Shown: piece by piece, positions 1 to 64,000 of the stretch | How the letters are laid out: each line of letters starts with the position of its first letter | Position numbering within the stretch: position 1 is the stretch's first letter | NCBI GenBank assembly: GCA_021776135.1 | Contig: JAJFGL010000054.1 | Span: 1-64,000 of the forward strand | Source of the DNA: Kiloniellaceae bacterium | Lineage (GTDB): Bacteria; Pseudomonadota; Alphaproteobacteria; Kiloniellales; J153 | Length of the DNA stretch: 64,000 nucleotides | Direction of reading: 5' to 3' | Notes under the pieces: generated by a model | Databases searched by the model: none | What the model was told of the DNA's origin: nothing | What the model saw: only the letters and a program-made list of their open reading frames with translations | Position numbers and translations under genes: made by a program

Positions 1-303
1 AGCACCCCGCTTCATAACAACCCCATCAGACCAGCCTAACTGACCAATTCGACGCTCTGTCATGCTTCGCTCCAATCAATGAACTAACAAAATCATCGAA
101 TCACTATCTATCCCTTCGTGCAAAGGTCTCCAGGATGAGGAGGCTCAGGAGGAGGACATTTCTTTATGCCACACACGATCTTCCTCATCCTGAGCTTGTC
201 GAAGGACGCACCGGTGGAACTGCGGCGCCACATGCGATCCCCTCCCCCCTTGAGGGGGAGGGTTAGGGTGGGGGGGACGGCGGTCATAGTGGGACTCCCC
301 TTC
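1..303. repeat. Intergenic region with two dispersed repeat elements
   Basis: No gene is recognisable here. Positions 131-212 hold an imperfect inverted repeat whose arms read like TCCTCATCCTGAGCTTGTCG; the same element, in the opposite orientation and sharing the loop TTTCTTTATGCCACACA, lies at 10281-10357. Positions 239-276 hold one copy of the CCCTCCCCCTTGAGGGGGAGGG palindrome with its GTTAGGGTGGGGGG tail, a family that recurs in this window. Both look like non-coding dispersed repeats. Confidence 0.75.
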
Positions 304-1797
304 CTAAACCTTAGGGCCGGGCATGGCGATGGCGCGGCCGGCGCCTTCCGGCGGGGGTAGCTTGGCGTGGCCTTCGGCTATGGGCTCCAGCTTGGCCAAG
401 ACCTCGCGCGCCGCCGGGCAGGCGCGGCCCTCTTTGGTGTCGACGTGCAACAACATGTGTTCCGCGCTCGCCAGCAAGGTTCCACTTTCGGCCGCGACGA
501 GCGAATGAAAAATATGCAGGCGTTTATCGTCGGCGCCCAGAATTTGGGTTTCCACCTGCAGGGGCGTATCCGCGTTTACATCGTGCAGATGGCGGATATG
601 GGTTTCCACCGTGTAGTAGCTGAACCCATGTTTGTGATACTCGGCATCGGCGCCGATATGACGCAGCACGGCATCGGTGCCGTCGCCGAAGACCTGCAGG
701 TAACGGCTTTCGGTCATGTGGCCGTTGTAGTCGATCCATTCCGGCAAAACCCGTGCCGTGTGCAGACGTAAAGGCGCGCTTGGATCGTGCGCCGCCGACT
801 TGGCGGTTTCGTGGGCGCATTCGAACAGCACCTTGCCGTAGTCCTTCAACACCGTCCCGGCGCCGAAGTCATGGCCGCTTAAGCCCTGCATGACCGACAC
901 CAGGCAATCGTCGCGCAGGCGCTCCCAGTCGCGGATCGTCCGCCCGCCCGCTTGATCGTCGGATTGGCTGACGATTTTATCCAGCAAGGCGTCGTCCAAG
1001 TCCGGCACGTCCATGAGCTTGGTCCAGGGCCACTTCAGGCTTGGCCCGAACTGTTCCATGAAGTGGCGCATCCCCGCCTCGCCGCCGGCGATACGATAGG
1101 TCAGGAAGCTGCCCATGAAGGACCAGCGCAGGCCGGGGCCGAAGCGCAAGGCGTCGTCGATTTCCTCGGCGGTGGCGATGTCGTCCTTGACCAGCCACAA
1201 GGATTCCCGCCACAGGGCCTCCATGAGCCGGTCGGCGATGAAGCCGTCGATTTCCTTGCGCAGCATGAGCGGCCGCATACCGAGGGCGGCGTAAAAAGCG
1301 GCGGCGCGGTCCTTGACCTCAGCCGTCGTCATGTCGCCGCCGCAAACCTCGACCAGGGGCATGAGGTAAACCGGATTGAAGGGATGGCCGACCAGGAATC
1401 GTTCCGGGTGCGCGATCCCGGCCTGCAAACGCGAGGGCAAGAGGCCCGAGGTCGAAGAGCCGATAATCACCTCCGGGCGCGCCGCCTTGGCCGCGCGCTT
1501 AAGCAGCGGGATCTTGATGTCCTCGCGCTCAGGCAGGCTTTCTTGAATGAAATCGGCGCCGCCGGCGGCGTCCTCGATCTCCCGGGTTATACGCAGACTG
1601 CCGCGCGGGCCCGGCGGCGCCATGCTGATTTTGCCCATGGCCCGTCCGGCATTGGCGATCACCTCGCCCAGCTTACGCTCGGCCTCCGGGTCGAGGTCGC
1701 AGACGACCACATCGAGCCCGTTGAGCAAACACCGCGCCGCCCACCCGGCCCCAATCACCCCGCCGCCCAGAAGGCCGACCGTCTTGATGTCGTTCAT
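304..1797 (-). CDS. lcdH: L-carnitine dehydrogenase fused to a betainyl-CoA thioesterase
   Basis: 497 residues. The N-terminal part is a 3-hydroxyacyl-CoA-dehydrogenase-type Rossmann domain with the dinucleotide motif GGGVIGAG at about residues 11-18, followed by the helical C-terminal domain of that family. From about residue 350 a hot-dog thioesterase domain follows (WIDYNGHMTESRYL). This two-domain layout is the one described for carnitine dehydrogenases that oxidise L-carnitine to 3-dehydrocarnitine with NAD+, the thioesterase then releasing glycine betaine from betainyl-CoA. The chosen ATG has a GGAAGAA ribosome site; the 12-residue upstream extension runs into a repeat and is unlikely. 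The cleavage enzyme of the same pathway lies upstream on the same strand, separated by a DUF559 gene and repeats. The substrate assignment rests on fusion and context. Confidence 0.88.
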   Translation of the reverse strand: MNDIKTVGLLGGGVIGAGWAARCLLNGLDVVVCDLDPEAERKLGEVIANAGRAMGKISMAPPGPRGSLRITREIEDAAGGADFIQESLPEREDIKIPLLKRAAKAARPEVIIGSSTSGLLPSRLQAGIAHPERFLVGHPFNPVYLMPLVEVCGGDMTTAEVKDRAAAFYAALGMRPLMLRKEIDGFIADRLMEALWRESLWLVKDDIATAEEIDDALRFGPGLRWSFMGSFLTYRIAGGEAGMRHFMEQFGPSLKWPWTKLMDVPDLDDALLDKIVSQSDDQAGGRTIRDWERLRDDCLVSVMQGLSGHDFGAGTVLKDYGKVLFECAHETAKSAAHDPSAPLRLHTARVLPEWIDYNGHMTESRYLQVFGDGTDAVLRHIGADAEYHKHGFSYYTVETHIRHLHDVNADTPLQVETQILGADDKRLHIFHSLVAAESGTLLASAEHMLLHVDTKEGRACPAAREVLAKLEPIAEGHAKLPPPEGAGRAIAMPGPKV

Positions 1798-1838
1798 GGT
1801 TGTTTCTTCCCGCAGCTCGCTTGTAATTTGCACCGCAT

Positions 1839-1940
1839 CCCCCCACCCCGGCCCTCCCCCTCAAGGGGGGAGGGAGAAGAAAGGAATGGCGCGCGCCCTC
1901 TATCCCCTCCCCCCTTGAGGGGGAGGGTTAGGGTGGGGGG
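1839..1940. repeat. Pair of CCCTCCCC palindromic repeats in opposite orientation
   Basis: Two copies of the CCCTCCCCCTTGAGGGGGAGGG element, at about 1839-1874 and 1904-1940, face each other. The second supplies the last codons and stop of the DUF559 gene, giving the tail PHPNPPPQGGRG. Confidence 0.85.
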
Positions 1941-2268
1941 TGCGCTGTAGCGACTTGGCGATGGCCTCGAGCACGGCTTCAAGAGTCTCGAAGACCTCGT
2001 TGTTCCAAAACCGCAGGGTGCGATAGCCGCGTGCCGCGAACCAGGTATCCCGGCGCTCATCTTCCTTGGCCCTTGCGGCATGTTGTCCGCCGTCGACTTC
2101 GATAATGAGCTTGGCGGAGAGACACGCGAAGTCGGCGACACAGGGGCCGAAAGGTACCTGGCGGCGGAACTTGGCATCGCCGATTTGGCGTTGCCGCAAG
2201 GCGTGCCAAAGACGGTTTTCCGCCTCGCTCGAATTTTTGCGCAAGTGACGCGCGCGCGGGGAGGCCAT
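1900..2268 (-). CDS. DUF559 family (Vsr-like endonuclease fold) protein
   Basis: 122 residues. The core (SEAENRLWHALRQRQIG, FRRQVPFGPCVADFAC, LIIEVDGGQHA, RDTWFAARGYRTLRFWNNEV) is characteristic of DUF559, a small restriction-endonuclease-fold family related to Vsr mismatch endonucleases. The acidic and basic residues expected of such a nuclease are visible in VADF and EVDGGQH. No substrate is known for the family. The C-terminal PHPNPPPQGGRG is encoded by a palindromic repeat, and a second repeat pair lies just upstream of the start (2305-2408), so the gene is sandwiched between repeat pairs and separates two carnitine genes. It probably came in with the repeats, although the repeat-derived tail could also be a later replacement of the original end. 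Confidence 0.85.
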   Translation of the reverse strand: MASPRARHLRKNSSEAENRLWHALRQRQIGDAKFRRQVPFGPCVADFACLSAKLIIEVDGGQHAARAKEDERRDTWFAARGYRTLRFWNNEVFETLEAVLEAIAKSLQRTPHPNPPPQGGRG

Positions 2269-2304
2269 GGCATCACTCTAAAGCACCAGTGCGGCGGATA
2301 GATA

Positions 2305-2408
2305 CCCCCCACCCCGCCCTCCCCCTCAAGGGGGGAGGGGGAAGTAAGGTGCGATGGTGCTTGCCTGCACTTCCCTCCCCCCTTGAGGGGGAGGGTTAGG
2401 GTGGGGGG
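2305..2408. repeat. Second pair of CCCTCCCC palindromic repeats
   Basis: Two facing copies at about 2305-2340 and 2372-2408, separated by about 30 bases. With 1839-1940 they bracket the DUF559 gene on both sides. Confidence 0.85.
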
Positions 2409-2436
2409 TGCGGCGGTCATTGCAGCGCCCCTTCCC

Positions 2437-3333
2437 TCACCCGTGCTTGGTCAGTTTCAACTTGGCGCGCACGTCTTGCGGACCCAGAAGTTTCACGTTC
2501 ATGGCGGTGAGAATTTGCGCCGCCCGTTCCACCAGTTGGGCGTTGGTGGCCAGGACGCCGCGTTGCAGATAGATGTTGTCTTCCAGGCCGACCCGCACGT
2601 TGCCGCCGGCCAGGGCCGCCATGGCGACGAAGGGCAACTGCATGCGGCCGATGGAAAAGGCGGAAAAGACCGCGCCGCTTGGCAAGGCATTGACCAGGGC
2701 CAGGAAGGTGCCGGGGTCGTCCGGCGCGCCGTAGGGAATCCCCATGCACAACTGAATCGCCACCGGATCTTCGATCAGGCCTTCGGCGATCAGATCCTTG
2801 ACCATGACCAGGTGGCCGGTGTCGAAGACTTCCAGTTCCGGGCGCACGCCAAGTTCCTTCACCCGGCTGGCCATGGCGCGCAGCATGTCGGGGGTATTGA
2901 CCATGACGTAGTCGCCGCCGGCGGCGAAGTTCATGGAGCCGCAATCGAGGGTGCATATCTCCGGCCGGCACGCCTCCACATGGGCCAGGCGTTCCCGCGC
3001 CCCCACCATGTCGGTGCCCGGCGCGTCCAGGGGCAGAGGCGCCTCCGCGCCGCCCAGGACCATATCGCCGCCCATGCCGGCGGTCAGGTTCAAGACCACG
3101 TCGGTGCCCGAGTCTCTGATCCGGTCCACCGCCTCGCGGTACAGCTTGGGATCCCGCGAGCCTTGCCCGCTCACCGGGTCGCGGACATGGATATGGGCGA
3201 CCGCCGCCCCGGCCTTGGCCGCCGCGATAGCCGAGTCCGCGATCTCCTTGGGGGTGACCGGAATCTTATCGCTTTTCCCCGCCGTATCCCCGGCGCCGGT
3301 AATGGCGCAGGTGATAAAGACTTCCCAGTTCAT
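2437..3333 (-). CDS. Beta-keto acid cleavage enzyme (BKACE, DUF849), probably 3-dehydrocarnitine-specific
   Basis: 298 residues, the usual family length. The zinc site of the Kce/BKACE family is visible as HIHVRDP (His47, His49) and Glu251 in VGLEDNIYL. The family condenses a beta-keto acid with acetyl-CoA to give acetoacetate and a CoA ester. Beside a carnitine dehydrogenase fusion the likely substrate is 3-dehydrocarnitine, giving betainyl-CoA and acetoacetate. The gene starts 108 bases from the divergent GlxA-type regulator, so both probably share a regulatory region. The family is certain; the substrate is inferred from neighbours. Confidence 0.9.
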   Translation of the reverse strand: MNWEVFITCAITGAGDTAGKSDKIPVTPKEIADSAIAAAKAGAAVAHIHVRDPVSGQGSRDPKLYREAVDRIRDSGTDVVLNLTAGMGGDMVLGGAEAPLPLDAPGTDMVGARERLAHVEACRPEICTLDCGSMNFAAGGDYVMVNTPDMLRAMASRVKELGVRPELEVFDTGHLVMVKDLIAEGLIEDPVAIQLCMGIPYGAPDDPGTFLALVNALPSGAVFSAFSIGRMQLPFVAMAALAGGNVRVGLEDNIYLQRGVLATNAQLVERAAQILTAMNVKLLGPQDVRAKLKLTKHG

Positions 3334-3400
3334 GGCGCTGCCTTTCGCGTCGAGTGATGGGGCCGACGGTATTGCGGATTGGGGAGTCTTTGCGATACAT

Positions 3401-3433
3401 TTTCAGACATAATCAATACAATTTCAGACATAA
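3401..3433. promoter_or_regulatory. Direct-repeat operator candidate between BKACE and the regulator
   Basis: The 12-mer TTTCAGACATAA occurs exactly at 3401-3412 and 3422-3433, 21 bases apart (two helical turns), in the gap between the divergent cleavage-enzyme and regulator genes. AraC-type activators bind direct repeats with this sort of spacing. Confidence 0.6.
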
Positions 3434-3440
3434 CGGGATC

Positions 3441-4418
3441 ATGCAGAGCCCTGACGCGCCCTTTCAGCAGATCGCCCCCGCGCAGCAAATCGCTATCGTG
3501 CTGCTGCCGTCGTTTTCGAACCTGACCCTCGCCGCCCTGATGGAACCCTTGCGGGCCGCCAACCTGGCCGCGCGCCGGACCGCCTATTCCTGGACCCTCG
3601 CCAGCCAGGATGGCGGCCCGGTGGCCAGCAGCAGCGGCTTGCGGGTGGAAACCGATGTGTCCCTGGCCGGCCTGGGGCCCGCCGATTCGATTTTTGTGGT
3701 CGCCAGCTTCGAGGCCGAGACCCATACCACGCCCGCGCTTTTGTCTTGGTTGCGCGCCCGGGCGCGGCGCGGCGCTATCCTGGGCGGCCTGGAAACCGGC
3801 GCCTATGTGCTGGCGCGGGCCGGGGTTCTGGACGGCTTCAAGGCCACCACCCACTGGCAGGATCTGGCCGCCTTCGCCGAGAGCTTTCCCAAGATCGATG
3901 TGGTGCCCGACCGCTTCGCCATCGACCGGGGGCGGATCACCGCCGGGGGCGCCTTGCCGAGCCTCGATCTGACCCTTGAACTGCTGCGCCGCCGCCACGG
4001 CCTCGGCCTCGCCATGAGCGTGTCCAGCATGTTCATTTACGAGCAGGAACACGCCGGCCGCGATCCCCAACACATGGTTTCCGCCGGCCGCTTGTCCTGG
4101 CAAGACCCGGTGTTGCTGCGCGCGATCCGGGCCATGGAGGAACATATCGAGGAACCCATCGCCATCCGCGGCGTGGCGGCGCGCGCCGGCGTGGGCGAAC
4201 GCGATCTGGCGCGCCGCTTCGCCGCCAAGCTGGATACCAGCCCCAAGGCCTACTACACGCAACTGCGCCTAAGCCTGGGGCGCCGCCTGCTGGATCACAC
4301 GGACCGCAGCGTCAGCGACATCGCCCTGACCTGCGGCTTCGCCTCGGGCTCCGCCTTCGCCCGCGCCTTCCGCGCCAGCTACGGCATCAGCCCAAGTGAT
4401 GTGCGGCGTTTGCCGTAA
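3441..4418 (+). CDS. cdhR: GlxA/CdhR-type AraC-family regulator of carnitine catabolism
   Basis: 325 residues from the internal ATG. An N-terminal DJ-1/PfpI-like domain (IAIVLLPSFSNLTLAALMEPL to about residue 190) is followed by an AraC-type double helix-turn-helix at about 220-320 (IRGVAARAGVGERDLARRF, VSDIALTCGFASGSAFARAF). This is the layout of GlxA and of the Pseudomonas carnitine regulator CdhR. A start 87 bases further upstream is possible but would place the TTTCAGACATAA operator repeats inside the coding region. The gene is divergent from the carnitine enzymes and presumably activates them when carnitine or a product is present. The family is sure; the ligand is inferred. Confidence 0.87.
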   Translation: MQSPDAPFQQIAPAQQIAIVLLPSFSNLTLAALMEPLRAANLAARRTAYSWTLASQDGGPVASSSGLRVETDVSLAGLGPADSIFVVASFEAETHTTPALLSWLRARARRGAILGGLETGAYVLARAGVLDGFKATTHWQDLAAFAESFPKIDVVPDRFAIDRGRITAGGALPSLDLTLELLRRRHGLGLAMSVSSMFIYEQEHAGRDPQHMVSAGRLSWQDPVLLRAIRAMEEHIEEPIAIRGVAARAGVGERDLARRFAAKLDTSPKAYYTQLRLSLGRRLLDHTDRSVSDIALTCGFASGSAFARAFRASYGISPSDVRRLP

Positions 4419-4425
4419 ACTCCGC

Positions 4426-4508
4426 CGTCATCCCGGACTTGATCCGGGATCTTTTACGGGTCCGAGCCCCGTTCGAACCGAAGATCCCGGATCAAGTCCG
4501 GGATGACG
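4426..4508. repeat. REP-like inverted repeat (CGTCATCCCGGACTTGATCC type)
   Basis: Perfect 26-base arms at 4426-4451 and 4483-4508 flank a 31-base loop. Related single or paired copies occur at about 5791-5822, 15088-15171 and 28558-28650. Placed just after the regulator gene it could also act as a transcript-end hairpin. Confidence 0.8.
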
Positions 4509-4723
4509 AGTCTAGGTTAGTTAAGCGGCAACCTATGACCGCCCTGCCCCGCGCCCTATTAGGTTTACACCATGGCCAGCCAACTCATAACGGAATAGGG
4601 CAAAGCTTTTCACTTCTTCGCTATGCGCGATTATGGTAATAGCGCGGTTAATTAGTGCACTGTCACCGTAATCCGTAATCGTAATCCCGCAATCCTGATC
4701 TAACGACAGGGGCCCGTAATAAA

Positions 4724-4969
4724 GTGAAAGACCTATTACAAGATTGTAAACACAGATTAAAAAAAGGCGAAAACGTGGATTCGATTCTCCATACTCTCCG
4801 CGACAGAGGATTAACCAAGGTGCAATCCATAAAAGCATTAGTCGATCTGGGTTATGCGCCACTAGATAAGGCGAAGAAGGTCGTCCATAATAGTTCAACT
4901 TGGGTTGATACGTTTGAGCGGGATGAAGAATTCCACGAAAATTTGGAACGAACACTACGAAAAGATTGA
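4724..4969 (+). CDS. Small unknown protein, 81 residues
   Basis: Starts with GTG. It is charged and mostly helical in appearance, with two short units (VDSILHTLRDRGLTKVQSIKALVDLGYAPLDKAKKVV) that vaguely recall ubiquitin-associated or L7/L12-like helical repeats; I would not assign a family. There is no signal peptide or membrane segment. Codon use is A+T-richer than in the surrounding metabolic genes, and it lies in an inverted-repeat-bounded cassette with a second small gene 180 bases downstream. The size and setting resemble toxin-immunity orphans found in repeat-bounded cassettes, but no toxin is present. Confidence 0.6.
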   Translation: MKDLLQDCKHRLKKGENVDSILHTLRDRGLTKVQSIKALVDLGYAPLDKAKKVVHNSSTWVDTFERDEEFHENLERTLRKD

Positions 4970-5150
4970 TACGTAAATTCCAGCGTCACCGACGTTCTGG
5001 GCAGGTCACGAGCTTCGGAATTACGGTGGAATTACCGTGACACTTGGCTGCACTCCAGAAGCTCCGCCAAGTGTCGCCGTAATCCTGTCACCGCGATACC
5101 ACTCAAGGGCAATCCAGCACTGAAATAGGTGTCGGTGAAAGGAACGTAAA

Positions 5151-5516
5151 TTGGATGAATTCCAAAATTTAGTGCGCCACATCCTCTCGTCCAGCACTGA
5201 GGACTACACTGGGCTATATGAAGTAGTGTGGGAGATAAATTCGCGATATCCAGATACGGCCATTTCGCGGCGACAACCCGCCGCGAAATGGGCCGTCGAT
5301 ACATTGTTGTCGCGCGGTTGGGTCGATCTTTATGAACGTCGTGACGATACCGACGGTCAATCTCATTTCGAATTAGTAGATTCGCGGCGGATAAAGGAGA
5401 TTCTTGCCGCTGCGATAAACTGGGAGCCTCAGTGCGACAGAGAAGTCTCTTATTGGGTTGCATCCTCGCCTAAAGGGGACCGAGCCTACTCCAGCGGAAT
5501 TACGGAATTACGGTGA
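5151..5516 (+). CDS. Small unknown protein, 121 residues (immunity-like)
   Basis: A TTG start is preceded by AAAGGA at a good distance. The protein (DEFQNLVRHILSSSTEDYTGLYEVVWEIN) is soluble and acidic, with a predicted helix-rich start and a winged-helix-like middle (AAKWAVDTLLSRGWVDLYER). I recognise the general type from polymorphic-toxin immunity neighbourhoods but cannot name a family. The stop codon lies inside one of the ATTACGGTGACAC repeats, so the last residues (SGITELR) are repeat-derived, a sign that the gene travelled with, or was trimmed by, the element. Confidence 0.65.
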   Translation: MDEFQNLVRHILSSSTEDYTGLYEVVWEINSRYPDTAISRRQPAAKWAVDTLLSRGWVDLYERRDDTDGQSHFELVDSRRIKEILAAAINWEPQCDREVSYWVASSPKGDRAYSSGITELR

Positions 5517-5978
5517 CACTGAATTACGGTGACACTAATTACGGTGACACTGCACTGAATTACGGAATTACGGGAATTACGGTGACACGGAATTACGGTG
5601 ACACTGCACTAATTAGGAAACCGTGAAAGCTTGGCGAGGCTGTCACCCCCACCCCAACCCTCCCCCGTCTAAGAGGGAGGGAGTTAGTGGGAGAGCGCCG
5701 CTTCTTCCCCCTCCCCCCTTGAGGGGGAGGGTTGGGGTGGGGGGACTTGCGGTGCCGGGAACCCGTTCGGGCGGGTAGCGCGAAATTAAACCGAAGATCC
5801 CGGATCAAGTCCGGGATGACGAGTCTTCTTTTTTGAAACAGTCGCCTATGACCGCCCCGCATATCCCTTAATGCGTTCCAGCAAGTCGTCGTCGAGGCCG
5901 ATGCCCTCGCGCTCAACCCGGATGCGGGCCGCGCGCATCGGGAAGGGTCGGGTTAGCCATGACGGTACTCCTAGAATA
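5517..5978. repeat. Repeat-filled intergenic region
   Basis: It holds ATTACGGTGACAC copies to 5605, a facing pair of CCCTCCCC palindromes (about 5645-5680 and 5709-5742) and a half REP (GATCCCGGATCAAGTCCGGG, 5796-5815). No convincing gene lies between 5616 and 5978. Confidence 0.7.
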
Positions 5979-6656
5979 TTACTCGTTGTCGCTGCTCTGC
6001 GAACCGGCGCCCTGGGCGCGCGAAGCGGCGCTGGCGGGCACCAGGGTCCGGTGCGCGTAAGCGGCCAGTTTCCGCCACAGGTTTTCGTCAACAGGGAGTC
6101 CCCGCGATAGGGAGTCCCGGTAACGCGCCTCCACCTCCGCCGCGCCGCATGTAAGGGGAAGTTCTTCGTCCGGACATTCGGTTCCAATCCTGACGCGGCG
6201 CGCGCCTGGCGGCGGAGCGGACCAATCGCCGAGCAAGGCCACGCCCGAATCGGCCCCGATACGCGCGCCCGCGTGGCGCCAGGAAATAAAGAAACTCCGC
6301 TCGTCCTTGCAAAGGGTCTTGGCCAGGGGAATCAGAAACCGCGGTTCCGTGAGTCCCGCAATTTCCAAATAGGGCGCTTCGGCAATCGCGGCCAGGCCAG
6401 CCAGGCCGGGGCCGGCGAAAACGGCGGAGCGGCCCCCGGCATCGAAGGCCCGCGCGGAAGATCGTTCCGGGTGGCAGGCACTTGGATCGCCGTCCCAAGC
6501 CGCCATGGCCGCCAGCAGCCCGCCCAAGGCCGGAATGCCGCGCGCTTCCAGCCAGGCCGCTGCCGCCCCGCCTTCGTCGTCGATTCCCGGCGGCGCCCCG
6601 GCGCCGCGCAGGGCTTTTTGGCAGGTCCGCTCCATCTCGTTCAGGGTCACGATCAT
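5979..6656 (-). CDS. DUF3726 family protein
   Basis: 225 residues, matching my recollection of DUF3726 (MIVTLNEMERTCQKALRGAGAPPGIDDEGGAAAAWLEARGIPAL), a family without known function often beside amino-acid or quaternary-amine catabolic genes. It has no signal peptide or clear membrane helix; an internal stretch GRSAVFAGPGLAGLAAIAEA is hydrophobic. It starts 6 bases after the end of the 560-residue protein gene, so it is the last gene of a four-gene minus-strand operon. Confidence 0.7.
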   Translation of the reverse strand: MIVTLNEMERTCQKALRGAGAPPGIDDEGGAAAAWLEARGIPALGGLLAAMAAWDGDPSACHPERSSARAFDAGGRSAVFAGPGLAGLAAIAEAPYLEIAGLTEPRFLIPLAKTLCKDERSFFISWRHAGARIGADSGVALLGDWSAPPPGARRVRIGTECPDEELPLTCGAAEVEARYRDSLSRGLPVDENLWRKLAAYAHRTLVPASAASRAQGAGSQSSDNE

Positions 6657-6662
6657 GCGGCG

Positions 6663-8345
6663 TTAGGCCAGAAAGGCCGGGAAGGCCCAGTCGCCGGCGG
6701 TGCCGGGGTCCAGGTCCTCGAAGGCGGGGGCGCCTTGATACATGGCGATGCGGGTCCAGCGGTCCGACTTGGGATCGAACTTCACGGCGCCGAACATGGC
6801 CAGCTTGCAACGCAGGAGATCGACCGCGACCAGATCGGCGCCCAGGAGGTTATCGTGGATTTCACCGTAGTCCCGCCCAGCGAGCCCCTGCGCCCGCCGC
6901 ACTGTGCGCCGGTAACCGGGGTGTTGGAAAAGAAACTCGGCCACGCTCATGGCGGGCGGCAGGTCTTGCAGCGCCGCCAAAAGGCGCGCCGCGTCGCGGG
7001 CCATGGCGATGGGCATTTCCTTTTCGGCGCCTTCCTCGCTCGCGCGCGCGCCCAGGCGGGGCTCCAGCTTTTCCTCGGACACGTACCAGAAAAAATGCTG
7101 AGCTTCCGGTGCTTGGTAATCGGTCTTCAGCGCCCAGGCGTAATGGCGGCGGATCAGGTCCGCCAAGCCGCCCAAGCTCATGGCCGGGTCCAGGGCCAGG
7201 GTCTCGTCCGCCGCCGCCAGGCTGTCCTCCAGGTCGTCGATGACCTCGCCCTGGGGTTCCAGGATCAAGCTGTTGAGCAGTTCCTGGCCTTCCATGGAAA
7301 GACGCGCCGCCGATTCTTCAAGCAGCGCGTTCCAGGGATAGGCATCCTCCAAAACCTTCGCCTCTATGAGCCACGCGCGAAAGGCCGGGATTTCCCGGCG
7401 CAGGGTTTCGATGCGCGCCATGAGCCGGGCGTCGTCCGTGCGCCATTCCGCCAGATGGGCGATAGCGCGCGCCATGATTTCAAGGAATCTGGCGCGGCTT
7501 TCGGCGTCACTGCCCTCAAGCGCGCGGACCCGGGCGATGGCGGTCTCGCGCGCCGCGATCCAGCGGTGAAGCAGGACCGGATGGCCGATCAGGAAGGGCG
7601 CCATGCCCAGGCCGGTCGCGTTGCCGATCCCGAACAGGCGTTTGGACGCGGGCGACAAGGGCACGGCGGTTTCGGGCGCCCGCGCGCGGGCCAGGTGCGC
7701 CACCAGATCGAAGCTGAACTCGCGGATCAGATAGACGCTCAGCATCTCGGCCTCGAAGGGGCGCGAAAAGATGCCGCCGCCGAAGGTGTGGGCCAGGTCC
7801 GACAGGCCATACTTGCCGTTGCCGTAAACCGCCGTGGTGCGCATGAGGTAGCCGATGGCGGACACCGCCTGGGGCTTGGGCTGACGCCCGGCGGCCAGGT
7901 CCGCGACGACGGCCTCGAACATACGCAGGCTTTTGTTGGCGCGGCTGAGCACGAGCTCCTTGGGCGAGCAGCGCCCGGCCTCTTGCAAGGGCACGTTCGC
8001 AGCCAGGCGTGCGAGGGTGGCGTCATCGCCGGGTGCGGTGGTGAGCGCGAAGGTCGCGTCCCAGCGTTCCGCGATCACCCGGTCGGTGCGGTCCTCCGCC
8101 GCCAGCTCGTGACCGAAGGCGATCAGGCGCACGGACCCGCGCGGCGTCCGCACCGCGTAAACGGCGGTCCCCACCCCGCGCCCGTCGAGATCGAAGCCTT
8201 CGCGGGTCAGGGACCAGCCCTCGCGCGCCATGCGCCGCAGCAGCGAGCGCATGAAGCTGAGCCGGGTTTGGTGAAAAGAGCCCAGGCGTTCCAGGCGCAT
8301 GACTGTAGCGGGCGCGCGCAAGGAGAGCGCCGCTGCTTGAGTCAT
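6663..8345 (-). CDS. Conserved-looking uncharacterised protein, 560 residues
   Basis: I do not recognise a named domain. The protein opens with MTQAAALSLRAPATVMRLERLGSFHQTRLSFMRSLLRRM, is rich in Arg, Glu and Leu, has no signal peptide or obvious transmembrane segment, and contains motif-like blocks such as YLMRTTAVYGNGKYGLSDL and EAQHFFWYVSEEKLEPRLG. The ATG overlaps the stop of the M19 dipeptidase-like gene by 4 bases (ATGA), showing tight translational coupling. In Pseudomonas the homologous dipeptidase gene also sits beside an uncharacterised gene in the dimethylglycine region, so a role in methylated-amine catabolism is a fair inference but no more. Confidence 0.75.
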   Translation of the reverse strand: MTQAAALSLRAPATVMRLERLGSFHQTRLSFMRSLLRRMAREGWSLTREGFDLDGRGVGTAVYAVRTPRGSVRLIAFGHELAAEDRTDRVIAERWDATFALTTAPGDDATLARLAANVPLQEAGRCSPKELVLSRANKSLRMFEAVVADLAAGRQPKPQAVSAIGYLMRTTAVYGNGKYGLSDLAHTFGGGIFSRPFEAEMLSVYLIREFSFDLVAHLARARAPETAVPLSPASKRLFGIGNATGLGMAPFLIGHPVLLHRWIAARETAIARVRALEGSDAESRARFLEIMARAIAHLAEWRTDDARLMARIETLRREIPAFRAWLIEAKVLEDAYPWNALLEESAARLSMEGQELLNSLILEPQGEVIDDLEDSLAAADETLALDPAMSLGGLADLIRRHYAWALKTDYQAPEAQHFFWYVSEEKLEPRLGARASEEGAEKEMPIAMARDAARLLAALQDLPPAMSVAEFLFQHPGYRRTVRRAQGLAGRDYGEIHDNLLGADLVAVDLLRCKLAMFGAVKFDPKSDRWTRIAMYQGAPAFEDLDPGTAGDWAFPAFLA

Positions 8346-9319
8346 GGCTTGGGCGCGAAGGACCGCTCGAAGAAATCGAGCCAGTTTCCGCCCATGATCT
8401 TGTCCACCCCCGCCGCGTCGAAACCGGCATCGCGCAGGCCCTTGGCCAAACCGGGCAGGTCGCGGTTGCTTTGAAACCAGTCTTGCTGGGGTGGGAATTC
8501 CGCTTGGGCCGCGCTGCCTTCGCCGTAGTCCAGGGTCTTGGTCCAGGTGCCGTTGCGCATCCACTCGACCACGGAATCCGGCTGGTCCTGGCACAGGTCC
8601 GAGCCGATGCCGACCCGCTCCACCCCCATGACCTCCACCGTGCGCGCGGCCATGGCGCAGAACGCGGCCAGGCTGCAATCGCCGCCGTCCTTCAGGTGAT
8701 GGGGATAGAGGCTGAGACCCAGCATCCCGCCGCTTTGCCCCAGGGCGCGCAGCACTTCCGGCGATTTATTACGCCGGGCGGGATGCCAGTCATGGGGATT
8801 GGCGTGGGTGATGGCGATCGGGCGCTGGGACAGCTCGATCGCTTCCAGGGTCGAGCGTTCGGCGCTGTGGGACATGTCGATGACCAGGCCGGCCCGGTTC
8901 ATCTCGCGGATCGCCTCGCGCCCCATGCGGGTGATGCCGGGGTCTTCCGCCTCGTAACAGCCGGTGGCGAGCAGGCTTTGATTGTTATAGCTGAGCTGCA
9001 TGAAACGCAGGCCCAGATCGTGCAGCACCTGGATCAAGCCAATGTCGTCTTCCATGGGCGAACAGTTCTGGGCCCCGAAGAAAATCGCCGTGCGCCCCTC
9101 GTCCCGCGCGCGGGCGGCATCGGCGGCGCCGCGGCCCAGGAAAATCAACTCCGGGTAAGTTTCGAAACGACGGTTCCACGCGGTCAGGCGTTCAACCGTT
9201 TCGCGAAAGTCCTCCCAATAGGAAACGGTGACGTGCACGGCGCTAACGCCGCCCGCCTGCATGTCGCGGAAAATACGCTCCGACCAGTTACAGTATTGCA
9301 GGCCGTCTATAATCAGCAT
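8342..9319 (-). CDS. Membrane dipeptidase (M19) family homologue lacking part of the metal site
   Basis: 325 residues, the length of M19 renal-dipeptidase homologues. Recognisable blocks: IDMSHSAERSTLEAIE (His151), IAITHANPHDWHPARRNKS (His172) and RVGIGSDLCQD. The N-terminal HxD zinc pair of the family is absent (IDGLQYCNW, residues 4-12), and the position of the bridging Glu appears to be Gln84 (FFGAQN). The first metal site is therefore probably lost while the two later His ligands remain. The sequence resembles the PA5396-type subfamily of the Pseudomonas glycine-betaine region. It precedes the 560-residue protein with a 4-base overlap and follows the methyltransferase by 17 bases. Whether it hydrolyses anything is uncertain. 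Confidence 0.85.
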   Translation of the reverse strand: MLIIDGLQYCNWSERIFRDMQAGGVSAVHVTVSYWEDFRETVERLTAWNRRFETYPELIFLGRGAADAARARDEGRTAIFFGAQNCSPMEDDIGLIQVLHDLGLRFMQLSYNNQSLLATGCYEAEDPGITRMGREAIREMNRAGLVIDMSHSAERSTLEAIELSQRPIAITHANPHDWHPARRNKSPEVLRALGQSGGMLGLSLYPHHLKDGGDCSLAAFCAMAARTVEVMGVERVGIGSDLCQDQPDSVVEWMRNGTWTKTLDYGEGSAAQAEFPPQQDWFQSNRDLPGLAKGLRDAGFDAAGVDKIMGGNWLDFFERSFAPKP

Positions 9320-9336
9320 GGGATAATCAACACGGC

Positions 9337-10188
9337 TTATCTCCGCCGCGCGATCATAACCACCGGGGCGATACGGCCCTTGCGAAGGTTCTCCAAGGTG
9401 TTTTTGAACTTCACCGGCGCGCTCTCGCCCATGACCAGATGCACGCCCAGGGGCGGCGGCGGCGTGCCCGGCGGAACAATGCGGCGCTCGAAGAACTCGA
9501 TGGCCATGACGCGCCGCTCCTCGACCTCCAAAACCTCGAAACCGGCGGCGTCCAGCAACCCGCGCATGTCATCGGGGGTGGCCAGGAAGCTGGTCGCCGG
9601 GGTTTCCGCCCAGGGCACGGGAAAGGTCAGATCCTCGCCGTTCATTTTCATCACGTCGTAGGCGCAGAACACCGCGCCCGGTTTCAGCACCCTGGCGATT
9701 TCGGCGTACAACTCGGCGCGGGCGGCGATGTTCATGGCCACATGGATGGTGATGGCGGCATGAAAGGCGGCGTCCTCGAAAGGCATGTCCAGGGCGCTGG
9801 CGGTCTCGAAGGCGATCTTATCGCTCAAGCCCGTCATATCGGTCAGGGCCTTGGCGGCGGCGATGTAGTCGGGCGTCAAGTCGATGCCGGAAACCCGGCA
9901 GCCGATCTCCGCCGCCAGATAGCGCGCCGCGCCGCCGATGCCGCAGCCCACATCAAGCACCGACATGCCGGCGTTCAAGCCCATCTTGGCGACCGCGTGG
10001 ACCGTCGCCTCGCGCCCGCCGATATGAAATTCGTCCACCGGCGCCAGGTCTTCGGCGCGCAAGGCCGTCTCGTCGAGCCCGGCGGCCTTGAGCCCGCCGC
10101 GTATGCGCGCCAACAAATCCGCATCCCCATAATGCGCCGCGACGGCGCTTTCCTCGCTGCACGCAGCGGTGCTTTCCTTGACGGTCAT
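9337..10188 (-). CDS. Class I SAM-dependent methyltransferase (sarcosine/dimethylglycine methyltransferase-like)
   Basis: 283 residues. SAM motif I is VLDVGCGIGGAARYLA at about residues 68-83; later motifs VSGIDLTPDYI, FHAAITIHVAMNI and LKPGAVFCAYDVMK follow in order. The N-terminal AAHYGDADLLARIRGGL and HIGGREATVHAVAKMGL resemble glycine/sarcosine/dimethylglycine N-methyltransferases and related enzymes. It is the first gene of the operon with the dipeptidase homologue, the 560-residue protein and the DUF3726 protein. Acting on a methylated glycine or related amine is plausible from context; the true acceptor is unknown. Confidence 0.82.
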   Translation of the reverse strand: MTVKESTAACSEESAVAAHYGDADLLARIRGGLKAAGLDETALRAEDLAPVDEFHIGGREATVHAVAKMGLNAGMSVLDVGCGIGGAARYLAAEIGCRVSGIDLTPDYIAAAKALTDMTGLSDKIAFETASALDMPFEDAAFHAAITIHVAMNIAARAELYAEIARVLKPGAVFCAYDVMKMNGEDLTFPVPWAETPATSFLATPDDMRGLLDAAGFEVLEVEERRVMAIEFFERRIVPPGTPPPPLGVHLVMGESAPVKFKNTLENLRKGRIAPVVMIARRR

Positions 10189-10280
10189 AAAGGCACCTCC
10201 CTAAGATTGCGCCCGGATGATAGCGGCGCCCCGGCAAGACGACAAACCAGAGCCTAGGACAATCCCATTCCCGTGGTTAC

Positions 10281-10357
10281 GTCCTTCGACAGGCTCAGGA
10301 TGAGGAAAATCTTGTGTGGCATAAAGAAAAATCCTCATGCTGAGCCTGTCGAAGCAC
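10281..10357. repeat. Dispersed inverted repeat (GTCCTTCGACAGGCTCAGGA type)
   Basis: Arms GTCCTTCGACAGGCTCAGGA and its inverse bracket a loop that also occurs in the copy at 131-212. It lies in the gap between the divergent methyltransferase and oxidoreductase genes. Confidence 0.85.
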
Positions 10358-10449
10358 GCACTACGCCGGTCCAGGTTTTCCCCCGGCGGCGGTACAACGA
10401 TTTGCGACTATCCTGACACTCGGCCCCCAACCTTTGGAGACTCATAGAC

Positions 10450-11532
10450 GTGACCAGCAAACTCTTTTCCCCCTTTCCCCTACGCGGGCTGAGCCTGCCC
10501 AACCGCATCGTGGTCGCGCCCATGTGCCAGTACAGCGCCGATGACGGCTCGCTCACCGATTGGCACCTGATGCACCTGGGCCAGTTCGCGGCCGGCGGCG
10601 CCGGGTTGATCATGGTCGAGGCCACGGGGGTCGAGGCGGCGGGGCGCATCACCCTCGGCTGCTCCGGCTTGTATAGCGACGCCAACGAGGCCGCCCTGGC
10701 GCGGACGGTCCGGTTCTGCCGCGATCACGGCGCGGCCAAGCTCGGCCTTCAGCTTGCCCACGCCGGGCGCAAGGCCTCCTGCCACCGGCCCTGGCAAGGC
10801 CGGATGCCTTTGGGCGCCGGCGAGGGCGCCTGGCAGACTTACGGGCCTTCCGCCCTGGCCTTCGACCGGGACTGGCACACACCGGAGGAACTGAATCGCG
10901 CCGGGCTGGATCGCATCAAGGCCGGCTTCGTCCAGGCCGCGAAGCGCGCCCAGCGCATCGGTTTCGATCTGCTCGAGGTTCACTGCGCCCACGGCTACCT
11001 GCTGCACTCCTTCCTCTCGCCGCTTAGCAACCGGCGCGGCGACGACTACGGCGGCGCCCAAGAAAACCGCCTGCGCTTTCCCCTGGAGGTCTTCGCCGCC
11101 GTGCGCGAAGTCTGGCCCGAAGACAAGCCCCTGGGCCTGCGGGTTTCCGCCAGCGATTGGGCGCCCGGCGGCTGGGATATCGAGGGCACGATCGCCTTCG
11201 CCAAGGCCCTGAAAGACCTCGGCTGCGACTTCATGGACGTGTCCAGCGGCGGCAACGCGGCCGATCAAAAGATCGACACCGGCCCCGGCTATCAAACCCA
11301 CTTCGCGGCGGCGGTGCGGCGGGAAACCGGCCTAGCCACCATGGCCGTGGGCGAAATCACCGAGCCAATCCAGGCCGAGACGATCCTAAAAACCGGCCAA
11401 GCCGACCTGATCGCCCTCGCCCGCGGGTTATTGTACGACCCAAGATGGCCCTGGCACGCGGCGCAAGCCCTGGGCGACAAGGCCTTCTGCCCGCCGCAGT
11501 ACTTGCGCGCCCATCCAACCCTGGTGCCCTGA
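10450..11532 (+). CDS. NADH:flavin oxidoreductase, OYE family (YqjM-like class)
   Basis: 360 residues with a GTG start and GGAG 11 bases upstream. It is an FMN-binding TIM barrel. YqjM-class features are present: MCQYSA with Cys26 and Tyr28, HCAHGYLLHSFLSPLSNRR with the substrate-binding His pair, and the FMN-phosphate block MAVGEITEPIQAE...DLIALARGLL. These enzymes reduce activated C=C bonds with NAD(P)H. It appears monocistronic, between repeat-rich gaps, so no physiological substrate can be read from neighbours. Confidence 0.93.
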   Translation: MTSKLFSPFPLRGLSLPNRIVVAPMCQYSADDGSLTDWHLMHLGQFAAGGAGLIMVEATGVEAAGRITLGCSGLYSDANEAALARTVRFCRDHGAAKLGLQLAHAGRKASCHRPWQGRMPLGAGEGAWQTYGPSALAFDRDWHTPEELNRAGLDRIKAGFVQAAKRAQRIGFDLLEVHCAHGYLLHSFLSPLSNRRGDDYGGAQENRLRFPLEVFAAVREVWPEDKPLGLRVSASDWAPGGWDIEGTIAFAKALKDLGCDFMDVSSGGNAADQKIDTGPGYQTHFAAAVRRETGLATMAVGEITEPIQAETILKTGQADLIALARGLLYDPRWPWHAAQALGDKAFCPPQYLRAHPTLVP

Positions 11533-11576
11533 CCCGTTTGAACGGCCGGGCACGGACGGCCTCGGGCACCGCAAGC

Positions 11577-11690
11577 CCCCCCCAGCCTAACCCTCCCCCT
11601 CAAGGGGGGAGGGAATGAAGAGCGCGGACCTGTCAAAATTACCCCTCCCCCTTCGAGGGGGGAGGGTGCGCGAAGCGCGGGTGGGGGTGA
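11577..11690. repeat. Facing pair of CCCTCCCC palindromic repeats
   Basis: Copies lie at about 11577-11614 and 11641-11690 between the OYE-family and DUF2817 genes; the second has the variant core CCTTCGAGG. Confidence 0.85.
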
Positions 11691-11791
11691 CAGCGACGCC
11701 AGACAAGCTCGGCGCTAGACGACCCGCGACATCGCAGCCGCGCTTCGGCTAGTCTAACCCCTTACCCCGCGATTCCTTAGGAGACCGCCCC

Positions 11792-12910
11792 GTGCCCGCA
11801 CACCCCTTCGATCATCCCTTCGATCTCGCCGCCTGTTTTTCCGCCGACTACAGCCAGGCGCGGACGCGTTTTCTGGCCGCGGCCAAGGACGCGGGCGGGA
11901 CTTTACGCGCCTACGGCAATCCGCTCAGCGGCCCCCAGGGCGAGGCCCTGTCCTGCGACACCGCCTGGTTCGGCCCCCAGGACGCGGGCAAGGTTCTGGT
12001 CCTGCAATCGGCCACCCACGGGGTCGAGGGCTTTACCGGCTCGGGCGCGATTCTCGATTGGCTGGGCGCGGGCGGCGCGCGGGCGCTGCCGGCGGATACC
12101 GCCGCCCTGGCGATCCACGCCATCAACCCCCACGGCTTCGCCTGGCTGCGCCGGGTGACCGAGGAGAACGTGGACCTCAACCGCAACTTCGTCGATTTCG
12201 ACGCGCCCCTGCCGGAGAACGCCGGCCACGACGAGCTGGCCGACGCCCTGGTGCCGAGCGCCCTCTCCGGCCCCGCCTTCGAGGCGGCGGAGGCCAAGAT
12301 CGCGGCCTGGCGCGAAAAGCACGGCGAGAAAGCCTTCAGCATGGCGCGCGGCGGGGGCCAGTATAAGCACGCGCACTCCATGTTCTACGGCGGATCGGGG
12401 CCGACCTGGTCGCGGCGCACCCTGGAGGCGATCCTGGACGACAACGGCTTGCCCGCGCGCGCCCAGGTCGCGGTCATCGACTATCACACGGGCCTCGGCC
12501 CCTTCGGTTACGGCGAGCCCATCTGCAGCCACTTGGAAGGCACCCAAGCCCTGGCCCGCGCCAAGCGCTGGTACGGCGATTCGCTGACCGAGCCGGCGGC
12601 CGGCACCTCCTCCTCCGTGCCCAAGGTCGGCCTGAACGAATGCGGCTGGGACGCGAAACTGGGCGAGCGCCTCACCTTCGTCGCCCTGGAATACGGCACC
12701 TACACGCCGGAGCGCGGGCGTCTGGTTCTGCGCGACGACCACTGGCTGCACGCCCAGACCAACGTTCAGTGGGACGCCCCCGAAACCCAACGCATCAAGC
12801 AACAAATCCGCGACCACTTCTACCCCGACACCGACGACTGGCGCGAGATGGTGCTGTTCAGAAGTCGGCAGGTGGTAAGGCAGGCGACGGTGGGGTTGGG
12901 TGGGGAGTGA
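11792..12910 (+). CDS. DUF2817 protein (M14-like zinc carboxypeptidase fold)
   Basis: 372 residues; the GTG start has AGGAG 8 bases upstream. The order of motifs fits DUF2817: SATHGVEGFTGSGA (His and Glu of a carboxypeptidase-type HxxE), EENVDLNRNFVDFD, AVIDYHTGLGPFGYGE (second zinc His) and FVALEYGTY (candidate catalytic Glu). The family is related to M14 carboxypeptidases and is thought to cleave or deacylate small peptides. There is no signal peptide, so it is probably cytoplasmic. The last codons meet the start of an A+T-rich cassette region. Confidence 0.85.
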   Translation: MPAHPFDHPFDLAACFSADYSQARTRFLAAAKDAGGTLRAYGNPLSGPQGEALSCDTAWFGPQDAGKVLVLQSATHGVEGFTGSGAILDWLGAGGARALPADTAALAIHAINPHGFAWLRRVTEENVDLNRNFVDFDAPLPENAGHDELADALVPSALSGPAFEAAEAKIAAWREKHGEKAFSMARGGGQYKHAHSMFYGGSGPTWSRRTLEAILDDNGLPARAQVAVIDYHTGLGPFGYGEPICSHLEGTQALARAKRWYGDSLTEPAAGTSSSVPKVGLNECGWDAKLGERLTFVALEYGTYTPERGRLVLRDDHWLHAQTNVQWDAPETQRIKQQIRDHFYPDTDDWREMVLFRSRQVVRQATVGLGGE

Positions 12911-12957
12911 GGGGGGAGTCCGAGGAGGAGACGATGCGCGCGGCGTTGATCAATTCG

Positions 12958-12973
12958 ATTACGGTGACACTTA
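12958..12973 (+). repeat. ATTACGGTGACACTTA repeat at the edge of the tandem cassette
   Basis: One copy of the motif that bounds the 4.65-5.6 kb cassette abuts the first GCAAGACCTGACCCC repeat. A degenerate copy (ATTATGGTGACAGTTCACT, 14989-15007) lies past the cassette, beside the dioxygenase start. Confidence 0.7.
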
Positions 12974-13022
12974 ATTGCAAGACCTGACCCCGTAGGTGCA
13001 ATCTTCTCGAAGAGGTTCTCGA

Positions 13023-13487
13023 ATGATGAAATTTACAGCACTCCAATCCATCCAAAATTATCGCACCGCACTCCTTGGGGTCTTGCCGGCCGTGCAATTG
13101 GCAGACATTCCGTGGCGTAGGCCAGATGCTTACGATGAATGGCGTGATATTGCGAGGGCGTTGTATGACGCGCTGGTCATAGAAAGATTGCGTTGGGAGT
13201 TTCCAGAAGAACTCTGGGACGATTTCAAAATCCCAGCTTATGACATGTTACTTGAGGACTACGGCCCCTATTCTTGGATTGAAGTACTTGAGCATCGAGG
13301 CACCAGCGTATGTGTTTTTCACGCACTTTCCACCGAAAATGAACCGTTCGACCAGGTTGAGTACCGCCTAGTCTCGCCGAACGGAATTCCTCTTTCTTCA
13401 GAATTGAATACTGTTGCTTTTGATAAGGCAAAATTCAATCTTCGCCTTTCTGAGAATTTCGAGAGCTTTCTTAAATCTCACACATAG
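13023..13487 (+). CDS. Small unknown protein, first copy of a tandem pair (154 residues)
   Basis: Starts at the first of two adjacent ATGs, with AGAGG upstream; a GTG 27 bases earlier is less likely. The protein (KFTALQSIQNYRTALLGVLPAVQL, FPEELWDDFKIPAYDMLLEDYGPYSWIEVLEHRG, SVCVFHALSTENEPFDQVEYRLVSPNG) is soluble and acidic, with no signal peptide or membrane helix. I cannot name a family; it has the look of an immunity or adaptor protein. It shares about 92 percent of residues with the next gene, and most differences fall in the first half. Confidence 0.7.
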   Translation: MMKFTALQSIQNYRTALLGVLPAVQLADIPWRRPDAYDEWRDIARALYDALVIERLRWEFPEELWDDFKIPAYDMLLEDYGPYSWIEVLEHRGTSVCVFHALSTENEPFDQVEYRLVSPNGIPLSSELNTVAFDKAKFNLRLSENFESFLKSHT

Positions 13488-13586
13488 GGTCGGGTCTTGT
13501 AATACAACATCTGGCTGAATGCAGGAACATGTGCATGATGGCAAGACCTGAACCCGTAGGTGCAATCTTCTCGAAGAGGTTCTCGA

Positions 13587-14051
13587 ATGGTGAAATTTAC
13601 AGCACTCCAAGCCATCCAAATTTTTCGCACCGCACTCCTTGGGGTCTTGCCGGCCGTGCAATTGGCAGACATTCCGTGGCGTAGGCTAGATGCATACGAT
13701 GAATGGGATGATATTGCGACGGTGTTGTATAACGCGCTGGTCATAGAAACATTGCGTGGGGAGTTTCCAGAAGAACTCTGGGACGATTTCAAAATCCCAG
13801 CTTATGACATGTTACTTGAGGACTACGGTCCCTATTCTTGGATTGAAGTGCTTGAGCATCGAGGCACCAGCGTATGTGTCTTTCACGCACTTTCCACCGA
13901 AAATGAACCGTTCGACCAGGTTGAGTATCGCATTGTATCGCCGAACGGCATTCCTCTTTCTTCAGAGTTGAATACTGTTGCTTTTGATAAGGCAAAATTC
14001 AATCTTCGCCTTTCTGAGAATTTCGAGAGCTTGCTTAAATCTCACACATAG
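13587..14051 (+). CDS. Small unknown protein, second copy of the tandem pair (154 residues)
   Basis: Paralogue of the preceding gene, displaced by exactly 564 bases. The ribosome site is the same, but the second codon is GTG instead of ATG. I count about 13 residue differences, clustered at positions 2-60 (for example Arg to Asp, Arg to Thr, Trp to Gly), while residues 60-150 are nearly identical. That pattern suggests diversification of one face or partial gene conversion, and the open frame in both copies suggests both are functional. Function unknown. Confidence 0.7.
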   Translation: MVKFTALQAIQIFRTALLGVLPAVQLADIPWRRLDAYDEWDDIATVLYNALVIETLRGEFPEELWDDFKIPAYDMLLEDYGPYSWIEVLEHRGTSVCVFHALSTENEPFDQVEYRIVSPNGIPLSSELNTVAFDKAKFNLRLSENFESLLKSHT

Positions 14052-14144
14052 GGTCGGGTCTTGTAATACAACATCTGGCTGAATCCAGGAACATGTGCAT
14101 GATTGCAAGACCTGACCCCACGCTCGCAGTCGGATTCACCCACA

Positions 14145-14984
14145 CTAATGCGGCACATCGCCCTTCAACGTAATCCGGTGCAGCAGGCGTTTGTGGCCGT
14201 GGTAATCGTTGACCGGATAGTGCTGGGTGCAGCGGTTGTCCCAAAAGGCCAGAGCGCCGGGCGACCAGATGAAGCGGCAGGTGAACTCGGCGCGTATTTG
14301 ATGGGCGAATAAAAATTGAAGCAAGGGCGCGCTTTCGGCCTCCGTCATGTCCTCGAAACGCACGCTATGGCCGGGATTGACATACAAGGCCTTGCGCCCG
14401 GTTTCGGGGTGGGTCCGCACCACCGGGTGAAACGCCTCGGTCTTTAGGGCGCCGGCGTCCTTGCCCGACTCCCCGATGCGGTCCGTGCGGGTCTCTGCCG
14501 CCGCTGGTATGGCGCCCGAATTCAGCGCTTTGAGCGGCGCCAGCAGGGCCTTCATGCCGTCCGACAGCGCCTCATAGGCCGCATACATGTCGGCGAACAG
14601 GGTATCCCCGCCGGTCGGCGGCAGTTCCTTGGCGTGCAGGATGGTGGCCATGGGCGGTTCCGTGAGATAGGCCGTATCGCTGTGCCATATGCCGCCGAAA
14701 TTCACGGTCTCCCCCGCCCGTTTCAGGACCGGCACGACCAAGGGAAACGCCGCCAAGCCCTTAACGAAGGGATATTCCACCGCCTCGCCAAAACACGCGG
14801 CGAAGGTCATGAGTTGGCCGGGGTCCAAATCCTGATCGCGGAAAAAAATGACGCCGTGGGTCAGCAAGGCCGCGCGAATCCACGCCACGGTTTGCGCGCT
14901 TAGCCGACCGCGCAGATCGAGGCCGGATAGTTCCGCCCCGATAGACGGGCCTAAAGGGGTAATCGAAATTTGTTTCTCAGACAT
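14145..14984 (-). CDS. TauD/TfdA-family Fe(II)/2-oxoglutarate dioxygenase
   Basis: 279 residues. The iron-binding HxD is WHSDTAYL (His101, Asp103); the distal His and 2-oxoglutarate-binding Arg lie in HKRLLHRITLKGD near residues 264-274. The N-terminus (ITPLGPSIGAELSGLDLRG) is typical of taurine dioxygenase relatives. Such enzymes oxidise sulfonates, aryloxy acids or quaternary amines. It stands alone, flanked on one side by the tandem cassette and on the other by repeats, so the substrate is open; a quaternary amine would suit the wider region. Confidence 0.92.
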   Translation of the reverse strand: MSEKQISITPLGPSIGAELSGLDLRGRLSAQTVAWIRAALLTHGVIFFRDQDLDPGQLMTFAACFGEAVEYPFVKGLAAFPLVVPVLKRAGETVNFGGIWHSDTAYLTEPPMATILHAKELPPTGGDTLFADMYAAYEALSDGMKALLAPLKALNSGAIPAAAETRTDRIGESGKDAGALKTEAFHPVVRTHPETGRKALYVNPGHSVRFEDMTEAESAPLLQFLFAHQIRAEFTCRFIWSPGALAFWDNRCTQHYPVNDYHGHKRLLHRITLKGDVPH

Positions 14985-15047
14985 ATGAATTATGGTGACA
15001 GTTCACTAAGAATTGCCGTGCCTCACGGGTGGTCCGAAAAAGAAATT

Positions 15048-15253
15048 TACCACGAAGGCGCGAAGACACAAAGAACACTCCAAGACGTCACCCACGGACT
15101 TGATCCGTGGGTCCATGGTCAAGCCAGTCTCGGGGTTCGATGGATTGCCGGATCAAGTCCGGCAATGACGGGTTGGGAGGACTAGAGATTTTACCACGAA
15201 GGTACAAAGAAAAATAAAAATATCTTCTTCGCGCCTTCGCGCCTTCGTGGTTA
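15048..15253. repeat. Nested repeat cluster (CCACGAAGG type around a REP pair)
   Basis: Outer arms TTACCACGAAGGCGCGAAGA (15047-15066) and a facing copy ending CGCCTTCGTGGTTA (15240-15253) enclose REP-type arms at 15088-15114 (CCCACGGACTTGATCCGTGG) and 15142-15171 (GATTGCCGGATCAAGTCCGG). No gene lies between the dioxygenase and the dehydrogenase. Confidence 0.8.
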
Positions 15254-15263
15254 CCCCTAACTT

Positions 15264-16220
15264 TCAGGCCCGCCGCACAACCGCTTCCGCGCCCGCTTGC
15301 TCCGGCTCGCTGTCTTCGAGTTCCGCCGGAAAGCCGGGCGCGCGCAAGTCGGTGGCGCAGGCGTCTTCGTGGCGCTTGACGATCATGGAGGACCAGGCGC
15401 GGGCGCCGTAACGCGCCTGCCCGTCCTTGAAGATACCCGACACCAGGGGCGAGATTTCAAGCGGCACGCCAGCGCGCGCGGCCACCGCTTCGAACAGGCC
15501 CATGTCCTTCAAGACCAGATCCATGGTGAAATTTATATTGTAGCTGCCGTTCAGGATCACCTGGCTTTCCGTCTCGTGCACGAAGGAGTTGCCCGAGGAC
15601 AGGCGTATCGCCTCATAGGCGGTGGCCAAGTCCATGCCGGCCTGCTTGGATACCGTGAGCGCCTCGCCCAGCGCCGCCAGGTGAACCGAGGCCAGGTAGT
15701 TGGTCACCACCTTGAGCACCGAGGCCGAACCCAGGGGCCCGCAGTGCAAGATGCGCCGCCCCATGGCGGTGAGCGCCGGCAAGGCGGCCTCGAAGCCGGC
15801 GCGCGCGCCGCCCACGAAGATGGCGATGTTGCCGGTCGCCGCCCGGTGACAGCCGCCCGAGACCGGCGCGTCCATGGCCGTGGCGCCCTTGGCCGCGACC
15901 AGTGCGCCAAGGCGTTTGACCTCGGCCTCGTCGGTGGTGCTCATCTCCAGCCACAGCTTGCCGGGCGCGAGGCCGGCGAGAACGCCATCGGCGTCTTCCA
16001 TGACCGCGGCGCTGATGGCCGGCGACGGCAGGCAGGTGATAATGAGATCGCAGGCTTCCGCCAGGGCCTTAGGCGAGTCGGCCACTTGCGCGCCGCCGTC
16101 CAGAAAGGCTTGGACCGCGCCCGCATCCAGGTCACGCACGGTCAAGTCGAAACCCTGGCGCAACAGACTCCCCGCCAGCTTGCCGCCGACATTGCCGAGG
16201 CCGATGAAACCGATCTTCAT
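15264..16220 (-). CDS. Beta-hydroxyacid dehydrogenase family (3-hydroxyisobutyrate dehydrogenase/tartronate semialdehyde reductase type)
   Basis: 318 residues from the ATG preceded by GGAGAA; a longer frame starting 45 bases upstream has no support. The Rossmann motif IGFIGLGNVGGKL lies at residues 3-15, the substrate-binding block DAPVSGGCHRAATGNIAIFVGG in the middle, and the catalytic Lys in VLKVVTNYLASV. The family reduces or oxidises small beta-hydroxy acids with NAD(P). It lies downstream of the DeoR regulator gene on the same strand, with a phased CATAC array between them. Specificity cannot be read from the sequence. Confidence 0.88.
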   Translation of the reverse strand: MKIGFIGLGNVGGKLAGSLLRQGFDLTVRDLDAGAVQAFLDGGAQVADSPKALAEACDLIITCLPSPAISAAVMEDADGVLAGLAPGKLWLEMSTTDEAEVKRLGALVAAKGATAMDAPVSGGCHRAATGNIAIFVGGARAGFEAALPALTAMGRRILHCGPLGSASVLKVVTNYLASVHLAALGEALTVSKQAGMDLATAYEAIRLSSGNSFVHETESQVILNGSYNINFTMDLVLKDMGLFEAVAARAGVPLEISPLVSGIFKDGQARYGARAWSSMIVKRHEDACATDLRAPGFPAELEDSEPEQAGAEAVVRRA

Positions 16221-16323
16221 GGCATGTTCTCCAAGTTCTAAAACAGCGGCCGAGCCCAGAGGCAAGACTTTCCCTGGGGAAAATATTTCCCCGTCGCGCG
16301 CCTATGCGGCCAGCGCACGAAAC

Positions 16324-16405
16324 TATACGCGGGTTATGCGGCGTGTCATACGTAAGACATACGTAAGACATACATTTCTATACGCGGCGCATACGCTTTC
16401 CATAC
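16324..16405. promoter_or_regulatory. Phased CATAC/TATAC repeat array, probable operator
   Basis: CATAC or TATAC motifs begin at 16324, 16347, 16358, 16369, 16379, 16390 and 16401, nearly all 10-11 bases apart, so they fall on one face of the helix. The 11-mer CATACGTAAGA is directly repeated at 16347-16357 and 16358-16368. The 9-mer TATACGCGG occurs at 16324 and 16379, 55 bases apart. The array lies between the DeoR stop and the dehydrogenase start. Confidence 0.6.
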
Positions 16406-16408
16406 ACT

Positions 16409-17176
16409 TCAGCGCCCATCCGCGAGCACCGTTTCGACCCCGCCTGCGCTCAGGGCGGCGGCCAGATCGTCCGGCGCCGGGCGGTCGGCGATCAAGGTGT
16501 CGAAGTCGGCGAAACCGCAAACCTTGACCAGGGCGGTGCGGCCGAACTTGGAAGCGTCGGTGACCACGATGCGCTTCTCGCCCCGGGTCAGCACCCGGCG
16601 CGCGAACTCGGCCTCCTCCAGGCTGTAATCCATGGGCCCGGTGGCGGCGTCCAGGGCGCCGATGGAAATGACCGCGTGACGGACCTTGAAGTGGGAAATG
16701 AAGTCGATGGCCGAGCGCCCGAAGGCGGCGCCGTTATCGCCGCGCAGCTCGCCCCCGGCCATGTAAACCGTGTTGCCGTTGACGGTCGCCAGGGTGCGGG
16801 CGATGTCGGAGGAATTGGTGACCACGGTCAAGCCGTGCTTTTTCAACAGCTCGCGTCCCAGAAGGCTGGTGGTGGTGCCGGTGTCGAGCATGACCGAATC
16901 GCCGTCCTCGATCCCCCGCGCGGCTTCAACCGCGATGGCGCGCTTGGCCCCGGCATGGTCGCGCATCCGCCGTTCGAAGGGCGCCTCCCCGACCTGATAA
17001 GGCAGGGTCACGGCGCCGTGCATCTTGAGCAACTCCCCCACCTGGGCCAGCGGCTTCACGTCGCGGCGGATGGTCTCCAGGGAAACCCCCAGGCGCGCGG
17101 CCAGGCCGGCGACGGTGCAGGTGCCCTCCTCGCGCAGGATTCGCAGGATCGCCGAATGCCGTTTGGAATGACGCAT
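16409..17176 (-). CDS. DeoR/GlpR-family transcriptional regulator
   Basis: 255 residues. The N-terminal winged helix-turn-helix is TVAGLAARLGVSLETIRRDVKPL (about residues 21-43). The C-terminal DeoR sensor domain follows, with DGDSVMLDTGTTTSLLGREL and TLATVNGNTVYMAGGELRG, the phosphosugar-isomerase-like fold of the family. It is divergent from the betaine-transport/demethylation operon at 17435 and upstream of the dehydrogenase at 15264, so it could control both. DeoR proteins usually sense phosphorylated metabolites, which is notable because the divergent operon encodes two kinase-like proteins. Confidence 0.92.
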   Translation of the reverse strand: MRHSKRHSAILRILREEGTCTVAGLAARLGVSLETIRRDVKPLAQVGELLKMHGAVTLPYQVGEAPFERRMRDHAGAKRAIAVEAARGIEDGDSVMLDTGTTTSLLGRELLKKHGLTVVTNSSDIARTLATVNGNTVYMAGGELRGDNGAAFGRSAIDFISHFKVRHAVISIGALDAATGPMDYSLEEAEFARRVLTRGEKRIVVTDASKFGRTALVKVCGFADFDTLIADRPAPDDLAAALSAGGVETVLADGR

Positions 17177-17181
17177 GTCAG

Positions 17182-17245
17182 GCCTGTTTCATGGCAATTT
17201 GTGGGTATTGACCGATTTAATGTGGCAAAATACCAAGAAACAGGC
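17182..17245. promoter_or_regulatory. Nested inverted repeat between the DeoR gene and the betaine operon
   Basis: GCCTGTTTC (17182-17190) and GAAACAGGC (17237-17245) are perfect inverses 55 bases apart; inside them GGTATT (17204-17209) faces AATACC (17229-17234). The placement in the divergent gap suits a regulator site. Confidence 0.5.
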
Positions 17246-17434
17246 AAGAGCTGCCCGGAAATATTCGCCTAAGCCCACATTTTCGGCACCTGGCCAATTG
17301 ACAGGCCCGGCCCGGAGCGTAAGACTTGATCCGGTTAAATCAAACGCCGCGTCCTGGGCAAAGCCGGGGCGGCTATCCGCGCGCAAGCCCAACTTAAAAA
17401 GGGCCCGCGTCCACTTTAGGCAAGGAGGATATCC

Positions 17435-18397
17435 ATGTTTCACCGGGGCCGAACCACAAGCATTCTGGCCGCCGCGGCGGCGCTGATCGCGGCCGGCGCC
17501 TGGGCGCCACAAGCCCAGGCCGGGGTCGAATCCAAAGACCCGATCAAGCTGACCCTGCACGACTGGACCGGGCAGTTCATCACCACCAAAATCATGGGCG
17601 AGGTCTTGAAAAAGGCCGGCTACAACATCGAGTACGTCCAGGCCGATTACCTGGCCCAGTTCGCGGGCCTGAAGACCGGCGATCTGCATGTTGCCATGGA
17701 GATTTGGGAAACCACCGGGCGCGACGCCATGGACGAGGCCACGGCCACCGGCAAGGTCGTCAACCTGGGCGAGACCGGCCTGCAGGCGATCGAGGAATGG
17801 TGGTATCCGGCCTATATGAAGGACCGCTGTCCGGGCCTGCCCGACTGGAAGGCCCTGGGCAAGTGCGCCGAGGCATTCTCGGTCCCCGAAACCGCGCCCA
17901 ACGGGCGCTACCTGGGCGGCCCCGTCACCTGGGGCGGCTTCGACGACGAACGGGTCGAGGCCTTGGGGCTAGACTTCGAGGTCGTCCACGCGGGCACCGA
18001 CGCGGCCTTGTTCGCCGAGCTGGAATCCGCCTATCAGCGCCAGGCGCCGATCCTGCTGTGGGTCTATGCCCCGCACTGGGCGCCGGTGAAATACAAGGGC
18101 GAATGGGTCGATTTCCCCAAGTATTCCGCCGCTTGCTATAACGACGCCTCCTGGGGCAGCAACAAAAACGCCAAGTACGACTGCGGCAAGCCGCGCGGCC
18201 CGATCTGGAAGGTCTCCTGGGCCGGGCTCAAGGACAAATGGCCGGGCGCCCACGACACCATCGTCAAGTCCAATATCAACAACGACGAAATGGGCGCCAT
18301 GGTTTCGGCCGTGGATCTGGACGGGCAAAAGGTCGATGCCGTGGTCGCCGAATGGATCGCCAAGAACGAAGGCCGCTGGAAAACCTGGCTGCCTTAA
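17435..18397 (+). CDS. Glycine betaine/choline-type ABC transporter substrate-binding protein
   Basis: 320 residues with a strong AGGAGG ribosome site. A Sec signal peptide ends near AQA-GVE (residue 29). The mature protein is an OpuAC/ProX-type binding protein (LTLHDWTGQFITTKIMGEVLKKAGYNIEYVQ, HVAMEIWETTG, GLQAIEEWWYPAYMKD), rich in Trp and Tyr as needed for cation-pi binding of a quaternary ammonium ligand, with one likely disulfide (Cys-Pro-Gly ... Gly-Lys-Cys). It is the first gene of an operon with a fused permease. Glycine betaine or a close relative is the likely ligand given the demethylating enzymes downstream. Confidence 0.92.
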   Translation: MFHRGRTTSILAAAAALIAAGAWAPQAQAGVESKDPIKLTLHDWTGQFITTKIMGEVLKKAGYNIEYVQADYLAQFAGLKTGDLHVAMEIWETTGRDAMDEATATGKVVNLGETGLQAIEEWWYPAYMKDRCPGLPDWKALGKCAEAFSVPETAPNGRYLGGPVTWGGFDDERVEALGLDFEVVHAGTDAALFAELESAYQRQAPILLWVYAPHWAPVKYKGEWVDFPKYSAACYNDASWGSNKNAKYDCGKPRGPIWKVSWAGLKDKWPGAHDTIVKSNINNDEMGAMVSAVDLDGQKVDAVVAEWIAKNEGRWKTWLP

Positions 18398-18420
18398 GTT
18401 TCGCGTTACTCTGACCGGGA

Positions 18421-18446
18421 GGGGGCGGGCTTCTTTGCGCGCCCCC
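18421..18446 (+). terminator. Intercistronic hairpin after the binding-protein gene
   Basis: GGGGGCG (18421-18427) pairs with CGCCCCC (18440-18446) over a 12-base loop, with no T-run. Such hairpins after binding-protein genes typically stabilise that part of the message. Confidence 0.5.
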
Positions 18447-18455
18447 TGCTAGAGC

Positions 18456-20465
18456 ATGAACCCAATTCCCAGCAGTTCGGCCGCGCCAGCGGGGCGGTGG
18501 CCCAAGGTTCTGGTGTGGGGGCTGGCCTTCGCCCTGGCGGCGGTGCTCTGGGCCTGGGGCGGCGAGATAGCGCCCTGGGCGGTGAAGTACCCGCGTGCCT
18601 GGATCGTGCCGCTCAAGTTCTGGATTTCCGACGCCATGACCTGGCTGGTCGAGGACGCGACTTTCGGCCTCTTTACCTTTACCGAGCTAACCCGCGGCAT
18701 TTCCTGGGCGATCGAGCGGCCTTACCGGCTGGCCCTGGGCCTGCTGTCCCATGGTTTGCTTCAAGGCCAGGGCTCGGACGCGGTGCAAATTCTGCCGCCC
18801 CTGACCTGGATATCGGTGGTCGCCATGGTCGTGGCCCTGGGCCGCTACACCAAGGATTGGACCCTGGCGGCCCTGGCCGGTGGTTGCTTCGCCTATCTCG
18901 CCGTCTTCGGGCAATGGCAGGGCGCCATGATTACCCTGGCCTCGATCCTGATCGCGGTGCCCTTCGGGATCGCAGGCGGATTGTTCGCCGGTTTGGCGAG
19001 CTACCGCTGGCGCCCGGTCGAGCGGATAATCCGGCCGGTGCTGGATTTGATGCAGACGGTGCCGGTTTTCGCCTATCTGGTGCCGATCCTGTTTCTCTTC
19101 GGCTTCGGTCCCGTATCGGCCATCGTCGCGACCATCGTCTATGCCATGCCGCCCATGGTCCGCATCACCATCCTGGCCCTGCGCGCGGTGCCGGAGGAAT
19201 CCCGCGACCTGGGCCACATGGTCGGTTGCAGCGCCCGCCAGATGACCTGGAAAATTATGGTGCCCAGCGCCATGCCCGGCCTCATGGTCGGGGTCAATCA
19301 GGTCATCATGCTGACCCTGAACATGGTCATCATCGCCTCCATGATCGGCGCCGGGGGCTTGGGATTCGAGGTGCTGTCGTCCCTGCGCCGCCTGGATATC
19401 GGGGCGGGAATCGAATCCGGGGTGGCGATCGTGGTTCTGGCCATCGCCCTCGACCGGCTGTCGCAAGCCCTGGCCAACAAGACCCAACCGGCCCACATTG
19501 AGGCCGCCGCCCGGCAATCCCTATGGCGCCGCCATCCCTATACCAGCGTGTGCCTGATCATCGTCTTCGCCACCGGCCTGGCCGGCCTGGCCGCCGGCTG
19601 GGTGCAAAGCTACCCCGAGGCCTGGGCGGTCACCACCGGCAGCATGTGGGATGACCTGGTGCGCTGGATCAACGTCAACTACTTCGATCAACTGGAAGCG
19701 GTCAAGACGGCGATCCTGCTGAACATCCTGATCCCCTTCAAGCGCTTGCTGCTCGGCCTGCCCTGGGTCGCGGTGGTGGCTTTCCTGGCGGCGGCGGGCT
19801 GGGCCTTGGGCGGCTGGCGCCTGGCCCTGCTGTGCGCGCTTTTGAGTAGCTTCATCGCCTTGGTGGGCTTGTGGCCCAAGTCGATGATTACCGTCTATTT
19901 GTGCGGGATATCAGTGATCTTCGCCGGCATCATCGGCATTCCCATCGGCATCCTGGCGGCGGAGCGCGAGCGGGTCTGGAGCGGCGTTAAGGTGGCCATC
20001 GATACCCTGCAAACCTTGCCGTCCTTCGTTTACCTCATGCCCGTGGTCATGCTGTTCAGGGTCGGCGATTTCGCCGCCATGATCGCGGTGGTCGCCTACG
20101 CCCTGGCGCCGGCCATCCGCTATACCGCCCACGGTATCCGCCGCGTCGATCCGCAGTTGATCGATGCCGGTATCGCCTGCGGCTGCACCCGCTTCCAGAT
20201 CCTGACCAAGATCAAACTCAAGCTGGCCTTGCCGGAAATCATGCTCGGCATCAATCAGACCATCATGCTGGCCCTGTCCATGCTGGTGATCACGGCCCTG
20301 GTGGGCACGCGGGATCTTGGACAAGAGGTTTATATCGCCTTGACCAAGGCCGACACCGGGCGCGGCATCGTGGCCGGCCTGTGCGTCGCCTTCATCGCCA
20401 TCATCGCCGACCGCCTGATAACCGCCGGCGCCCGGCGCGCCAAGGCGCGCTTGGGACTGGAGTGA
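18456..20465 (+). CDS. Fused double permease of a glycine betaine/proline-type ABC importer
   Basis: 669 residues, about twice the usual ProW length. Two complete permease halves are visible, each with six or so membrane helices and an EAA loop: first half LRAVPEESRDLGHMVGCSARQMTWKIMVPSAMPGLMVGVNQ, second half IRRVDPQLIDAGIACGCTRFQILTKIKLKLALPEIMLGINQ. Both end in the NxxIMLxLxMxVI block of the ProW family. Fusion means one polypeptide forms the whole channel. No ATP-binding subunit is encoded nearby, so the ATPase must be elsewhere in the genome. The permease stop is 5 bases before the next start. Confidence 0.92.
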   Translation: MNPIPSSSAAPAGRWPKVLVWGLAFALAAVLWAWGGEIAPWAVKYPRAWIVPLKFWISDAMTWLVEDATFGLFTFTELTRGISWAIERPYRLALGLLSHGLLQGQGSDAVQILPPLTWISVVAMVVALGRYTKDWTLAALAGGCFAYLAVFGQWQGAMITLASILIAVPFGIAGGLFAGLASYRWRPVERIIRPVLDLMQTVPVFAYLVPILFLFGFGPVSAIVATIVYAMPPMVRITILALRAVPEESRDLGHMVGCSARQMTWKIMVPSAMPGLMVGVNQVIMLTLNMVIIASMIGAGGLGFEVLSSLRRLDIGAGIESGVAIVVLAIALDRLSQALANKTQPAHIEAAARQSLWRRHPYTSVCLIIVFATGLAGLAAGWVQSYPEAWAVTTGSMWDDLVRWINVNYFDQLEAVKTAILLNILIPFKRLLLGLPWVAVVAFLAAAGWALGGWRLALLCALLSSFIALVGLWPKSMITVYLCGISVIFAGIIGIPIGILAAERERVWSGVKVAIDTLQTLPSFVYLMPVVMLFRVGDFAAMIAVVAYALAPAIRYTAHGIRRVDPQLIDAGIACGCTRFQILTKIKLKLALPEIMLGINQTIMLALSMLVITALVGTRDLGQEVYIALTKADTGRGIVAGLCVAFIAIIADRLITAGARRAKARLGLE

Positions 20466-20470
20466 AAGAC

Positions 20471-21349
20471 ATGAACTTGAATGACGCCCGGCGAAAAGTA
20501 GCCGCCTTATCCTGCTGGAAGTCCCCAGTCGAGCCCGAGGTTCTCGGCGGCGGCATCACCAACCGGAATTTCACGGTTCAAGACGGGGCCGAGAAATTCG
20601 TGGTCCGCGTGGGCGGCGATATTCCCCGCCATCAGATTATGCGTTTCAACGAACGCGCCGCCTCCCAAGCCGCCCATGCCGCCGGGATATCGCCGGAGGT
20701 CGTCCATGCCGAGGAAGGCATCCTGGTGCTGCGTTTCATCGAAGGCAAAACCCTGAGCGACGCCGATGTGCGCGAGGATGCGGTGCTGGCGAGGATTCTG
20801 CCGCTGATCCAGCGCTGCCACAGGGAAATGCCGAAGCACGTACGCGGCCCAGCACTTATTTTCTGGGTTTTTCATGTCCTGCGCGACTACGCCCAAAGCT
20901 TGCGCGAAGGAAACTCCCGCCACATGCCGCGCCTTGCCGGTTTGATGGATACGGCCCGCGATTTGGAGCAAGCCGTGGGGCCGGTCGAGATCGTCTTCGG
21001 GCACAACGATCTTCTGGCCGCCAACTTCATGGACGACGGCACGCGCCTATGGCTGATCGATTGGGATTACGCCGGTTTCAATTCGCCCCTGTTCGATCTC
21101 GCCAATTTGGCCACCAACAACGGGCTAAACGCGCACCAAGAAGACTGGCTGCTCGCCACCTACTATGGCCGCGCGCCGGACGCGGCCTTGCGGCGGCGCT
21201 ATGGCGCCATGAAGTGCGCCTCGCTGTTGCGCGAAACCCTTTGGAGCATGGTGTCGGAGATTCACTCCACCATCGATTTCGACTACGCCAGCTACACCGC
21301 CACGAATCTGGACCGCTTCGAACGCACCCTCGAAGCGGTGAGGTCTTAG
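20471..21349 (+). CDS. Choline-kinase-like phosphotransferase (first paralogue)
   Basis: 292 residues from the ATG just after the permease stop; the open frame extends upstream only inside the permease gene. Aminoglycoside/choline-kinase fold: N-lobe GGGITNRNFTVQDGAEKFVVRVGG with the ATP-binding Lys/Arg strand, catalytic Brenner motif FGHNDLLAANFM, and metal-binding LIDWDYAGFNSPLFDLANL. Choline, ethanolamine or a methylated amino alcohol could be the acceptor. Its neighbours oxidise dimethylglycine-like compounds, which makes its role unclear. A second paralogue closes the operon. Confidence 0.88.
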   Translation: MNLNDARRKVAALSCWKSPVEPEVLGGGITNRNFTVQDGAEKFVVRVGGDIPRHQIMRFNERAASQAAHAAGISPEVVHAEEGILVLRFIEGKTLSDADVREDAVLARILPLIQRCHREMPKHVRGPALIFWVFHVLRDYAQSLREGNSRHMPRLAGLMDTARDLEQAVGPVEIVFGHNDLLAANFMDDGTRLWLIDWDYAGFNSPLFDLANLATNNGLNAHQEDWLLATYYGRAPDAALRRRYGAMKCASLLRETLWSMVSEIHSTIDFDYASYTATNLDRFERTLEAVRS

Positions 21350-21353
21350 AGCC

Positions 21354-23798
21354 ATGGCCGGTCTTCCCGAGCGCGCGCAAATCGTGGTGATCGGCGGCGG
21401 CATTATCGGTTGCTCGACCGCCTATCACCTGGCCCGCGATCACAAGGCCGATGTGGTTCTGCTGGAAAGCGGGCAGCTTACCAACGGCGCGACCTGGCAC
21501 GCCGCCGGGCTGGTCGGGCAACTGCGGACCTCCGCCAGCATCACCCAGGTCTTGAAGTATTCCGTCGATCTCTACACCCGCCTGGAGGCAGAGACCGGCC
21601 TGGCCACCGGCTGGAAGCAGAACGGCGGCCTGCGCCTGGCCTGTAACCGGGAACGCTGGACCGAGATCAAGCGCCAGGCGACCACCGCCCAAAGCTTCGG
21701 CCTGGAAATGAACCTGCTGACACCTAGCGAAGCGAAGCAGCTCTGGCCCCTGATGGACACCGGCGATCTTGTCGGCGCCGCCTTCCTGCCCAGTGACGGC
21801 CAGGCTTCGCCCTCCGACATTACCCAGTCCCTGGCCAAGGGTGCGCGCATGAACGGCGCCCGCATTCACGAGAAAATCGCCGTCACCGGCTTCGTTATCG
21901 AAAAAGGGCGCATCGCCGGGGTGCGCACCGCCCAAGGCGACATCGCCTGCGAGAAGGCGGTGATCTGCTGCGGCATGTGGTCGCCCCAGGTCGCGGCCCT
22001 GGCCGGAGTCTCCGTGCCCCTGCAAGCCGTGCAGCATCAATACATGATGACCGAGCCGGTCGCGGGCGTGACCCCGGACATGCCGACCCTGCGCGATCCC
22101 GACCGCCTGATCTACTTCAAGGAAGAAGTCGGCGGCTTGGTCATGGGCGGCTACGAACAAAACCCAATCCCCTGGGCACGCGATGTCATCCCCGAGGATT
22201 TTTCCTTCCAGCTGCTCGACTCCGATTGGGATCATTTCGAACCCTTGATGGAACAGGCCCTGGCGCGGGTGCCGGCGCTGGAAACAGCCGGGGTCAAGCA
22301 ACTGCTCAACGGGCCGGAAAGTTTCACCCCTGACGGCAATTACATCATGGGCGAGACGCCGGAGGTGCGGAACCTTTTCGTCGGCTGCGGCTTCAATGCG
22401 TTCGGCATCGCGGCGGGCGGCGGCGCCGGCTGGTCCCTGGCGGAATGGATTATCAATGGCGAACAGCCGCTCGACCTCTGGAGCGTGGACATTCGCCGCT
22501 TCGCCGCCATGCACCGGGACAAGCCCTGGGTCCGCGAACGCACCCTGGAAGCCTATGGCAAGCATTACACGGTCGCCTTCCCCCACGAGGAATACGAAAG
22601 CGGCCGGCCGCTCATCGTCTCGCCGCTCTATATGCGCCTCAAGGCCTTGCGCGGCTGCTTCGGATCCAAGCTGGGGTGGGAGCGGCCCAACTGGTTCGCG
22701 CCCGAGGGGGTGGAGCCCAGCGATGTTTATTCCATGGGTAAACAAAACTGGTTCGATCATGTGGCCGAAGAACACCGGGCCTGCCGGGAACGGGTGGCTC
22801 TCTTCGATCAATCCTCCTTCGCCAAGTTCGAATTGCACGGCCCCGATGCCGAGGCCGCCTTGTCCTGGATTTGCGCCAACGATGTGGCGGTGCCGCCGGG
22901 GCGCGTGGTTTATACCCAGATGCTCAATAGCCGGGGCGGGATCGAATGCGACCTGACCGTCGCCCGCCTGGCGCCGGACCGCTACTACATCGTCACCGGC
23001 ACCGGCTTCCGCACCCACGACGCGGCCTGGATACGCGACCGCATCGGCGCGGACCTGGACGCAAAACTGATCGACGTGACCCAGGACTTCGGCACCCTAT
23101 CCCTCTTCGGGCCGCGCGCGCGTGAAGTTCTGGCGCAGGTCACGGAGGCCGATATTTCCCATGAGGGTTTTCCCTTCGCCCAGATGCGCGAGATCGACAT
23201 CGCCGGTCATGGCGTCAGGGCCCTGCGCCTGACCTACGTCGGGGAACTGGGCTGGGAGATGCACATGCCCATCGACGCTTTGGGGCGGGTATTCGACGCG
23301 GTCATGGCGGCGGGCGCGCCCTTCGGCATCGCCCCCGCCGGGTACCGGGCGATCGAATCCCTGCGTCTGGAGAAAGGCTACCGGGCCTGGGGCGCCGACA
23401 TCACCCCGAATGAGTCGCCGCTTGAGGCCGGGCTCGGCTGGGCGGTGAAGTTGAAATCGGAAACGCCCTTCCTGGGCCGGGCGGCGGCGGAAAAAGCTGC
23501 CAATACCCTGCCGCGCAAAAAGCTCGCCTGTTTCACCCTGGACGATCCTGACACGGTGCTGGTCGGGCGCGAGACCATCCTGCGTGACGGGAAACCCGCC
23601 GGATACCTGACCAGCGCCGGTTTCGGACACACCGTCGGCAAACCCATCGGCTACGGTTATGTCCGCGACGCGCAAGGCGTGACGAACGACTACTTGCGTG
23701 CCGGAACTTACGAGCTGGTGGTGGCGAACGAGAAAGTGCCGGCCCGCTTACATCTCGGTCCGCTCTACGATCCGGACATGAAAAAAATCAAATGCTGA
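21354..23798 (+). CDS. Dimethylglycine/sarcosine dehydrogenase-like flavoprotein (first paralogue)
   Basis: 814 residues, the length of mitochondrial-type dimethylglycine dehydrogenases. Domain order: FAD-binding DAO domain (VVIGGGIIGCSTAYHLA, residues 11-27) with TWHAAGLVG whose His49 matches the covalent-FAD His of the family, an FAO_M linker, and a C-terminal GcvT-like tetrahydrofolate-binding domain from about residue 430 (ERVALFDQSSFAKFELHG, YVGELGWEMHMP, GYRAIESLRLEKGYRAWGADI). Such enzymes oxidatively demethylate N-methylglycines and pass the one-carbon unit to tetrahydrofolate. Two close paralogues overlap head to tail here, perhaps splitting dimethylglycine and sarcosine steps. Confidence 0.93.
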   Translation: MAGLPERAQIVVIGGGIIGCSTAYHLARDHKADVVLLESGQLTNGATWHAAGLVGQLRTSASITQVLKYSVDLYTRLEAETGLATGWKQNGGLRLACNRERWTEIKRQATTAQSFGLEMNLLTPSEAKQLWPLMDTGDLVGAAFLPSDGQASPSDITQSLAKGARMNGARIHEKIAVTGFVIEKGRIAGVRTAQGDIACEKAVICCGMWSPQVAALAGVSVPLQAVQHQYMMTEPVAGVTPDMPTLRDPDRLIYFKEEVGGLVMGGYEQNPIPWARDVIPEDFSFQLLDSDWDHFEPLMEQALARVPALETAGVKQLLNGPESFTPDGNYIMGETPEVRNLFVGCGFNAFGIAAGGGAGWSLAEWIINGEQPLDLWSVDIRRFAAMHRDKPWVRERTLEAYGKHYTVAFPHEEYESGRPLIVSPLYMRLKALRGCFGSKLGWERPNWFAPEGVEPSDVYSMGKQNWFDHVAEEHRACRERVALFDQSSFAKFELHGPDAEAALSWICANDVAVPPGRVVYTQMLNSRGGIECDLTVARLAPDRYYIVTGTGFRTHDAAWIRDRIGADLDAKLIDVTQDFGTLSLFGPRAREVLAQVTEADISHEGFPFAQMREIDIAGHGVRALRLTYVGELGWEMHMPIDALGRVFDAVMAAGAPFGIAPAGYRAIESLRLEKGYRAWGADITPNESPLEAGLGWAVKLKSETPFLGRAAAEKAANTLPRKKLACFTLDDPDTVLVGRETILRDGKPAGYLTSAGFGHTVGKPIGYGYVRDAQGVTNDYLRAGTYELVVANEKVPARLHLGPLYDPDMKKIKC

Positions 23799-26218
23799 GC
23801 GCCACCAGCTTCAAGGCCGATCGCCACGCCCGCATTGTCATTATCGGCGGCGGCGCCATCGGTTGCTCCCTCGCCTATCACCTGGCGCGCGCCGGGGAGA
23901 GCGGCGTGCTGCTGCTGGAGAAATCGCGGATCACCGACGGCTGCACCTGGCACGCCGCCGGGCTGGTCGGACAACTTCGCGGCAAGCGCAACCTGACGCG
24001 GCTCATGCAGGAGTCGGTCGCGGTCTTCGACCGTCTCGAAGCCGAAACCGGCCAGGCCATCGACTGGCGCAAGACAGGTTCCCTGCGCCTCGCGTCCTCG
24101 CCCGCGCGCTGGAGCGAAATCCGCCGCGCCATGACCCAGGCGCGCGGCATCGGTTTCGAGTGCCACAGCCTGAGCCCAGGGGAGGCGAAAGAGAAGTTTC
24201 CCTACATCGACTTGGACGGCGTTGTCGGGGCCGCCTTTATCCCCTCGGACGGCTATGTGGACCCCTATGCCCTGACTCAAGCCTATGCAAAAGGCGCGCG
24301 GGCCAAGGGGGCGCGGATCGAGGAAGGCGTCTGCGTGCGCGAGATCGTTCTTCAAGGGCGGCGCGCCGCCGGGGTGGTGACCGATGGCGGCACCGTCGCT
24401 TGCGACATCCTGGTCAACTGCGCCGGGCTTTGGGCCAAGCGGGTCGGCGCCCTGGCCGGAGTGCCCTTGGCCGCCGGCGTGGTCGAACACCAGTATTTCG
24501 TCACCGAGAAAACCCTGGACCTCGCGCCCGATTTGCCGACCCTGCGCGACCCGGACAAGAATTTCTATCTGAAGCCCGATGTGAGCGCCTTCGCCATCGG
24601 CGGTTGGGAGGACGGAACGAAAGGTTGCTGGCGCGGGCGGCCGCCGTTCGATTTCGGGCGCGAGTTGTTCGACTCCAACATGGACCGTCTGGAACGTTTC
24701 GCCCTGCCCTGCGCCGAGCGCCTGCCGGTGCTCAACGACACCGGCATCCAGACAATCATCAACGGCCCGATCCCGGTTTCAGCCGACGGCGAACCGATCA
24801 TGGGACTGGCGCCGGACTTGGATAATTTCTATGTCGCCTGCGGATTCACCGCCGGCATCGCCGCCTCGGGCGGGGCCGGCCACGCCATGGCCAACTGGAT
24901 CCTGCACGGCGATCCGGGCATGGACCTCTGGCCCTTCGACGTGCGCCGCTTCGGCGCGCCCCAGGCCAATGGCCGCTACCTGGAAGCCCGCGCCATCGAA
25001 GCCTATGGCTCCTACTACAAGATCCATTGGCCGGGCGAGGAGACCCAAGCCGGGCGCGGCCTGCGGCGCAGCCCCCTCTACGAAATCCTGAAACAACGCG
25101 GCGCGGCCTATGGCGCCAAGAACGGCTGGGAGCGGCCCAACTGCTTCTCCGCGAACCATATCGAACGCCCCAGCTTCGAGAACAAGCCCGGCTGGTTCGA
25201 GGCGGTTGGCGCCGAGGCGCGGGCTATCCGCGAACGCGTGGCCCTGATAGACCAGTCCTCCTTCGCCAAGTTCGAGATTGCCGGACCGGGCGCGGGTAAG
25301 TTCCTGCAAGGCCTGGCCGCGAACGATCTTTCCGGCCCGGCGGGGACTTGCGTCTATACCCAGCTTTGCAACCCCAAGGGCGGGGTCGAGGCCGACCTGA
25401 CAATCATGAAGCAGAGCGATGACCTGTTCTATGCGGTCACCGGATCCGGCTTCGGGGTGCGCGACGGCCATTGGCTAGGCAGCCACATGCCCGGCGAGGG
25501 CACGGTCAAGATGCGCGAGGTCACGCGGGAACGCGCGGTCATCAACCTCTGCGGGCCCCGCGCGCGCGATGTGCTGCAAGCGGTCACGGACCAGGATGTC
25601 TCGAACGCGGCGCTTCCATTCCTTTCCGTGGCCGAGATAGAGGTCGGTCACGCCAGCGTGCGCGCGGCGCGCATCGGCTATGTGGGGGAACTGGGCTGGG
25701 AGTTGCACATACCGGCCGAGTATGCCGCCCATGTCTATGAAACCCTGATGGCAGCGGGCCGGGAATTCGGCATCGCCGATGCGGGTTACCGGGCCATCGA
25801 GTCGTGCCGCCTGGAAAAAGGCTATCTCTATTGGTCCGCCGATCTGAGTCCCGACTACTCGCCTTACGAGGCCGGTCTCGGGTTCTGTGTCGCCCTCGGC
25901 AAGGGCGACTTCCTGGGCCACGACGCCCTGGCGGCGATCGAGGATAAGGGCGCCGCGCGCAAGCTATGCGCCTTCGCGGTCGAGGGCTTCGCCCCCTTTC
26001 ACGGTGGCGAGGCGATCCTTAAGGAAGGCAAGGTCGTGGGCCAAACCACCAGCGCGGGCTTTGGCCACACCCTAGGCAAGACCCTGGCCTTCGGTTACCT
26101 GCCAAGCGGTCTGGCCAGGGAAACCGATTTCGAAATTGAGGCCTTCGGCACGGCCTACACGGCCACCCGCGGACCGCGCTGCCACTACGATCCAAGCAAC
26201 GCACGCTTGAAGGCGTGA
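23792..26218 (+). CDS. Dimethylglycine/sarcosine dehydrogenase-like flavoprotein (second paralogue)
   Basis: 808 residues, with its start overlapping the end of the first paralogue by 7 bases. Same domain order: IVIIGGGAIGCSLAYHLA (residues 15-32), TWHAAGLVG with His54 as the predicted covalent FAD ligand, and a GcvT-like C-terminus (ERVALIDQSSFAKFEIAG, YVGELGWELHIP, GYRAIESCRLEKGYLYWSADL). The copies differ throughout, especially in the substrate-facing segments of the DAO domain, so this is an old duplication with probable specialisation, not redundancy. Tight coupling suggests equimolar synthesis, possibly as a heterocomplex. Confidence 0.93.
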   Translation: MLSATSFKADRHARIVIIGGGAIGCSLAYHLARAGESGVLLLEKSRITDGCTWHAAGLVGQLRGKRNLTRLMQESVAVFDRLEAETGQAIDWRKTGSLRLASSPARWSEIRRAMTQARGIGFECHSLSPGEAKEKFPYIDLDGVVGAAFIPSDGYVDPYALTQAYAKGARAKGARIEEGVCVREIVLQGRRAAGVVTDGGTVACDILVNCAGLWAKRVGALAGVPLAAGVVEHQYFVTEKTLDLAPDLPTLRDPDKNFYLKPDVSAFAIGGWEDGTKGCWRGRPPFDFGRELFDSNMDRLERFALPCAERLPVLNDTGIQTIINGPIPVSADGEPIMGLAPDLDNFYVACGFTAGIAASGGAGHAMANWILHGDPGMDLWPFDVRRFGAPQANGRYLEARAIEAYGSYYKIHWPGEETQAGRGLRRSPLYEILKQRGAAYGAKNGWERPNCFSANHIERPSFENKPGWFEAVGAEARAIRERVALIDQSSFAKFEIAGPGAGKFLQGLAANDLSGPAGTCVYTQLCNPKGGVEADLTIMKQSDDLFYAVTGSGFGVRDGHWLGSHMPGEGTVKMREVTRERAVINLCGPRARDVLQAVTDQDVSNAALPFLSVAEIEVGHASVRAARIGYVGELGWELHIPAEYAAHVYETLMAAGREFGIADAGYRAIESCRLEKGYLYWSADLSPDYSPYEAGLGFCVALGKGDFLGHDALAAIEDKGAARKLCAFAVEGFAPFHGGEAILKEGKVVGQTTSAGFGHTLGKTLAFGYLPSGLARETDFEIEAFGTAYTATRGPRCHYDPSNARLKA

Positions 26219-26230
26219 GAGGAGACAGGA

Positions 26231-27163
26231 ATGAATAACGGCGACATCGCCCAAGCCCGCGCGGCAATCGCAACGCTTCCGCTCTTCAAGGAACTGGATC
26301 GCGAAAAGGTAAACATCACCCGGCTTGGCGGCCTGACTAATCTGGTGTTCCGGGTCGAGGCCGGGGGCGAGGATTTCTGCCTGCGTCTGCCGGGCCAGGG
26401 CACGGAAGAGTATATCGACCGCGAGGTCGAGGCCCACAACGCCCGTGTCGCCGCTGAGCTTGGGGTCAGCGCCGAAGTCCTCCACGCCGATGCCGCCAGC
26501 GGCGTCATGGTCACGCGCTTTCTGGACGGGGCCGAAACCATGTCGCCGGAAACTTTCCGTTGCATACCGGGGGCCCCGGCCCGCGCGGCGGCGGCTTTCC
26601 ATAAGCTGCACACCGGCGGCCGGAGTTTCGAGTTCCGCTTCGAACTCTTCGCCATGATCGACGACTACCTGAAAATCCTGGCCACCAAGACCGTCGAATT
26701 CCCGGACGGCTACCGCGATGTTCTGAAGGAGGCCGAGGCGGTGCGCGAGGCCTTGAACGCCCGGCCCGGCGCCCTCGCCCCCTGTCACTGCGATCCCTTG
26801 TGCGAGAACTTCCTGGATACCGGCGCGCGCATGTGGATCGTCGACTGGGAATACTCGGGCATGAACGATCCCATGTGGGATCTGGGCGATCTTTCGGTCG
26901 AGGCCGGTTTCGAAGCGGCTCACGACGAGGCCATGATGGCCGCCTATTTCCCCGGCGGCGCCGGCGCCGCCGACTGGGGCCGCATGGTGATCTACAAGGC
27001 CATGTGCGACTTGCTCTGGACCCTCTGGGGCCTGATCCAACACGCCAACGACAACCCGGCGGAAGATTTCTGGGCCTACGCCACGGGCCGCTTCGCCCGC
27101 TGCAAAACCCTCATGGCCACCCCGGACTTCGCCGGCCACCTGCGTGCGGTGCGAAAGGGATAG
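26231..27163 (+). CDS. Choline-kinase-like phosphotransferase (second paralogue)
   Basis: 310 residues; AGGAGA upstream of the ATG. N-lobe RLGGLTNLVFRVEAGGEDFCLRLPG, catalytic APCHCDPLCENFLD and WIVDWEYSGMNDPMWDLGDLSVEAGF mark the choline/ethanolamine-kinase family. It is last in the betaine-transport/demethylation operon, 12 bases after the second flavoprotein. It is only distantly similar to the first kinase-like gene of the operon. Substrate unknown; phosphorylation of an amino-alcohol intermediate is the simplest idea. Confidence 0.88.
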   Translation: MNNGDIAQARAAIATLPLFKELDREKVNITRLGGLTNLVFRVEAGGEDFCLRLPGQGTEEYIDREVEAHNARVAAELGVSAEVLHADAASGVMVTRFLDGAETMSPETFRCIPGAPARAAAAFHKLHTGGRSFEFRFELFAMIDDYLKILATKTVEFPDGYRDVLKEAEAVREALNARPGALAPCHCDPLCENFLDTGARMWIVDWEYSGMNDPMWDLGDLSVEAGFEAAHDEAMMAAYFPGGAGAADWGRMVIYKAMCDLLWTLWGLIQHANDNPAEDFWAYATGRFARCKTLMATPDFAGHLRAVRKG

Positions 27164-27190
27164 ATAACAGGCAAAAATATTTTCCCTGCC

Positions 27191-27218
27191 TGCATCCAAA
27201 CCGCATCCGGCCAGCGTA
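27191..27218 (+). promoter_or_regulatory. ECF-type promoter candidate upstream of the sigma factor gene
   Basis: TGCATCCA (27191-27198) and CGTA (27215-27218) are spaced 24 bases start to start. The same pair, at 23 bases, precedes the DUF4331 gene, as expected for an autoregulated ECF sigma factor and its target. Confidence 0.55.
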
Positions 27219-27409
27219 GAAGCCGGTGTAAGCCTGAGGAACGTCCGATGTAGTCCCCCATGTTTTGGAGAGCCCGCTTGGCAAGAACCCGACTCAAATT
27301 TCCCAGTACCGCGCCTTTCCGGCGCCGGGTACGCCGCCGCCCGCCAAGCGCGCGGCCCCAGATTCTTCCCATGACCCACGAGCGGTCATCGTTGTATGAT
27401 ACCGGTCTT

Positions 27410-27988
27410 ATGGCCAAGGAAAACACGCGAACAATGGCGGCGGCCGCCAAGGTTTCAGAACTTGAGCCGCTCAACGATATACTGATTGCCGCCGCCAAGG
27501 GCGACCGCTCGTCCTTCGCGCGCCTCTATAAGCTCGCCTCGCCCATGATGTTCGCGATCGCACTACGCACCTTGCGTGAGCGCGACCTAGCCGAGGAAGT
27601 CTTGCAAGACGCCTTTATTGTAATTTGGAGCAAGGCGTCGCAGTTCGACCCGGACCGCGGCCAGGCCATGGCCTGGATGATTACCATTATCCGGCGCAAG
27701 GCCATCGATACACTTCGCGCCAAGGGGCGCCGACCCAAGACGGGCGCGAGTTTGGAGGATTTGGCCGAAGTATTGCCAGATCCGGCGGCCGGCAAGCATC
27801 CCTCCGCCAGCGCCCTGGAACAATGCCTGGAACGCTTGAAGGAACAACAGCAACAGGCGATCCGCCTGGCGTACTATTACGGTTTGACCCACGAGGAACT
27901 GGCTGATCGAATGAAGTCGCCGCTCGGCACCACGAAGTCATGGGTCCGGCGCGGGCTGATGCAGATAAAAGAATGCCTGGACCAATGA
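27410..27988 (+). CDS. ECF sigma factor (RpoE/SigK-like)
   Basis: 192 residues from this ATG; in-frame ATGs at 27260, 27371 and 27434 are alternatives, and family alignment of the N-terminus favours 27410 or 27434. Region 2 is SFARLYKLASPMMFAIALRTLRERDLAEEVLQDAFIVIWSKASQFDPDRGQAMAWMITIIRRKAIDTLR; region 4 is CLERLKEQQQQAIRLAYYYGLTHEELADRMKSPLGTTKSWVRRGLMQIKECL. The stop overlaps the anti-sigma start (ATGA). It probably controls its own operon and the DUF4331 operon, since both have the same motif upstream. Confidence 0.93.
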   Translation: MAKENTRTMAAAAKVSELEPLNDILIAAAKGDRSSFARLYKLASPMMFAIALRTLRERDLAEEVLQDAFIVIWSKASQFDPDRGQAMAWMITIIRRKAIDTLRAKGRRPKTGASLEDLAEVLPDPAAGKHPSASALEQCLERLKEQQQQAIRLAYYYGLTHEELADRMKSPLGTTKSWVRRGLMQIKECLDQ

Positions 27989-28539
27989 CGAGTATCGACC
28001 TTCAGCGGCAAGCGGGCGAATACGTTCTCGGCACCCTCGCCCCCGAGACCCGGAAAAAATTCGCGGTGGCCATGTCACGCGACCCCGGCCTGCAAGAACT
28101 TGTCGCCCAGTGGGAACGGCACTTGGCGCCCTTGGAAGCGGACATCGCGCCGATACAACCGCGCGACGCGGTGTGGAGCGGTATCGAGGCGGCCCTGGAC
28201 GGGGCGCCGCGCGACGCTCTCAACATATCGATCCGCGCGAACGAGGGCATCTGGATAAAGACCAGACCCGGGGTCGAGAAAAAGCAACTCTTGATCGACC
28301 GCGCGGTGGGAACTCAATCGTTTCTGGTGCGCCTCGCGCCCGGCACCAAGTTCGCGTCGCACCGCCACCGCCAGGTCGAGGAATGCCTGATGATCGAGGG
28401 CGACCTCACCATCGGCGAGGAAAGTTACGGACCGGGCGACTATGTCGCGGCCCTCGCTGGGTCCATACACCCGGTCATACACACCAAGAGCGGCGCGATG
28501 TTCTACATCAGTGGCGAGTTGAACGAAGCCTTCGACTAA
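27985..28539 (+). CDS. Anti-sigma factor with RskA-like N-terminus and cupin C-terminus
   Basis: 184 residues, overlapping the sigma gene by 4 bases. Residues 1-75 (LQRQAGEYVLGTLAPETRKKFAVAMSRDPGLQELVAQWERHLAPLEADI, DAVWSGIEAAL) read like the sigma-binding domain of RskA/SigK-type anti-sigmas. Residues 85-184 form a ChrR-type cupin (FLVRLAPGTKFASHRHRQVEECLMIEGDLTIGEESYGPGDYVAAL). The zinc-binding HxxxCxxC of true ChrR proteins is not visible. There is no membrane helix, so it is a soluble sensor, perhaps reading a metal or small molecule through the His-rich cupin. Confidence 0.85.
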   Translation: MTSIDLQRQAGEYVLGTLAPETRKKFAVAMSRDPGLQELVAQWERHLAPLEADIAPIQPRDAVWSGIEAALDGAPRDALNISIRANEGIWIKTRPGVEKKQLLIDRAVGTQSFLVRLAPGTKFASHRHRQVEECLMIEGDLTIGEESYGPGDYVAALAGSIHPVIHTKSGAMFYISGELNEAFD

Positions 28540-28855
28540 GCGCAAACCCCTGCTTAACCGTTATTGCCGGACTTGATCCGGCAATCCATCGAGGTTCGGG
28601 TCCCGGCATTTTCCATGGACCCTCAGGTCAAGCCCAAGGGTGACTTGCGAGCAAAACGATACTCTTCAAGCTTGCGCCGCCCTGACTACCGAAAAGATTC
28701 TCCACTTCTTGCATCCATGTCCCCGCGCACGGCGTAAGTCGGGGTATGTCGGATAGCGGTAACTACCGTTCAGCGGGCGTCTTACTTGGACTGCTCCAGC
28801 GTCCGGCGAGACCGGATTCCCCGGTCGCTGATGTGCAACGAACGGAGTAGTGACT
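28540..28855. promoter_or_regulatory. Intergenic region: REP repeat, then ECF-type promoter
   Basis: A REP pair lies at about 28558-28588 (TTGCCGGACTTGATCCGGCA) with a diverged partner near 28616-28650. The promoter-like pair TGCATCCA (28710-28717) and CGTA (28733-28736) matches the one before the sigma gene and would give a leader of roughly 110 bases to DUF4331. Confidence 0.6.
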
Positions 28856-30451
28856 ATGTCCCTCAAAAGTACCACCCTTGGCATCGTGGGAGGCGCCGCC
28901 TTATTGGCGGCCATGCCCATGGCGCCGCTTCACGCATCCAGTCATATGGATGCCCCCCTGATAACCCTGGACGATCCCGCGAACACGACCGACGTCTATG
29001 CCTTCGTCAGCGAAGGCCGGGACGGCCAGTACCTGACCACGGCGCTGGCGGTCAATCCCTTCGAGGAACCCGGAATCGGCCCCAACATCTATCGCTTCGA
29101 CGACCGCGTGCGTTACGAAATTCACATCGCCGCCGACGAGGCCGATCTCGCGGCCGGCCGCGCCACCTTCAGCTACCGCTTCAAGTTCAAGACCCGGTTC
29201 CAAAACCGCAACACGATCCTGCAGGCCTTTCAGGGCGTGATCGGAACCGACCTTGACGAGGATGGATTTTCACCGTCGCAGAACCTGCGTCAAACCTACA
29301 CGGTCACCAAGGTCGATAACCGCACCGGCAGGAAAACCGTCATTGGCCGGAACCTGCGGGTACCGCCGAACAACCAAGGTCTCGTGACGCCGCTTTATAA
29401 CCAAGACAACGACGGCGACATGCCGGCCAAGGAAGGCGTCGACAGCAACGGAGCGCTCGACTTCTATACCCGTAATGCAATCGGCAACCTTTCCGGCGGC
29501 TATCAGGTCTTCGCCGGTCAGCGCGACGATGGTTTCTACGCTGATATTCAGTCGATTTTTGATTTGGATTTCGCCTTTGGCGGCGCCGATCCCTTCAACC
29601 CCAGCCCGGCCAAGCCCTTCGACAGTCAGGGCGGCTTCAATGTTCACACCATCGTCCTGAACATTCCCTTCGCCGAGTTGGGCGAAGCCAAGATCGCCGG
29701 CGTTTACGCCACCACCTCACGCCGGCAGAAGACCAAGCTGGCGAAGAACCCGGCTAGGCCTTTCGACAATGACGATGACGGCGATGATGACGGCGATGAC
29801 GACGGCGATGAGAATGGCCGCGATTCCCGCGGTATGAAATTCGATCGCACTTCCGGGCGTTTCATCCAAGTCGCGCGCCAAGGCAACCCCTTGTTCAACG
29901 AGGCCCTGGTTCAGATCTCCCGCAAGGATCTCTATAATCGCGTCGATCCAACTCGCGACGAGGAATTGTTCCTGAGCTTCGCCGCCAACCCGGAATTGGC
30001 TGAGGTCCGAAACACCACGCCCCTGAACGATGCCAACGGCAACTCCCTGATCGTCGGCATCTACATCCCGGACGTCATCAAGGTCGATCTGACCACCGGG
30101 CCGGCGCGCCTGGCGGGTGAGAACGGCTTCAACCGGCTTGGCCTGTTCGGCGGCGACCTCTTGCAGAGCCAAGTGCAGGATCCCTTCGCTAACGGCGGGC
30201 TCATCCCCGGCGGTTGGCCGAATGGCCGGCGCTTCGGCGACGATGTCGACGACATCGCCCTCCTGGCACTGGGGAATGCGCCCCTGATCCAGGGTCAGCC
30301 GGTTCCGGAAGGCGACGCCTCCCTGACTGACTTCGACGGCATCACCTCGAACGACATCACCTTCAACGATGTCTTCCCCTATGCCGCAACCCCGCTGAAC
30401 GGCCGCAACCATGGCCACCACGGCGACCCGGCCAAGACCGGGGACGAGTAA
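28856..30451 (+). CDS. DUF4331 family secreted protein
   Basis: 531 residues; this ATG has GGAG 9 bases upstream, and a GTG 6 bases earlier is the alternative. The signal peptide ends near LHA-SSHMDAP. DUF4331 hallmarks: SSHMDAPLITLDDPANTTDVYAFVSE at the mature N-terminus and GPNIYRFDDRVRYEIHIAAD. Around residues 304-322 an Asp-rich insert (repeated DDDG) is encoded by a GATGACGGC-type tandem repeat at about 29769-29815 and could bind calcium. It is the first gene of a set with a TPR protein and a HupE/UreJ protein. Function is unknown; its position after a sigma/anti-sigma pair suggests a periplasmic stress role. Confidence 0.88.
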   Translation: MSLKSTTLGIVGGAALLAAMPMAPLHASSHMDAPLITLDDPANTTDVYAFVSEGRDGQYLTTALAVNPFEEPGIGPNIYRFDDRVRYEIHIAADEADLAAGRATFSYRFKFKTRFQNRNTILQAFQGVIGTDLDEDGFSPSQNLRQTYTVTKVDNRTGRKTVIGRNLRVPPNNQGLVTPLYNQDNDGDMPAKEGVDSNGALDFYTRNAIGNLSGGYQVFAGQRDDGFYADIQSIFDLDFAFGGADPFNPSPAKPFDSQGGFNVHTIVLNIPFAELGEAKIAGVYATTSRRQKTKLAKNPARPFDNDDDGDDDGDDDGDENGRDSRGMKFDRTSGRFIQVARQGNPLFNEALVQISRKDLYNRVDPTRDEELFLSFAANPELAEVRNTTPLNDANGNSLIVGIYIPDVIKVDLTTGPARLAGENGFNRLGLFGGDLLQSQVQDPFANGGLIPGGWPNGRRFGDDVDDIALLALGNAPLIQGQPVPEGDASLTDFDGITSNDITFNDVFPYAATPLNGRNHGHHGDPAKTGDE

Positions 30452-30464
30452 GTCCTCAAGCAAG

Positions 30465-30491
30465 GGGGCGGGCTTCCGTTGAGCCCGCCCC
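30465..30491 (+). terminator. Strong hairpin between the DUF4331 and TPR genes
   Basis: GGGGCGGGCT (30465-30474) pairs perfectly with AGCCCGCCCC (30482-30491) over a 7-base loop. There is no T-run, so it may limit rather than end transcription into the next gene. Confidence 0.6.
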
Positions 30492-30514
30492 ACCCTTGAT
30501 CGAGGGAAGTGCAG

Positions 30515-31714
30515 ATGAAAAACCGCATGACATGCTCCATTACAATCCGCGCCCTGTGTGCGGCCATCGTCGTTTTCATGGGCCTAATCGCCAGCGAAGC
30601 CACGGCCAAGCCCTACATTCCCGCCAACGACGATACGGTGTTGGAAAAGCTACCGGCGCCGGGCACGGAATCTCAACGCGTTTTGCGTGGCCTGCGCACG
30701 CAACTGACCGCCACTCCAGAAAACCTGACCTTGGCCCTGCGCCTGGCCCGCCGCTACATGGATGTTGGCCGCGCCGAGTCCGATCCGCGTTACTACGGCT
30801 ATGCCGAATCTGCCTTGAAACCCTGGTGGGATATCGACAAACCGCCGCTCGAAGTTTTGGTTCTGCGTGCGGGGCTGTATCAGTTCCGGCATGATTTCGA
30901 GACCGCCTTAGACGACCTGGAAACTATATTGGCGGCGCGTCCGAACCATGCCCAGGCCCTGCTGACCAAAGCCTTTGTCCTGCAAGTCGTGGGGCGCAAC
31001 GGCGCGGCGATAGAGGCTTGCCGCCGCCTGCCCAAGAGCGGGCCTTCCCTTATCGTGGCGACCTGCCTGGGCCGGGTCGAGAGCCTGAGCGGCAAAGCCG
31101 CCGGCGGTAAAAACCGTTTGGCCAATGCGCTCACGGCCGGCAACAACGAAGACCGCCTGCGGCTGTGGGCCTTGACCAACCTGGCCGAGATCGCGGCCCG
31201 GCGCGGCGGCGCGCAAGAGGCCGAGCGGCATTTCCGTGCGGCGCTCGACCTCGGGCGGCGTGACGTTTACCTGCTTGGCGCCTACGCGGATTTCCTGCTG
31301 GAGCGGGGACGCCCGCAAGACGCCCGCGACCTGCTCGACGGCGACACCCGCCCCGACGGCCTGCTGCTGCGCCTAGCCATCGCCGAGCAGCGCCTGGGGA
31401 ACGACGCCGCGCTTCGATACCGGACCATGCTGGAGGCCCGCTTCGAGGCCAGCCGGCGGCGCGGCAGCATTCTGCACCGGCGCGAGGAAGCGCGCTTCAC
31501 TTTGGAAATCCTCAAGCGGCCTGAAACGGCCCTGCGCCTAGCCCTGGCGAACTGGGATTTACAGAAAGAACCGCACGACGCCGCCCTGGTTCTGCAAGCC
31601 GCCATCGCCGCCAAGACACCGACACGCGCCACGCCGGTCGTGGCCTGGATCGCCAAGACCGGCCTTGAAGACGTGTCGCTCGAGGCGTCGATACGGCGCT
31701 TGAAGCAGGGGTAG
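30515..31714 (+). CDS. Secreted TPR-repeat protein
   Basis: 399 residues; the ATG has GAGGGA upstream. A signal peptide with core ALCAAIVVFMGLIASEATA precedes helical repeats of the TPR kind (LTLALRLARRYMDVGRAESDPRYYGYAESALKPW, ALDDLETILAARPNHAQALLTKAFVLQVVGR, RLWALTNLAEIAARRGGAQEAERHFRAALDLGRRDVYLLGAYADFLLERGRPQDARDLL). It has no enzymatic domain and is probably a periplasmic scaffold for the DUF4331 and HupE/UreJ partners encoded on either side. Confidence 0.85.
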   Translation: MKNRMTCSITIRALCAAIVVFMGLIASEATAKPYIPANDDTVLEKLPAPGTESQRVLRGLRTQLTATPENLTLALRLARRYMDVGRAESDPRYYGYAESALKPWWDIDKPPLEVLVLRAGLYQFRHDFETALDDLETILAARPNHAQALLTKAFVLQVVGRNGAAIEACRRLPKSGPSLIVATCLGRVESLSGKAAGGKNRLANALTAGNNEDRLRLWALTNLAEIAARRGGAQEAERHFRAALDLGRRDVYLLGAYADFLLERGRPQDARDLLDGDTRPDGLLLRLAIAEQRLGNDAALRYRTMLEARFEASRRRGSILHRREEARFTLEILKRPETALRLALANWDLQKEPHDAALVLQAAIAAKTPTRATPVVAWIAKTGLEDVSLEASIRRLKQG

Positions 31715-31719
31715 GAAAC

Positions 31720-32826
31720 ATGCCGCGAATTATTCAGGCGCTGTACGCCGCGCTGCTGGTGCTGATCCCGGTAACCGCCGAGGCCCATAAGCCCAGCGAC
31801 TCCACCCTCGGCCTGCGGATCGACGGCGCCACGGTCCAAGGCACCTGGGCCATCGCCTTGCGCGATCTGGATTACGCCATGGGCTTGGACGGCGACGGCG
31901 ACGGCGACATCACCTGGGGCGAGTTGCGCACCCGTCACGGCGCCATCGCGGCCTATGCCCTGGCGCGTTTAGATTTGCGCGCGGACGATGCCGTTTGCCC
32001 GGCGGCGGCCAGCGAACACCTGGTCGAAGACCGCAGCGACGGCGCCTACGCGGTGTTGCGTTTCACCGCCGAGTGCGCGGGCACGATCGCTGATTTCAAT
32101 GTTCATTATTCCCTGTTCTTCGACCTCGATCCTCAGCATCGCGGATTACTCAAAACCGAATGGAACGGTGTGAACGCAACGAGCATTCTCAGCCCCGAAC
32201 GTCCAAGCTGGCGCGCCCAAGACGGTGAGGCCAACCCCTGGATTCAAGCCGCCGTCTATGCCGAGGAAGGCGTGTGGCACATCTGGATCGGCATCGACCA
32301 TGTGCTGTTCCTGATTTCGCTTTTGCTGCCCGCCGTGCTGCACCGGTGCAAGAGTGGCGGTACCTTGGCCAAGCGGCCGCACGCGGCCTTTCGCGAGGTG
32401 GTCAAGGTGGTCACCGCCTTCACCCTCGCCCATTCCATCACCCTGGGTCTGGCCAGTCTTGGCTGGATCGATCTGCCCCCGCGCCTAATCGAACCGCTCA
32501 TCGCCGCCTCCATCGTCCTCGCGGCGCTCAACAACATCTTTCCCGTGGTCTCGCGCGGGATTTGGGCGGTGGCCTTCGGTTTCGGTTTGATCCACGGCCT
32601 CGGCTTCGCATCCGCGCTCAGCGAGCTCGGTTTGCCGAGCGAGGGTTTGCTGCTGTCCCTGTTCAGTTTCAACCTCGGGGTCGAGGTGGGCCAGCTCGCC
32701 ATCGTCGCGGTGTTCCTGCCCGCCGCCACCTACGCTGCCCGGACCCGCTTCTACCAGCCGCTGGTCCTGCGCTTCGGATCGTTCGCCATTGCAGCCGTCG
32801 CGTCCATATGGTTTGTCGAGCGGGCC

Positions 32827-32835
<9 letters not shown>
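31720..32835 (+). CDS. HupE/UreJ-family membrane protein with EF-hand-like N-terminal region
   Basis: 371 residues. A signal peptide (to about EAH, residue 23) leads into a roughly 170-residue periplasmic domain containing DGDGDGDITWGEL (residues 57-69), a good EF-hand calcium loop with ligands Asp57, Asp59, Asp61, Asp63 and Glu68. Then come GVWHIWIGIDHVLFLISLLLP, the HupE/UreJ_2 signature, and about five more membrane helices. HupE/UreJ proteins carry nickel or related metals, but this long-N-terminus branch is uncharacterised. Its stop overlaps the end of the convergent glycerate kinase gene by 9 bases. Confidence 0.88.
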
Positions 32836-34095
<1,260 letters not shown>

Positions 34096-34146
34096 AGGGC
34101 TAGTTTTACAATCAACGGCGATACGGAAGAAAGCGCGAAGAAGGTT

Positions 34147-34236
34147 TACCGCCAAGGCACGAAGACACTAAGACGCGAAGATATATACATAGAAATCCAC
34201 TTCGCGGCTCCTTCGTGCCTTCGTGTCTTGGTGGTG
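34147..34236. repeat. CCACGAAGG-type inverted repeat
   Basis: TACCGCCAAGGCACGAAGAC (34147-34166) faces GTGCCTTCGTGTCTTGGTGG (34215-34234). It lies between glycerate kinase and threonine synthase and belongs to the family also seen at 15048-15253 and 38711-38866. Confidence 0.85.
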
Positions 34237-34334
34237 AATCCCTTTCTATTGAAAGCTCCGGGCTTGCGGCGGAAGGGCAATCCTTCGATAGTCGCCAACC
34301 GCCGCGTTTTCCCTTGCTCATCGAGGTTTTCATC

Positions 34335-35561
34335 ATGCTCGATCCGGTTCTGACCCAGGAGTTGCCCAGCTTCGTCACCCACCTGGAATGCTCCATCACC
34401 GGCAAGCGCTATGAGGCGGACCGGGTGCAGGAACTTTCCGAGGCCGGGCGGCCGCTGCTGGTCCGCTACGACTTGGCGGCCCTGGCCAAGTCGATCGACA
34501 AGGAAACCCTCGCCGCCCGCACCACCGGTTTCTGGCGCTACCGGGAATTCCTGCCGGTGCGCCGGGCCGAAAACGTAGTCAGCCTGGGCGAGGTCGTGAC
34601 GCCACTGATACCCCTGGCCAACCTCAGCGGCGGTCAGGTGATCGTAAAGGACGAGGGGCGCCTGCCGACCGGCTCCTTCAAGGCCCGGGGCCTGGCCCTG
34701 GCGGTCGCCATGGCGAAGGAACTTGGCCTCTCGCACCTGGCCATGCCGACCAACGGCAACGCCGGGGCCGCCATGGCCGCCTATGCCAGCCACGCGGGTC
34801 TGCGCACGACCGTTTTCTGCCCCGACGACACGCCGGAAATCAATGTCTCCGAAATCGCGCTTCAGGGCGCGGCGGTCTACAAGGTCAACGGCCTCATCAA
34901 CGACTGCGGCAAGATCGTCGGCGCCGGCAAGACCTCCCCCGGCTGGTTCGATGTCTCGACCTTGAAGGAGCCCTACCGGATCGAAGGAAAGAAGACCATG
35001 GGCCTGGAACTGGCCGAGCAGTTCGGCTGGGACTTGCCGGACGTGATCTTCTATCCCACCGGTGGCGGCACCGGCCTGATCGGCATGTGGAAGGCCTTCG
35101 ACGAGCTGGAGGCCATGGGCTGGATCGGGCCCAAGCGCCCGCGCATGGTCGCCGTGCAGGCGACCGGCTGCGCCCCCATCGTCAAGGCCTACGAGGACGG
35201 CGTGGAACACGCGCCCCTGTGGGAAAACGCCCACACCATGGCGGCCGGCATACGGGTGCCAGTGGCGGTCGGCGATTTTCTGATCCTGCGCGCGGTGCGC
35301 GCCTCCGGCGGTTTCGCCATCGCGGTCACCGACGAGGCGATCGCGGCGGCCCTGAGCGAAGTCGCCGCCAAGGAAGGCTTGCTGCTGTGCCCGGAAGGGG
35401 CGGCGACCTATGCCGCCTACAAGGCCGCCCGGACGGACGGCCGCGTGAAAGACCACGAGACGACGATCCTGTTCAACTGCGCCACCGGCCTTAAATACCC
35501 CCTGCCCGCGGTCGACCGCCATATCGACAAGGACAACCTGCCGGACCTGGCGAGCCTTTAA
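34335..35561 (+). CDS. thrC: Threonine synthase
   Basis: 408 residues from the internal ATG; the frame upstream runs through a repeat. A PLP-dependent fold-type II enzyme that converts O-phosphohomoserine to threonine. The PLP Lys is in KDEGRLPTGSFKARGLALAV, and the phosphate/PLP-binding loops are PTNGNAGAAMAAYA and FYPTGGGTGLIGMWKAF. The N-terminal LECSITGKRYEAD matches the start of plant-type threonine synthases. A Thr/Ile-type ammonia-lyase is the main alternative, but length and N-terminus favour thrC. No other threonine-pathway gene is adjacent. Confidence 0.87.
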   Translation: MLDPVLTQELPSFVTHLECSITGKRYEADRVQELSEAGRPLLVRYDLAALAKSIDKETLAARTTGFWRYREFLPVRRAENVVSLGEVVTPLIPLANLSGGQVIVKDEGRLPTGSFKARGLALAVAMAKELGLSHLAMPTNGNAGAAMAAYASHAGLRTTVFCPDDTPEINVSEIALQGAAVYKVNGLINDCGKIVGAGKTSPGWFDVSTLKEPYRIEGKKTMGLELAEQFGWDLPDVIFYPTGGGTGLIGMWKAFDELEAMGWIGPKRPRMVAVQATGCAPIVKAYEDGVEHAPLWENAHTMAAGIRVPVAVGDFLILRAVRASGGFAIAVTDEAIAAALSEVAAKEGLLLCPEGAATYAAYKAARTDGRVKDHETTILFNCATGLKYPLPAVDRHIDKDNLPDLASL

Positions 35562-35677
35562 GTTTCCGCTCTAGTTTGTGTTAGAAGGCATTGAAATACA
35601 GTCGTTTTAACGTGCGGAAAGCCCAATTTTAAGCTAACCTAGCGGCCAATTCCAACCAGGGGAGCAAAGGGAAAACC

Positions 35678-36676
35678 ATGGCGATTCAACACCCTTACCT
35701 GCTGTTTCTCGGCGACGCGAAGGACCAACTGGCGGCCAAGACCGCCCAGGGCATTGCCCATTGGCGCCCGGAATGGTGCCTTGGGCAGCGGCGCCTCGAC
35801 GGCTGTCAGGCCGATCTGGGCCTGGCCGATATGACCCTGGAGCAAGCCTGGACGGCCGGCGCCAAGACCTTAGTGGTGGGGGTCGCGAACCGGGGTGGTG
35901 TGATTTCAGACGCTTGGACCGATGTGCTCGAGCGCGCCCTCATGCAGGGGTTCGATCTGGCCGCCGGACTGCATAACCGCCTGGCCGACGTGTCGAGCCT
36001 GGCCGCGATCGCGGCCCAGCATGGGCGTAAGCTGTTCGACGTCCGGCACCCGGACCGCGATTTCGAGGTCGCCAACGGCCGCAAGCGCAGCGGCAAGCGG
36101 CTCTTGACCGTGGGCACCGACTGCTCGGCCGGCAAGATGTACACCAGCCTAGCCCTGGAGCGGGAAATGCGCGCGCGCGGCATGAAGGCGGACCTGCGCG
36201 CCACCGGGCAGACCGGGATATTGATCGCCGGATCGGGGGTTTCCATCGACGCCGTGGTGGCCGACTTTATTTCCGGCGCGGTCGAATGGATTTCGCCCGC
36301 CAACGAGGCCGATCCGTGGGACCTGATCGAGGGCCAGGGGTCGCTGTTTCACGCCTCCTACGCCGGGGTCAGCCTGGGGCTACTCCACGGCGCCCAGGCC
36401 GATGCCCTGGTGCTATGCCATGAACCGACCCGCACGCACATGCGCGGCCTGCCCGAGTATCCCCTGCCCGAGTTGAAGACCTGCATGGCGGCGAACCTGG
36501 CGGCGGCGCGGCTGACCAATCCGGCGGCGCGCTTCGTCGGGGTGTCGGTCAATACCTCGCACATGGCGGCGGGCGAAGCCGAGCCCTATTTGCGGCACCT
36601 TGAGGAACACCTGGACCTGCCCGCCGTCGATGCCTTCAAGGACGGCGTCGCCCCGATCTTGGAACGGCTCGATTAA
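35678..36676 (+). CDS. dgcN: D-glutamate N-acetyltransferase DgcN (DUF1611)
   Basis: 332 residues. DUF1611 architecture with an N-terminal Rossmann-like domain (LLFLGDAKDQLAAKTAQGIAHW) and a P-loop-like C-terminal domain (RLLTVGTDCSAGKMYTSLALEREM). DgcN was described as the enzyme that acetylates D-glutamate in a D-Glu catabolic pathway with DgcA, and the two genes are paired in the same order here, overlapping by one base. The pathway would deliver N-acetyl-L-glutamate for ordinary catabolism. No regulator or transporter is adjacent. Confidence 0.85.
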   Translation: MAIQHPYLLFLGDAKDQLAAKTAQGIAHWRPEWCLGQRRLDGCQADLGLADMTLEQAWTAGAKTLVVGVANRGGVISDAWTDVLERALMQGFDLAAGLHNRLADVSSLAAIAAQHGRKLFDVRHPDRDFEVANGRKRSGKRLLTVGTDCSAGKMYTSLALEREMRARGMKADLRATGQTGILIAGSGVSIDAVVADFISGAVEWISPANEADPWDLIEGQGSLFHASYAGVSLGLLHGAQADALVLCHEPTRTHMRGLPEYPLPELKTCMAANLAAARLTNPAARFVGVSVNTSHMAAGEAEPYLRHLEEHLDLPAVDAFKDGVAPILERLD

Positions 36677-37653
36677 TGATCTTGCGCGTGCGCCGGGAAA
36701 CCTGGCCGATCCGCGGCAGCTTCGCCATATCGCGCGGCAGCAGCAGCGAATCCGTGGCCGTGGTCGCCGAGGTATCCTCCGGCGGTAAGCTGGGCCGGGG
36801 CGAGTGCATGCCCTACACCCGCTACGGCGAAACCGTGGACGGCGTCATCGCGGCCCTCGAAGCCATGGCGCCGCGGCTGGCCAAGGGCCTGGACCGGCTC
36901 GGCCTGCAAGACGCCCTGCCGGCGGGCGCCGCGCGCAACGCCCTGGACTGCGCGTTCTGGGATCTGGAGGCCAAGCAGGCGGGGCACCGGGTGTGGCAGC
37001 TTGCCGGCCTGCCAGCGCCGGAACCCCTGGTAACCGCCTACACCCTGTCGCTGGATAGTCCCGAAGCCATGGGCCGGAGCGCGGCGGAAAACGCAAGCCG
37101 ACCGCTCCTGAAGCTGAAGCTCGCCGGGCCCGGCGACCTAGCGCGGGTCGAGGCGGTGCGGGCGAACGCGCCATCGTCACGGCTCATCATCGATGCCAAT
37201 GAGGCTTGGACACCGGCGGATTATCGGGAACTGGCGCCGCGCCTGGACAAGCTCGGCGTCGAATTGATCGAGCAACCGCTGCCCGCAGGTAAAGACGAAG
37301 CGCTCGCGGACTTGGAACATCCGGTTCCGGTCTGCGCCGACGAATCCTGCCATGACACCGCGTCCCTGGCCAAGCTCGAGGGCCGCTACGAGGCGGTCAA
37401 TATCAAGCTCGACAAGACCGGCGGCCTGACCGAAGCGCTCAAGCTCAAACAGGCCGCGCAAGCGCAAGGCTACAAGATCATGGTCGGCTGTATGCTGGGC
37501 ACGTCCCTAGCCATGGCGCCCGCAACCCTGGTCGCCCAAGGCGCGCAAGTCGTCGATCTGGATGGGCCGCTGTTACTCGAACGCGACCGGGACGACGGCC
37601 TGGTCTTCAAGGGCAGCACGATCGAGCCCTTCGGCCCTGCCCTCTGGGGTTAG
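36676..37653 (+). CDS. dgcA: N-acetyl-D-glutamate racemase DgcA (dipeptide epimerase-like, enolase superfamily)
   Basis: 325 residues. The enolase-superfamily barrel is complete: the KxK catalytic pair in PLLKLKLAG, metal ligands in LIIDANEAW, ELIEQPLP and VCADESCHD, the second catalytic Lys in VNIKLDKTGGL, and a final IMVGCMLGTSLAMAPA. Dipeptide epimerases share this layout; pairing with dgcN argues for racemisation of N-acetyl-D-glutamate. The start is coupled to the dgcN stop (TAATG). The stop codon lies in a perfect 18-base palindrome shared with the convergent gene. Confidence 0.85.
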   Translation: MILRVRRETWPIRGSFAISRGSSSESVAVVAEVSSGGKLGRGECMPYTRYGETVDGVIAALEAMAPRLAKGLDRLGLQDALPAGAARNALDCAFWDLEAKQAGHRVWQLAGLPAPEPLVTAYTLSLDSPEAMGRSAAENASRPLLKLKLAGPGDLARVEAVRANAPSSRLIIDANEAWTPADYRELAPRLDKLGVELIEQPLPAGKDEALADLEHPVPVCADESCHDTASLAKLEGRYEAVNIKLDKTGGLTEALKLKQAAQAQGYKIMVGCMLGTSLAMAPATLVAQGAQVVDLDGPLLLERDRDDGLVFKGSTIEPFGPALWG

Positions 37654-37667
37654 CTAACGTTAGCTAA
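37650..37667. terminator. Perfect 18-base palindrome over two convergent stop codons
   Basis: TTAGCTAACGTTAGCTAA is its own reverse complement and contains the stop codons of dgcA and of the convergent 113-residue gene. It may serve as a bidirectional end signal or a protein-binding site. Confidence 0.55.
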
Positions 37668-38005
37668 TCCGAATGGCGCGCCTTGCGGCCGCCCCGGCGG
37701 CGCGCGGATTTGGGCCGGCACATATGCGCATCCAGCCGCGCCTGTGAATAGCTGGCGGTTTCGCGCAGCAGTTTCACCAAGTCGCCGCAAGCGCCCTCGG
37801 GCGCCGGGCCTTCCACCAGGCCGTATTTCTTTAACACCGCGCGCGCCGCCACCGCCGGATCTTGAGTGTCGCCCAGGCGCAGGGTCCAGCCGAGCAAGGC
37901 GTCCTGGGCCGGGCCCTCGAACTCGGCGCCCATGTTCAAGATCTCGCCGACGATGCCGCCCGGATCCTCGGGCGCGTGATACTTCGAGGTATAGGTGACC
38001 GCCAT
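37664..38005 (-). CDS. Small uncharacterised protein, 113 residues
   Basis: The sequence MAVTYTSKYHAPEDPGGIVGEILNMGAEFEGPAQDALLGWTLRLGDTQDPAVAARAVLKKYGLVEG suggests a compact helical protein; the last 20 residues are a basic tail (RPKSARRRGGRKARHSD) that could contact nucleic acid. I do not recognise a family. It starts 3 bases after the methyltransferase stop, so the two are co-transcribed and may act together. Confidence 0.7.
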   Translation of the reverse strand: MAVTYTSKYHAPEDPGGIVGEILNMGAEFEGPAQDALLGWTLRLGDTQDPAVAARAVLKKYGLVEGPAPEGACGDLVKLLRETASYSQARLDAHMCRPKSARRRGGRKARHSD

Positions 38006-38008
38006 GGC

Positions 38009-38704
38009 TTAACGGCGCCGGCGCAGGATATTGAGCCGGGTCGGTTGGTCGAAGTGAAAGGCGCCGCCGCGCTCCTCGGCATGGGCCTCAAAGGATGCGC
38101 GCAGCTCGTCTTCCAGGGACTCGACCTTGGCCCGGCGGCGCTCATCGACCGCGATCGTATGATCGCGAAACTGCGCGAAGCTATCGTACTTGAAGGGCGC
38201 CAGATAGGTCAGTTCCCGTTCCGCCTCGAACAATGGCCCCTGGGCCGCCGTTCGCAGGGCGTCGTAGGCCTTGGCGCGGACAAGGGTTTCGTCGTCGATC
38301 AGGCGGCCGAGTTCGAATCTGGCGCCCTCGGCGACCGGCTCCGAGATATACAAGACGCCGCCCGGTTTCAGCACCCGCGCGGCTTCCTCGAAGGCTTTTT
38401 CGTGCAACTCGCCCGGCACATGATGCAGGGAGTTGAAGAAGACCACCACGTCGAAGGCGCTATCTTCCAGGGGTAAGGATTCGGCGCCGGCCTGCTTGTA
38501 ATCCTCGTCGCCGGCGGGGTCGGCTTCCTGGGCCCGCGCCACCTGGTTCGGCGAAGGCTCAATGCCGGTAACCCGCGCCCCCAGGCGCGTCATCAACCGC
38601 ACCAGCCCCCCATCGCCGCAGCCCACATCGGCCACCCGCGCGCCCTTGAGGTCGAGAGTCTCGGCGATAACGTCTTTATGCTTACGATGTGCTGGAGGGG
38701 GCAT
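38009..38704 (-). CDS. Class I SAM-dependent methyltransferase (UbiE-like)
   Basis: 231 residues. Motif I ARVADVGCGDGGLVRLMTRLG lies at about residues 22-42, motif II VTGIEPSPNQVARA, then FDVVVFFNSLHHVPGELHEKAFEEAARVLKPGGVLYISEP, as in small-molecule Methyltransf_11 enzymes. The C-terminal third (LTYLAPFKYDSFAQFRDHTIAVDERRRAKVE) is specific and probably shapes the acceptor site. Acceptor unknown. It leads a two-gene operon with the 113-residue protein. Confidence 0.85.
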   Translation of the reverse strand: MPPPAHRKHKDVIAETLDLKGARVADVGCGDGGLVRLMTRLGARVTGIEPSPNQVARAQEADPAGDEDYKQAGAESLPLEDSAFDVVVFFNSLHHVPGELHEKAFEEAARVLKPGGVLYISEPVAEGARFELGRLIDDETLVRAKAYDALRTAAQGPLFEAERELTYLAPFKYDSFAQFRDHTIAVDERRRAKVESLEDELRASFEAHAEERGGAFHFDQPTRLNILRRRR

Positions 38705-38710
38705 TATTTA

Positions 38711-38866
38711 TTCACCACAAAGGCGCGAAGACACAAAGGAACGCGAAGAAGCAAGAGTTGCGATTTACCGGATCAGGCGTTCGGTTCCATCCTTTATCGG
38801 GGGAACGTTGAATTTTATCAAGAACCCTTTGGGGCTTCTTCGCGTCTTCGCGTCTTTGCGGTGAAA
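38711..38866. repeat. CCACAAAGG-type inverted repeat
   Basis: TTCACCACAAAGGCGCGAAG (38711-38730) and the facing CGCGTCTTTGCGGTGAAA (38849-38866) bracket about 120 unrelated bases between the divergent methyltransferase and acyl-CoA dehydrogenase genes. Confidence 0.8.
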
Positions 38867-38933
38867 TACTTTTACTGCACCAACCATTCTGCCCGCTCTT
38901 GCAGGGCGGTGGCAAACGGTTAGGCTCGGGGCC

Positions 38934-40106
38934 ATGGCCGAGGATGACGGACAGGATTTTCCAGAGATACGCCAGGGCGTGCGGGCCTTGTGCGCGGACT
39001 ATCCTGGCGCCTATTGGCGGGCCCTGGACCGGGAGCGGGCCTATCCCAAGGCTTTCGTCGCGGCCCTGACGGGCGCCGGTTATCTGGCCGCCCTGATCCC
39101 GGAGGACTACGGCGGCAGCGGCCTGCCGCTTTCCGCCGCCGCCGCGATCCTGGAGGAAATTCACGCCAGCGGCGGCAACGGCGGCGCCTGCCACGCCCAG
39201 ATGTACATCATGGGCACGATCCTGCGTCACGGCAGCGCGGCACAGAAAAATCAATGGCTCCCGGAAATCGCCGCCGGACGCTTGCGCCTGCAAGCCTTCG
39301 GGGTGAGCGAGCCTTCCAGCGGCACCGATACCCTGAGCCTGACAACCACGGCGCGCCGCGACGGCGATCATTACATCGTCAAGGGTCAGAAGGTTTGGAC
39401 CAGCCGGGCCGAACATTCCGATCTCATGTTGTTGCTGGCCCGCACGACGGCCAAGGAGGAGGTCAAGCGCAAGGGCGACGGCCTCTCGGTCCTGGTGGTC
39501 GATCTGCGCGAAGCCACCCAAGGGGAATCGCCGCCCGTGGTGGTCCAGCCCATCCGCACCATGATCAACCACGCCACCACCGAGGTCTTCATCGACAACC
39601 TGCGCGTGCCCGCCGAAAACCTGATCGGCGAGGAAGGGCGCGGCTTCCGCTACGTTCTCGACGGCATGAACGCGGAACGCATCCTGATCGCCGCCGAGTG
39701 CCTGGGCGACGCGCGCTGGTTCATCGAAACGGCCCGGACCTATGCCTGCGAGCGTAAAGTCTTCGGGCGCCCTATCGGCCAAAACCAGGGCGTCCAGTTC
39801 CCCATCGCCCGCGCCTATGCGCAAAGCCAGGCCGCCACCCTCATGGTGCGCCAGGCGGCGGCCTTGTTCGAGGCGGGCAAGCCCTGCGGCGCCGAGGCCA
39901 ACATGGCCAAGCTGCTGGCCTCCGAAGCCTCCTGGGCGGCGGCGGAAGCCTGCCTGCAAACCCACGGCGGCTACGGCTTCGCCGAGGAATACGATGTCGA
40001 GCGCAAATACCGCGAGGCGCGCCTCTATCAAGTCGCGCCCATATCCACCAACCTCATCCTGGCCTACATCGCCGAGCACGTCCTCGGCCTGCCCCGGTCG
40101 TATTGA
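38934..40106 (+). CDS. Acyl-CoA dehydrogenase
   Basis: 390 residues. FAD-dependent family pattern: LQAFGVSEPSSGTDTLSLTTTARRDGDHYIVKGQKVWTSRAEHSDLMLLLART, the FAD-contact ACERKVFGRPIGQNQGVQFPIA, and QTHGGYGFAEEYDVERKYREARLYQVAPISTNL at the C-terminus. It oxidises an acyl-CoA at C2-C3. It heads a four-gene operon whose start and stop codons overlap throughout, with a CoA-transferase that would make the substrate thioester and a hot-dog dehydratase/hydratase that would act next. A branched or dicarboxylic acid is likely but the exact acid is unknown. Confidence 0.92.
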   Translation: MAEDDGQDFPEIRQGVRALCADYPGAYWRALDRERAYPKAFVAALTGAGYLAALIPEDYGGSGLPLSAAAAILEEIHASGGNGGACHAQMYIMGTILRHGSAAQKNQWLPEIAAGRLRLQAFGVSEPSSGTDTLSLTTTARRDGDHYIVKGQKVWTSRAEHSDLMLLLARTTAKEEVKRKGDGLSVLVVDLREATQGESPPVVVQPIRTMINHATTEVFIDNLRVPAENLIGEEGRGFRYVLDGMNAERILIAAECLGDARWFIETARTYACERKVFGRPIGQNQGVQFPIARAYAQSQAATLMVRQAAALFEAGKPCGAEANMAKLLASEASWAAAEACLQTHGGYGFAEEYDVERKYREARLYQVAPISTNLILAYIAEHVLGLPRSY

Positions 40107-41227
40107 TGGCAAAACCCCTCAACGGCCTCCTCGTCGTATCCCTGGAACAGGCGGTGGCGGCGCCCTATTGCGCGTCGCGCCTGGCCGACGCGGGGGCGCG
40201 GGTGATAAAGGTCGAGCGGCCGGAAGGGGATTTCGCGCGCGGTTACGACCGGGTGGCCAAGGGCCAGAGCACCTACTTCGTGTGGCTCAACCGGGGCAAG
40301 GAATCCATCGCCCTTAATATCAAGGACGCGGGCGACAAGGCCCTGCTGGACCGCCTGATCGCGCGCGCCGATGTTTTTATTCAAAACCTGGCGCCCGGCG
40401 CGGCGGCGCGCGCCGGCCTTGCCAGCACCGAATTGCGCGCCCGGCACCCACGCCTCGTCACGGTGGATATCAGCGGCTATGGCGAGGACGGTCCCTATGC
40501 CCGCATGAAGGCTTACGACCTGCTGGTACAGGCGGAAACCGGCCTGGCGGCGGTGACCGGGCGGCCCGAGGGGCCGGGCCGGGTCGGGGTTTCGGTCTGC
40601 GACATCGGTGCCGGCATGTATGCCTACATGGCGGTGCTGGAAGCCCTGATCGCACGCGGCATAACCGGCCAAGGACGCGGCATCGCGGTGTCCTTGTTCG
40701 ATGCCCTGGCCGATTGGATGAACGTGCCCTATTTGCATCAGGTTTACGGCGGCCGGGCGCCAGAGCGCCTGGGCCTCAACCATCCTGGCATCGCGCCTTA
40801 CGGCGTCTATGCCGCCGGCGACAGGGGCGAGGTCGTGATCTCGATCCAGAACGAGCGCGAATGGGTCCGTCTCTGCGCCGAGGTCTTCCAATGCCCAGAG
40901 ATGGCCAGCGATCCGCGTTTCAAGGACAACCCGGCGCGGGTCGCCCAGCGGCGCGAGTTGGACGCGGAGATAGCCGCCGCCTTGAAGCCCTTGACCCGCG
41001 TGCAACTGATCGAGCGCCTGCGCGCGGCTGATATAGCCTATGGCGCGGTCAATTCCGTCGCCGATCTGGCCGCGCACCCGCAACTGCGTCTAACAGAGGT
41101 GGAGACGCCGGGCGGCAAGATCGAGATCGTCGCGCCCCCGGCACGCGGCGGGGAATCTGAATCTTACGGCCCGGTGCCCGCCCTCGACCAACAGGGCGCG
41201 GCGATCCGGCGGGAGTTCGCGCCATGA
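40106..41227 (+). CDS. Family III (CaiB/BaiF) CoA-transferase
   Basis: 373 residues starting at the ATG that overlaps the previous stop (TGATG). The CaiB fold is clear: LNGLLVVSLEQAVAAPYCASRLADAGARVIKVERPEGDFARGYD, LNRGKESIALNIKD, and the catalytic Asp in GYGEDGPYARMKAYDLLVQAETGL. It moves CoA from a donor thioester to a carboxylic acid. Co-expression with an acyl-CoA dehydrogenase and a mesaconyl-CoA-hydratase-like protein suggests activation of a methyl-branched or unsaturated dicarboxylate. Confidence 0.9.
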   Translation: MAKPLNGLLVVSLEQAVAAPYCASRLADAGARVIKVERPEGDFARGYDRVAKGQSTYFVWLNRGKESIALNIKDAGDKALLDRLIARADVFIQNLAPGAAARAGLASTELRARHPRLVTVDISGYGEDGPYARMKAYDLLVQAETGLAAVTGRPEGPGRVGVSVCDIGAGMYAYMAVLEALIARGITGQGRGIAVSLFDALADWMNVPYLHQVYGGRAPERLGLNHPGIAPYGVYAAGDRGEVVISIQNEREWVRLCAEVFQCPEMASDPRFKDNPARVAQRRELDAEIAAALKPLTRVQLIERLRAADIAYGAVNSVADLAAHPQLRLTEVETPGGKIEIVAPPARGGESESYGPVPALDQQGAAIRREFAP

Positions 41228-42102
41228 CCGCCCCTATCGACACGGACGCCTGGCGGCAATGGGCCGGGCGCGAGCAGACCCTAACCGATACAATCCACCC
41301 TGACCGCGCCCGCGCCTGGCAGATAAGCCTGGACGAAGAGGGCGAAGCTTTAAAGGCCGGCGATGCCCTGCCGCCCCTGTGGCACTGGCTGTATTTCTGG
41401 ACCTTGGCGCCGGCTTCGGCGCTTGGCCCCGACGGCCATGCGGCGCGGGGCGGGTTCCTGCCGCCGATCGAGCTGCCCCGGCGCATGTGGGCGGGCAGCC
41501 GAGTCAGCTTCCACCGGCCCCTGCCCCTGGGCGCGGCGGCCACCTGCCATTCCAAGATCGCGGACATCCGCTTCAAGACGGGGCGCAGCGGCCATCTCGC
41601 CTTCGTGACCGTGCGTCACGAAGTCAGCACCCAGGGCACGCTGTGCATCGCCGACGAGCACGATATCGTGTACCGCGAGGCCGCCAAGCCCGGCAGTAAG
41701 GCGGATAGTGGCGAAGACGCGCCGCTGGACGCTACTTGGACCCGCGAGATCGTGCCCGATCCGGTCCTGCTGTTCCGCTATTCGGCCCTGACCTTCAACG
41801 GCCACCGCATTCACTACGACCGGCCCTATGCCACCGGGGTCGAGGGCTATCCGGGCCTGATCGTGCATGGGCCGCTGCTGGCCACCCTCATGGTCGAGTT
41901 GGCGCGTGCCGCGCGTCCGGAGTCGGCTATCGCCAAGTTCCAGTTCCGCGCCCTAAGCCCGATCTTCGACACCGCCTCCTTCACCGTGGCGGGAAGCTTG
42001 GACGACGACGGGCAAGGCGCCGACCTCTGGATCGCCAATCCGCAAGGCAAGCTCGCCATGCGCGGGCGGATCGATTTCGCTAAAAGGAGAAATACAACAT
42101 GA
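41224..42102 (+). CDS. MaoC-like/HTD2-type hot-dog dehydratase (mesaconyl-C4-CoA hydratase-like)
   Basis: 292 residues with a 4-base ATGA overlap. An N-terminal FAS1-type dehydratase half (RMWAGSRVSFHRPLPLGAAATCHSKIADIRFKTGRSGHLAFVTVRHEV) and a C-terminal half with YSALTFNGHRIHYDRPYATGVEGYPGLIVHGPLLATLM, which carries the probable catalytic His/Asp. This combination is found in mesaconyl-C4-CoA hydratases and in mitochondrial HTD2. It probably hydrates the enoyl-CoA made by the dehydrogenase or dehydrates a hydroxyacyl-CoA. Confidence 0.85.
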   Translation: MTAPIDTDAWRQWAGREQTLTDTIHPDRARAWQISLDEEGEALKAGDALPPLWHWLYFWTLAPASALGPDGHAARGGFLPPIELPRRMWAGSRVSFHRPLPLGAAATCHSKIADIRFKTGRSGHLAFVTVRHEVSTQGTLCIADEHDIVYREAAKPGSKADSGEDAPLDATWTREIVPDPVLLFRYSALTFNGHRIHYDRPYATGVEGYPGLIVHGPLLATLMVELARAARPESAIAKFQFRALSPIFDTASFTVAGSLDDDGQGADLWIANPQGKLAMRGRIDFAKRRNTT

Positions 42103-42494
42103 AAATCAACGGCGGGTGCCATTGCGGGTTTATCGCCTATGAGGCCGAGGTCGATCCGGAGCAGGTCATAGTTTGCCACTGCACGGATTGCCAGACTCTC
42201 TCCGGCGCGCCCTTTCGCACCGTGGTGTTCGCCCAGGAAGACAACTTCAAGCTAACCTCGGGGACGCTCAAGGTTTACCTCAAGATCGCCGACAGCGGGA
42301 ATGAGCGCGAGCAGACCTTTTGCCCGGAGTGCGGCACGCCGGTCTATTCCGCGCCCCATGGCGGCATTTCCCGGCTCCTTGGGATCCGGGTCGGATCGGT
42401 CAAGCAACGCGATGAACTGGTGCCGAAGTCGAAGTATTTCGGCAAATCGGCCCAGACTTGGTTGGGCATTCTGGACTCCCTGCCCGCTGCCTAA
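42099..42494 (+). CDS. GFA-family zinc protein
   Basis: 131 residues, overlapping the previous gene by 4 bases. Three Cys motifs of the glutathione-dependent formaldehyde-activating family: GGCHCGFIAYE, VCHCTDCQTLSGAPF and TFCPECGTPVYS, each expected to hold zinc. The family name reflects a founding activity that does not apply to most members; a metal-bound small-molecule or stress role is typical. Its end overlaps the end of the convergent lytic transglycosylase gene by 4 bases. Confidence 0.9.
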   Translation: MKINGGCHCGFIAYEAEVDPEQVIVCHCTDCQTLSGAPFRTVVFAQEDNFKLTSGTLKVYLKIADSGNEREQTFCPECGTPVYSAPHGGISRLLGIRVGSVKQRDELVPKSKYFGKSAQTWLGILDSLPAA

Positions 42495-43096
42495 GACTCC
42501 GAACGTTTGCGCCGTTCAGCTTGCGCGGCGCGGCGGCGGTCCTGAAACAGGGTGCGATAGACCTTGACCCGATAGGGGCCGCTCAGCGTCGGGGTGTTGG
42601 AGTGATAGTTCCCCACAGCGCGGGTCCAGGAGCCCCAGGTCTTCCTGAAATCGAGCAGGATACGCGCCGCGGCCGCGGTGTTGATGGCCGGGTCGAAGGC
42701 CGCCGCCAGACTGTCGAAGACTTCCGGGTGATAATATAGATTGATCTGCATGCAGCCGACATCGATATTGCGGACCCCGCGCGCCCTGAGGGCCTCGACC
42801 TCGGCCACGGCCGCCGCCTTACTGGACAGATACCGCCCCCGCCCCTCGGCCATAACGGTCCAAGGCCAGGCAATTACTTCCCCTTCCGCCTTGCGGTAAC
42901 GCCCGGTCTCAACCTTGGCGATGGCCCGCAGCAGGCCCGCCGGCAGGCGGTGCGCGGCCTCCGCCACGGCGGCGTGACGGGCGCAAAAGTCCCATGGGGA
43001 GGGCGCCGCGCCGGCCTTGGCCGGCAAGGCCCATCCAAGCCAGGTAAGCGCGATCCCCAGGGCCCAGGCGGCCAAGATACTGGTGCGGTTCTGCAT
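42491..43096 (-). CDS. Periplasmic lytic transglycosylase (SLT domain)
   Basis: 201 residues from the ATG that gives a clean signal peptide (MQNRTSILAAWALGIALTWLGWALPAKAGA). SLT-like core: LPAGLLRAIAKVETGRY with the catalytic Glu, VRNIDVGCMQINLYYHP and FDPAINTAAAARILLDFRKTWGSWTRAVGNYHS, matching the ES-GLMQI-AxxY pattern of family 1 transglycosylases. It cleaves peptidoglycan glycans. The C-terminus is basic (RRRAAQAERRKRSES). An upstream 40-residue extension is unlikely. Confidence 0.87.
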   Translation of the reverse strand: MQNRTSILAAWALGIALTWLGWALPAKAGAAPSPWDFCARHAAVAEAAHRLPAGLLRAIAKVETGRYRKAEGEVIAWPWTVMAEGRGRYLSSKAAAVAEVEALRARGVRNIDVGCMQINLYYHPEVFDSLAAAFDPAINTAAAARILLDFRKTWGSWTRAVGNYHSNTPTLSGPYRVKVYRTLFQDRRRAAQAERRKRSES

Positions 43097-43163
43097 TGTC
43101 CGGATTCGATGCAGGTGCCGTGCCAAGAAATACAGGCCCTTATCACAGAAAGGACACGCCCCC

Positions 43164-43334
43164 ATGGCCGTTCGCGGTGTATCGCCTGTACGGTTGGAAA
43201 CACGGCGGCATACCAAGCGTTTGGCGCGCCGGAAAGGCGGAGGAACCGGGCCGGAATTAACCTTGAAACAAGTTTTGTTAAAATTGGACCGGCCTGAAAG
43301 CGCGGAAATCCTGGACCCCGAAATGGTCCGTTAA
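43164..43334 (+). CDS. Small basic protein, 56 residues, unknown
   Basis: The ATG is preceded by AAAGGA with about 9 bases spacing. The product begins MAVRGVSPVRLETRRHTKRLARRKGGG and ends LDRPESAEILDPEMVR: a strongly basic first half and an acidic tail. It fills the otherwise empty 336-base gap between the transglycosylase and mlaC genes. There is no recognisable family, and its reality rests on the ribosome site and composition only. Confidence 0.4.
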   Translation: MAVRGVSPVRLETRRHTKRLARRKGGGTGPELTLKQVLLKLDRPESAEILDPEMVR

Positions 43335-43432
43335 CGTTTCTATGGTCATATTGTGGCAAGACGGCGGTGCGGCAGACTTGGTTTCCGTCCGGCAAGACCG
43401 GGAACCGGGTAACAGCACGGAGAGCGAGTGCG

Positions 43433-44212
43433 ATGTGTAAAAATAATTCTGCGCCAAGCAGTAACAGATTGACGATCTTAGCCCTTGCCTGCGTGCTTGG
43501 CCTGGGCGCCGGTTTCGCGCCCGCAGCCGCCGAGGCCGCCGAGGCGCGCTTCGAAATCCACCCGGCATCTTCCGACCCGCCGCAGGCCGCGGCCCGCATG
43601 GTTCAGGACTTGGGCTTGCAGACGGCACATGCCCTGTCATCGGAAACGGCGAAGCAACCGGCCAAGCGGCGCGCCCTTCTGCGTAAGCTGGTCAAACAGG
43701 GCTTCGCGCTGGAACTGACCTGCCAGTTCGTCCTTGGCAAGTACTGGAACCGCGCCAGCAGCGGCCAGCGCATGGAATTCATGGATCTCTTCACCGAGTA
43801 TCTCTTGAACAGCTATGCCCGCCACCTGGCCGCCTTTCAGGCCGACACCTTGAGCGTCGTCGCCAGCAACCCCGCCGGCGAGCACGATATCCTGGTGGAG
43901 ACCAAGGTCAACGGAACCGACGGTCAGGCAGCGCCTGTCTGGCGCGTGCGCGCCGTCGAGGGCGCGTACAAGATTGTCGATGTCACGGTGGACGGGGTCA
44001 GCCTGGCCCTCACCCATCGCCGGGAATTCGCCTCGGTCGTCAATCGGGTCGGGCTTGACGGCCTGCTGAAAATGCTGCGCGACAAGCTGGAGACTCAGAC
44101 CAGTAACGCGGCCAATTCGCGGGACGGCCGGCTGTCTCATGCGTCCTTGCTGGGCTCTATCCTGGCATCGCCGAATGCCTCTGGGTTGAACCTATTCGTC
44201 GCCGGAAATTAG
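43433..44212 (+). CDS. mlaC: MlaC-family phospholipid-binding periplasmic protein
   Basis: 259 residues; this ATG (GGAGAG upstream) gives a signal peptide, RLTILALACVLGLGAGFAPAAAEA. The body carries the MlaC/Ttg2D pattern: LRKLVKQGFALELTCQFVLGKYWNRASSGQRMEFMDLFTEYLLNSYARHL and NGTDGQAAPVWRVRAVEGAYKIVDVTVDGVSLALTHRREFASVV. MlaC ferries phospholipids between the outer membrane and the inner-membrane MlaFEDB complex. The other mla genes are absent here, so this is an orphan or hopanoid-associated version. Confidence 0.88.
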   Translation: MCKNNSAPSSNRLTILALACVLGLGAGFAPAAAEAAEARFEIHPASSDPPQAAARMVQDLGLQTAHALSSETAKQPAKRRALLRKLVKQGFALELTCQFVLGKYWNRASSGQRMEFMDLFTEYLLNSYARHLAAFQADTLSVVASNPAGEHDILVETKVNGTDGQAAPVWRVRAVEGAYKIVDVTVDGVSLALTHRREFASVVNRVGLDGLLKMLRDKLETQTSNAANSRDGRLSHASLLGSILASPNASGLNLFVAGN

Positions 44213-44227
44213 AGCCCCTTAGCGCCC

Positions 44228-44719
44228 TTAGCGGCTTTTCAACCCGAAATAATCGCGCAAGGTGGCGGTCGTCGCATCGGCGACGAAGTAGATACCGTCC
44301 ACGATCTCCGATTTATCCTTGTTCCACTTGGTCGCCTTAAAATCCCAGCCGATCAGGTGAAGCCGCTTGTCCGGGTCGTGAACCAGACGGCGCAGGCGGC
44401 GGCTGAGCACCGCCTGAAAATGCGACAAGACCCGCATGTCGGCGTCCTTGGTCGCGGCCAAGAGAGCCTTCTGAGTCACGCGCCCATTCTTTTTGGCGAT
44501 GAGTTCCAGGCGCACGCGGTGATGTTCCGGCAAGCCGTGTAGAAGCCGTACCGCGAGCTCCGGCGTGAGCGTGAAAGGTTCCTTCCAAAGCAGATTGTCG
44601 CGCTTCTTTTCCGCCGCGTGCGGGGCCAGAAAACCGCTCCCGGTCAGGGTCTCGATGATCTCGCGCTTGGTCGCGGCGGAAAGGCGGCGAAACTCGGACT
44701 GTTCAATGACGATGCGCAT
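44228..44719 (-). CDS. Uncharacterised protein, 163 residues
   Basis: Start chosen at MRIVIEQSEF, which has a perfect AGGAGG ribosome site; the frame continues upstream without support. The sequence (RLSAATKREIIETLTGSGFL, ELAVRLLHGLPEHHRVRLELIAKKNGRVTQKALLAATKDADMRVLSHFQAVLSRRLRRLV, GWDFKATKWNKDKSEIVDGIYFVAD) is soluble and basic with helix-turn-helix-like helices, so nucleic-acid binding is possible. I do not recognise the family. Monocistronic and convergent with mlaC. Confidence 0.7.
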   Translation of the reverse strand: MRIVIEQSEFRRLSAATKREIIETLTGSGFLAPHAAEKKRDNLLWKEPFTLTPELAVRLLHGLPEHHRVRLELIAKKNGRVTQKALLAATKDADMRVLSHFQAVLSRRLRRLVHDPDKRLHLIGWDFKATKWNKDKSEIVDGIYFVADATTATLRDYFGLKSR

Positions 44720-44819
44720 GGCCGGCCTCCTATTAGGCGCCGTTATCATCGGCGCAAATTACCTAACGACATCCAGAATTGCAAATCGAGTCACGGATTG
44801 CATTTTTTCCAATAAGTAT

Positions 44820-45087
44820 CTAGAGCCCTTTCCGATCATACGGACCCATTCGACCGGTATTTCGCGTCTGCTGGTTAGGCGCGGCCCGCGCCGCGGTCTT
44901 TATGACCGCAAGTGGGCCGCAACGATGTCCAGCGGGCGCGAAATACCGGCCTCCGGTGGGCCATATCCGCTCATCGGCGTCGCTCCGCCGCTTGCCCGAT
45001 GCCCCGCATCGCGCGGCGCGTCGCAGCTTAGCCGAGTGAACGGATATGGCCCATCGAATGGGTCCGTATGATCGGAAAGGGCTCTAG
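44820..45087. mobile_element. MITE-like element with 34-bp inverted ends and two inner hairpins
   Basis: The terminal repeats at 44820-44853 and 45054-45087 are perfect inverses over 34 bases (outer end CTAGAGCCCTTTCCGATC). Two internal perfect stems follow in sequence: CCGGTATTTCGCG (44854-44866) with its inverse at 44937-44949, and GGGCCATATCCG (44958-44969) with its inverse at 45041-45052. The strand can therefore fold into a three-way cloverleaf. TA dinucleotides flank GAGCCC...GGGCTC, as for IS630/Tc1-type insertion. There is no coding sequence. Confidence 0.8.
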
Positions 45088-45188
45088 GCAGCGGCAGGCT
45101 GGCTTTGAGGCAAATCAATGCGGCACCGGCCGGGTCGCGCGACACTGCGTGGAAGCTTACTTGTCCAGGGACCGGGAGGTGCGGGAGA

Positions 45189-45491
45189 ATGAATCGAAGA
45201 TTCCGTCTTGGCGCCGCCATGGGATGCTTGGCCTTGGCTGCGATCGGCCTTTCAACCGGCCCCGCGAAGGCCGCCTCATGGCAAAAAGAAATGTCGCGGC
45301 AGATCCTGCGCGATCTAAATTGCGAAATCGCCTTCATGAGCCAAGTCAAGGAACGCACCGTCGACGGGCGGCGCGTTATCATGGCGAAGGTTCATTGCAA
45401 GGATAAGCGGAGCTTCGATGCCCTGCGCGGCAGCGATAACGAAGCCTTCCAATTCAAGGCTTGCGAGGTGCCGAATGCGGAAGCCTGCTAA
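45189..45491 (+). CDS. Small secreted protein, 100 residues, unknown
   Basis: The ATG has GGGAG upstream. A signal peptide (LGAAMGCLALAAIGLSTGPAKAA) is followed by about 72 mature residues with Cys in LNCEIA, VHCKDK, FKACEV and the C-terminal AEAC, perhaps two disulfides. There is no known domain. Its last 17 bases overlap the start of the cytochrome c gene, so the two are translationally coupled and may share a periplasmic redox task. Confidence 0.65.
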   Translation: MNRRFRLGAAMGCLALAAIGLSTGPAKAASWQKEMSRQILRDLNCEIAFMSQVKERTVDGRRVIMAKVHCKDKRSFDALRGSDNEAFQFKACEVPNAEAC

Positions 45492-45795
45492 AGCGGCCAG
45501 GGCCGCCATGGCCGTGGCGTTGGTTTTGTTCGCGTCCGCCGCCGCGCGCGCCGGCGAGGCGCAGGAAGGCTACCTCCTGGTGCGGCAGTGGTGCACGTCA
45601 TGTCATATCGTCGCCCCAAATCAGGACGGCAGCGACGCGGCGCCGCCCTTCGAATCGATCGCCAATGACCCGAACTTCACCGAAGACGGTATCCGGGCCT
45701 GGTTATCGGATCCTCACCCACCCATGCCGAACCTGAACTTGAACCGGGTGGAAATCGACCGCATCGTCGCGTATCTTCAATCGCTGCGAAACTAA
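45475..45795 (+). CDS. Small periplasmic c-type cytochrome
   Basis: 106 residues with a signal peptide (AARAAMAVALVLFASAAARAGEA). The haem motif is WCTSCHIV and the axial Met lies in PHPPMPNLNLNRVEIDRIVAYLQSLRN, typical of class I cytochrome c. The mature protein is only about 80 residues. The start overlaps the upstream secreted-protein gene, with GAGG in place. An electron-shuttle role is likely; no oxidase or dehydrogenase partner is adjacent. Confidence 0.9.
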   Translation: MRKPAKAARAAMAVALVLFASAAARAGEAQEGYLLVRQWCTSCHIVAPNQDGSDAAPPFESIANDPNFTEDGIRAWLSDPHPPMPNLNLNRVEIDRIVAYLQSLRN

Positions 45796-45806
45796 CGGGA
45801 GCGCGA

Positions 45807-46349
45807 TCAGGCCCGGGGATCGGGGACCGGGGCGCCGGCTTGGTTCATCAAGGCACGGAATGGGATCAGCATGACCAGGGCCAAGCTCAGCTTGACCCCG
45901 TAATCGCCCAGGGCCCAGGTGGTCCAGGGCAAGCCGGTTCCGGCGAAGGCCAGTGCGAAAAACAGAGCCGTATCGAGCGCCGAGGCAAGAGCCGAGGATA
46001 CCAAGGGCGCTTGCCACCAGGCGGCGCGGCGCAGGCGGCCGAAGATCGCGATGTCCAACAACTGCGCCAGCAGGAAGGCGAAACCCGAAGCCACGGCGAT
46101 ACGCGGACCGGCGGCCACGGCCGATAGAACCACGGCCACCGCGAAGCCGGCATAGACGACCTGGCGGGCGGCCCTGGCGCCCAGGGCGCGGTTGGTCAGG
46201 TCGGTGACCAAAAAAGAAACCGGATAGGTCAGCGCGCCCCAAGTCAGCCAGGCGTTGATCGGTATCTGCACAGCGACGTTCGAAACCGTCACTATGACGA
46301 TCATCGCCAGAACGCCCAGGATAACGCCGCGCTTCGCGAGTAATTTCAT
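45807..46349 (-). CDS. yhhQ: VUT-family queuosine-precursor transporter
   Basis: 180 residues, nearly all membrane-embedded in five or six helices (VILGVLAMIVIVTVSNVAVQIPI, LTWGALTYPVSFLVTDLTNRALG, VVLSAVAAGPRIAVASGFAFLLAQLLDIAIFGRLRR, LGDYGVKLSLALVMLIPFRALM). The block TYPVSFLVTDLTNRALG is typical of the VUT/YhhQ family, which imports queuosine precursors for tRNA modification. It is convergent with the cytochrome gene and divergent from the GcrA gene. Confidence 0.85.
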   Translation of the reverse strand: MKLLAKRGVILGVLAMIVIVTVSNVAVQIPINAWLTWGALTYPVSFLVTDLTNRALGARAARQVVYAGFAVAVVLSAVAAGPRIAVASGFAFLLAQLLDIAIFGRLRRAAWWQAPLVSSALASALDTALFFALAFAGTGLPWTTWALGDYGVKLSLALVMLIPFRALMNQAGAPVPDPRA

Positions 46350-46532
46350 GCCATGGAGCCTTGGAGAACTAAGGTGGCGATGTCCTATCGCAAGAGCCCG
46401 GCCGCGTCGAGTCTCTCTCATCGCCGTGGCGCCGGCACCCAAGTTACCCACAGCATATAGAAAGGCGTATTGCAAACTTCACAAGATATATGGTATGCAC
46501 CTACATCTAGTGCTGTATTTGGGGGCGAACAC

Positions 46533-46973
46533 ATGACTTGGACTGACGAACGAATTTCCGAACTGGCGCGGCTTTGGGATACCGGGCAAAGCGCTTCCGC
46601 CATCGGGCGCATTCTTGGGGTTTCCAAGAACGCCGTGGTTGGTAAGGCTCACCGCATGCGCCTTGCCTCGCGGCCCTCGCCCATTCGCCAGGAACGCCGG
46701 GCGCCCTCGCGCCGCCGCATCCCTATCCTGACCAAACCGCTCGACAAATCGATTCCCGTCCCCGCGCCGATCGCCGAGCCGGCCCCGCCGCCACGGCACG
46801 CGATCTCCAAGGACCCAAAGGGCGCGAAATGCCTCTGGCCATATGGCGATCCACGGGATTCCGACTTTCATTTCTGCGGCTCCGGGGCGATCGAAGGCAA
46901 GCCTTATTGCGCCGAGCATTGCGCCCGCGCCTATATCGTGCGCCCAGCGCGCGGCGAAGCACGCGCGGCCTAG
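46533..46973 (+). CDS. gcrA: GcrA-type cell-cycle regulator
   Basis: 146 residues; this ATG is preceded by GGGGGCG. The N-terminal helix-turn-helix WTDERISELARLWDTGQSASAIGRILGVSKNAVVGKAHRMRL is the GcrA signature; the C-terminal sigma-interacting part contains AKCLWPYGDPRDSDFHFCGSGAIEGKPYCAEHCARAY, whose Cys residues may bind zinc. GcrA is confined to Alphaproteobacteria and works with sigma-70 on methylated promoters in the cell cycle, so the gene also identifies the host group. Confidence 0.93.
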   Translation: MTWTDERISELARLWDTGQSASAIGRILGVSKNAVVGKAHRMRLASRPSPIRQERRAPSRRRIPILTKPLDKSIPVPAPIAEPAPPPRHAISKDPKGAKCLWPYGDPRDSDFHFCGSGAIEGKPYCAEHCARAYIVRPARGEARAA

Positions 46974-46979
46974 CCAATA

Positions 46980-46995
46980 CTAGAGCTTGCTCTAG
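46980..46995. terminator. Short palindrome between the convergent gcrA and ggt genes
   Basis: CTAGAGCTTGCTCTAG is palindromic with a 2-base loop. It resembles the fused outer ends (CTAGAGC/GCTCTAG) of the element at 44820-45087 and could be an excision remnant or an end signal. Confidence 0.4.
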
Positions 46996-48614
46996 GCGAA
47001 ACCTGTACTGCCGCCCCGTCTTGGGTCGCCGGCGGCTTCGACTCCGCCATCCGCGTTTCGGGCCACCGCGTGAACCCCGCCGAAAAATAAATTGTGGCGC
47101 GGCCAGCGCGCGATAGTCCCACAAGACTCGGCCAAGACCGGCGCGGCCTGCGCGCCCGTGCCTTCTTCCAAGCTGGCGGTTCCGCCTTCGACATGCAGGC
47201 GCGGATCGGAAATGGCCGCGCCCAAGGGCATGTCCCGGTCCAAAACATTTATCAGCACCTGAAGAATCGCCGTGCGGATCCGGTTCGATCCCCCGGACCC
47301 CAGGACCAGAACCGGACCCCCGGCGCGCTCGACCAGGCTGGGGCACATCATGGAGGTCATGCGCCGGCCCTCTTGCCAGGTATGAAATCCGCCGGGGTTC
47401 AGGTCTTCTTCGCCCAGCATGTTGTTCATCATGATGCCGGTGCCCGGCACCATGTGGCCGCAACCTTCGCCGTTGGAAATGCTGAGCGCGGCGACATTGC
47501 CTTGGGCGTCAACCACGGAAATATGGGTCGTGCCGCGCAGGGCGGCGGGCCGCCCCGCGATCTCGCGCGCGTAGCGGTCGAGCAAGGCCGGATCCAGCAT
47601 TTCCGCGGCTGGGTCGCGCGCGGGGTCGGCGAGCGCTTCCCGCAAACCGCCTTCAAGACGCGCCCGGTTGGTCAGCGCCATGACCTGAGCCAGGCGTTCT
47701 AGCCGCTCCGCTTCCGCGAGAGTCCCGATTGCCGGCGCGCGGGCGGCCAGAAGTTGAAGCGCGAAGGCGATCAGAATCCCGCCCGAGGAAGGCGGCGGAT
47801 TGAGGAACACCCGGGCATCGCGGTATCGGCACGCCAAGGGCTTACGCACCTCGACCCGGTAGTCTTTCAAATCTCTTGCCGTCAGATGACCGCCTTTGGC
47901 GGCGCACTCCGCAAGCAAGTCTTGCGCGATCTCGCCCTGGTAAAACAAGGCTTCGCCCTCGCGCGCCAAAGCCTCGAGCGTGTCCGCGAGGTCGGGCAGG
48001 GACAAGACCTCGCCCTCGGCCAGCAAGCGGCCGTCGGGGTGGCAATATACGGCCCGGGATTCAGGCCGCGCGGTCAGGATCGGCCCGACCACTTGCAACA
48101 GATAAGCATCGACCGCGCGCAAGGCCACGCCCGCGCGGGCAAAGCCAAGGGCCGGTTCGATCAAGCGGGTCATGGGCAGGCTGGCCAAATCCCGGTGCGC
48201 CGCGAACAAGCCCCTAACCAGGCCCGGCGTCGCCATGGCGCCGTGACCGATATGGAATTCCTGAACCGCGGCGCCGAAATCGGCATGGATGGGATAGAAT
48301 TCTATATCCCCCAAGGGGCGGCGCGTCCGGGGCGTGTCCACGAAAAAGTCGTAAAGAACCGGATCCTCGCCGGCACGCCTGGCGAGCAAGTACCCGCCCC
48401 CGCCCAGGGAACACAAAACCGGTTCGGCGGCGCAAGCGGCGCAAACGGCGGCCAGAACGGCGTCGAAGGCATTGCCGCCCTCGGCCAATATCTCCCGCGC
48501 CGCGGCGGCGGTGGCGGGATGCCCGGCGGCGACCGCGCCCCGTGCCGTCACGGCCGGACGGCCCACATTTTGTAAGTATCCATGGATGGCATAGCCCGGA
48601 TTCTTGCCATGCAC
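46992..48614 (-). CDS. ggt: Gamma-glutamyltranspeptidase family protein
   Basis: 540 residues with a GTG start of uncertain choice. The Ntn-hydrolase autoprocessing site is LRGTTHISVVDAQGNVAALS, where the first or second Thr would become the nucleophile of the small subunit; GEGCGHMVPGTGIMMNNMLGEEDLNPGGFH and VLGSGGSNRIRTAILQVL complete the active site. There is no clear signal peptide, unlike secreted Ggt, so it may be cytoplasmic and act on gamma-glutamyl amides or acylases. Monocistronic. Confidence 0.9.
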   Translation of the reverse strand: MHGKNPGYAIHGYLQNVGRPAVTARGAVAAGHPATAAAAREILAEGGNAFDAVLAAVCAACAAEPVLCSLGGGGYLLARRAGEDPVLYDFFVDTPRTRRPLGDIEFYPIHADFGAAVQEFHIGHGAMATPGLVRGLFAAHRDLASLPMTRLIEPALGFARAGVALRAVDAYLLQVVGPILTARPESRAVYCHPDGRLLAEGEVLSLPDLADTLEALAREGEALFYQGEIAQDLLAECAAKGGHLTARDLKDYRVEVRKPLACRYRDARVFLNPPPSSGGILIAFALQLLAARAPAIGTLAEAERLERLAQVMALTNRARLEGGLREALADPARDPAAEMLDPALLDRYAREIAGRPAALRGTTHISVVDAQGNVAALSISNGEGCGHMVPGTGIMMNNMLGEEDLNPGGFHTWQEGRRMTSMMCPSLVERAGGPVLVLGSGGSNRIRTAILQVLINVLDRDMPLGAAISDPRLHVEGGTASLEEGTGAQAAPVLAESCGTIARWPRHNLFFGGVHAVARNADGGVEAAGDPRRGGSTGFA

Positions 48615-48664
48615 GTCTTGGAAGGTAAAGCTTGGGAAGTGGCTCTAACGCCACTTCCCCGTAC

Positions 48665-49021
48665 TCATTTTGCCAAGACGGTTATTTCGCCACGCATTTT
48701 TGGGTGATAAAGGCATAGGTACGATTCGATGCCGGGGGAAGAAAACACAATCCCGGCGGACTGGCCCTTTTTCAATTTTCCCGTATCCCAGGCCTTATCT
48801 TTCTTGGTCACCGTATGCGGTACGATGTCGCGATTGATCCATTCAACCGTATCGCCTTGCCGGACGGTCAGCTTCGCGGGGACGAATTTGAACCCCTGTA
48901 TCTCAACAACGTGGTGGCGCTGCGCCGCCTGACTCGCGGTGAAGGTCGATAAGACGAGGGCGATGAGAATTGTGGCAGACAAAGCTGCCACAATCGCTCC
49001 CAGTTTCGATGGCTTGCGCAT
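48665..49021 (-). CDS. Amicyanin/plastocyanin-like cupredoxin
   Basis: 118 residues with a signal peptide (LGAIVAALSATILIALVLSTFTASQAA). Type-1 copper ligands are visible: His in DIVPHTVT and Cys, His, Met in YLCLYHPKM, the CxxHxxM spacing of amicyanins. It starts 6 bases after the DUF4142 stop, last in the operon headed by cytochrome P460, so it is a plausible electron acceptor for that cytochrome. Confidence 0.9.
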   Translation of the reverse strand: MRKPSKLGAIVAALSATILIALVLSTFTASQAAQRHHVVEIQGFKFVPAKLTVRQGDTVEWINRDIVPHTVTKKDKAWDTGKLKKGQSAGIVFSSPGIESYLCLYHPKMRGEITVLAK

Positions 49022-49027
49022 CGGTGA

Positions 49028-49576
49028 TTACTGAGCCATGGACTGACGTTGCATCAAACTGCCGGCCATGGTCTCGGCATGGGCTTCATGGGCCTCGAAG
49101 ATGGCCAAGGCCTGCTGGAACAGGGCTTTCATTTCGGCGTTCTCGATATTGGGGATGAAGGTCTTTCCCACCAGGTCATTGACCGCTTTATGGTAACCGT
49201 GTTCGTTTTCGGCATAACGCAAGTCGAAATCCTTCCCGCTCAGCATGCTCATCTCGGCGACCAGCTTGTCGGCGTTTTCTGAAAGCTGACGGCTGAGGAA
49301 ATTGTCCTGCGGTTGGACCTTGAGTTTCTTCAGCAAGGCCAAAGCCAGCTCGTTCACCACCGTATGATCCCGGATCATGGTGTTGGCGAAGTCGTGGATC
49401 TTGGGATCCTTGGAGATCGCGAGCGCCAGGTGCGCATAGCGGATGTCGATATTGTCCGCCGTATAGGCGACGTGGGCGATCTCGAGATCGTTCAGCTCGG
49501 CCGGCGATTCGGCTTGGGCCGCGGTGTGGGTCAAGGTAACGGCGGCCAGGGCCGCGATAAGCGTTCTTTTCAACAT
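49028..49576 (-). CDS. DUF4142 (ferritin-like) periplasmic protein
   Basis: 182 residues with a signal peptide ending near AQA-ESP. The helical body (LNDLEIAHVAYTADNIDIRYAHLALAISKDPKIHDFANTMIRDHTVVNELALALLKK) has the His and Asp/Glu spacing of DUF4142, a ferritin-like four-helix family. Its members are thought to bind metal or respond to oxidative stress, without proven activity. It lies between the P460 and cupredoxin genes. Confidence 0.85.
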   Translation of the reverse strand: MLKRTLIAALAAVTLTHTAAQAESPAELNDLEIAHVAYTADNIDIRYAHLALAISKDPKIHDFANTMIRDHTVVNELALALLKKLKVQPQDNFLSRQLSENADKLVAEMSMLSGKDFDLRYAENEHGYHKAVNDLVGKTFIPNIENAEMKALFQQALAIFEAHEAHAETMAGSLMQRQSMAQ

Positions 49577-49657
49577 GAGTCGACTCTCTTTTCTAGTTTG
49601 GGTTATGAGGCAGAGCCTCTTTGGTTTTCGAGGCTGGGCCTCGGGGGGACGAGACTG

Positions 49658-49685
49658 CTTTGGCGGCGCCGCGGTGCCGCCAAAG
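49658..49685 (-). terminator. Hairpin between the P460 and DUF4142 genes
   Basis: CTTTGGCGGC (49658-49667) pairs with GCCGCCAAAG (49676-49685). There is no T-run; it may attenuate transcription or stabilise the message between the two genes. Confidence 0.5.
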
Positions 49686-49712
49686 GCAATTTCTTGGTTC
49701 TTAAAAGGCGCG

Positions 49713-50318
49713 CTATTTAGCGTTCAGGATATGACTGTAGAATTTGCTGAACACCATCTCGGTGGCATTGTCGATATGACATCCGGCGCAGGCCTCCGTG
49801 GGCATCGCCGCCGCTGTTTTCGCGTAAGGCGGTGCATGATGTCCGAAATTAAAAAATCCCCAGCCGTTGGTATCCTTGAAGCGCACGCTGTCCTTGACCG
49901 AGATATCGATTCCATTGCGCGCGCCGGGGAAGAATCCGCGCCCCGAGGCTTCGACTCTGGATCCATCCGGATTCTCGCCCGGCAAGGTGAGTTGGAGTTC
50001 CTTGAGTAAGATCGTGCCTTCCGGCCAGACGCCGGTTTCCCGGTAGATTTTCAAAGGCTCCGCCTGAACGTAAACGTTGTGATATTCCGGAAAGCCAGCC
50101 TCGCCGTCGTTGAGGGCATTGGGTGTCAGCGGCGAACCCAAGAACACCCACGCGTGGTAACCGCGCGGCAGAACCAACTCGTCCGCCGCCGTCCATTCCG
50201 GGCCCCATGACGGGCCGGACTGCGCGTTAACCGCAATCGCGACACTCGCGGCGACCCAGATGCCCGCGACCAGCACCGCTGTTTGGATGGCACGTCCGGC
50301 AAATCTATTCATGCTCAT
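49713..50318 (-). CDS. Cytochrome P460 family protein
   Basis: 201 residues; the ATG is preceded by GAGGGG. The signal peptide (TAVLVAGIWVAASVAIAVNAQS) is followed by the P460 beta fold (RGYHAWVFLGSPLTPNALNDGEAGFPEYHNVYVQAEPLKIYRETGVWPEGTILLKEL) and a single haem motif EACAGCHIDNATEMVFSKFY near the C-terminus. P460 cytochromes oxidise hydroxylamine or handle NO, though many homologues have unknown substrates. It is first in the group with DUF4142 and the cupredoxin, facing a TetR regulator. Confidence 0.9.
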   Translation of the reverse strand: MSMNRFAGRAIQTAVLVAGIWVAASVAIAVNAQSGPSWGPEWTAADELVLPRGYHAWVFLGSPLTPNALNDGEAGFPEYHNVYVQAEPLKIYRETGVWPEGTILLKELQLTLPGENPDGSRVEASGRGFFPGARNGIDISVKDSVRFKDTNGWGFFNFGHHAPPYAKTAAAMPTEACAGCHIDNATEMVFSKFYSHILNAK

Positions 50319-50392
50319 GGGATTCCCCTCCGGTTTGATCAGCCGCCGTCAAAACCGACCCAATCGGCGTTTTCGGCGGCATATCTAAAATA

Positions 50393-50437
50393 GATACTAT
50401 TCTGTATCGTTCGTAATTATATGTACTAACCTGTATC
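50393..50437. promoter_or_regulatory. Two TetR-type operator candidates before the P460 gene
   Basis: GATAC-N6-GTATC is perfect at 50393-50408. A second site ending CTGTATC (TGTAC-N6-GTATC, 50422-50437) lies 29 bases further on. Confidence 0.6.
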
Positions 50438-50544
50438 TTTTGTCAAGGCACTCTTAATAAAATAATTTTTATAATATTATCAGATAGTTAGTTATATATC
50501 GAACGAAATACCCTTGATACTTCAGAGGCTATCGCCTAAAAAAT

Positions 50545-50560
50545 AATACAAATCGGTATT
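50545..50560. promoter_or_regulatory. Third operator candidate, next to the TetR gene start
   Basis: AATAC-N6-GTATT is perfect at 50545-50560, 20 bases upstream of the regulator ATG, with the same 5-6-5 layout as the sites on the P460 side. This suggests autoregulation. Confidence 0.6.
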
Positions 50561-50580
50561 CACTAATTTAGGACTCTGGA

Positions 50581-51138
50581 ATGAAGCGAGCTCAAATACC
50601 CGAGCATCTGATCGATGTCGCCGCCGCGCTATTCAATCGCCTTGGCTACCGCGCGGCCGGCGTAGATCAAGTAATCGCGGAGGCGGGGATCGCAAAAACC
50701 ACGCTGTACCGGCACTTCAAATCCAAAGAGGATCTGATCGTCGCGGTGTTGCGGCGGATCGATGAACACTACCGGTCGGAAATGCGTCAGGCTGTCGACA
50801 GCTTAGGGCTGGAGGGGAAACCGAGGCTTCTCGCAACCTTCGATTTCCTTGAAGGCTGGTTCGCGAGCGAGGCGTTTTATGGCTGCCCCTTTATCTGTGC
50901 GGCCGGGGAATATTGCGAGCGATCCAGCGCCATCTTTCAAGAATCGGTCATGCACAAACGGTTGATGGTTGCCTATTTCGAGGAATTAGCGCGTGCCGCG
51001 TCCTTCGACGACCCGCGGCGGATCGCCGATGAGATTAATTTGCTTCACGAGGGCGCAACGGCGGTCGCCCATATAACCGGCGATCCCGGTGCTGCACGCA
51101 AGGCCAAATCGGCCGCCGCCCGCCTCATGGAAGACTAG
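50581..51138 (+). CDS. TetR-family regulator of the P460 operon
   Basis: 185 residues. DNA-binding domain AAALFNRLGYRAAGVDQVIAEAGIAKTTLYRHFKSKEDLIVAVL at residues 13-56. The ligand domain contains a Cys cluster, FYGCPFICAAGEYCERSS, that could sense thiol chemistry, NO or metals. Divergent from the P460/DUF4142/cupredoxin genes with RATAC-N6-GTATY palindromes in the A+T-rich gap, so it almost certainly controls them. Its stop lies 4 bases before the end of the convergent MotA/ExbD-like operon. Confidence 0.92.
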   Translation: MKRAQIPEHLIDVAAALFNRLGYRAAGVDQVIAEAGIAKTTLYRHFKSKEDLIVAVLRRIDEHYRSEMRQAVDSLGLEGKPRLLATFDFLEGWFASEAFYGCPFICAAGEYCERSSAIFQESVMHKRLMVAYFEELARAASFDDPRRIADEINLLHEGATAVAHITGDPGAARKAKSAAARLMED

Positions 51139-51142
51139 GACT

Positions 51143-51664
51143 CTAGCCGCCGGCGGCTTCTTGCGAACCTTGAAAGTGCAGGGGATTTTCGCTCGGCCGT
51201 GCTTTTTCCGGCGGCGGCGGCGGCGGCGCGGCATAGAAAACCTTCTCGCGCTCATCCACGGAGCTTTCGAAGGGCTTGCGCATCTTGACCGGGACGCCCG
51301 AGTCCTCTGACTCCCGCTCCGCCCCTCGCAGTTGCCGGGCGAGGGTTTCATCCCAGGGCAGGGTGTAGGCGCGCGGTTCCTCGACACCGGGCATGCCGAG
51401 CCATAGGTAAATCGCCTTGTCTTCCTCCATGCGCGAGCCCAGGACCGTGGCTTCGGCCAGATTTAGCCGCGCCAGTTCCAACCCGGCCGGTTTCGGCCGG
51501 CTCAACATTTCCAGCAATCCAAAATATCCAGCCGGCAAGAAGACCGCGACCACGCCCAAGACTCCGATCTTGACCCACACCCGGCGCGGCGACCACAAGG
51601 CCACGCTGGCCAGAATTCCCGCAAGGCCCCCTAAAAGGCCGAAAATCATCAAAAGCCCGTTCAT
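51143..51664 (-). CDS. Membrane protein with proline-rich tail, third gene of the MotA/ExbD-like operon
   Basis: 173 residues. Two N-terminal membrane helices (LLMIFGLLGGLAGILASVALW, VWVKIGVLGVVAVFLPAGYFGLLEML) are followed by a soluble part with a poly-Pro run (FYAAPPPPPPEKARPSE). There is no known domain. The ATG overlaps the stop of the ExbD-like gene by one base. A Pro-rich tail after a membrane anchor recalls TonB/TolA energy transducers, but the homology is not evident. Confidence 0.75.
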   Translation of the reverse strand: MNGLLMIFGLLGGLAGILASVALWSPRRVWVKIGVLGVVAVFLPAGYFGLLEMLSRPKPAGLELARLNLAEATVLGSRMEEDKAIYLWLGMPGVEEPRAYTLPWDETLARQLRGAERESEDSGVPVKMRKPFESSVDEREKVFYAAPPPPPPEKARPSENPLHFQGSQEAAGG

Positions 51665-52269
51665 CAAGACCCCCGCTTCGAGCGCAGGGCCTTGGGCAGA
51701 TCGTGAACGCTGCCAGCGACCAGCTTGCCATCTGCCAGAAGCTCGAAGCGGAACGCGGTGGTCTCCTGACCCTGATGAGTCAAGAGCAGCTTGGTATTGA
51801 GGATTCGCTTGGCCGAGACCTGAGCCGATGTTTTGACGCTGACCGAAACCGCGACGGGAAGCGGCAGGATGTTGGACATATCGCGGTACAGGTGGACATT
51901 GACGATATACTCGCCGGGTTCGATACCCCGGCTGTAGGAAACTTCGTAATTGATGTTGGTCACATCGGCCTGTCCGCCCAGATCGTCGCGCAGGAGATTG
52001 AACAGCACGCCGCCCTTGTTGGAATACCCGACGGGCACGTCGCCCGGGGCCTGAACCCAGAGGTCGACATCGGCGTCGATCGTATCCGGCCAAGAAATCT
52101 CTACGATCACGTTGCCCGGCGCCGGCGCGCCATCGTTCGCGGTGGCCGGCGGATTCAGATGCGGCAGCAGCAGCAGAACCATGGCCACGAAACCGGCCAA
52201 CGCCAGGAATATGACGTCCCGGAAAACCGTGTTGGTGCCGTCGTCATCGAGATCGTCAAGCGGGTACAT
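51664..52269 (-). CDS. ExbD/TolR-like anchor fused to an unknown periplasmic beta domain
   Basis: 201 residues. The short cytoplasmic start and helix NTVFRDVIFLALAGFVAMVLLLLPHL align with the ExbD/TolR membrane segment, with Asp18 (FRD-VIF) at the place of the proton-path Asp (FID-VML). The periplasmic part (VIVEISWPDTIDADVDLWVQAPGDVPVGYSNKGGVLFNLLRDD, GIEPGEYIVNVHLY) is a beta-sandwich-like domain resembling YfaP/DUF2135-type modules, not the ExbD C-terminal domain. It overlaps the MotA-like gene by 14 bases. Confidence 0.75.
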   Translation of the reverse strand: MYPLDDLDDDGTNTVFRDVIFLALAGFVAMVLLLLPHLNPPATANDGAPAPGNVIVEISWPDTIDADVDLWVQAPGDVPVGYSNKGGVLFNLLRDDLGGQADVTNINYEVSYSRGIEPGEYIVNVHLYRDMSNILPLPVAVSVSVKTSAQVSAKRILNTKLLLTHQGQETTAFRFELLADGKLVAGSVHDLPKALRSKRGS

Positions 52270-53038
52270 TTTCCTCCCCGAACTCCAGCAGCCCCGAAAG
52301 CAGCTTGACGGTGCCGCCGGCCAGAAGGTGATAGTTGGCCATGAGCCACACATTCAGGACCGAACCGACCAAGGTGGTGTAGAGCGCCGTCGACATGCCG
52401 GCGATAAGCGTCGACACCATGGGCGTGATGGCCTTTACGTCGGCGGCCTGATCCGGCTTGACCCCGGACAGCGCGATAATGAAGCCGACCACGGTCCCAA
52501 TCAGACCTAAGAGCACCAAGCTGGCCGCGATCTGACGCACGATCGCGATGCGGTGGGTCAGCTTCAGGCGCAAGGCGGCGGCGATAATACTCCGGCTGTT
52601 GCTGTCATGGCCCCGGATCTGCGAAAGGTATTCCGAGGCTTTGGATTGGCGTAGCGGATCGAAGGATTTGATTTGATTGAGCTCGCGGCTGGTCCCCCAC
52701 ACCTTGGCGGCGCAGATGCCCAAGCCGCACAAAAACACCAGCGAGATAACGACGCTCAGGTAAGTTTGGTCGGAGACGAGCGCAAGCTCGACCAGCCCTT
52801 GCGAATAGGCGGCGCCAAGGACCGCGAAACCGAAGAGGTTGATGAGCGTGAAGCGTAACACCAGCACAAAATGATAGGGGGCGGTGTTTTTCCCTGCCGC
52901 CTTGTTCGCGAGCCAGGCAAGCCGGCTGGCATCGCGCGCGTCCGCTTCGCCGGCCGGTCCGGCGTCCTCGCGCACGACCGCCGGGCCCCGTGCCGCATGT
53001 CCCATTTCCGAAGCTACTACCGGTATCGCCATCGGCAT
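52256..53038 (-). CDS. MotA/TolQ/ExbB-family proton channel
   Basis: 260 residues; GGAGC before the ATG. About 55 polar cytoplasmic residues, then membrane segments near 58-82 and 93-115, a cytoplasmic loop, and helices near 165-190 (IVRQIAASLVLLGLIGTVVGFIIAL) and 203-230 (TPMVSTLIAGMSTALYTTLVGSVLNVWLMANY). The GLIGTVVG block is the family hallmark of channels that use the proton-motive force. First gene of a tightly overlapped three-gene operon with an ExbD-like and a Pro-rich protein; no tol-pal, ton or flagellar gene is near. Confidence 0.85.
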   Translation of the reverse strand: MPMAIPVVASEMGHAARGPAVVREDAGPAGEADARDASRLAWLANKAAGKNTAPYHFVLVLRFTLINLFGFAVLGAAYSQGLVELALVSDQTYLSVVISLVFLCGLGICAAKVWGTSRELNQIKSFDPLRQSKASEYLSQIRGHDSNSRSIIAAALRLKLTHRIAIVRQIAASLVLLGLIGTVVGFIIALSGVKPDQAADVKAITPMVSTLIAGMSTALYTTLVGSVLNVWLMANYHLLAGGTVKLLSGLLEFGEENVPA

Positions 53039-53258
53039 ATCCGCTCCTATACTGCGGGAATCGCGGCGCCATGACGGCGGGCTTGGACAATTCCCGTGTC
53101 CCTCCAGCTCAGCCCGGACGATACCTAATTCAATTTTCAGGATAGCCTGGGCTGGCGACAGTCAACTATGGCGGGTCAAGGTAAACAGGCGATTAACCTT
53201 AACGGCGCGGCTGGGCGAGCCTTACGATCCGGGATGACGACGTTAATGGGTATGCGGC

Positions 53259-54101
53259 CTAATGCGCCATCAGGACAGGAATTTCCGCCGCCGCCAGGAT
53301 GTGGGAGGTCGCGCCGCCGAAGATCATTTGCCGTAAACGGCTATGGGTATAAGCGCCTTTCACCAGCAGATCGGCACCTAGGGATTGCGCCTCCGCGAGC
53401 ACCGCGGCGCCGCCGCCCCGGCTATCGGTGGGCAGCTCCCGCAACTCAGCCGCGATCCCATTGCCTTTCAGATAGCGGGCCAAGGCCCCGGCATTGGGCC
53501 CCGGTACCGTCACCCCTTCCACGGAAACGACCACGACCCTTTTCGCCTTATTCAGGAACGGCATGGCCAGGGCCGTGGCGCGCGCCGTTTCGGTGCTGCC
53601 GTTCCAATGGATAACGACGATATCGCCCAGGCTGGCGGGCGGCCTTGGCGGTGCGATAAGGATTGGCCGGCCGCTGTCGAACAGGATGGTCTCCAGAGTC
53701 GTCATGGCGGGAACGCTCTGGCCCGCGACCGGGCGCCCGACAACCGTTAAGTCATGGACACGCGCATACATGCCCAGGGCTTGATCGCCCGCTTCGCTCG
53801 CCTCGGCCCAAATCGCTTCGACGGCTTCGCCCTCGCCGCCGCGCTCACGCACAAAGTTATCGAACAGCGCGTGAACCTGGCTGGCGCGCTGACGGTCCTC
53901 CTGCTCGAAACTTTGCATGAGGTCCGGGGTCGCCGCCGCGTAGCCGCCGATATCGGCGACAACCACACCGGGCAGGGACCGGCGTACATAAAGCGCCTCG
54001 ATCGACCCGGCGAATCTTCGCGCCGTCAGCCAGGCCGCCATCAACATCGCCGGGGCCGCGCCGCTGTCTTCCAAGGGAACGAGGATGGTTTTCATAGTCA
54101 T
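53259..54101 (-). CDS. Universal stress protein, tandem-domain
   Basis: 280 residues. Two UspA domains: residues 1-140 (KTILVPLEDSGAAPAMLMAAWLTARRF) and 150-280 (ASLGDIVVIHWNGSTETARATALAMPFL, LGADLLVKGAYTHSRLRQMIFGGATSHILAAAEIPVLMAH). The second domain retains the GxxxxxxxxxxxGGAT nucleotide loop. The start ATG TCATGACTATG choice between two adjacent Met is open. Stress-related regulation; monocistronic. Confidence 0.9.
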   Translation of the reverse strand: MTMKTILVPLEDSGAAPAMLMAAWLTARRFAGSIEALYVRRSLPGVVVADIGGYAAATPDLMQSFEQEDRQRASQVHALFDNFVRERGGEGEAVEAIWAEASEAGDQALGMYARVHDLTVVGRPVAGQSVPAMTTLETILFDSGRPILIAPPRPPASLGDIVVIHWNGSTETARATALAMPFLNKAKRVVVVSVEGVTVPGPNAGALARYLKGNGIAAELRELPTDSRGGGAAVLAEAQSLGADLLVKGAYTHSRLRQMIFGGATSHILAAAEIPVLMAH

Positions 54102-54443
54102 GGCGATATCGCCCTCCAAACACGCCGAAAGCGAACGCACACTAGCCGTAATCCGGCGATTTGGCCATTATGCAATATCGAAAATTCTGCTTTTCGGCCC
54201 CTGGAGAGCGCGCGGGCGGTCCCTGGGGATCTTTAGGACAGGGGCATTGTAGTGTTTATTATTCAATTGCTTACCTCTCTATTTCTTGAAAACGGCGGTT
54301 TATGCCGGGGATGGATTGCGGCGCTTTTCCGGTAACCGGCGATCCGCGGCGCCGGTGTTCCAGTTAAACTTTGTGGGCGCTGAGCGATTTGGCTATGATC
54401 CCGCGCGTAATGCGGCCCTGTTCGATCGGATTTTGAGGCGTGA
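54102..54443. promoter_or_regulatory. Intergenic region with the infA promoter
   Basis: An A+T-rich stretch with a sigma-70-like promoter: TTGTGG (54371-54376), 17 bases, then TATGAT (54394-54399), giving a leader of about 40 bases to infA. Nothing else is recognisable. Confidence 0.5.
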
Positions 54444-54662
54444 ATGGCTAAAGAAGAACTTTTAGAATTTCAAGGCACGGTTAAGGAACTGCTGCCGAAC
54501 GCGCATTTTCGCGTGATACTGGACAACGAACATGAAGTCCTGGCCCACACGGCGGGCAAGATGCGTAAGCATCGTATTCGCGTGCTGGCCGGCGATCGCG
54601 TCAACGTCGAGATGTCGCCCTACGATCTGACCAAGGGCCGTATCACCTTCCGCTTCAAGTAG
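54444..54662 (+). CDS. infA: Translation initiation factor IF-1
   Basis: 72 residues, the canonical length. An OB fold with the invariant pattern [72 protein letters not shown]-1 binds the 30S A site during initiation. First of the infA-maf-RNase G-yacG cluster typical of Alphaproteobacteria. Confidence 0.98.
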
Positions 54663-54677
54663 GACCGGGGGCCGCCG

Positions 54678-55253
54678 GTGGCCGCCGCTTTAGTCCTGGC
54701 TTCCGCCTCGCCCCGGCGGCGCGATTTGCTGCGCCAAATAGGGATCGAACCGGCGGCGGTCGATCCCGCCGATATGGACGAAAGCCCGTTAGCCGGCGAG
54801 CTGCCGGCCGCCTACGCCAAGCGCATGGCGGCGGCCAAGGCCGATGCGGCCGCGCCGCGTCATGCGGACGCCTATATTCTGGCCGCCGATACCGTGGTCG
54901 CCCTCGGCCGCCGTATCCTGCCCAAGGCCGAGGACTTGGCCAGTGCCGGGCGTTGTCTGAAGCTCCTCTCGGGGCGGCGTCACCGGGTTCTGGGCGGGGT
55001 CGCGGTCATCGCCCCCGATGGCCGCCGGGCGGCCTGCCTGGTCACCACGGTCGTAGCCTTCAAGCGCCTGAGCCGGGCCGAGATTGAGACCTATCTGGCC
55101 AGCGGGGAATGGCGCGGCAAGGCCGGGGGTTACGCCATCCAAGGCCGGGCCGGCGCCTTGATTCCCTGGATCCGGGGCTCCTATCCCAACGTGGTCGGCC
55201 TGCCCCTGGCCGAGACCCTGGGTCTGCTCGAGGGCCTGGGCTATAGGCCATGA
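54678..55253 (+). CDS. maf: Maf-family nucleotide pyrophosphatase
   Basis: 191 residues with a GTG start. Family blocks: LASASPRRRDLLRQIGI at the N-terminus, YILAADTVVALGRRILPKAED with the catalytic Asp, LSGRRHRVLGGVAV, and GKAGGYAIQGRAGALIPWIRGSYPNVVGLPLAET. It hydrolyses non-canonical nucleoside triphosphates. 15 bases after infA and overlapping the next gene by 4 bases. Confidence 0.96.
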   Translation: MAAALVLASASPRRRDLLRQIGIEPAAVDPADMDESPLAGELPAAYAKRMAAAKADAAAPRHADAYILAADTVVALGRRILPKAEDLASAGRCLKLLSGRRHRVLGGVAVIAPDGRRAACLVTTVVAFKRLSRAEIETYLASGEWRGKAGGYAIQGRAGALIPWIRGSYPNVVGLPLAETLGLLEGLGYRP

Positions 55254-56425
55254 CCCTGCTGGTAGCCATCGGCGCCGTGCCGGGGGAGGTACGCTGCGCC
55301 TGGCTGGACAGTGGCCGCTTGCGTGGCCTGAGTATTCAGCGCGATAGCCGCCCGGCCTGCGCCGATAATCTTTATCTGGGGCGGGTAACCAGCCTGGATA
55401 AATCCCTGGACGCCGCCTTTGTCGATATTGGCCAAGCCCGCTCCGGTTTTCTGCCCCGGGGCGAGGCCCCCAAGGGCTTGAGCAGCGGCGACAGCCTGGC
55501 AGTCCGGGTCAAGCGCGAGCCCCTTGAAGACAAGGGCGCGCGCCTGACCGCCCTGCGCTTGGATCTATCGCCGGAGCTAATCCGGAACGCCGCCAGCGCC
55601 AAGCCCCCTGCCCTGCTGCATGACGCAGGCGATCCCCTGATCGCCGTGCGCGACAGCGGCGAAACCCCGGACGAGATCGTCATCGACGACGAGGCTTGGC
55701 ATGGCCGGGCCCGGCGCATCTTCGCCGGGCGCCCGGACCTACTGGCGTGCTTGCGCCTCGACCTGGCGCCCCAGGTGTTATTCGAGCGCTTGGGCCTGGA
55801 GGCGGAGATCGACGCCCTCTTACAGCCCCAAGCCCCGCTGCCCTCCGGCGGCACGCTCCTGTTCGAGCCGGTGCGGACTCTGACCGCCATAGATGTCAAC
55901 GCGGCCCGCCATGGCGCCGGCGGCGCCGCTGGCCAAGCCTTGGCGGTCAATCTGGAAGCCGCCGCCGCGATACCCGAACACTTGCGCCTGCGCAACCTCT
56001 CCGGCCTGATCGTCGTCGATTTCCTGACCCTCGGCGATCCCAAGGCGCGCCACAGGGTTACCGAAGCCTTGAAGCAAGCCTGCCGGGGCGATGCGAACCC
56101 GGTGCGTATCCAGGTCATGCGGCCGTCCGGCCTGCTGGAGATGACCCGCCGCCGCGCCCGCCCGCCCCTGCACGAGATCTTGACCGAGCCCCAAGGCCCA
56201 CTCAAAAGCGCCGAAACCCTGGGTTTCGAGGCCTTGCGGCATTTACGCGCGGCGGCCAGCGGCCGCCCCATACGCCGCCTCGCCTTGCGCGCCGCACCGG
56301 GTATCGCAGCCGCCTTGACCGGTCCCTGCGCCGCCGCGCGCGCGGCCCTGGAAGCCCGCCTGGGCCGGGCCCTGGAAATCGAGACCGACGCCGCGCAAGA
56401 CAGCTTCCTGATCGTGTTAGACTAG
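55250..56425 (+). CDS. rng: Short RNase E/G-family protein without zinc link
   Basis: 391 residues, about 100 shorter than E. coli RNase G. The S1 part is LYLGRVTSLDKSLDAAFVDIGQARSGFLPRGEA, and the catalytic Asp pair is in RTLTAIDVNAARHG and GLIVVDFLTLGDPKARHRV. The CPxCxGxG zinc-link of RNase E/G is missing; the corresponding stretch reads RARPPLHEILTEPQGPLKS. Without the link the tetramer may not form. It could be a specialised or reduced ribonuclease. The stop codon TAG is also the left edge of a MITE-like element. Confidence 0.88.
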   Translation: MTLLVAIGAVPGEVRCAWLDSGRLRGLSIQRDSRPACADNLYLGRVTSLDKSLDAAFVDIGQARSGFLPRGEAPKGLSSGDSLAVRVKREPLEDKGARLTALRLDLSPELIRNAASAKPPALLHDAGDPLIAVRDSGETPDEIVIDDEAWHGRARRIFAGRPDLLACLRLDLAPQVLFERLGLEAEIDALLQPQAPLPSGGTLLFEPVRTLTAIDVNAARHGAGGAAGQALAVNLEAAAAIPEHLRLRNLSGLIVVDFLTLGDPKARHRVTEALKQACRGDANPVRIQVMRPSGLLEMTRRRARPPLHEILTEPQGPLKSAETLGFEALRHLRAAASGRPIRRLALRAAPGIAAALTGPCAAARAALEARLGRALEIETDAAQDSFLIVLD

Positions 56426-56718
56426 GGCCTGTTGACACTTAGGATGCCGTCGCGGTTGGGCCAAAATGACGCGAGGTTAGGAGCGAGGACGCAGGACATG
56501 CAGCGCATATTCAAGGACGCCCGACGCGGCATCGCGTCTAAGGACGAGCGACGCGGCCTCGCGTCATTTTGGCCCAATCCCGCTGGGACGGGTCGTATTA
56601 TCCCACCCGCCGCGTCGCGAACGGCTTGTGGGGGGCCTACCACACGGCGCCGTCCGCTCCTAACGGGTGGGAAAATCCGATCCCGCCTCGGCGGCATCCT
56701 AAGTGTCAACAGGCCCTA
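56422..56718. mobile_element. MITE-like element with 27-bp inverted ends and two inner hairpins
   Basis: Terminal repeats 56423-56449 and 56692-56718 are perfect 27-base inverses (outer end TAGGGCCTGTTGACACTTAG). Inside, a 21-base stem (56456-56476 with 56557-56577; core GGGCCAAAATGACGCG) and a 9-base stem TCCCACCCG (56601-56609) with 56664-56672 form two hairpins, the same cloverleaf plan as 44820-45087. TA dinucleotides flank both ends. It sits between the RNase G-like gene and yacG. Confidence 0.8.
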
Positions 56719-56724
56719 AGGGCC

Positions 56725-56907
56725 ATGGACCAGACGCCCATCCAGGCCCCGCCCTGCCCCCAATGCGGCAAGCCCGCGCTTCACGAAACCCGGCCTTTCT
56801 GTTCGCGGCGTTGCGCCGACATCGACCTGGGCCGCTGGTTGAAGGGCGTATACCGGGTCCCAAGCGAGGAAACGCCGGACCCTGAAGCCGGGGGAGACGA
56901 TGCCTAG
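56725..56907 (+). CDS. yacG: DNA gyrase inhibitor/zinc-ribbon protein YacG
   Basis: 60 residues, ATG just beyond the MITE-like element. Zinc Cys pairs CPQCGK and [19 protein letters not shown] are the YacG signature. YacG binds GyrB and inhibits gyrase in E. coli. Normally coupled to the RNase gene in related genomes; here the element separates them by about 300 bases. Its end overlaps the protease gene by 8 bases. Confidence 0.92.
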
Positions 56908-57862
56908 AACAAAGCGCGTGGCAGGGGCGGTACTGGCCCTGAGCATTCTCCATTCCGGTCTTGCCGGGGCGCGAGCCTTCGAGCCGGCGGTTCTCGACTC
57001 CGTGGTATCGGTCCTGCCGACATGGCCTGGCCATGGCCAAGGTGGGCAGCCGCAAGTGCCCCCCGGCAGCGCGCCGGAGGGCACCGCGGTCGCGATCCTG
57101 CCGGGCGGTTACTTTATCACCGCCCTGCATGTGGTGGAGAAAGCGACCGCCATTGAGTTGCGCCTGCCCGATGGCCGCCACATCCCCGCCACCCTGGCGG
57201 GCGGCGACCGGGCGAGCGACCTGGCGCTGCTCAAAGCTGATGCCGAACTGCCAATACTGCCCGACGCGCCCGAGCCCGCCCTGGGCGCCCCGGTCTGCGC
57301 CGCCGGCAATCAATTCGGGCTCGGGCTTTCGGTCACTTGCGGGGTGGTGTCGGCCCTGCACCGCACCGGCACCGGCTTCAACGCCATCGAGGATTTCGTG
57401 CAGACCGACGCCAGCGCCAACCCCGGCATCTCCGGCGGCGCCCTGGTCGATGGGCAAGGGCGTTTGCTGGGCATCCTGACCGCCATCTTCACCAAGGGCT
57501 CCGACGCCGACATCGGGGTCAACTTCGCCGCCTCCATCGCCCTGGTGCGCCGGGTCGCCGAAGATTTGGCCACCCACGGCCGGGTCATCTGGGCCAAGAG
57601 CGGCCTGCGGGTTCGCGACCTGAAACCGGAGGAGCGCCGCCGCCTAGCCGGCGCCAGTATCGCCCGTATCGCGCCCGGAAGCGCCGCCGAACGGGCCGGC
57701 TTACTTGCTGGCGATGTTATTACCGGGATCGGAGAATGGCCCATAGGGCGCGCCAGCGACGTGACCGGCGCCCTGGCCCTGGCCCGCCCCGGCGCGCGGC
57801 TGGAACTGGAGATACTGCGCGGCGGCGCTGCCCGGAAAATCGCCTTGGAGTTGCCGCCTTAA
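56900..57862 (+). CDS. Periplasmic trypsin-like serine protease with PDZ domain
   Basis: 320 residues with a signal peptide ([21 protein letters not shown]). DegP-like catalytic triad: His in [13 protein letters not shown], Asp in [12 protein letters not shown], Ser in [14 protein letters not shown]. The C-terminal PDZ domain begins about residue 230 ([30 protein letters not shown]). It has one PDZ domain, so it is DegS-like in size but secreted rather than clearly membrane-anchored. Role in envelope protein quality control is likely. Confidence 0.9.
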
Positions 57863-57940
57863 GGGCCTAGCAAGACTGGACTCTGCCCCATAGTTTTCCT
57901 ATAAGCCCTCGGCACCTAGTGCCCTTCGCAAGATGCCCGT

Positions 57941-58016
57941 GCCCAGGTAGCTCAGTTGGTAGAGCACGTGACTGAAAATCACGGTGTCGGTGGTTCGATT
58001 CCGCCCCTGGGCACCA
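57941..58016 (+). tRNA. tRNA-Phe (anticodon GAA)
   Basis: 76 bases including an encoded CCA. Acceptor GCCCAGG pairs with CCTGGGC (58006-58012), the anticodon stem CGTGA/TCACG encloses CTGAAAA, with GAA at 57974-57976, and the T-loop GGTTCGATTCC is canonical. No repeat of the tRNA 3' end was seen downstream. Confidence 0.98.
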
Positions 58017-58025
58017 TTCTTTACA

Positions 58026-58058
58026 AAGGGTTAGGCCATATCGCCTAGCCCTTTTTCC
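58026..58058 (+). terminator. Rho-independent terminator after tRNA-Phe
   Basis: AAAGGGTTAGGC and GCCTAGCCCTTT form a stem over a short loop, followed directly by T residues (58052-58056). Confidence 0.85.
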
Positions 58059-58835
58059 TTTCTAAGGCAACGCTCAAGGCAACACAGTTTCCGTTGAACG
58101 GGAATGAAGGGCATTGATCTGCGTGAGCCATTCAGAGGAGCGCACAGCGACTTTGGATTTGCCGCGGCCGGGGCCGAGATCCCCCGCTGTGACTATTCGA
58201 GGGCCGTACATTGTGGCGTTTCGTGGCAGTGCGATCCTGTCGGAATAAACTCGATGCTTTGCTGATGCCCATACTCACGACCGAAACAAGCTAAGAAGCC
58301 TGAAAGAGCCCGCACAGCAACACCTCCTAACCCAAATACCAAACGATGAAAAAACCGCATCGCCGTACGGTCATCAATCACCTGGGCGACGAACACCTGG
58401 GCGACGAAGATTTTAAGATGTTTGGGGACCTAGGGAATGTCGTTCATGATACCTGGGTTGGCTTGCTGAGGGGGATGAAATACCACTCGAATTGTGTCTC
58501 TTGAAACCTTAGCAAGACCGTCACGCTGGGGATTTCCATTCAGTTTCAGCGCCCGTGGGAAGCCTCATCGGCGCCCCTGCGTCCCCAAGGCTCGCATGCC
58601 GCCACCACGGCGGCCCAAGGTTTGGGCAAGCTCAATCCCGACCACATCGGCCACTCAAAATTAGCTTACTATAAGTTGACTACTTCTTTTCTTATACCTA
58701 CCATTAATTTCCAGTTTGACGAGCCAACGATGCAAGATAGGCGCACGGCCCGTCCAAATCTGTGACGAAGCAATAACAGACCAGATCCCGCATCGGTTGA
58801 AAATCGATGAACGGGCTGGCATTAGGGAGGCGAAG
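58059..58835. other. Gene-poor region between tRNA-Phe and the lipoprotein operon
   Basis: About 780 bases of lower-GC sequence without a convincing gene. A 52-residue frame at 58346-58504 (start MKKPHRRTVINHLGDE) lacks a ribosome site and contains a 15-base tandem repeat (CACCTGGGCGACGAA at 58379 and 58394). The stretch could be a degraded integration scar beside the tRNA, but no integrase remnant was recognised. Confidence 0.5.
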
Positions 58836-59501
58836 ATGAACCAGAGGGTTGGTCGCTGGTCCCGCTGTTTATTGGTTGCGGGAATCTGTACCGCGAATAT
58901 TTGGCTTGCCGCCTGCAGCACCGAGGAAATCATCGGCAGCACCGTTGGCGCCACAATTCTGGGGGCGAACTCGCCCTCGCAGGAAATTCAGCAAATCTAC
59001 TACCTCGGGGCGTTCGACCCGCAGGGACAACTGCCGCCGACGGTCTACCGCATCAGGGTCCACGGCCAGGCCAGCTTCATCAGCTTCGTGCGCTTCGCCA
59101 GCGGTTGGGTGCCGGCGCGGTTTATCGATTCGCTGAGCTCCGATGTCAGCTTCGGCGCGGATAAATCCACCGCCGTGCAAATCGATAAGGGGGCATCGGA
59201 CAAGCTTGCCAAGCTTACCACCGGCCGGCGGCTCATGCAGTTCGGCCCGGAGGGATTCCGCGAGGCGCCGAAAGACCATCGCCTGGTCATAGTGATGGGC
59301 TCGAGCCCGGAAAGCTTCTTCAGCGCGATCGACGAGTCGGTCGGTATCATCGCCCAGGCGCAAGCCGAACAGCGCGACAATAAGCTCGACCGGCAGCTGT
59401 TCGAGGCGCTTGCGGCCCTGCGCGATGAGCGCGAATCCCTGAACGCGCTCGACCGGCAGATCGACGCCGAGCTCGCACCGCCCAAGAGGCCAAGCTCTTG
59501 A
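58836..59501 (+). CDS. Lipoprotein, 221 residues, first gene of a lipoprotein operon
   Basis: ATG with GGGAGG upstream. The signal peptide ends in a lipobox IWLAACS with Cys27. The mature part (STVGATILGANSPSQEIQQIYYLGAFDPQGQLPPTVYRIRVHGQASFISFVRFASGWVPARFIDSLSSDVSF) is beta-rich; the last 60 residues (AQAEQRDNKLDRQLFEALAALRDERESLNALDRQIDAEL) form a coiled coil. I know no family for it. It overlaps the 1448-residue lipoprotein gene by 4 bases. Confidence 0.8.
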   Translation: MNQRVGRWSRCLLVAGICTANIWLAACSTEEIIGSTVGATILGANSPSQEIQQIYYLGAFDPQGQLPPTVYRIRVHGQASFISFVRFASGWVPARFIDSLSSDVSFGADKSTAVQIDKGASDKLAKLTTGRRLMQFGPEGFREAPKDHRLVIVMGSSPESFFSAIDESVGIIAQAQAEQRDNKLDRQLFEALAALRDERESLNALDRQIDAELAPPKRPSS

Positions 59502-62500
59502 CGGCCGCAGCCGCGGTGCTTCGCCCGCTCGCCCTAGGCGCAGCAATCGCCCTGCTCACCGGCTGCGCGGTGATGCGGATCGACGTTGACGTATATAAGG
59601 GCCCCCTTGCCGACGAGATTGACGTGCAGACCCAAGAATTTGTCGCCATGGCAATCGGCGCCAAGCCACTCTTGATCCAGCTTCGGGACCTTCTGCAGTG
59701 GCCGAAAGATGAAGACCGAGAATGTGCCAGGAACCAAAAGTCTCCTGACTACGAGGCGGGCTATTTTGTCGGTCCTCATAAGGCACAGCCGAATGGCGAA
59801 GATTGTCCACTTGGTGCCCCTGACCACTGGAACGAGCGCGCCGAACGTGTCAACGGCGTTTTAAGTCTTTATCTGCACATCGACGACGTCCGCGCAAGAG
59901 ACCGAACTAGTCCCAGTCCACTCGAAACATCTATAATAAACGGGCTCGTCCAGGGGGATAAATTCAAGGAACAGCTAGGTGTCTTCAATAATCTGGATAA
60001 GCCTGAGCAGGCTCTTTGGAAGACGTTTGACAACGAAATCACGAAAAACTTGGATGCTATTGAGAATAAATATAAGGGCCTTCTCAATCTGCAACCCTCG
60101 GATAAGTTCTTTAATAATCTCAAGACAGCAGCGAATGCGTTAAAAAATAAATACCGTGAAATCTTCAATTCACAAAGGAACGGGCCATCGCATCGAACAG
60201 TCAAGGGGCTAATTATTGTATTCAACAATTATATCAATGTACTGGATACACAATTAACAGCATCACTCAAAAAACAGCGATCAACTAATATTAGAAATAA
60301 AATAAACGACGAAGCCGCAAGTGTCCGTGCATCTAGAAAAAGACTCAAGACGCGCTTGGAAGGTCACGACGCGTCAGAGGCAACGGGTCGTGTTTTCGAG
60401 TATTGGCTGTTGAGTGACGCTGAAATTGTCTCGGATCATGCGAAGATACTTTTCGGTAGCGCCAAATCTCCGACCGCGGAGAAATTTATCGCGCGCGTGG
60501 TTGAGAAAGCCGGCGCCTATTTCGGGATGCGCAAGGCCATTCGAAACATGTGGCTTGTAGCGCTCGACAGCTTGATCTTGATTGATTCGGAAAAGTTCGT
60601 TTTTCCCGAAAAGAAGACCGCGCTTATCGCGCTCGCGGCTGATCTAATCAGCGTATTGAGCCAACCAGAACACATTGCCGTGGCGACCAACATTCCCGTG
60701 AGCAAGGCTTTCAACGGAACTCTTAAACAACTGAAACGGTTCCTGGATGAGACCGGGCACGGCATCTGGGATCCCCCGCCTTCTTCTAAGTCTATTTCCG
60801 ACATCGTCTGGGACTTTGACGTCATCAATCGCTCTGTTCGCCTAGCTGTTGTAAAGCGGCCGACGGAAATGGCCAAACTTCTCATTGAGGCGGACGCCAC
60901 TCTCAAGGAATTTGCAAAGCGGGAAATCATTAAACTAAAGAACCAATCCCTACCCTCGCCTCGATCTCTTGCGCGTGAGGTATCGCTTCTGGAATTAAAT
61001 CTGTTCGGTTTGTCGCGCGGGCCCTCGTTCGGTGACGCTGAAAAGGAACTGAGGCTCGTTGATATTAAATCAAATCTCCAATCACAGAAAAATACAATTG
61101 GCAGAGGGACGGCTGGCCTGGACAAGGGTCGCCTAGAGAAAGGGATCGAGGATCTTATCAAGGAGTATCTCGAGGCATCGACGCAGCCGGCATCCAGTGG
61201 AAATAAGCCCGACACCATCAAGGTGACGCGCAAGGTGGAGCGAGACAATTTGCTCGAAGCATTGGTCCGGTTCTCGAAAAAGATCCTGATTATCGCAGAC
61301 AACGACAAACTCCTACGGGACCCTTTGTCCGATACAGGAACGAAACTCGACCGCTATGTTCTCGTCTTGCAGGCGATCGGGAACTCGATCCGCATCCAAG
61401 CCGATGAGCTAAAGCAGCGCGAAAAACACGAAAAGAAGCTTGAAGACAGAACTTACGCGGAGGCCTGGGCGGTGGAAACGGCATTGGCACGCTCCGCCAA
61501 ATCTGTGATAGAGGATGTTCTTGCTGAGCTAAAAAGCTTGCAAGAGAGTGCCAGCAAAGACATCGCGGACTCGAAGAAGAGGGCCGACGATGCCAGCGGG
61601 AAATTCAAGCAGATCGAAACCACAGCTCTGAAAGCGCAGACTGACGAGAAAGTAGCAAAGGCCGCCCTGCAGCGCGCAATGCAAGACCTGGAAACTCTTA
61701 TGAACAAGCAGCCACAGTATGATGCGGCGGTCCAGATATTGACTAATACGGGCGGAATATCGATTCCCGACTTCATAAAGACGAACTCCAGCGAACCGGA
61801 TGTCGGCGGCGCCAAGATGGCCGATGAAATTCTTGCCTGGCTAAACAAAGAAAAGCAAAAGCATCTGACGAATTTTCCCAAGAAGATGCGGCTTGAAAAT
61901 GCGGTCGCTTTCTTCTCCGCCGACCCGTCAACCGTCCGGGGTTTCGATTCGATGCCTCGTGCCGATGTTCTCAAGGAAATGGCCAAGGTTGCCAATTCCA
62001 ACCTTCAAGAAATCAAGAAAAAAATCGCCGCGACAAAGTCTCTGATCCTTAAATTGCAATCAAACGCTAAGAACTTTGCGCGGGCCCTTGAAGACGCGAA
62101 TAAGGATAAAGCCAAGGGAGAATTCGCGGTGACATCGGAGGCAACTAAACTTCGTACCGCGACCGAATCCAAAGCTCACCTCGAACTCGCAGTCGCCGCG
62201 GTTCGCGAGGTCTTGACGAAAGTCATACTTACAACGCAACAAGCGGAAGCTTCAGATTCCGCGGCGGCAGTCTTTTGGACCATCGTTGCGGTGGTCAATC
62301 AAGAGCTTGTCGCCGCGACGGCGGCGTCTGAAGCGGCGCCGAACAACAAGGAAGGGAAAGCCAAGCAGAAGCGGTTTCAAGCCGCGGCCGACGTGTTGCG
62401 GGCCATCAACCCGCCGTTGGAAAAGAACATCTTTGCGGGACTAAAAGATAATACGGGTTACGACAGGAAGAATGCGCGCGTTGTTTTAGACGAGATGATC

Positions 62501-63844
62501 GCGCTGCTTCGTCATGAGCATATCCTTGCCGTTCGTCAATGGGGCGAGGACAGCCCAAGGGCCAGACACATTAACAACGCACTGGCGACCGCTTACGAGC
62601 AACGGGCGGGCATGACATACATCCGTCCATCGGGTGCCTATCTGCGCAGCAGCTATCCGGCGACCGCGTTGCAGGACGATCCCCGGCTGGGCTGGAGCAA
62701 CATGCTGGGACAGCACGGGTTTCGGACCCTGCCCTTCATCGGGGGCGCCTTTGCGCACAGCCCGGATGAGCGAAAGCGGCTCGAAATTCAGAGCGAAATC
62801 GACAAGCAGTTCTGGCAGACGATCAACAGCGTTCGGGTCGCCGGCGCGGGGATCACGAACTACGTCATGGCCAAGGACGACATCGGCAACTGGTACGTCA
62901 AGAGTTACTCGGCCAATCCCGCGCCGATTATCAAATCCGCTAAGAGTCTCGCGCTGCTTGGCTTGGGCGGTCAATTCGACTCGAACCTCGTCTCCAAGGT
63001 ACGCGACCAAAAAGGCATAGATCCCGAGAAGGACGATGAATCCACACCGGCAACAGGCATGGGGCGTCTGCTCGAAAAGCATCGAAGCAAGTATGCTAAG
63101 ACGACCGGCGAAGATTACACTGCACTCAAGAACCTCGTGGATAGTTCGGCCACGTCGCCAATTGTCACGGACCTAAATCAAGCACTTCGATCCAACAGGG
63201 ACACGAAGGATGCGACCTGGCTCGGCGATCTTGAGACGTCGGTCGAAACAGCGAGCGGCGAAGCGCTAACGACTGCCAAGGGCCGCCTTACGGACAAAAA
63301 GGACCCGGCAGAGCAAGCCTTGGAGATCAATGTTGCGCTCACCGAGGTCAAAACCTTTTACCCGATCTTCCAGGCGAAGTTGCAGGCACTAGATATTGTG
63401 ACCAATGCAAAGAAGGACTTAGCAAGCGATCAGAAACAACTGAAGACTCTCGAGTCTGAACGCGCGGCAAAGCAAAGTGAGCTGGAGGCTGCCAAGATTG
63501 AATTGGCGGAAAAGCCGGAGGACCTGGGCTTGCAAAATGAGATCGAGCGGCTCACTGGAGAACTCGCGGCAAAGCAAACGGCGGTGGATGAAGCTCAAAA
63601 GAGGGTGCATGATGCTGAACAAAAGGTTACGAGCGCCGGTAATGCCGAGGCAACGGCACTGAGTGAGGCGGCGCGCATTGTTCGAAAGCACTTGAAACGC
63701 GTCACCGTCCGGCGCTTTAAGGCGGTTGACGATTACGAAACCGCTGTCATATTCATCGGCGATGCGAACAACCCGCCCAAGAAGGAACAGACTAAATCTG
63801 GAGAGACTTCACCGGGCACAGGTGGAACTGGCTCCTCGCCGTAA
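59498..63844 (+). CDS. Giant coiled-coil lipoprotein, 1448 residues, unknown function
   Basis: Starts with TTG overlapping the previous stop, AGAGG upstream. Lipobox ALLTGCAV with Cys23. No known domain is recognisable. Helical, charged sequence predominates, with coiled-coil stretches at about residues 640-740, 820-910 and 1297-1400 (for example KDLASDQKQLKTLESERAAKQ). A more globular block lies at about 1022-1170 (TYIRPSGAYLRSSYPATAL, LGWSNMLGQHGFRTLPFIGGAF), and the tail is Gly/Ser/Thr-rich. Base composition between 59.9 and 62.3 kb is distinctly A+T-richer than in the housekeeping genes, a sign of transfer. It could be a large envelope-spanning scaffold. Confidence 0.8.
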   Translation: MTAAAAVLRPLALGAAIALLTGCAVMRIDVDVYKGPLADEIDVQTQEFVAMAIGAKPLLIQLRDLLQWPKDEDRECARNQKSPDYEAGYFVGPHKAQPNGEDCPLGAPDHWNERAERVNGVLSLYLHIDDVRARDRTSPSPLETSIINGLVQGDKFKEQLGVFNNLDKPEQALWKTFDNEITKNLDAIENKYKGLLNLQPSDKFFNNLKTAANALKNKYREIFNSQRNGPSHRTVKGLIIVFNNYINVLDTQLTASLKKQRSTNIRNKINDEAASVRASRKRLKTRLEGHDASEATGRVFEYWLLSDAEIVSDHAKILFGSAKSPTAEKFIARVVEKAGAYFGMRKAIRNMWLVALDSLILIDSEKFVFPEKKTALIALAADLISVLSQPEHIAVATNIPVSKAFNGTLKQLKRFLDETGHGIWDPPPSSKSISDIVWDFDVINRSVRLAVVKRPTEMAKLLIEADATLKEFAKREIIKLKNQSLPSPRSLAREVSLLELNLFGLSRGPSFGDAEKELRLVDIKSNLQSQKNTIGRGTAGLDKGRLEKGIEDLIKEYLEASTQPASSGNKPDTIKVTRKVERDNLLEALVRFSKKILIIADNDKLLRDPLSDTGTKLDRYVLVLQAIGNSIRIQADELKQREKHEKKLEDRTYAEAWAVETALARSAKSVIEDVLAELKSLQESASKDIADSKKRADDASGKFKQIETTALKAQTDEKVAKAALQRAMQDLETLMNKQPQYDAAVQILTNTGGISIPDFIKTNSSEPDVGGAKMADEILAWLNKEKQKHLTNFPKKMRLENAVAFFSADPSTVRGFDSMPRADVLKEMAKVANSNLQEIKKKIAATKSLILKLQSNAKNFARALEDANKDKAKGEFAVTSEATKLRTATESKAHLELAVAAVREVLTKVILTTQQAEASDSAAAVFWTIVAVVNQELVAATAASEAAPNNKEGKAKQKRFQAAADVLRAINPPLEKNIFAGLKDNTGYDRKNARVVLDEMIALLRHEHILAVRQWGEDSPRARHINNALATAYEQRAGMTYIRPSGAYLRSSYPATALQDDPRLGWSNMLGQHGFRTLPFIGGAFAHSPDERKRLEIQSEIDKQFWQTINSVRVAGAGITNYVMAKDDIGNWYVKSYSANPAPIIKSAKSLALLGLGGQFDSNLVSKVRDQKGIDPEKDDESTPATGMGRLLEKHRSKYAKTTGEDYTALKNLVDSSATSPIVTDLNQALRSNRDTKDATWLGDLETSVETASGEALTTAKGRLTDKKDPAEQALEINVALTEVKTFYPIFQAKLQALDIVTNAKKDLASDQKQLKTLESERAAKQSELEAAKIELAEKPEDLGLQNEIERLTGELAAKQTAVDEAQKRVHDAEQKVTSAGNAEATALSEAARIVRKHLKRVTVRRFKAVDDYETAVIFIGDANNPPKKEQTKSGETSPGTGGTGSSP

Positions 63845-63864
63845 CCGACTGGGGGAAAGTAGTT

Positions 63865-64000
63865 TTGCTGTGGGCTCTTGAAGGTGCCGGTCTTGCTGCA
63901 CTCTCTGTGCTTTTGCTCGCCGCCTGCACCGACACACGTACTCGGGATACAAGAAACTCAGCGCCGTCCGTCACGGCTACCATAGTCGAGCGTGGCCTAA
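63865..64000 (+). CDS. Start of a third lipoprotein gene (truncated by window end)
   Basis: From a TTG preceded by GGGGGAAAG, 45 codons stay open to the window edge. The peptide begins with a membrane-inserting signal (LWALEGAGLAALSVLLLAAC) ending in a lipobox with Cys21, then a polar stretch TDTRTRDTRNSAPSVT. It follows the giant lipoprotein gene by 20 bases, so the operon contains at least three lipoproteins. Nothing can be said of the rest. Confidence 0.65.
   Translation, partial: MLWALEGAGLAALSVLLLAACTDTRTRDTRNSAPSVTATIVERGL

Follow-up and report, generated by a model that had tools for sequence, protein, structure and literature searches.

The known 5:2 motors power flagella, gliding, nutrient receptors, cell-envelope constriction, and phage defence. 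TolQ-like pentamers whose transpore-helix partners bear vWA heads were described in 2025 (in one section of PMC12204202), and PMC12505986 mentions, in a passage, non-flagellar motor subunits that carry extra domains. Here we describe three overlapping genes (A, B, and C) on the minus strand of a 64,000-nucleotide stretch of DNA from a Kiloniellaceae bacterium (the window), whose products look like a widespread, unnamed inner-membrane complex that resembles a proton-driven motor. Gene A (52256-53038, 260 aa) encodes a channel subunit of the MotA/TolQ/ExbB family; gene B (51664-52269, 201 aa) a protein with a single membrane helix and a DUF2135/TerD-like beta-sandwich, predicted to be periplasmic; and gene C (51143-51664, 173 aa) a two-helix hairpin followed by an OB-like domain and a C-terminal motif. 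As an earlier note on this DNA had read, A and B overlap by 14 bases (52256-52269) and B and C by 1 base (51664), in agreement with the open reading frame coordinates.

The channel subunit is the most readily recognized of the three. A matches the Pfam family MotA_ExbB (PF01618) at 35.9 bits, above the cut-off of 22.9, and a profile of 26 relatives matches the solved structures of MotA (8gqy, E = 5e-6) and PomA (E = 0.004) and, weakly, ZorA. The hydropathy peaks of A lie at about residues 55-78, 90-117, 162-195, and 210-228, from which it probably has four membrane helices, as MotA does. The GLIGTVVG block that the earlier note had picked out is present at residues 178-185 (52484-52507, minus strand) and includes Thr182, with Thr221-Thr222 farther along. 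Residues Gly178, Gly181, Thr182, Gly185, Thr221, and Thr222 are all invariant in 26 aligned A proteins, so that channel threonines are present in both the third and the fourth helices. Over all fetched loci, some of which are counted twice, the Thr182 position of 123 A genes is Thr in 114, Lys in 4 (L160, L161, L164, and L167), and unread in 5.

B has the features of an axle. Its AlphaFold2 model, built from a 77-sequence alignment, has a pLDDT of 86.7 and consists of one helix (residues 12-38) and a beta-sandwich; the motif FRDVIF, at residues 16-21, lies within this single membrane helix. What marks the ExbD/TolR/MotB-like axles by function is one N-terminal helix that bears an Asp close to its beginning, and Asp18 of B (52216-52218, minus strand) is invariant in 77 of 77 aligned proteins. 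A 90% identity filter was used to pick the rows of this alignment and the 81 rows of the C alignment; it excluded four B rows (one truncated, and three in which the start motif was missed and the Asp is present by eye); L135 and L143 were left out of the B alignment. The loss of this Asp in homologues had been named in advance as one of two observations that would speak against the motor. Across all fetched loci, again with some counted twice, the Asp is at the usual membrane position in 120 of 126 readable B genes and is shifted one helical turn earlier in the other 6, which come from five genomes of genus g71 (L154-L156, L169, and L170) and from L166, and which carry a Lys (LFK) where the rest of their clade has Asn. 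The earlier note took this residue for the membrane Asp of ExbD/TolR; the Asp itself stands, but a family match does not go with it, since none of 28 B members matches ExbD (PF02472) in Pfam at E values up to 10, and the window B matches neither ExbD/TolR in NCBIfam at E up to 1 nor any entry in Pfam, NCBIfam, PADLOC, or PHROGs at E = 1.

The head of B is likewise distinct from that of ExbD, as had been claimed: the model places a beta-sandwich, with no ExbD profile match, at residues 52-180 (51730-52116, minus strand), where the pLDDT is mostly over 90. Compared by hhalign, this head matches DUF2135 over its whole length with a probability of 96.8 (E = 3.9e-10), and Pfam finds weak DUF2135 matches in 11 of 28 B members (best E = 0.008) and none for the window B; at the level of profiles, the head is related to DUF2135/YfaP. 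By fold, the nearest structure found by VIA-align is the TerD protein 3ibz (Z = 10.8, 142 residues, 5.0 A), and TerD structures take ranks 1, 2, 3, and 5 (Z = 10.8, 9.6, 9.3, and 8.2), the last of these being from an NMR study of calcium binding. Rank 4 is a Chlamydomonas radial-spoke chain (Z = 8.4), and below the TerD scores stand several DUF4425 domains and 2lge, solved with calcium. Homology of B to TerD (PF02342) was considered and rejected: only the fold is alike, with an hhalign probability of 0.1 and no profile match. The head also contains an acidic cluster (Asp67, Asp69, Asp95, Asp96, Asp102, Asn107, and Glu109), all of whose members are invariant, together with Arg94, in the 77 sequences. 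Such a cluster is of the kind that binds Ca2+, and it is possibly a metal site.

The third subunit is modelled with a pLDDT of 89.5 (81-sequence alignment) as a helix hairpin (residues 2-24 and 29-55) followed by a bbb-a-b domain. The two membrane helices that the earlier note had assigned to C are thus present, but its poly-Pro tail is not: in its place, after the folded domain, there is a short conserved motif, FYAAPPPPPPEK, running from Phe143 to Lys154 (51203-51238, minus strand) in the alignments of C. Lys154 is invariant and Pro147 conserved at over 90% in 81 sequences, Phe143 is conserved at over 90% in 24 sequences, and the pattern F-x(3)-P-x(6)-K is partly kept even in the distant clade. 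The loop between the two helices is rich in Arg and Lys, which by the positive-inside rule would place both ends of C in the periplasm. The domain at residues 71-129 (51278-51454, minus strand) has OB folds as its best structural neighbours (eIF5A, Z = 6.1; SilF, Z = 4.6); these are weak, the fold search of C gave no match at Z of 8 or above, and it is from several such weak rows that we read the modelled domain as OB-like. Pfam gives a weak match to DUF4131 in 22 of 81 C members (best E = 7e-4), a family which we take to be the N-terminal region of ComEC. A sequence search for solved relatives of B or C found none that was convincing, and both proteins are without a named family.

The three genes travel together far more often than chance would allow. 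Relatives of B occur in 31 of 98 related genomes and in 24 of 397 genomes across the phylum, a tally that excludes weak matches in G237, G249, and G464, in all of which the membrane part is unmatched and the first two of which are long open frames. Among GTDB species genomes, at least 512 of 594 pattern stretches were confirmed as B; the 80 GTDB loci retained come mostly from Alphaproteobacteria, with some from Gammaproteobacteria and a few from oddly labelled metagenome bins. Plasmid records with the trio are from Azospirillum only and mostly unannotated, and the non-pathogenic A. brasilense Sp7 has the trio, as does Tistrella mobilis (L103). The order A-B-C surrounds 116 of 127 B genes (all fetched loci, some counted twice). 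Five of the 11 exceptions lie at contig ends; the others have the order A-C-B (L049) or B-A-B (L143), two C genes (L166), two A matches (L080), or no C found by profile (L142 and L159). This order, together with the Asp counts above, bears out that part of the earlier note which proposed a MotA/ExbB-type channel, an Asp-bearing partner with a non-ExbD head, and a third membrane protein as one unit, and the survey of genomes that it called for finds the trio conserved. In a tree of 94 B proteins, 75 rows form the window's clade and the other 19 a second clade; the split between them has full SH-aLRT support.

Around the trio there is less order. In the window, a universal stress protein gene (assigned by Pfam) lies upstream of A on the same strand, separated from it by a gap of 220 bases (53039-53258, no strand) in which the trio's own promoter is probably sited; a convergent gene for a TetR-type regulator lies downstream, and genes for cytochrome P460, DUF4142, a cupredoxin, and a gamma-glutamyltransferase lie farther off. 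No ton, tol, flagellar, or zorya partner was seen among the neighbours inspected, as the earlier note had also observed. Neighbour clustering was searched for a fixed fourth partner of the whole family, and none was found. A gamma-glutamyltransferase cluster covers 12 of the clustered loci, chiefly close relatives; ABC-transporter ATPase genes lie near the trio in 27 clustered loci, but the clustering of such ATPases is promiscuous; and a lipoprotein-like gene follows C in the same orientation in seven loci of the second clade and is absent from 97 of the 98 relatives.

The neighbours in the second clade have a common theme, the alcohol-oxidation cofactor PQQ: they include PQQ dehydrogenases, cytochromes c, and accessory genes for quinoproteins. 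Near these trios, PqqB, PQQ dehydrogenases, a quinoprotein relay metallohydrolase, and a SoxYZ-like quinoprotein carrier were confirmed by profile. In two loci, L161 and L214, pqqB-C-(D)-E is followed by A-B-C, with A starting just after pqqE. (For L214, pqqB was identified by an NCBIfam profile, pqqE by TIGR02109 in genome G485, and pqqC and pqqD by eye; for L161, pqqB, pqqC, and pqqE were identified by custom small profiles, and pqqE also by TIGR02109 in genome G114.) Four more loci (L164, L165, L167, and L168) have a lanthanide-type dehydrogenase, a SoxYZ-like carrier, a relay hydrolase, or a TonB receptor near the trio. In at least 9 of the phylum sample's 20 genomes of the second clade (G114, G286, G296, G325, G451, G453, G471, G475, and G485), the contig that carries B also has, no farther than about 35 kb from it, pqqE or a dehydrogenase that scores above the cut-off. 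Among the relatives, at least 3 of 5 second-clade genomes (G078, G087, and G088) have a same-contig dehydrogenase near B, those of G087 and G088 scoring under the curated cut-off. Within the window's clade a PQQ dehydrogenase is next door in only two of the loci inspected (L070 and L143), and there are no PQQ genes among the neighbours of the window trio. The window genome does carry pqqE (C45) and a PQQ dehydrogenase (C34) with the motif HDVWDLD, whose score of 462 to 468 bits falls a little short of the cut-off (480 bits) and which has a PQQ-catabolism beta-propeller gene near it. The lanthanide signature of these dehydrogenases is an Asp two residues after the catalytic Asp (D-x-W-D-x-D); it is present in 10 of the 11 dehydrogenases whose motif could be read, L055 being the exception, while the pattern search gave no match in L054 and L056.

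The association extends from neighbourhoods to whole genomes. In tests without full phylogenetic correction, on presence patterns that follow ancestry and a question picked after the neighbours had been inspected, a complete pqqE, scoring above its cut-off, is present in 25 of the 31 relatives that have the trio and in 12 of the 67 that lack it (p = 3e-9). A PQQ dehydrogenase of at least 300 bits is found in 26/31 and 15/67 of the same 98 genomes, respectively (p = 9e-9), and the strict count at the curated 480 bits is 17/31 vs 14/67 (p = 0.001). The window's clade alone has pqqE in 22 of 26 trio genomes. Counted by family, pqqE occurs in 9/13 with the trio and 2/32 without, and within family f4 in 5/5 and 2/18 (p = 6e-4); 10 of 14 trio genera have pqqE, and in a size-stratified permutation the observed pqqE count was reached in 0 of 20000 rounds. 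The phylum sample of 397 genomes gives the same picture, with pqqE in 20/24 and 71/373 genomes, and a PQQ alcohol dehydrogenase in 20/24 and 95/373. Conversely, the trio is missing from 12 of 37 pqqE genomes among the relatives and from 71 of 91 in the phylum sample; since so many makers of PQQ lack it, the trio is an accessory at most. Three relatives with the trio (G004, G061, and G093) have neither pqqE nor the dehydrogenase at the thresholds used, and three other trio genomes (G195, G262, and G460) have neither over the cut-offs. We regard the link between the trio and PQQ as moderately supported; in the window's own clade it is mostly one of co-occurrence, plus the two adjacent cases.

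The reading of the trio as a motor is well supported. A would form a pentameric, Thr-lined proton channel, and two B helices, each with one Asp, would form the axle inside it, presumably in 5:2 stoichiometry. If ExbBD, TolQR, and MotAB are a guide, Asp18 would be protonated where it faces the Thr ring, and this would step the two B helices round, so that proton flow would turn or tilt B. Beyond a proton channel plus axle, all of the steps are ones that we infer. The output would be the periplasmic beta-sandwich of B, which is built like a binding domain of the calcium/lanthanide type and may bind metal. C would be the dedicated partner that couples this output, anchored by its hairpin and probably exposing the OB-like domain and the C-terminal motif to the periplasm; the B heads would pass their motion to C and to the partner of C. 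The task may be tied to periplasmic PQQ-dependent alcohol oxidation, and would most likely be to energise the supply or loading of a metal (Ca2+ or lanthanide) or of PQQ. We give a probability of about 0.5 to the reading that A-B-C is a proton-driven motor dedicated to PQQ/lanthanide (or calcium) chemistry in the periplasm; that the trio is found mostly in PQQ-making bacteria suggests a task new to such motors. A more specific proposal, that A-B-C represents a new class of rotary motor in which a Ca2+/lanthanide-binding axle head and an OB-domain partner load or move metal or PQQ for quinoprotein dehydrogenases, we consider unlikely; if true, the "cargo" of the motor would be inorganic or a cofactor, and would lie inside the periplasm. 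The displaced Asp with its Lys in six B genes and the Lys for Thr182 in four A proteins imply that not all members of the family may be proton motors.

The same observations must be set against other tasks. A Tol-like motor that maintains the envelope by pulling on the cell wall or outer membrane, its link to PQQ being ecological or ancestral, would account for the very mixed neighbours of the window's clade, which has no fixed fourth gene, and for the trio genomes without PQQ genes, and the lipoprotein-like gene after C in the seven loci would suit an outer-membrane tether. Yet the pqqE association holds inside family f4 and after control for genome size, the pqqE-A-B-C arrangement speaks against such a role, and the trio is patchy in its distribution, whereas tol-pal is not; we judge this alternative possible but rather unlikely. 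The receptors near some trios would suit a TonB-like energiser of an outer-membrane receptor for lanthanophore or PQQ uptake, with C in the role of TonB through its C-terminal motif: in L168 a TonB-dependent receptor gene precedes A by 64 bases in the same orientation, in L164 and L167 such a gene lies no more than 8 kb from B, and that of L167 is weakly similar to PqqU and to siderophore receptors. The route of lanthanides over the Pseudomonas outer membrane is open, according to part of PMC12997753. This linkage is nevertheless confined to three loci, with none seen in the window's clade, and C has two membrane helices, no TonB or TolA among the Pfam families listed for its 81 members, and no SHLS motif by eye, so that a TonB-like role seems quite improbable.

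Two further readings concern the channel itself. The six B genes with displaced Asp and Lys and the four A proteins with Lys for Thr182 would fit a sensor gated by protons, or a leak under regulation, in which the head of B senses Ca or Ln, and a histidine kinase gene adjoins the trio in L155, L156, L169, and L170, joined by a LuxR-type regulator gene in the last three; against this, the channel Thr and the Asp are invariant in the large-clade alignments, and we hold a sensor to be very improbable. A Zorya-like anti-phage system is brought to mind by the ZorA models of PADLOC, the best of which aligns to A at its channel block with E = 1.6e-6. The match covers about 60 residues of common channel and reaches 21 bits against the NCBI ZorA cut-off of 100, B has no ZorB profile match in NCBIfam or PADLOC, and the trio is conserved at the family level and lies near PQQ genes in one clade. 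With the common channel block as the sole match, identity with Zorya was dropped, and we give this reading hardly any credence.

The motor serving PQQ-linked chemistry, our preferred reading, can be placed against published work. Searches of open-access PMC, with word finds in PMC12505986, PMC12204202, PMC12997753, and PMC12628762, turned up no paper that treats a DUF2135-type head, the trio, or a MotA/ExbB motor in PQQ/lanthanide clusters; what is new here is that the trio tracks PQQ genes. The swap of the axle head that the earlier note stressed already has a precedent in the vWA heads of the relevant section of PMC12204202. Both the vWA partners and B bear a different periplasmic head on an ExbD-like helix, but the former have a vWA head and are mostly in heterologous pairs, and the section concerned describes no partner like C; a word search of that paper gave no mention of PQQ, quinoproteins, or DUFs. 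Quinoprotein accessory genes of the kinds in the ped/exa clusters (PedA1A2BC), as treated in part of PMC12997753, share loci with the trio in one clade; the terms MotA and ExbB have 0 occurrences in that source, which puts the trio outside the P. putida cluster described there. As the passage concerned of this 2026 review has it, the passage of lanthanides across the outer membrane is unresolved in P. putida, and the trio, if it is linked to PQQ/lanthanides, would offer a handle on this crossing.

Compared with its relatives by domain, the head of B shares profile-profile homology along its whole length with DUF2135 and the E. coli YfaP-like domain, but at the loci compared DUF2135 occurs in open frames of 272-1150 residues and not on an ExbD-like helix. 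With the tellurite-resistance and calcium-binding proteins of the TerD group, B shares a fold (Z = 8.2-10.8) and a cluster of acidic residues in loops, but no sequence-profile similarity; TerD is soluble and cytoplasmic. With the 5:2 motors (ExbBD-TonB, TolQR-TolA, and MotAB), the trio shares the channel family, the Thr block, the operon order of A then B, and a partner, B, with a single N-terminal helix and its Asp. It differs from them in the head of B, a DUF2135/TerD-like sandwich where theirs is an ExbD/TolR or OmpA-like domain, and from Ton and Tol in its third subunit, a hairpin with an OB-like domain in place of a protein that matches TonB or TolA. A widespread extra branch of 5:2 motors that has a head and a third subunit peculiar to it, and that is tied to PQQ/lanthanide metabolism, would add a new output to those known for these motors.

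The A genes of loci L160, L161, L164 and L167, which encode the MotA/ExbB-family subunit of the trio, have a Lys (GLLGK) at the Thr position of the GLxGT channel motif, and these genes are members of the clade in which the trio lies beside pqq and PQQ-dependent dehydrogenase genes. The membrane helix of B varies as well: at L154, L155, L156, L169, L170 and L166 the Asp is shifted by one helical turn (F-D-P), and the same helix contains a Lys (LFK in place of LFN). Together, the displaced Asp and the Lys may be a sign of a differently gated or non-conducting motor.

The usual A-B-C order gives way to B-A-B at L143 (4306-6123), with a PQQ dehydrogenase gene alongside; the two B genes differ from each other, possibly indicating a heterodimeric axle. 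The trios of L157 and L158 are highly divergent, with Asn replacing the channel Thr, and both adjoin trypsin-like protease genes; by eye, phage lysozyme-like and holin-like genes also lie near that of L157. The trio may be carried by prophages there. Alphaproteobacterial-type trios were also observed at L085 and L111, in metagenome bins titled Parcubacteria and Patescibacteria, and these contigs are probably mis-binned.

Directly 3' of C, the gene for the hairpin protein, a conserved fourth gene is found at L160, L161, L164, L165, L167, L168 and L053. Some of its products appear lipoprotein-like by eye (LAAC/LSGC); the L165 protein had no match in NCBIfam. At L168, a TonB-dependent receptor gene (5983-8298) ends 64 bases upstream of A on the same strand, and L164 and L167 likewise have relatives of it in the trio's vicinity.

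Elsewhere in the window, consecutive cupredoxin, DUF4142 and cytochrome P460 genes (48665-50318) form a small periplasmic redox cluster, and an ORF of 1448 residues (59498-63844) combines a lipoprotein-like start with apparent long coiled-coil stretches, the latter judged by eye.

Follow-up and report, generated by a model that had tools for sequence, protein, structure and literature searches.

Helical lipoproteins of the Lpp/Pal type are outer-membrane tethers that could span the periplasm, and membrane-fusion lipoproteins such as AcrA and MexA are lipid-anchored proteins in which a helical hairpin region is framed by terminal beta elements. A further arrangement is represented by the Tle3-Tli3 pair, in which a T6SS phospholipase effector is accompanied by an outer-membrane lipoprotein that confers immunity (PMC9860674). 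The pair of lipoprotein genes described here, A and B, was compared with all three. Like the Lpp/Pal-type proteins, the large lipoprotein B is helical and could span the periplasm; unlike them, it ranges from 445 to 2016 aa among its homologues (55 B sequences), possesses a conserved beta core and comes with an obligatory partner, and Pfam searches revealed no OmpA-like or Lpp domain in it. The lipid anchor and the predicted terminal beta elements around a helical region are reminiscent of AcrA and MexA, whereas a Pfam or Foldseek match, recognised lipoyl or beta-barrel segments and a transporter neighbour are all lacking in B. The membrane-fusion protein fold, with lipoyl and beta-barrel segments around the hairpin, was not recovered in the AlphaFold model of the B relative L059, which contains only four strands. 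As in Tle3-Tli3, the gene of a presumed outer-membrane lipoprotein is accompanied by that of a leaderless lipolytic hydrolase, at a minority of the A-B loci. In contrast to that system, A and B form a fixed two-lipoprotein unit while the hydrolase varies or is absent, no sequence family match of A-B to that system is detectable, and B is mostly helical whereas Tli3 is a beta-sheet protein (PMC9860674).

Gene order and protein families downstream of tRNA-Phe

The window, that is, the whole stretch of 64,000 bases that was analysed, corresponds to bases 1-64000 of the 68,021-base contig C50 in a draft genome of 4.0 Mb. A tRNA-Phe (GAA) gene was located by ARAGORN at 57941..58016 on the forward strand, followed by a gene-poor, A+T-richer spacer of about 820 bases (58017..58835; GC about 0.52-0.53) with no convincing ORF, and then by genes A, B and C in this order on the same strand. 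A tRNA and a gene-poor stretch ahead of the genes, as described in the earlier note, were thus both found. Gene A (58836..59501), recognised by its ORF and lipobox, encodes the small partner, a lipoprotein of 221 aa, and starts with an ATG at 58836 downstream of GGGAGG. Gene B (59498..63844), recognised by its ORF and homologues, encodes the large partner, a lipoprotein of 1448 aa with a TTG start that overlaps the stop of A by 4 bp (59498-59501). Gene C begins at 63865, runs past the window end (63865..64000) to contig base 65031 and encodes a 388-aa lipoprotein. A signal peptide and a lipobox were present in A, B and C (LAAC, LTGC and LAAC, respectively). Three lipoprotein genes, the first two overlapping, are therefore present as the earlier note had claimed for a three-lipoprotein operon, but the conserved unit consists of A and B only. 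Gene C was rejected as a member, since no relative of it was found at another A-B locus; in Pfam, it showed only a weak, sub-threshold likeness to Phytase-like (E 0.067).

The most conserved N-terminal signature of B comprises the lipidated Cys and a strand, CAVMRIDVDVYKGPL (residues 23-37, 59564..59608; all regions of B are given on the forward strand). Directly after the lipid Cys, V30, V32, Y33, K34, G35 and P36 were invariant in 55 sequences, and the family consensus of this lipid-anchored strand was C-A-x-x-[IV]DVDVYKGPL. The conservation profile of the same 55 sequences revealed a middle helical region (residues 540-640, 61115..61417) with the motifs GR..GL..LI..YL, L..ALVRF..K and LQA.GNSI..QADEL, and a C-terminal core (residues 996-1157, 62483..62968) with the motifs YIRP...YLRSS, DKQFWQTINSVRVAG.G and KDDIGNWYVK. 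The family consensus of this core was FWQNIN...KDDIGNWYVK, and W1106, N1110, K1126, D1127, D1128, G1130, N1131 and W1132 were invariant (55 sequences). B had been thought to be mostly coiled coil, which proved overstated: in a crude heptad scan against shuffles, ~17% of its residues were flagged, in three coiled-coil-like segments (residues 658-737, 61469..61708; 821-912, 61958..62233; 1341-1416, 63518..63745).

AlphaFold models of A and of L059, an 819-aa relative of B, each had a mean pLDDT of 79, and the pTM values of the two models were modest (0.52 and 0.56). The only four strands in the L059 model were residues 22-31, which directly follow the Cys, and residues 533-543, 548-553 and 559-564, which make up the KDDIGNW core and correspond to the three strands of the C-terminal core of B; the remainder was helix, mostly short. 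Because a strand needs a partner and only four are available in L059, the N-terminal strand would have to join the three C-terminal ones, and it may thus complete a small sheet with the C-terminal core, as read from the listed secondary structure. With the two ends paired in this way, the helical bulk of B would be a looped-out arm of variable length. In the model of A, an Ala/Gly-rich helix of small residues follows the lipid Cys and leads to a beta domain and a C-terminal helix of 56 residues. Invariant positions of A across 58 sequences were Y56, G58, D61, Y71, R72, G77, W91, R131, G137, P138, G140, R142 and R149.

The signal peptide and lipobox Cys characteristic of Lsp-type lipoproteins were found in both families. 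A lipobox was scored in 51 of the 55 B sequences, two of the four misses visibly carrying the lipid Cys motif, and a candidate lipid Cys was present in 68 of 70 A proteins. In enterobacteria, Ala or Ser at position +2 directs lipoproteins to the outer membrane; one of these residues occupied this position in 47 of the 51 scored B sequences. Asp at +2 was found in 10 of the 68 A proteins, so inner-membrane retention is possible for some of them.

Profile searches placed neither A nor B in a family of Pfam, NCBIfam, PADLOC or PHROGs, in agreement with the earlier note, which could match the large protein to no family. For B, five members searched against Pfam and four against NCBIfam, relatives from other phyla included, all stayed below cut-off. 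PADLOC-DB 2.0.0 returned chance-level coiled-coil matches only (Cas11e, E 0.0026; LmuB, E 0.012), and PHROGs one weak match (E 0.00024) confined to a helical stretch. Matches of the B profile to PDB sequences (apolipoprotein A-I, MutS2 and others) were confined to helical stretches and regarded as compositional, and Foldseek found nothing at E <= 0.001 in the PDB for the L059 model. For A, 58 members scanned singly against Pfam and NCBIfam gave no consistent family above chance, the A profile met no related chain among PDB sequences, and Foldseek with the A model found nothing at E <= 0.001 in the PDB or in BFVD (viral models). Homology between A and B was rejected, as hhalign aligned the signal peptides alone. 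The reading frame of B is conserved as a protein across phyla and hence is not a chance ORF. By sequence comparison, A and B are real, uncatalogued families, absent from every library searched.

Pairing, distribution and probable acquisition of A and B

As revealed by ORF clustering, a relative of A lies directly upstream of B on the same strand in 70 of 78 loci, the junction being in most cases a 4-bp overlap or a few-base gap. A was not detected in the remaining eight, several of which are cut by a contig end. Among 61 genomes of the window's order, A occurred in seven, all within the eight B carriers and never alone; in the eighth (G020), a divergent A that was missed by the A profile adjoins B. 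A divergent subfamily of short B proteins with the motif [RM]-[IV]-EVEVYKGPLS likewise pairs with its own divergent A. With this subfamily excluded, pairwise distances of A and B were correlated (r = 0.62), and none of 2000 permutations reached as high a value. Furthermore, dN/dS among three tubeworm symbionts was 0.11-0.15 for A and 0.18-0.23 for B, indicating that both genes are maintained by purifying selection. That A and B form an obligatory unit is well supported, while their membrane side and a contact between the two proteins are presumed. Being uncatalogued yet paired across at least eight phyla, they probably represent an undescribed cell-envelope machine. In the literature, no paper was found on the DVDVYKGPL motif, on a two-gene lipoprotein operon of this kind or on DUF900 together with patatin and caspase, and a search for DUF900 with lipoprotein yielded only a classification paper on alpha/beta-hydrolases.

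A scan of 84,980 species genomes identified 74 related loci. The carriers belonged to Alpha-, Beta- and Gammaproteobacteria, Planctomycetota, Verrucomicrobiota, Nitrospirota, Nitrospinota, Myxococcota/Deltaproteobacteria, Rokubacteria and Binatota. The occurrence of the pair in cultured strains (Denitrobaculum tricleocarpae, Rhizobacter, Duganella, Pseudoduganella flava, Ideonella, Pseudoalteromonas luteoviolacea and Planctomycetes Pla86) indicates that it is not a binning artefact. Carriage was sparse: 5 of the 385 genomes of the class and 8 of the 61 of the order contained B, and A was present in 8 of 392 genomes of Planctomycetota. The Planctomycetota sequences did not group together in the A tree but were scattered over it (11 changes for 11 rows), and a sequence from Binatia and one from Rhodospirillaceae shared a branch with strong support. 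Horizontal movement of A-B is likely, although the A tree, with its weak deep branches, does not prove it. A phage or plasmid origin was rejected, as no A-B relatives were found in plasmids, phages or IMG/VR viral contigs.

The tRNA-Phe site was compared among three congeners. Two of them (G001 and G002) lack A-B and the third (G003) carries only the divergent short version on another contig, so that the conservation of the operon at this site in relatives, which would have spoken against acquisition, was not seen. In G001, other genes follow tRNA-Phe. In G003, a 17-kb insert lies between tRNA-Phe and a repeat of the 3' part of the tRNA, with a tyrosine-type integrase beside the repeat and what read as restriction- or defence-like genes inside. 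The tRNA-Phe gene is therefore an integration hotspot in the genus, which supports acquisition of the window's A-B copy; acquisition at this hotspot is the natural reading. On the 3' side of A-B-C, contig C50 holds an IS3-like transposase, a gene remnant and, where the contig ends, the beginning of an IS5-like transposase, and no integrase or att repeat was found there on the 68-kb contig. The proposal of an acquired island hence gains from the patchy presence of A-B in congeners, the genus hotspot and the IS remnants, but not from an integrase or att repeat on this contig. Relative to window bases 1-57900 (GC 0.64), the A+T-richer composition cited for it applies to B (0.53) and to the spacer, but not to A (0.63) or C (0.60). 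On contig C62 (L131, around 4546), a stray 33-bp copy of the 3' end of tRNA-Phe was observed, which was not tied to the island. Linkage to a tRNA was rejected as a trait of the A-B family: a tRNA was present in only 5 of 59 loci scanned, the window excluded, and one further locus of the 59 has only a tmRNA.

Hydrolase neighbours and the possible role of the pair

The genes next to A-B were found to include several classes of hydrolase. DUF900 alpha/beta-hydrolases are encoded immediately beside A-B on the same strand in three loci (L054, L074 and L115), and large patatin-like proteins beside A-B in L085 and L052 and second gene out in L095, where the patatin carries a peptidoglycan-binding domain. 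Same-strand neighbours also include subtilases (L073 and L095) and an Amidase_2-caspase protein (L083). An EEP-type (DNase-I-like) nuclease lies beside A-B in L055, and a relative of it converges on B in L023. The neighbour hydrolases checked were without signal peptides. Taken together, an adjoining leaderless hydrolase of varying class was present in about 11 of the 70 A-B loci and none in about 59. About 24 DUF900 genes occur in 45 A-B genomes, of which three lie no more than 250 bp from A-B (0.003 expected), and about 26 large patatin relatives in 46 A-B genomes, three of them within 2 kb (0.02 expected), probabilities that need correction because the families were picked after being seen. 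Adjacent genes overall were not enriched for shared families (58 adjacent-adjacent pairs versus 53 expected), so that only specific hydrolase families stand out. Given the post hoc choice of families and the lack of a general enrichment, we take the hydrolase association as real but limited to this minority of loci. No such hydrolase is present at the window locus, and the DUF900 gene of the same genome lies on another contig.

Our preferred reading, offered tentatively, is that A and B constitute an outer-membrane complex with a variable helical arm, serving as the fixed part of an interaction or conflict module whose hydrolases vary. In this model, A and B would be the two obligatory parts of an uncatalogued diderm cell-envelope complex, both lipidated and probably sorted to the outer membrane. 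The strand after the lipid Cys of B would join the three strands of the KDDIGNW core to complete a small sheet, the helical bulk would form a looped-out arm or scaffold whose length varies, and A would bind B near the membrane. The pair might then act as the dock, receptor or self-protection component of a horizontally moving module. The enzymatic part would vary among DUF900 alpha/beta-hydrolase, patatin phospholipase, subtilase, amidase-caspase fusion and EEP nuclease, with its gene adjacent to A-B in some genomes and located elsewhere or missing in others, including that of the window. The link to conflict is drawn because of the leaderless hydrolases beside A-B. The window locus itself sits at a tRNA hotspot with IS remnants, which could fit a defence or mobile island, but tRNA linkage is rare in the family; PADLOC-DB 2.0.0 gave no credible match of A-B to an anti-phage defence core gene. 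Of the surface or envelope-spanning machine, defence or competition system suggested earlier, an envelope lipoprotein system is supported, and a role as a machine or in defence or competition receives only indirect support, from the hydrolase neighbours.

The main rival gives A-B a purely structural role as a tether or spacer of the envelope. Its arm would reach across the periplasm to peptidoglycan or to the inner membrane and have a length fitted to the envelope of each species, the hydrolase neighbours being incidental cargo. This explanation is possible, if doubtful. It would account for the strong length variation of B with fixed ends and extra helix, for invariant residues in A and B that look structural and contain no catalytic-looking set, and for the housekeeping genes that are the only neighbours at most loci. 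A presence as patchy as 1-2% of the genomes of a class or phylum, with mixing of phyla, would nevertheless be odd for a structural part, and the adjacency of DUF900 and patatin genes is far above chance.

The same adjacency could alternatively reflect an immunity or resistance module in which outer-membrane lipoproteins neutralise incoming leaderless phospholipases and other hydrolases in a Tli-like manner. The leaderless lipases, amidases and nucleases adjoining the A-B lipoproteins fit this idea, and there is a precedent in the outer-membrane lipoprotein Tli3, which gives immunity to a phospholipase of the T6SS (PMC9860674). We regard it as improbable, because immunity proteins are effector-specific whereas A-B stays constant while the hydrolase class changes, B with its 1448 aa is unusually large, and most A-B copies have no neighbouring effector. 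The effector of its own that accompanies each immunity gene in T6SS pairs is not a regular feature here, with a hydrolase in about 11 of 70 loci and of varying class. A cell-exposed adhesin or receptor-like complex, in which phages or partners would impose diversifying selection on the variable helical region, is very improbable: the lipoprotein anchor, the variable central region and the symbiont- and biofilm-type hosts among the carriers agree with it, but the dN/dS of B in the only close set, the tubeworm symbionts, gives no sign of diversification, and no conserved surface-export partner was found beside A-B.

The preferred reading, an outer-membrane complex acting as the fixed part of a module with varying hydrolases, has a bolder form, in which A-B would be the fixed outer-membrane platform of a new system for interbacterial conflict or envelope defence that spreads horizontally, uses interchangeable hydrolases (lipases, proteases, amidases, nucleases) as effectors and resembles no known secretion or defence apparatus in sequence or fold; this we consider rather unlikely. 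All profile libraries searched have missed this obligatory two-gene unit, although it occurs in cultured species of several phyla. If A-B is a true envelope platform for exchangeable toxic hydrolases, it would represent a bacterial competition or defence system of a new class, and if it is a tether only, it would still be a new and widely transferred element of the bacterial envelope.

Elements at and near tRNA-Phe

The tRNA-Phe gene of the window (57941-58016) has a counterpart in the congener G003 that carries a 17-kb insert (locus L129 on contig C54, 56-17570), flanked by a repeat of the 3' part of the tRNA. The insert comes with a tyrosine-type integrase and restriction/defence-like genes, which were judged by eye to be McrC-like and DUF262-like, and represents a candidate defence island at the tRNA-Phe site shared with the window. 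In a second congener, G001, positions 5061-6507 of locus L130 (contig C42) hold an orphan tRNA-Phe 3' fragment and, immediately adjoining it, an integrase-like gene of 414 aa.

Two orphan tRNA-Phe 3' ends were located on contig C62 of the source genome, one exact over 33 bp (locus L131, ~4546-4578) and the other spanning 52 bp at 85% (locus L132, ~334-385). They lie ~15.8 kb apart without a tRNA gene close by, and are possibly the attachment sites of another element.

Upstream of the tRNA-Phe in the window, the ~297-bp repeat at 56423-56719, with terminal inverted repeats of ~33 bp, is a MITE-like element. Whole or fragmentary, it occurs dozens of times in the source genome, often where a contig ends, and the congeners G002 and G003 have copies as well.

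Neighbourhoods of the lipoprotein gene pair

Downstream of the A-B pair in Ideonella (locus L083), a leaderless protein of 951 aa is encoded (14885-17737), in which a GHSAGS motif separates Amidase_2 and caspase (C14) domains.

In two different genomes (loci L047 and L110), A-B is flanked on both sides by the same kinds of genes, encoding an MPDGRE-type protein upstream and a RidA-like protein downstream. Despite this common site, the two A proteins are not sisters, and the shared location hints at old residence or exchange.
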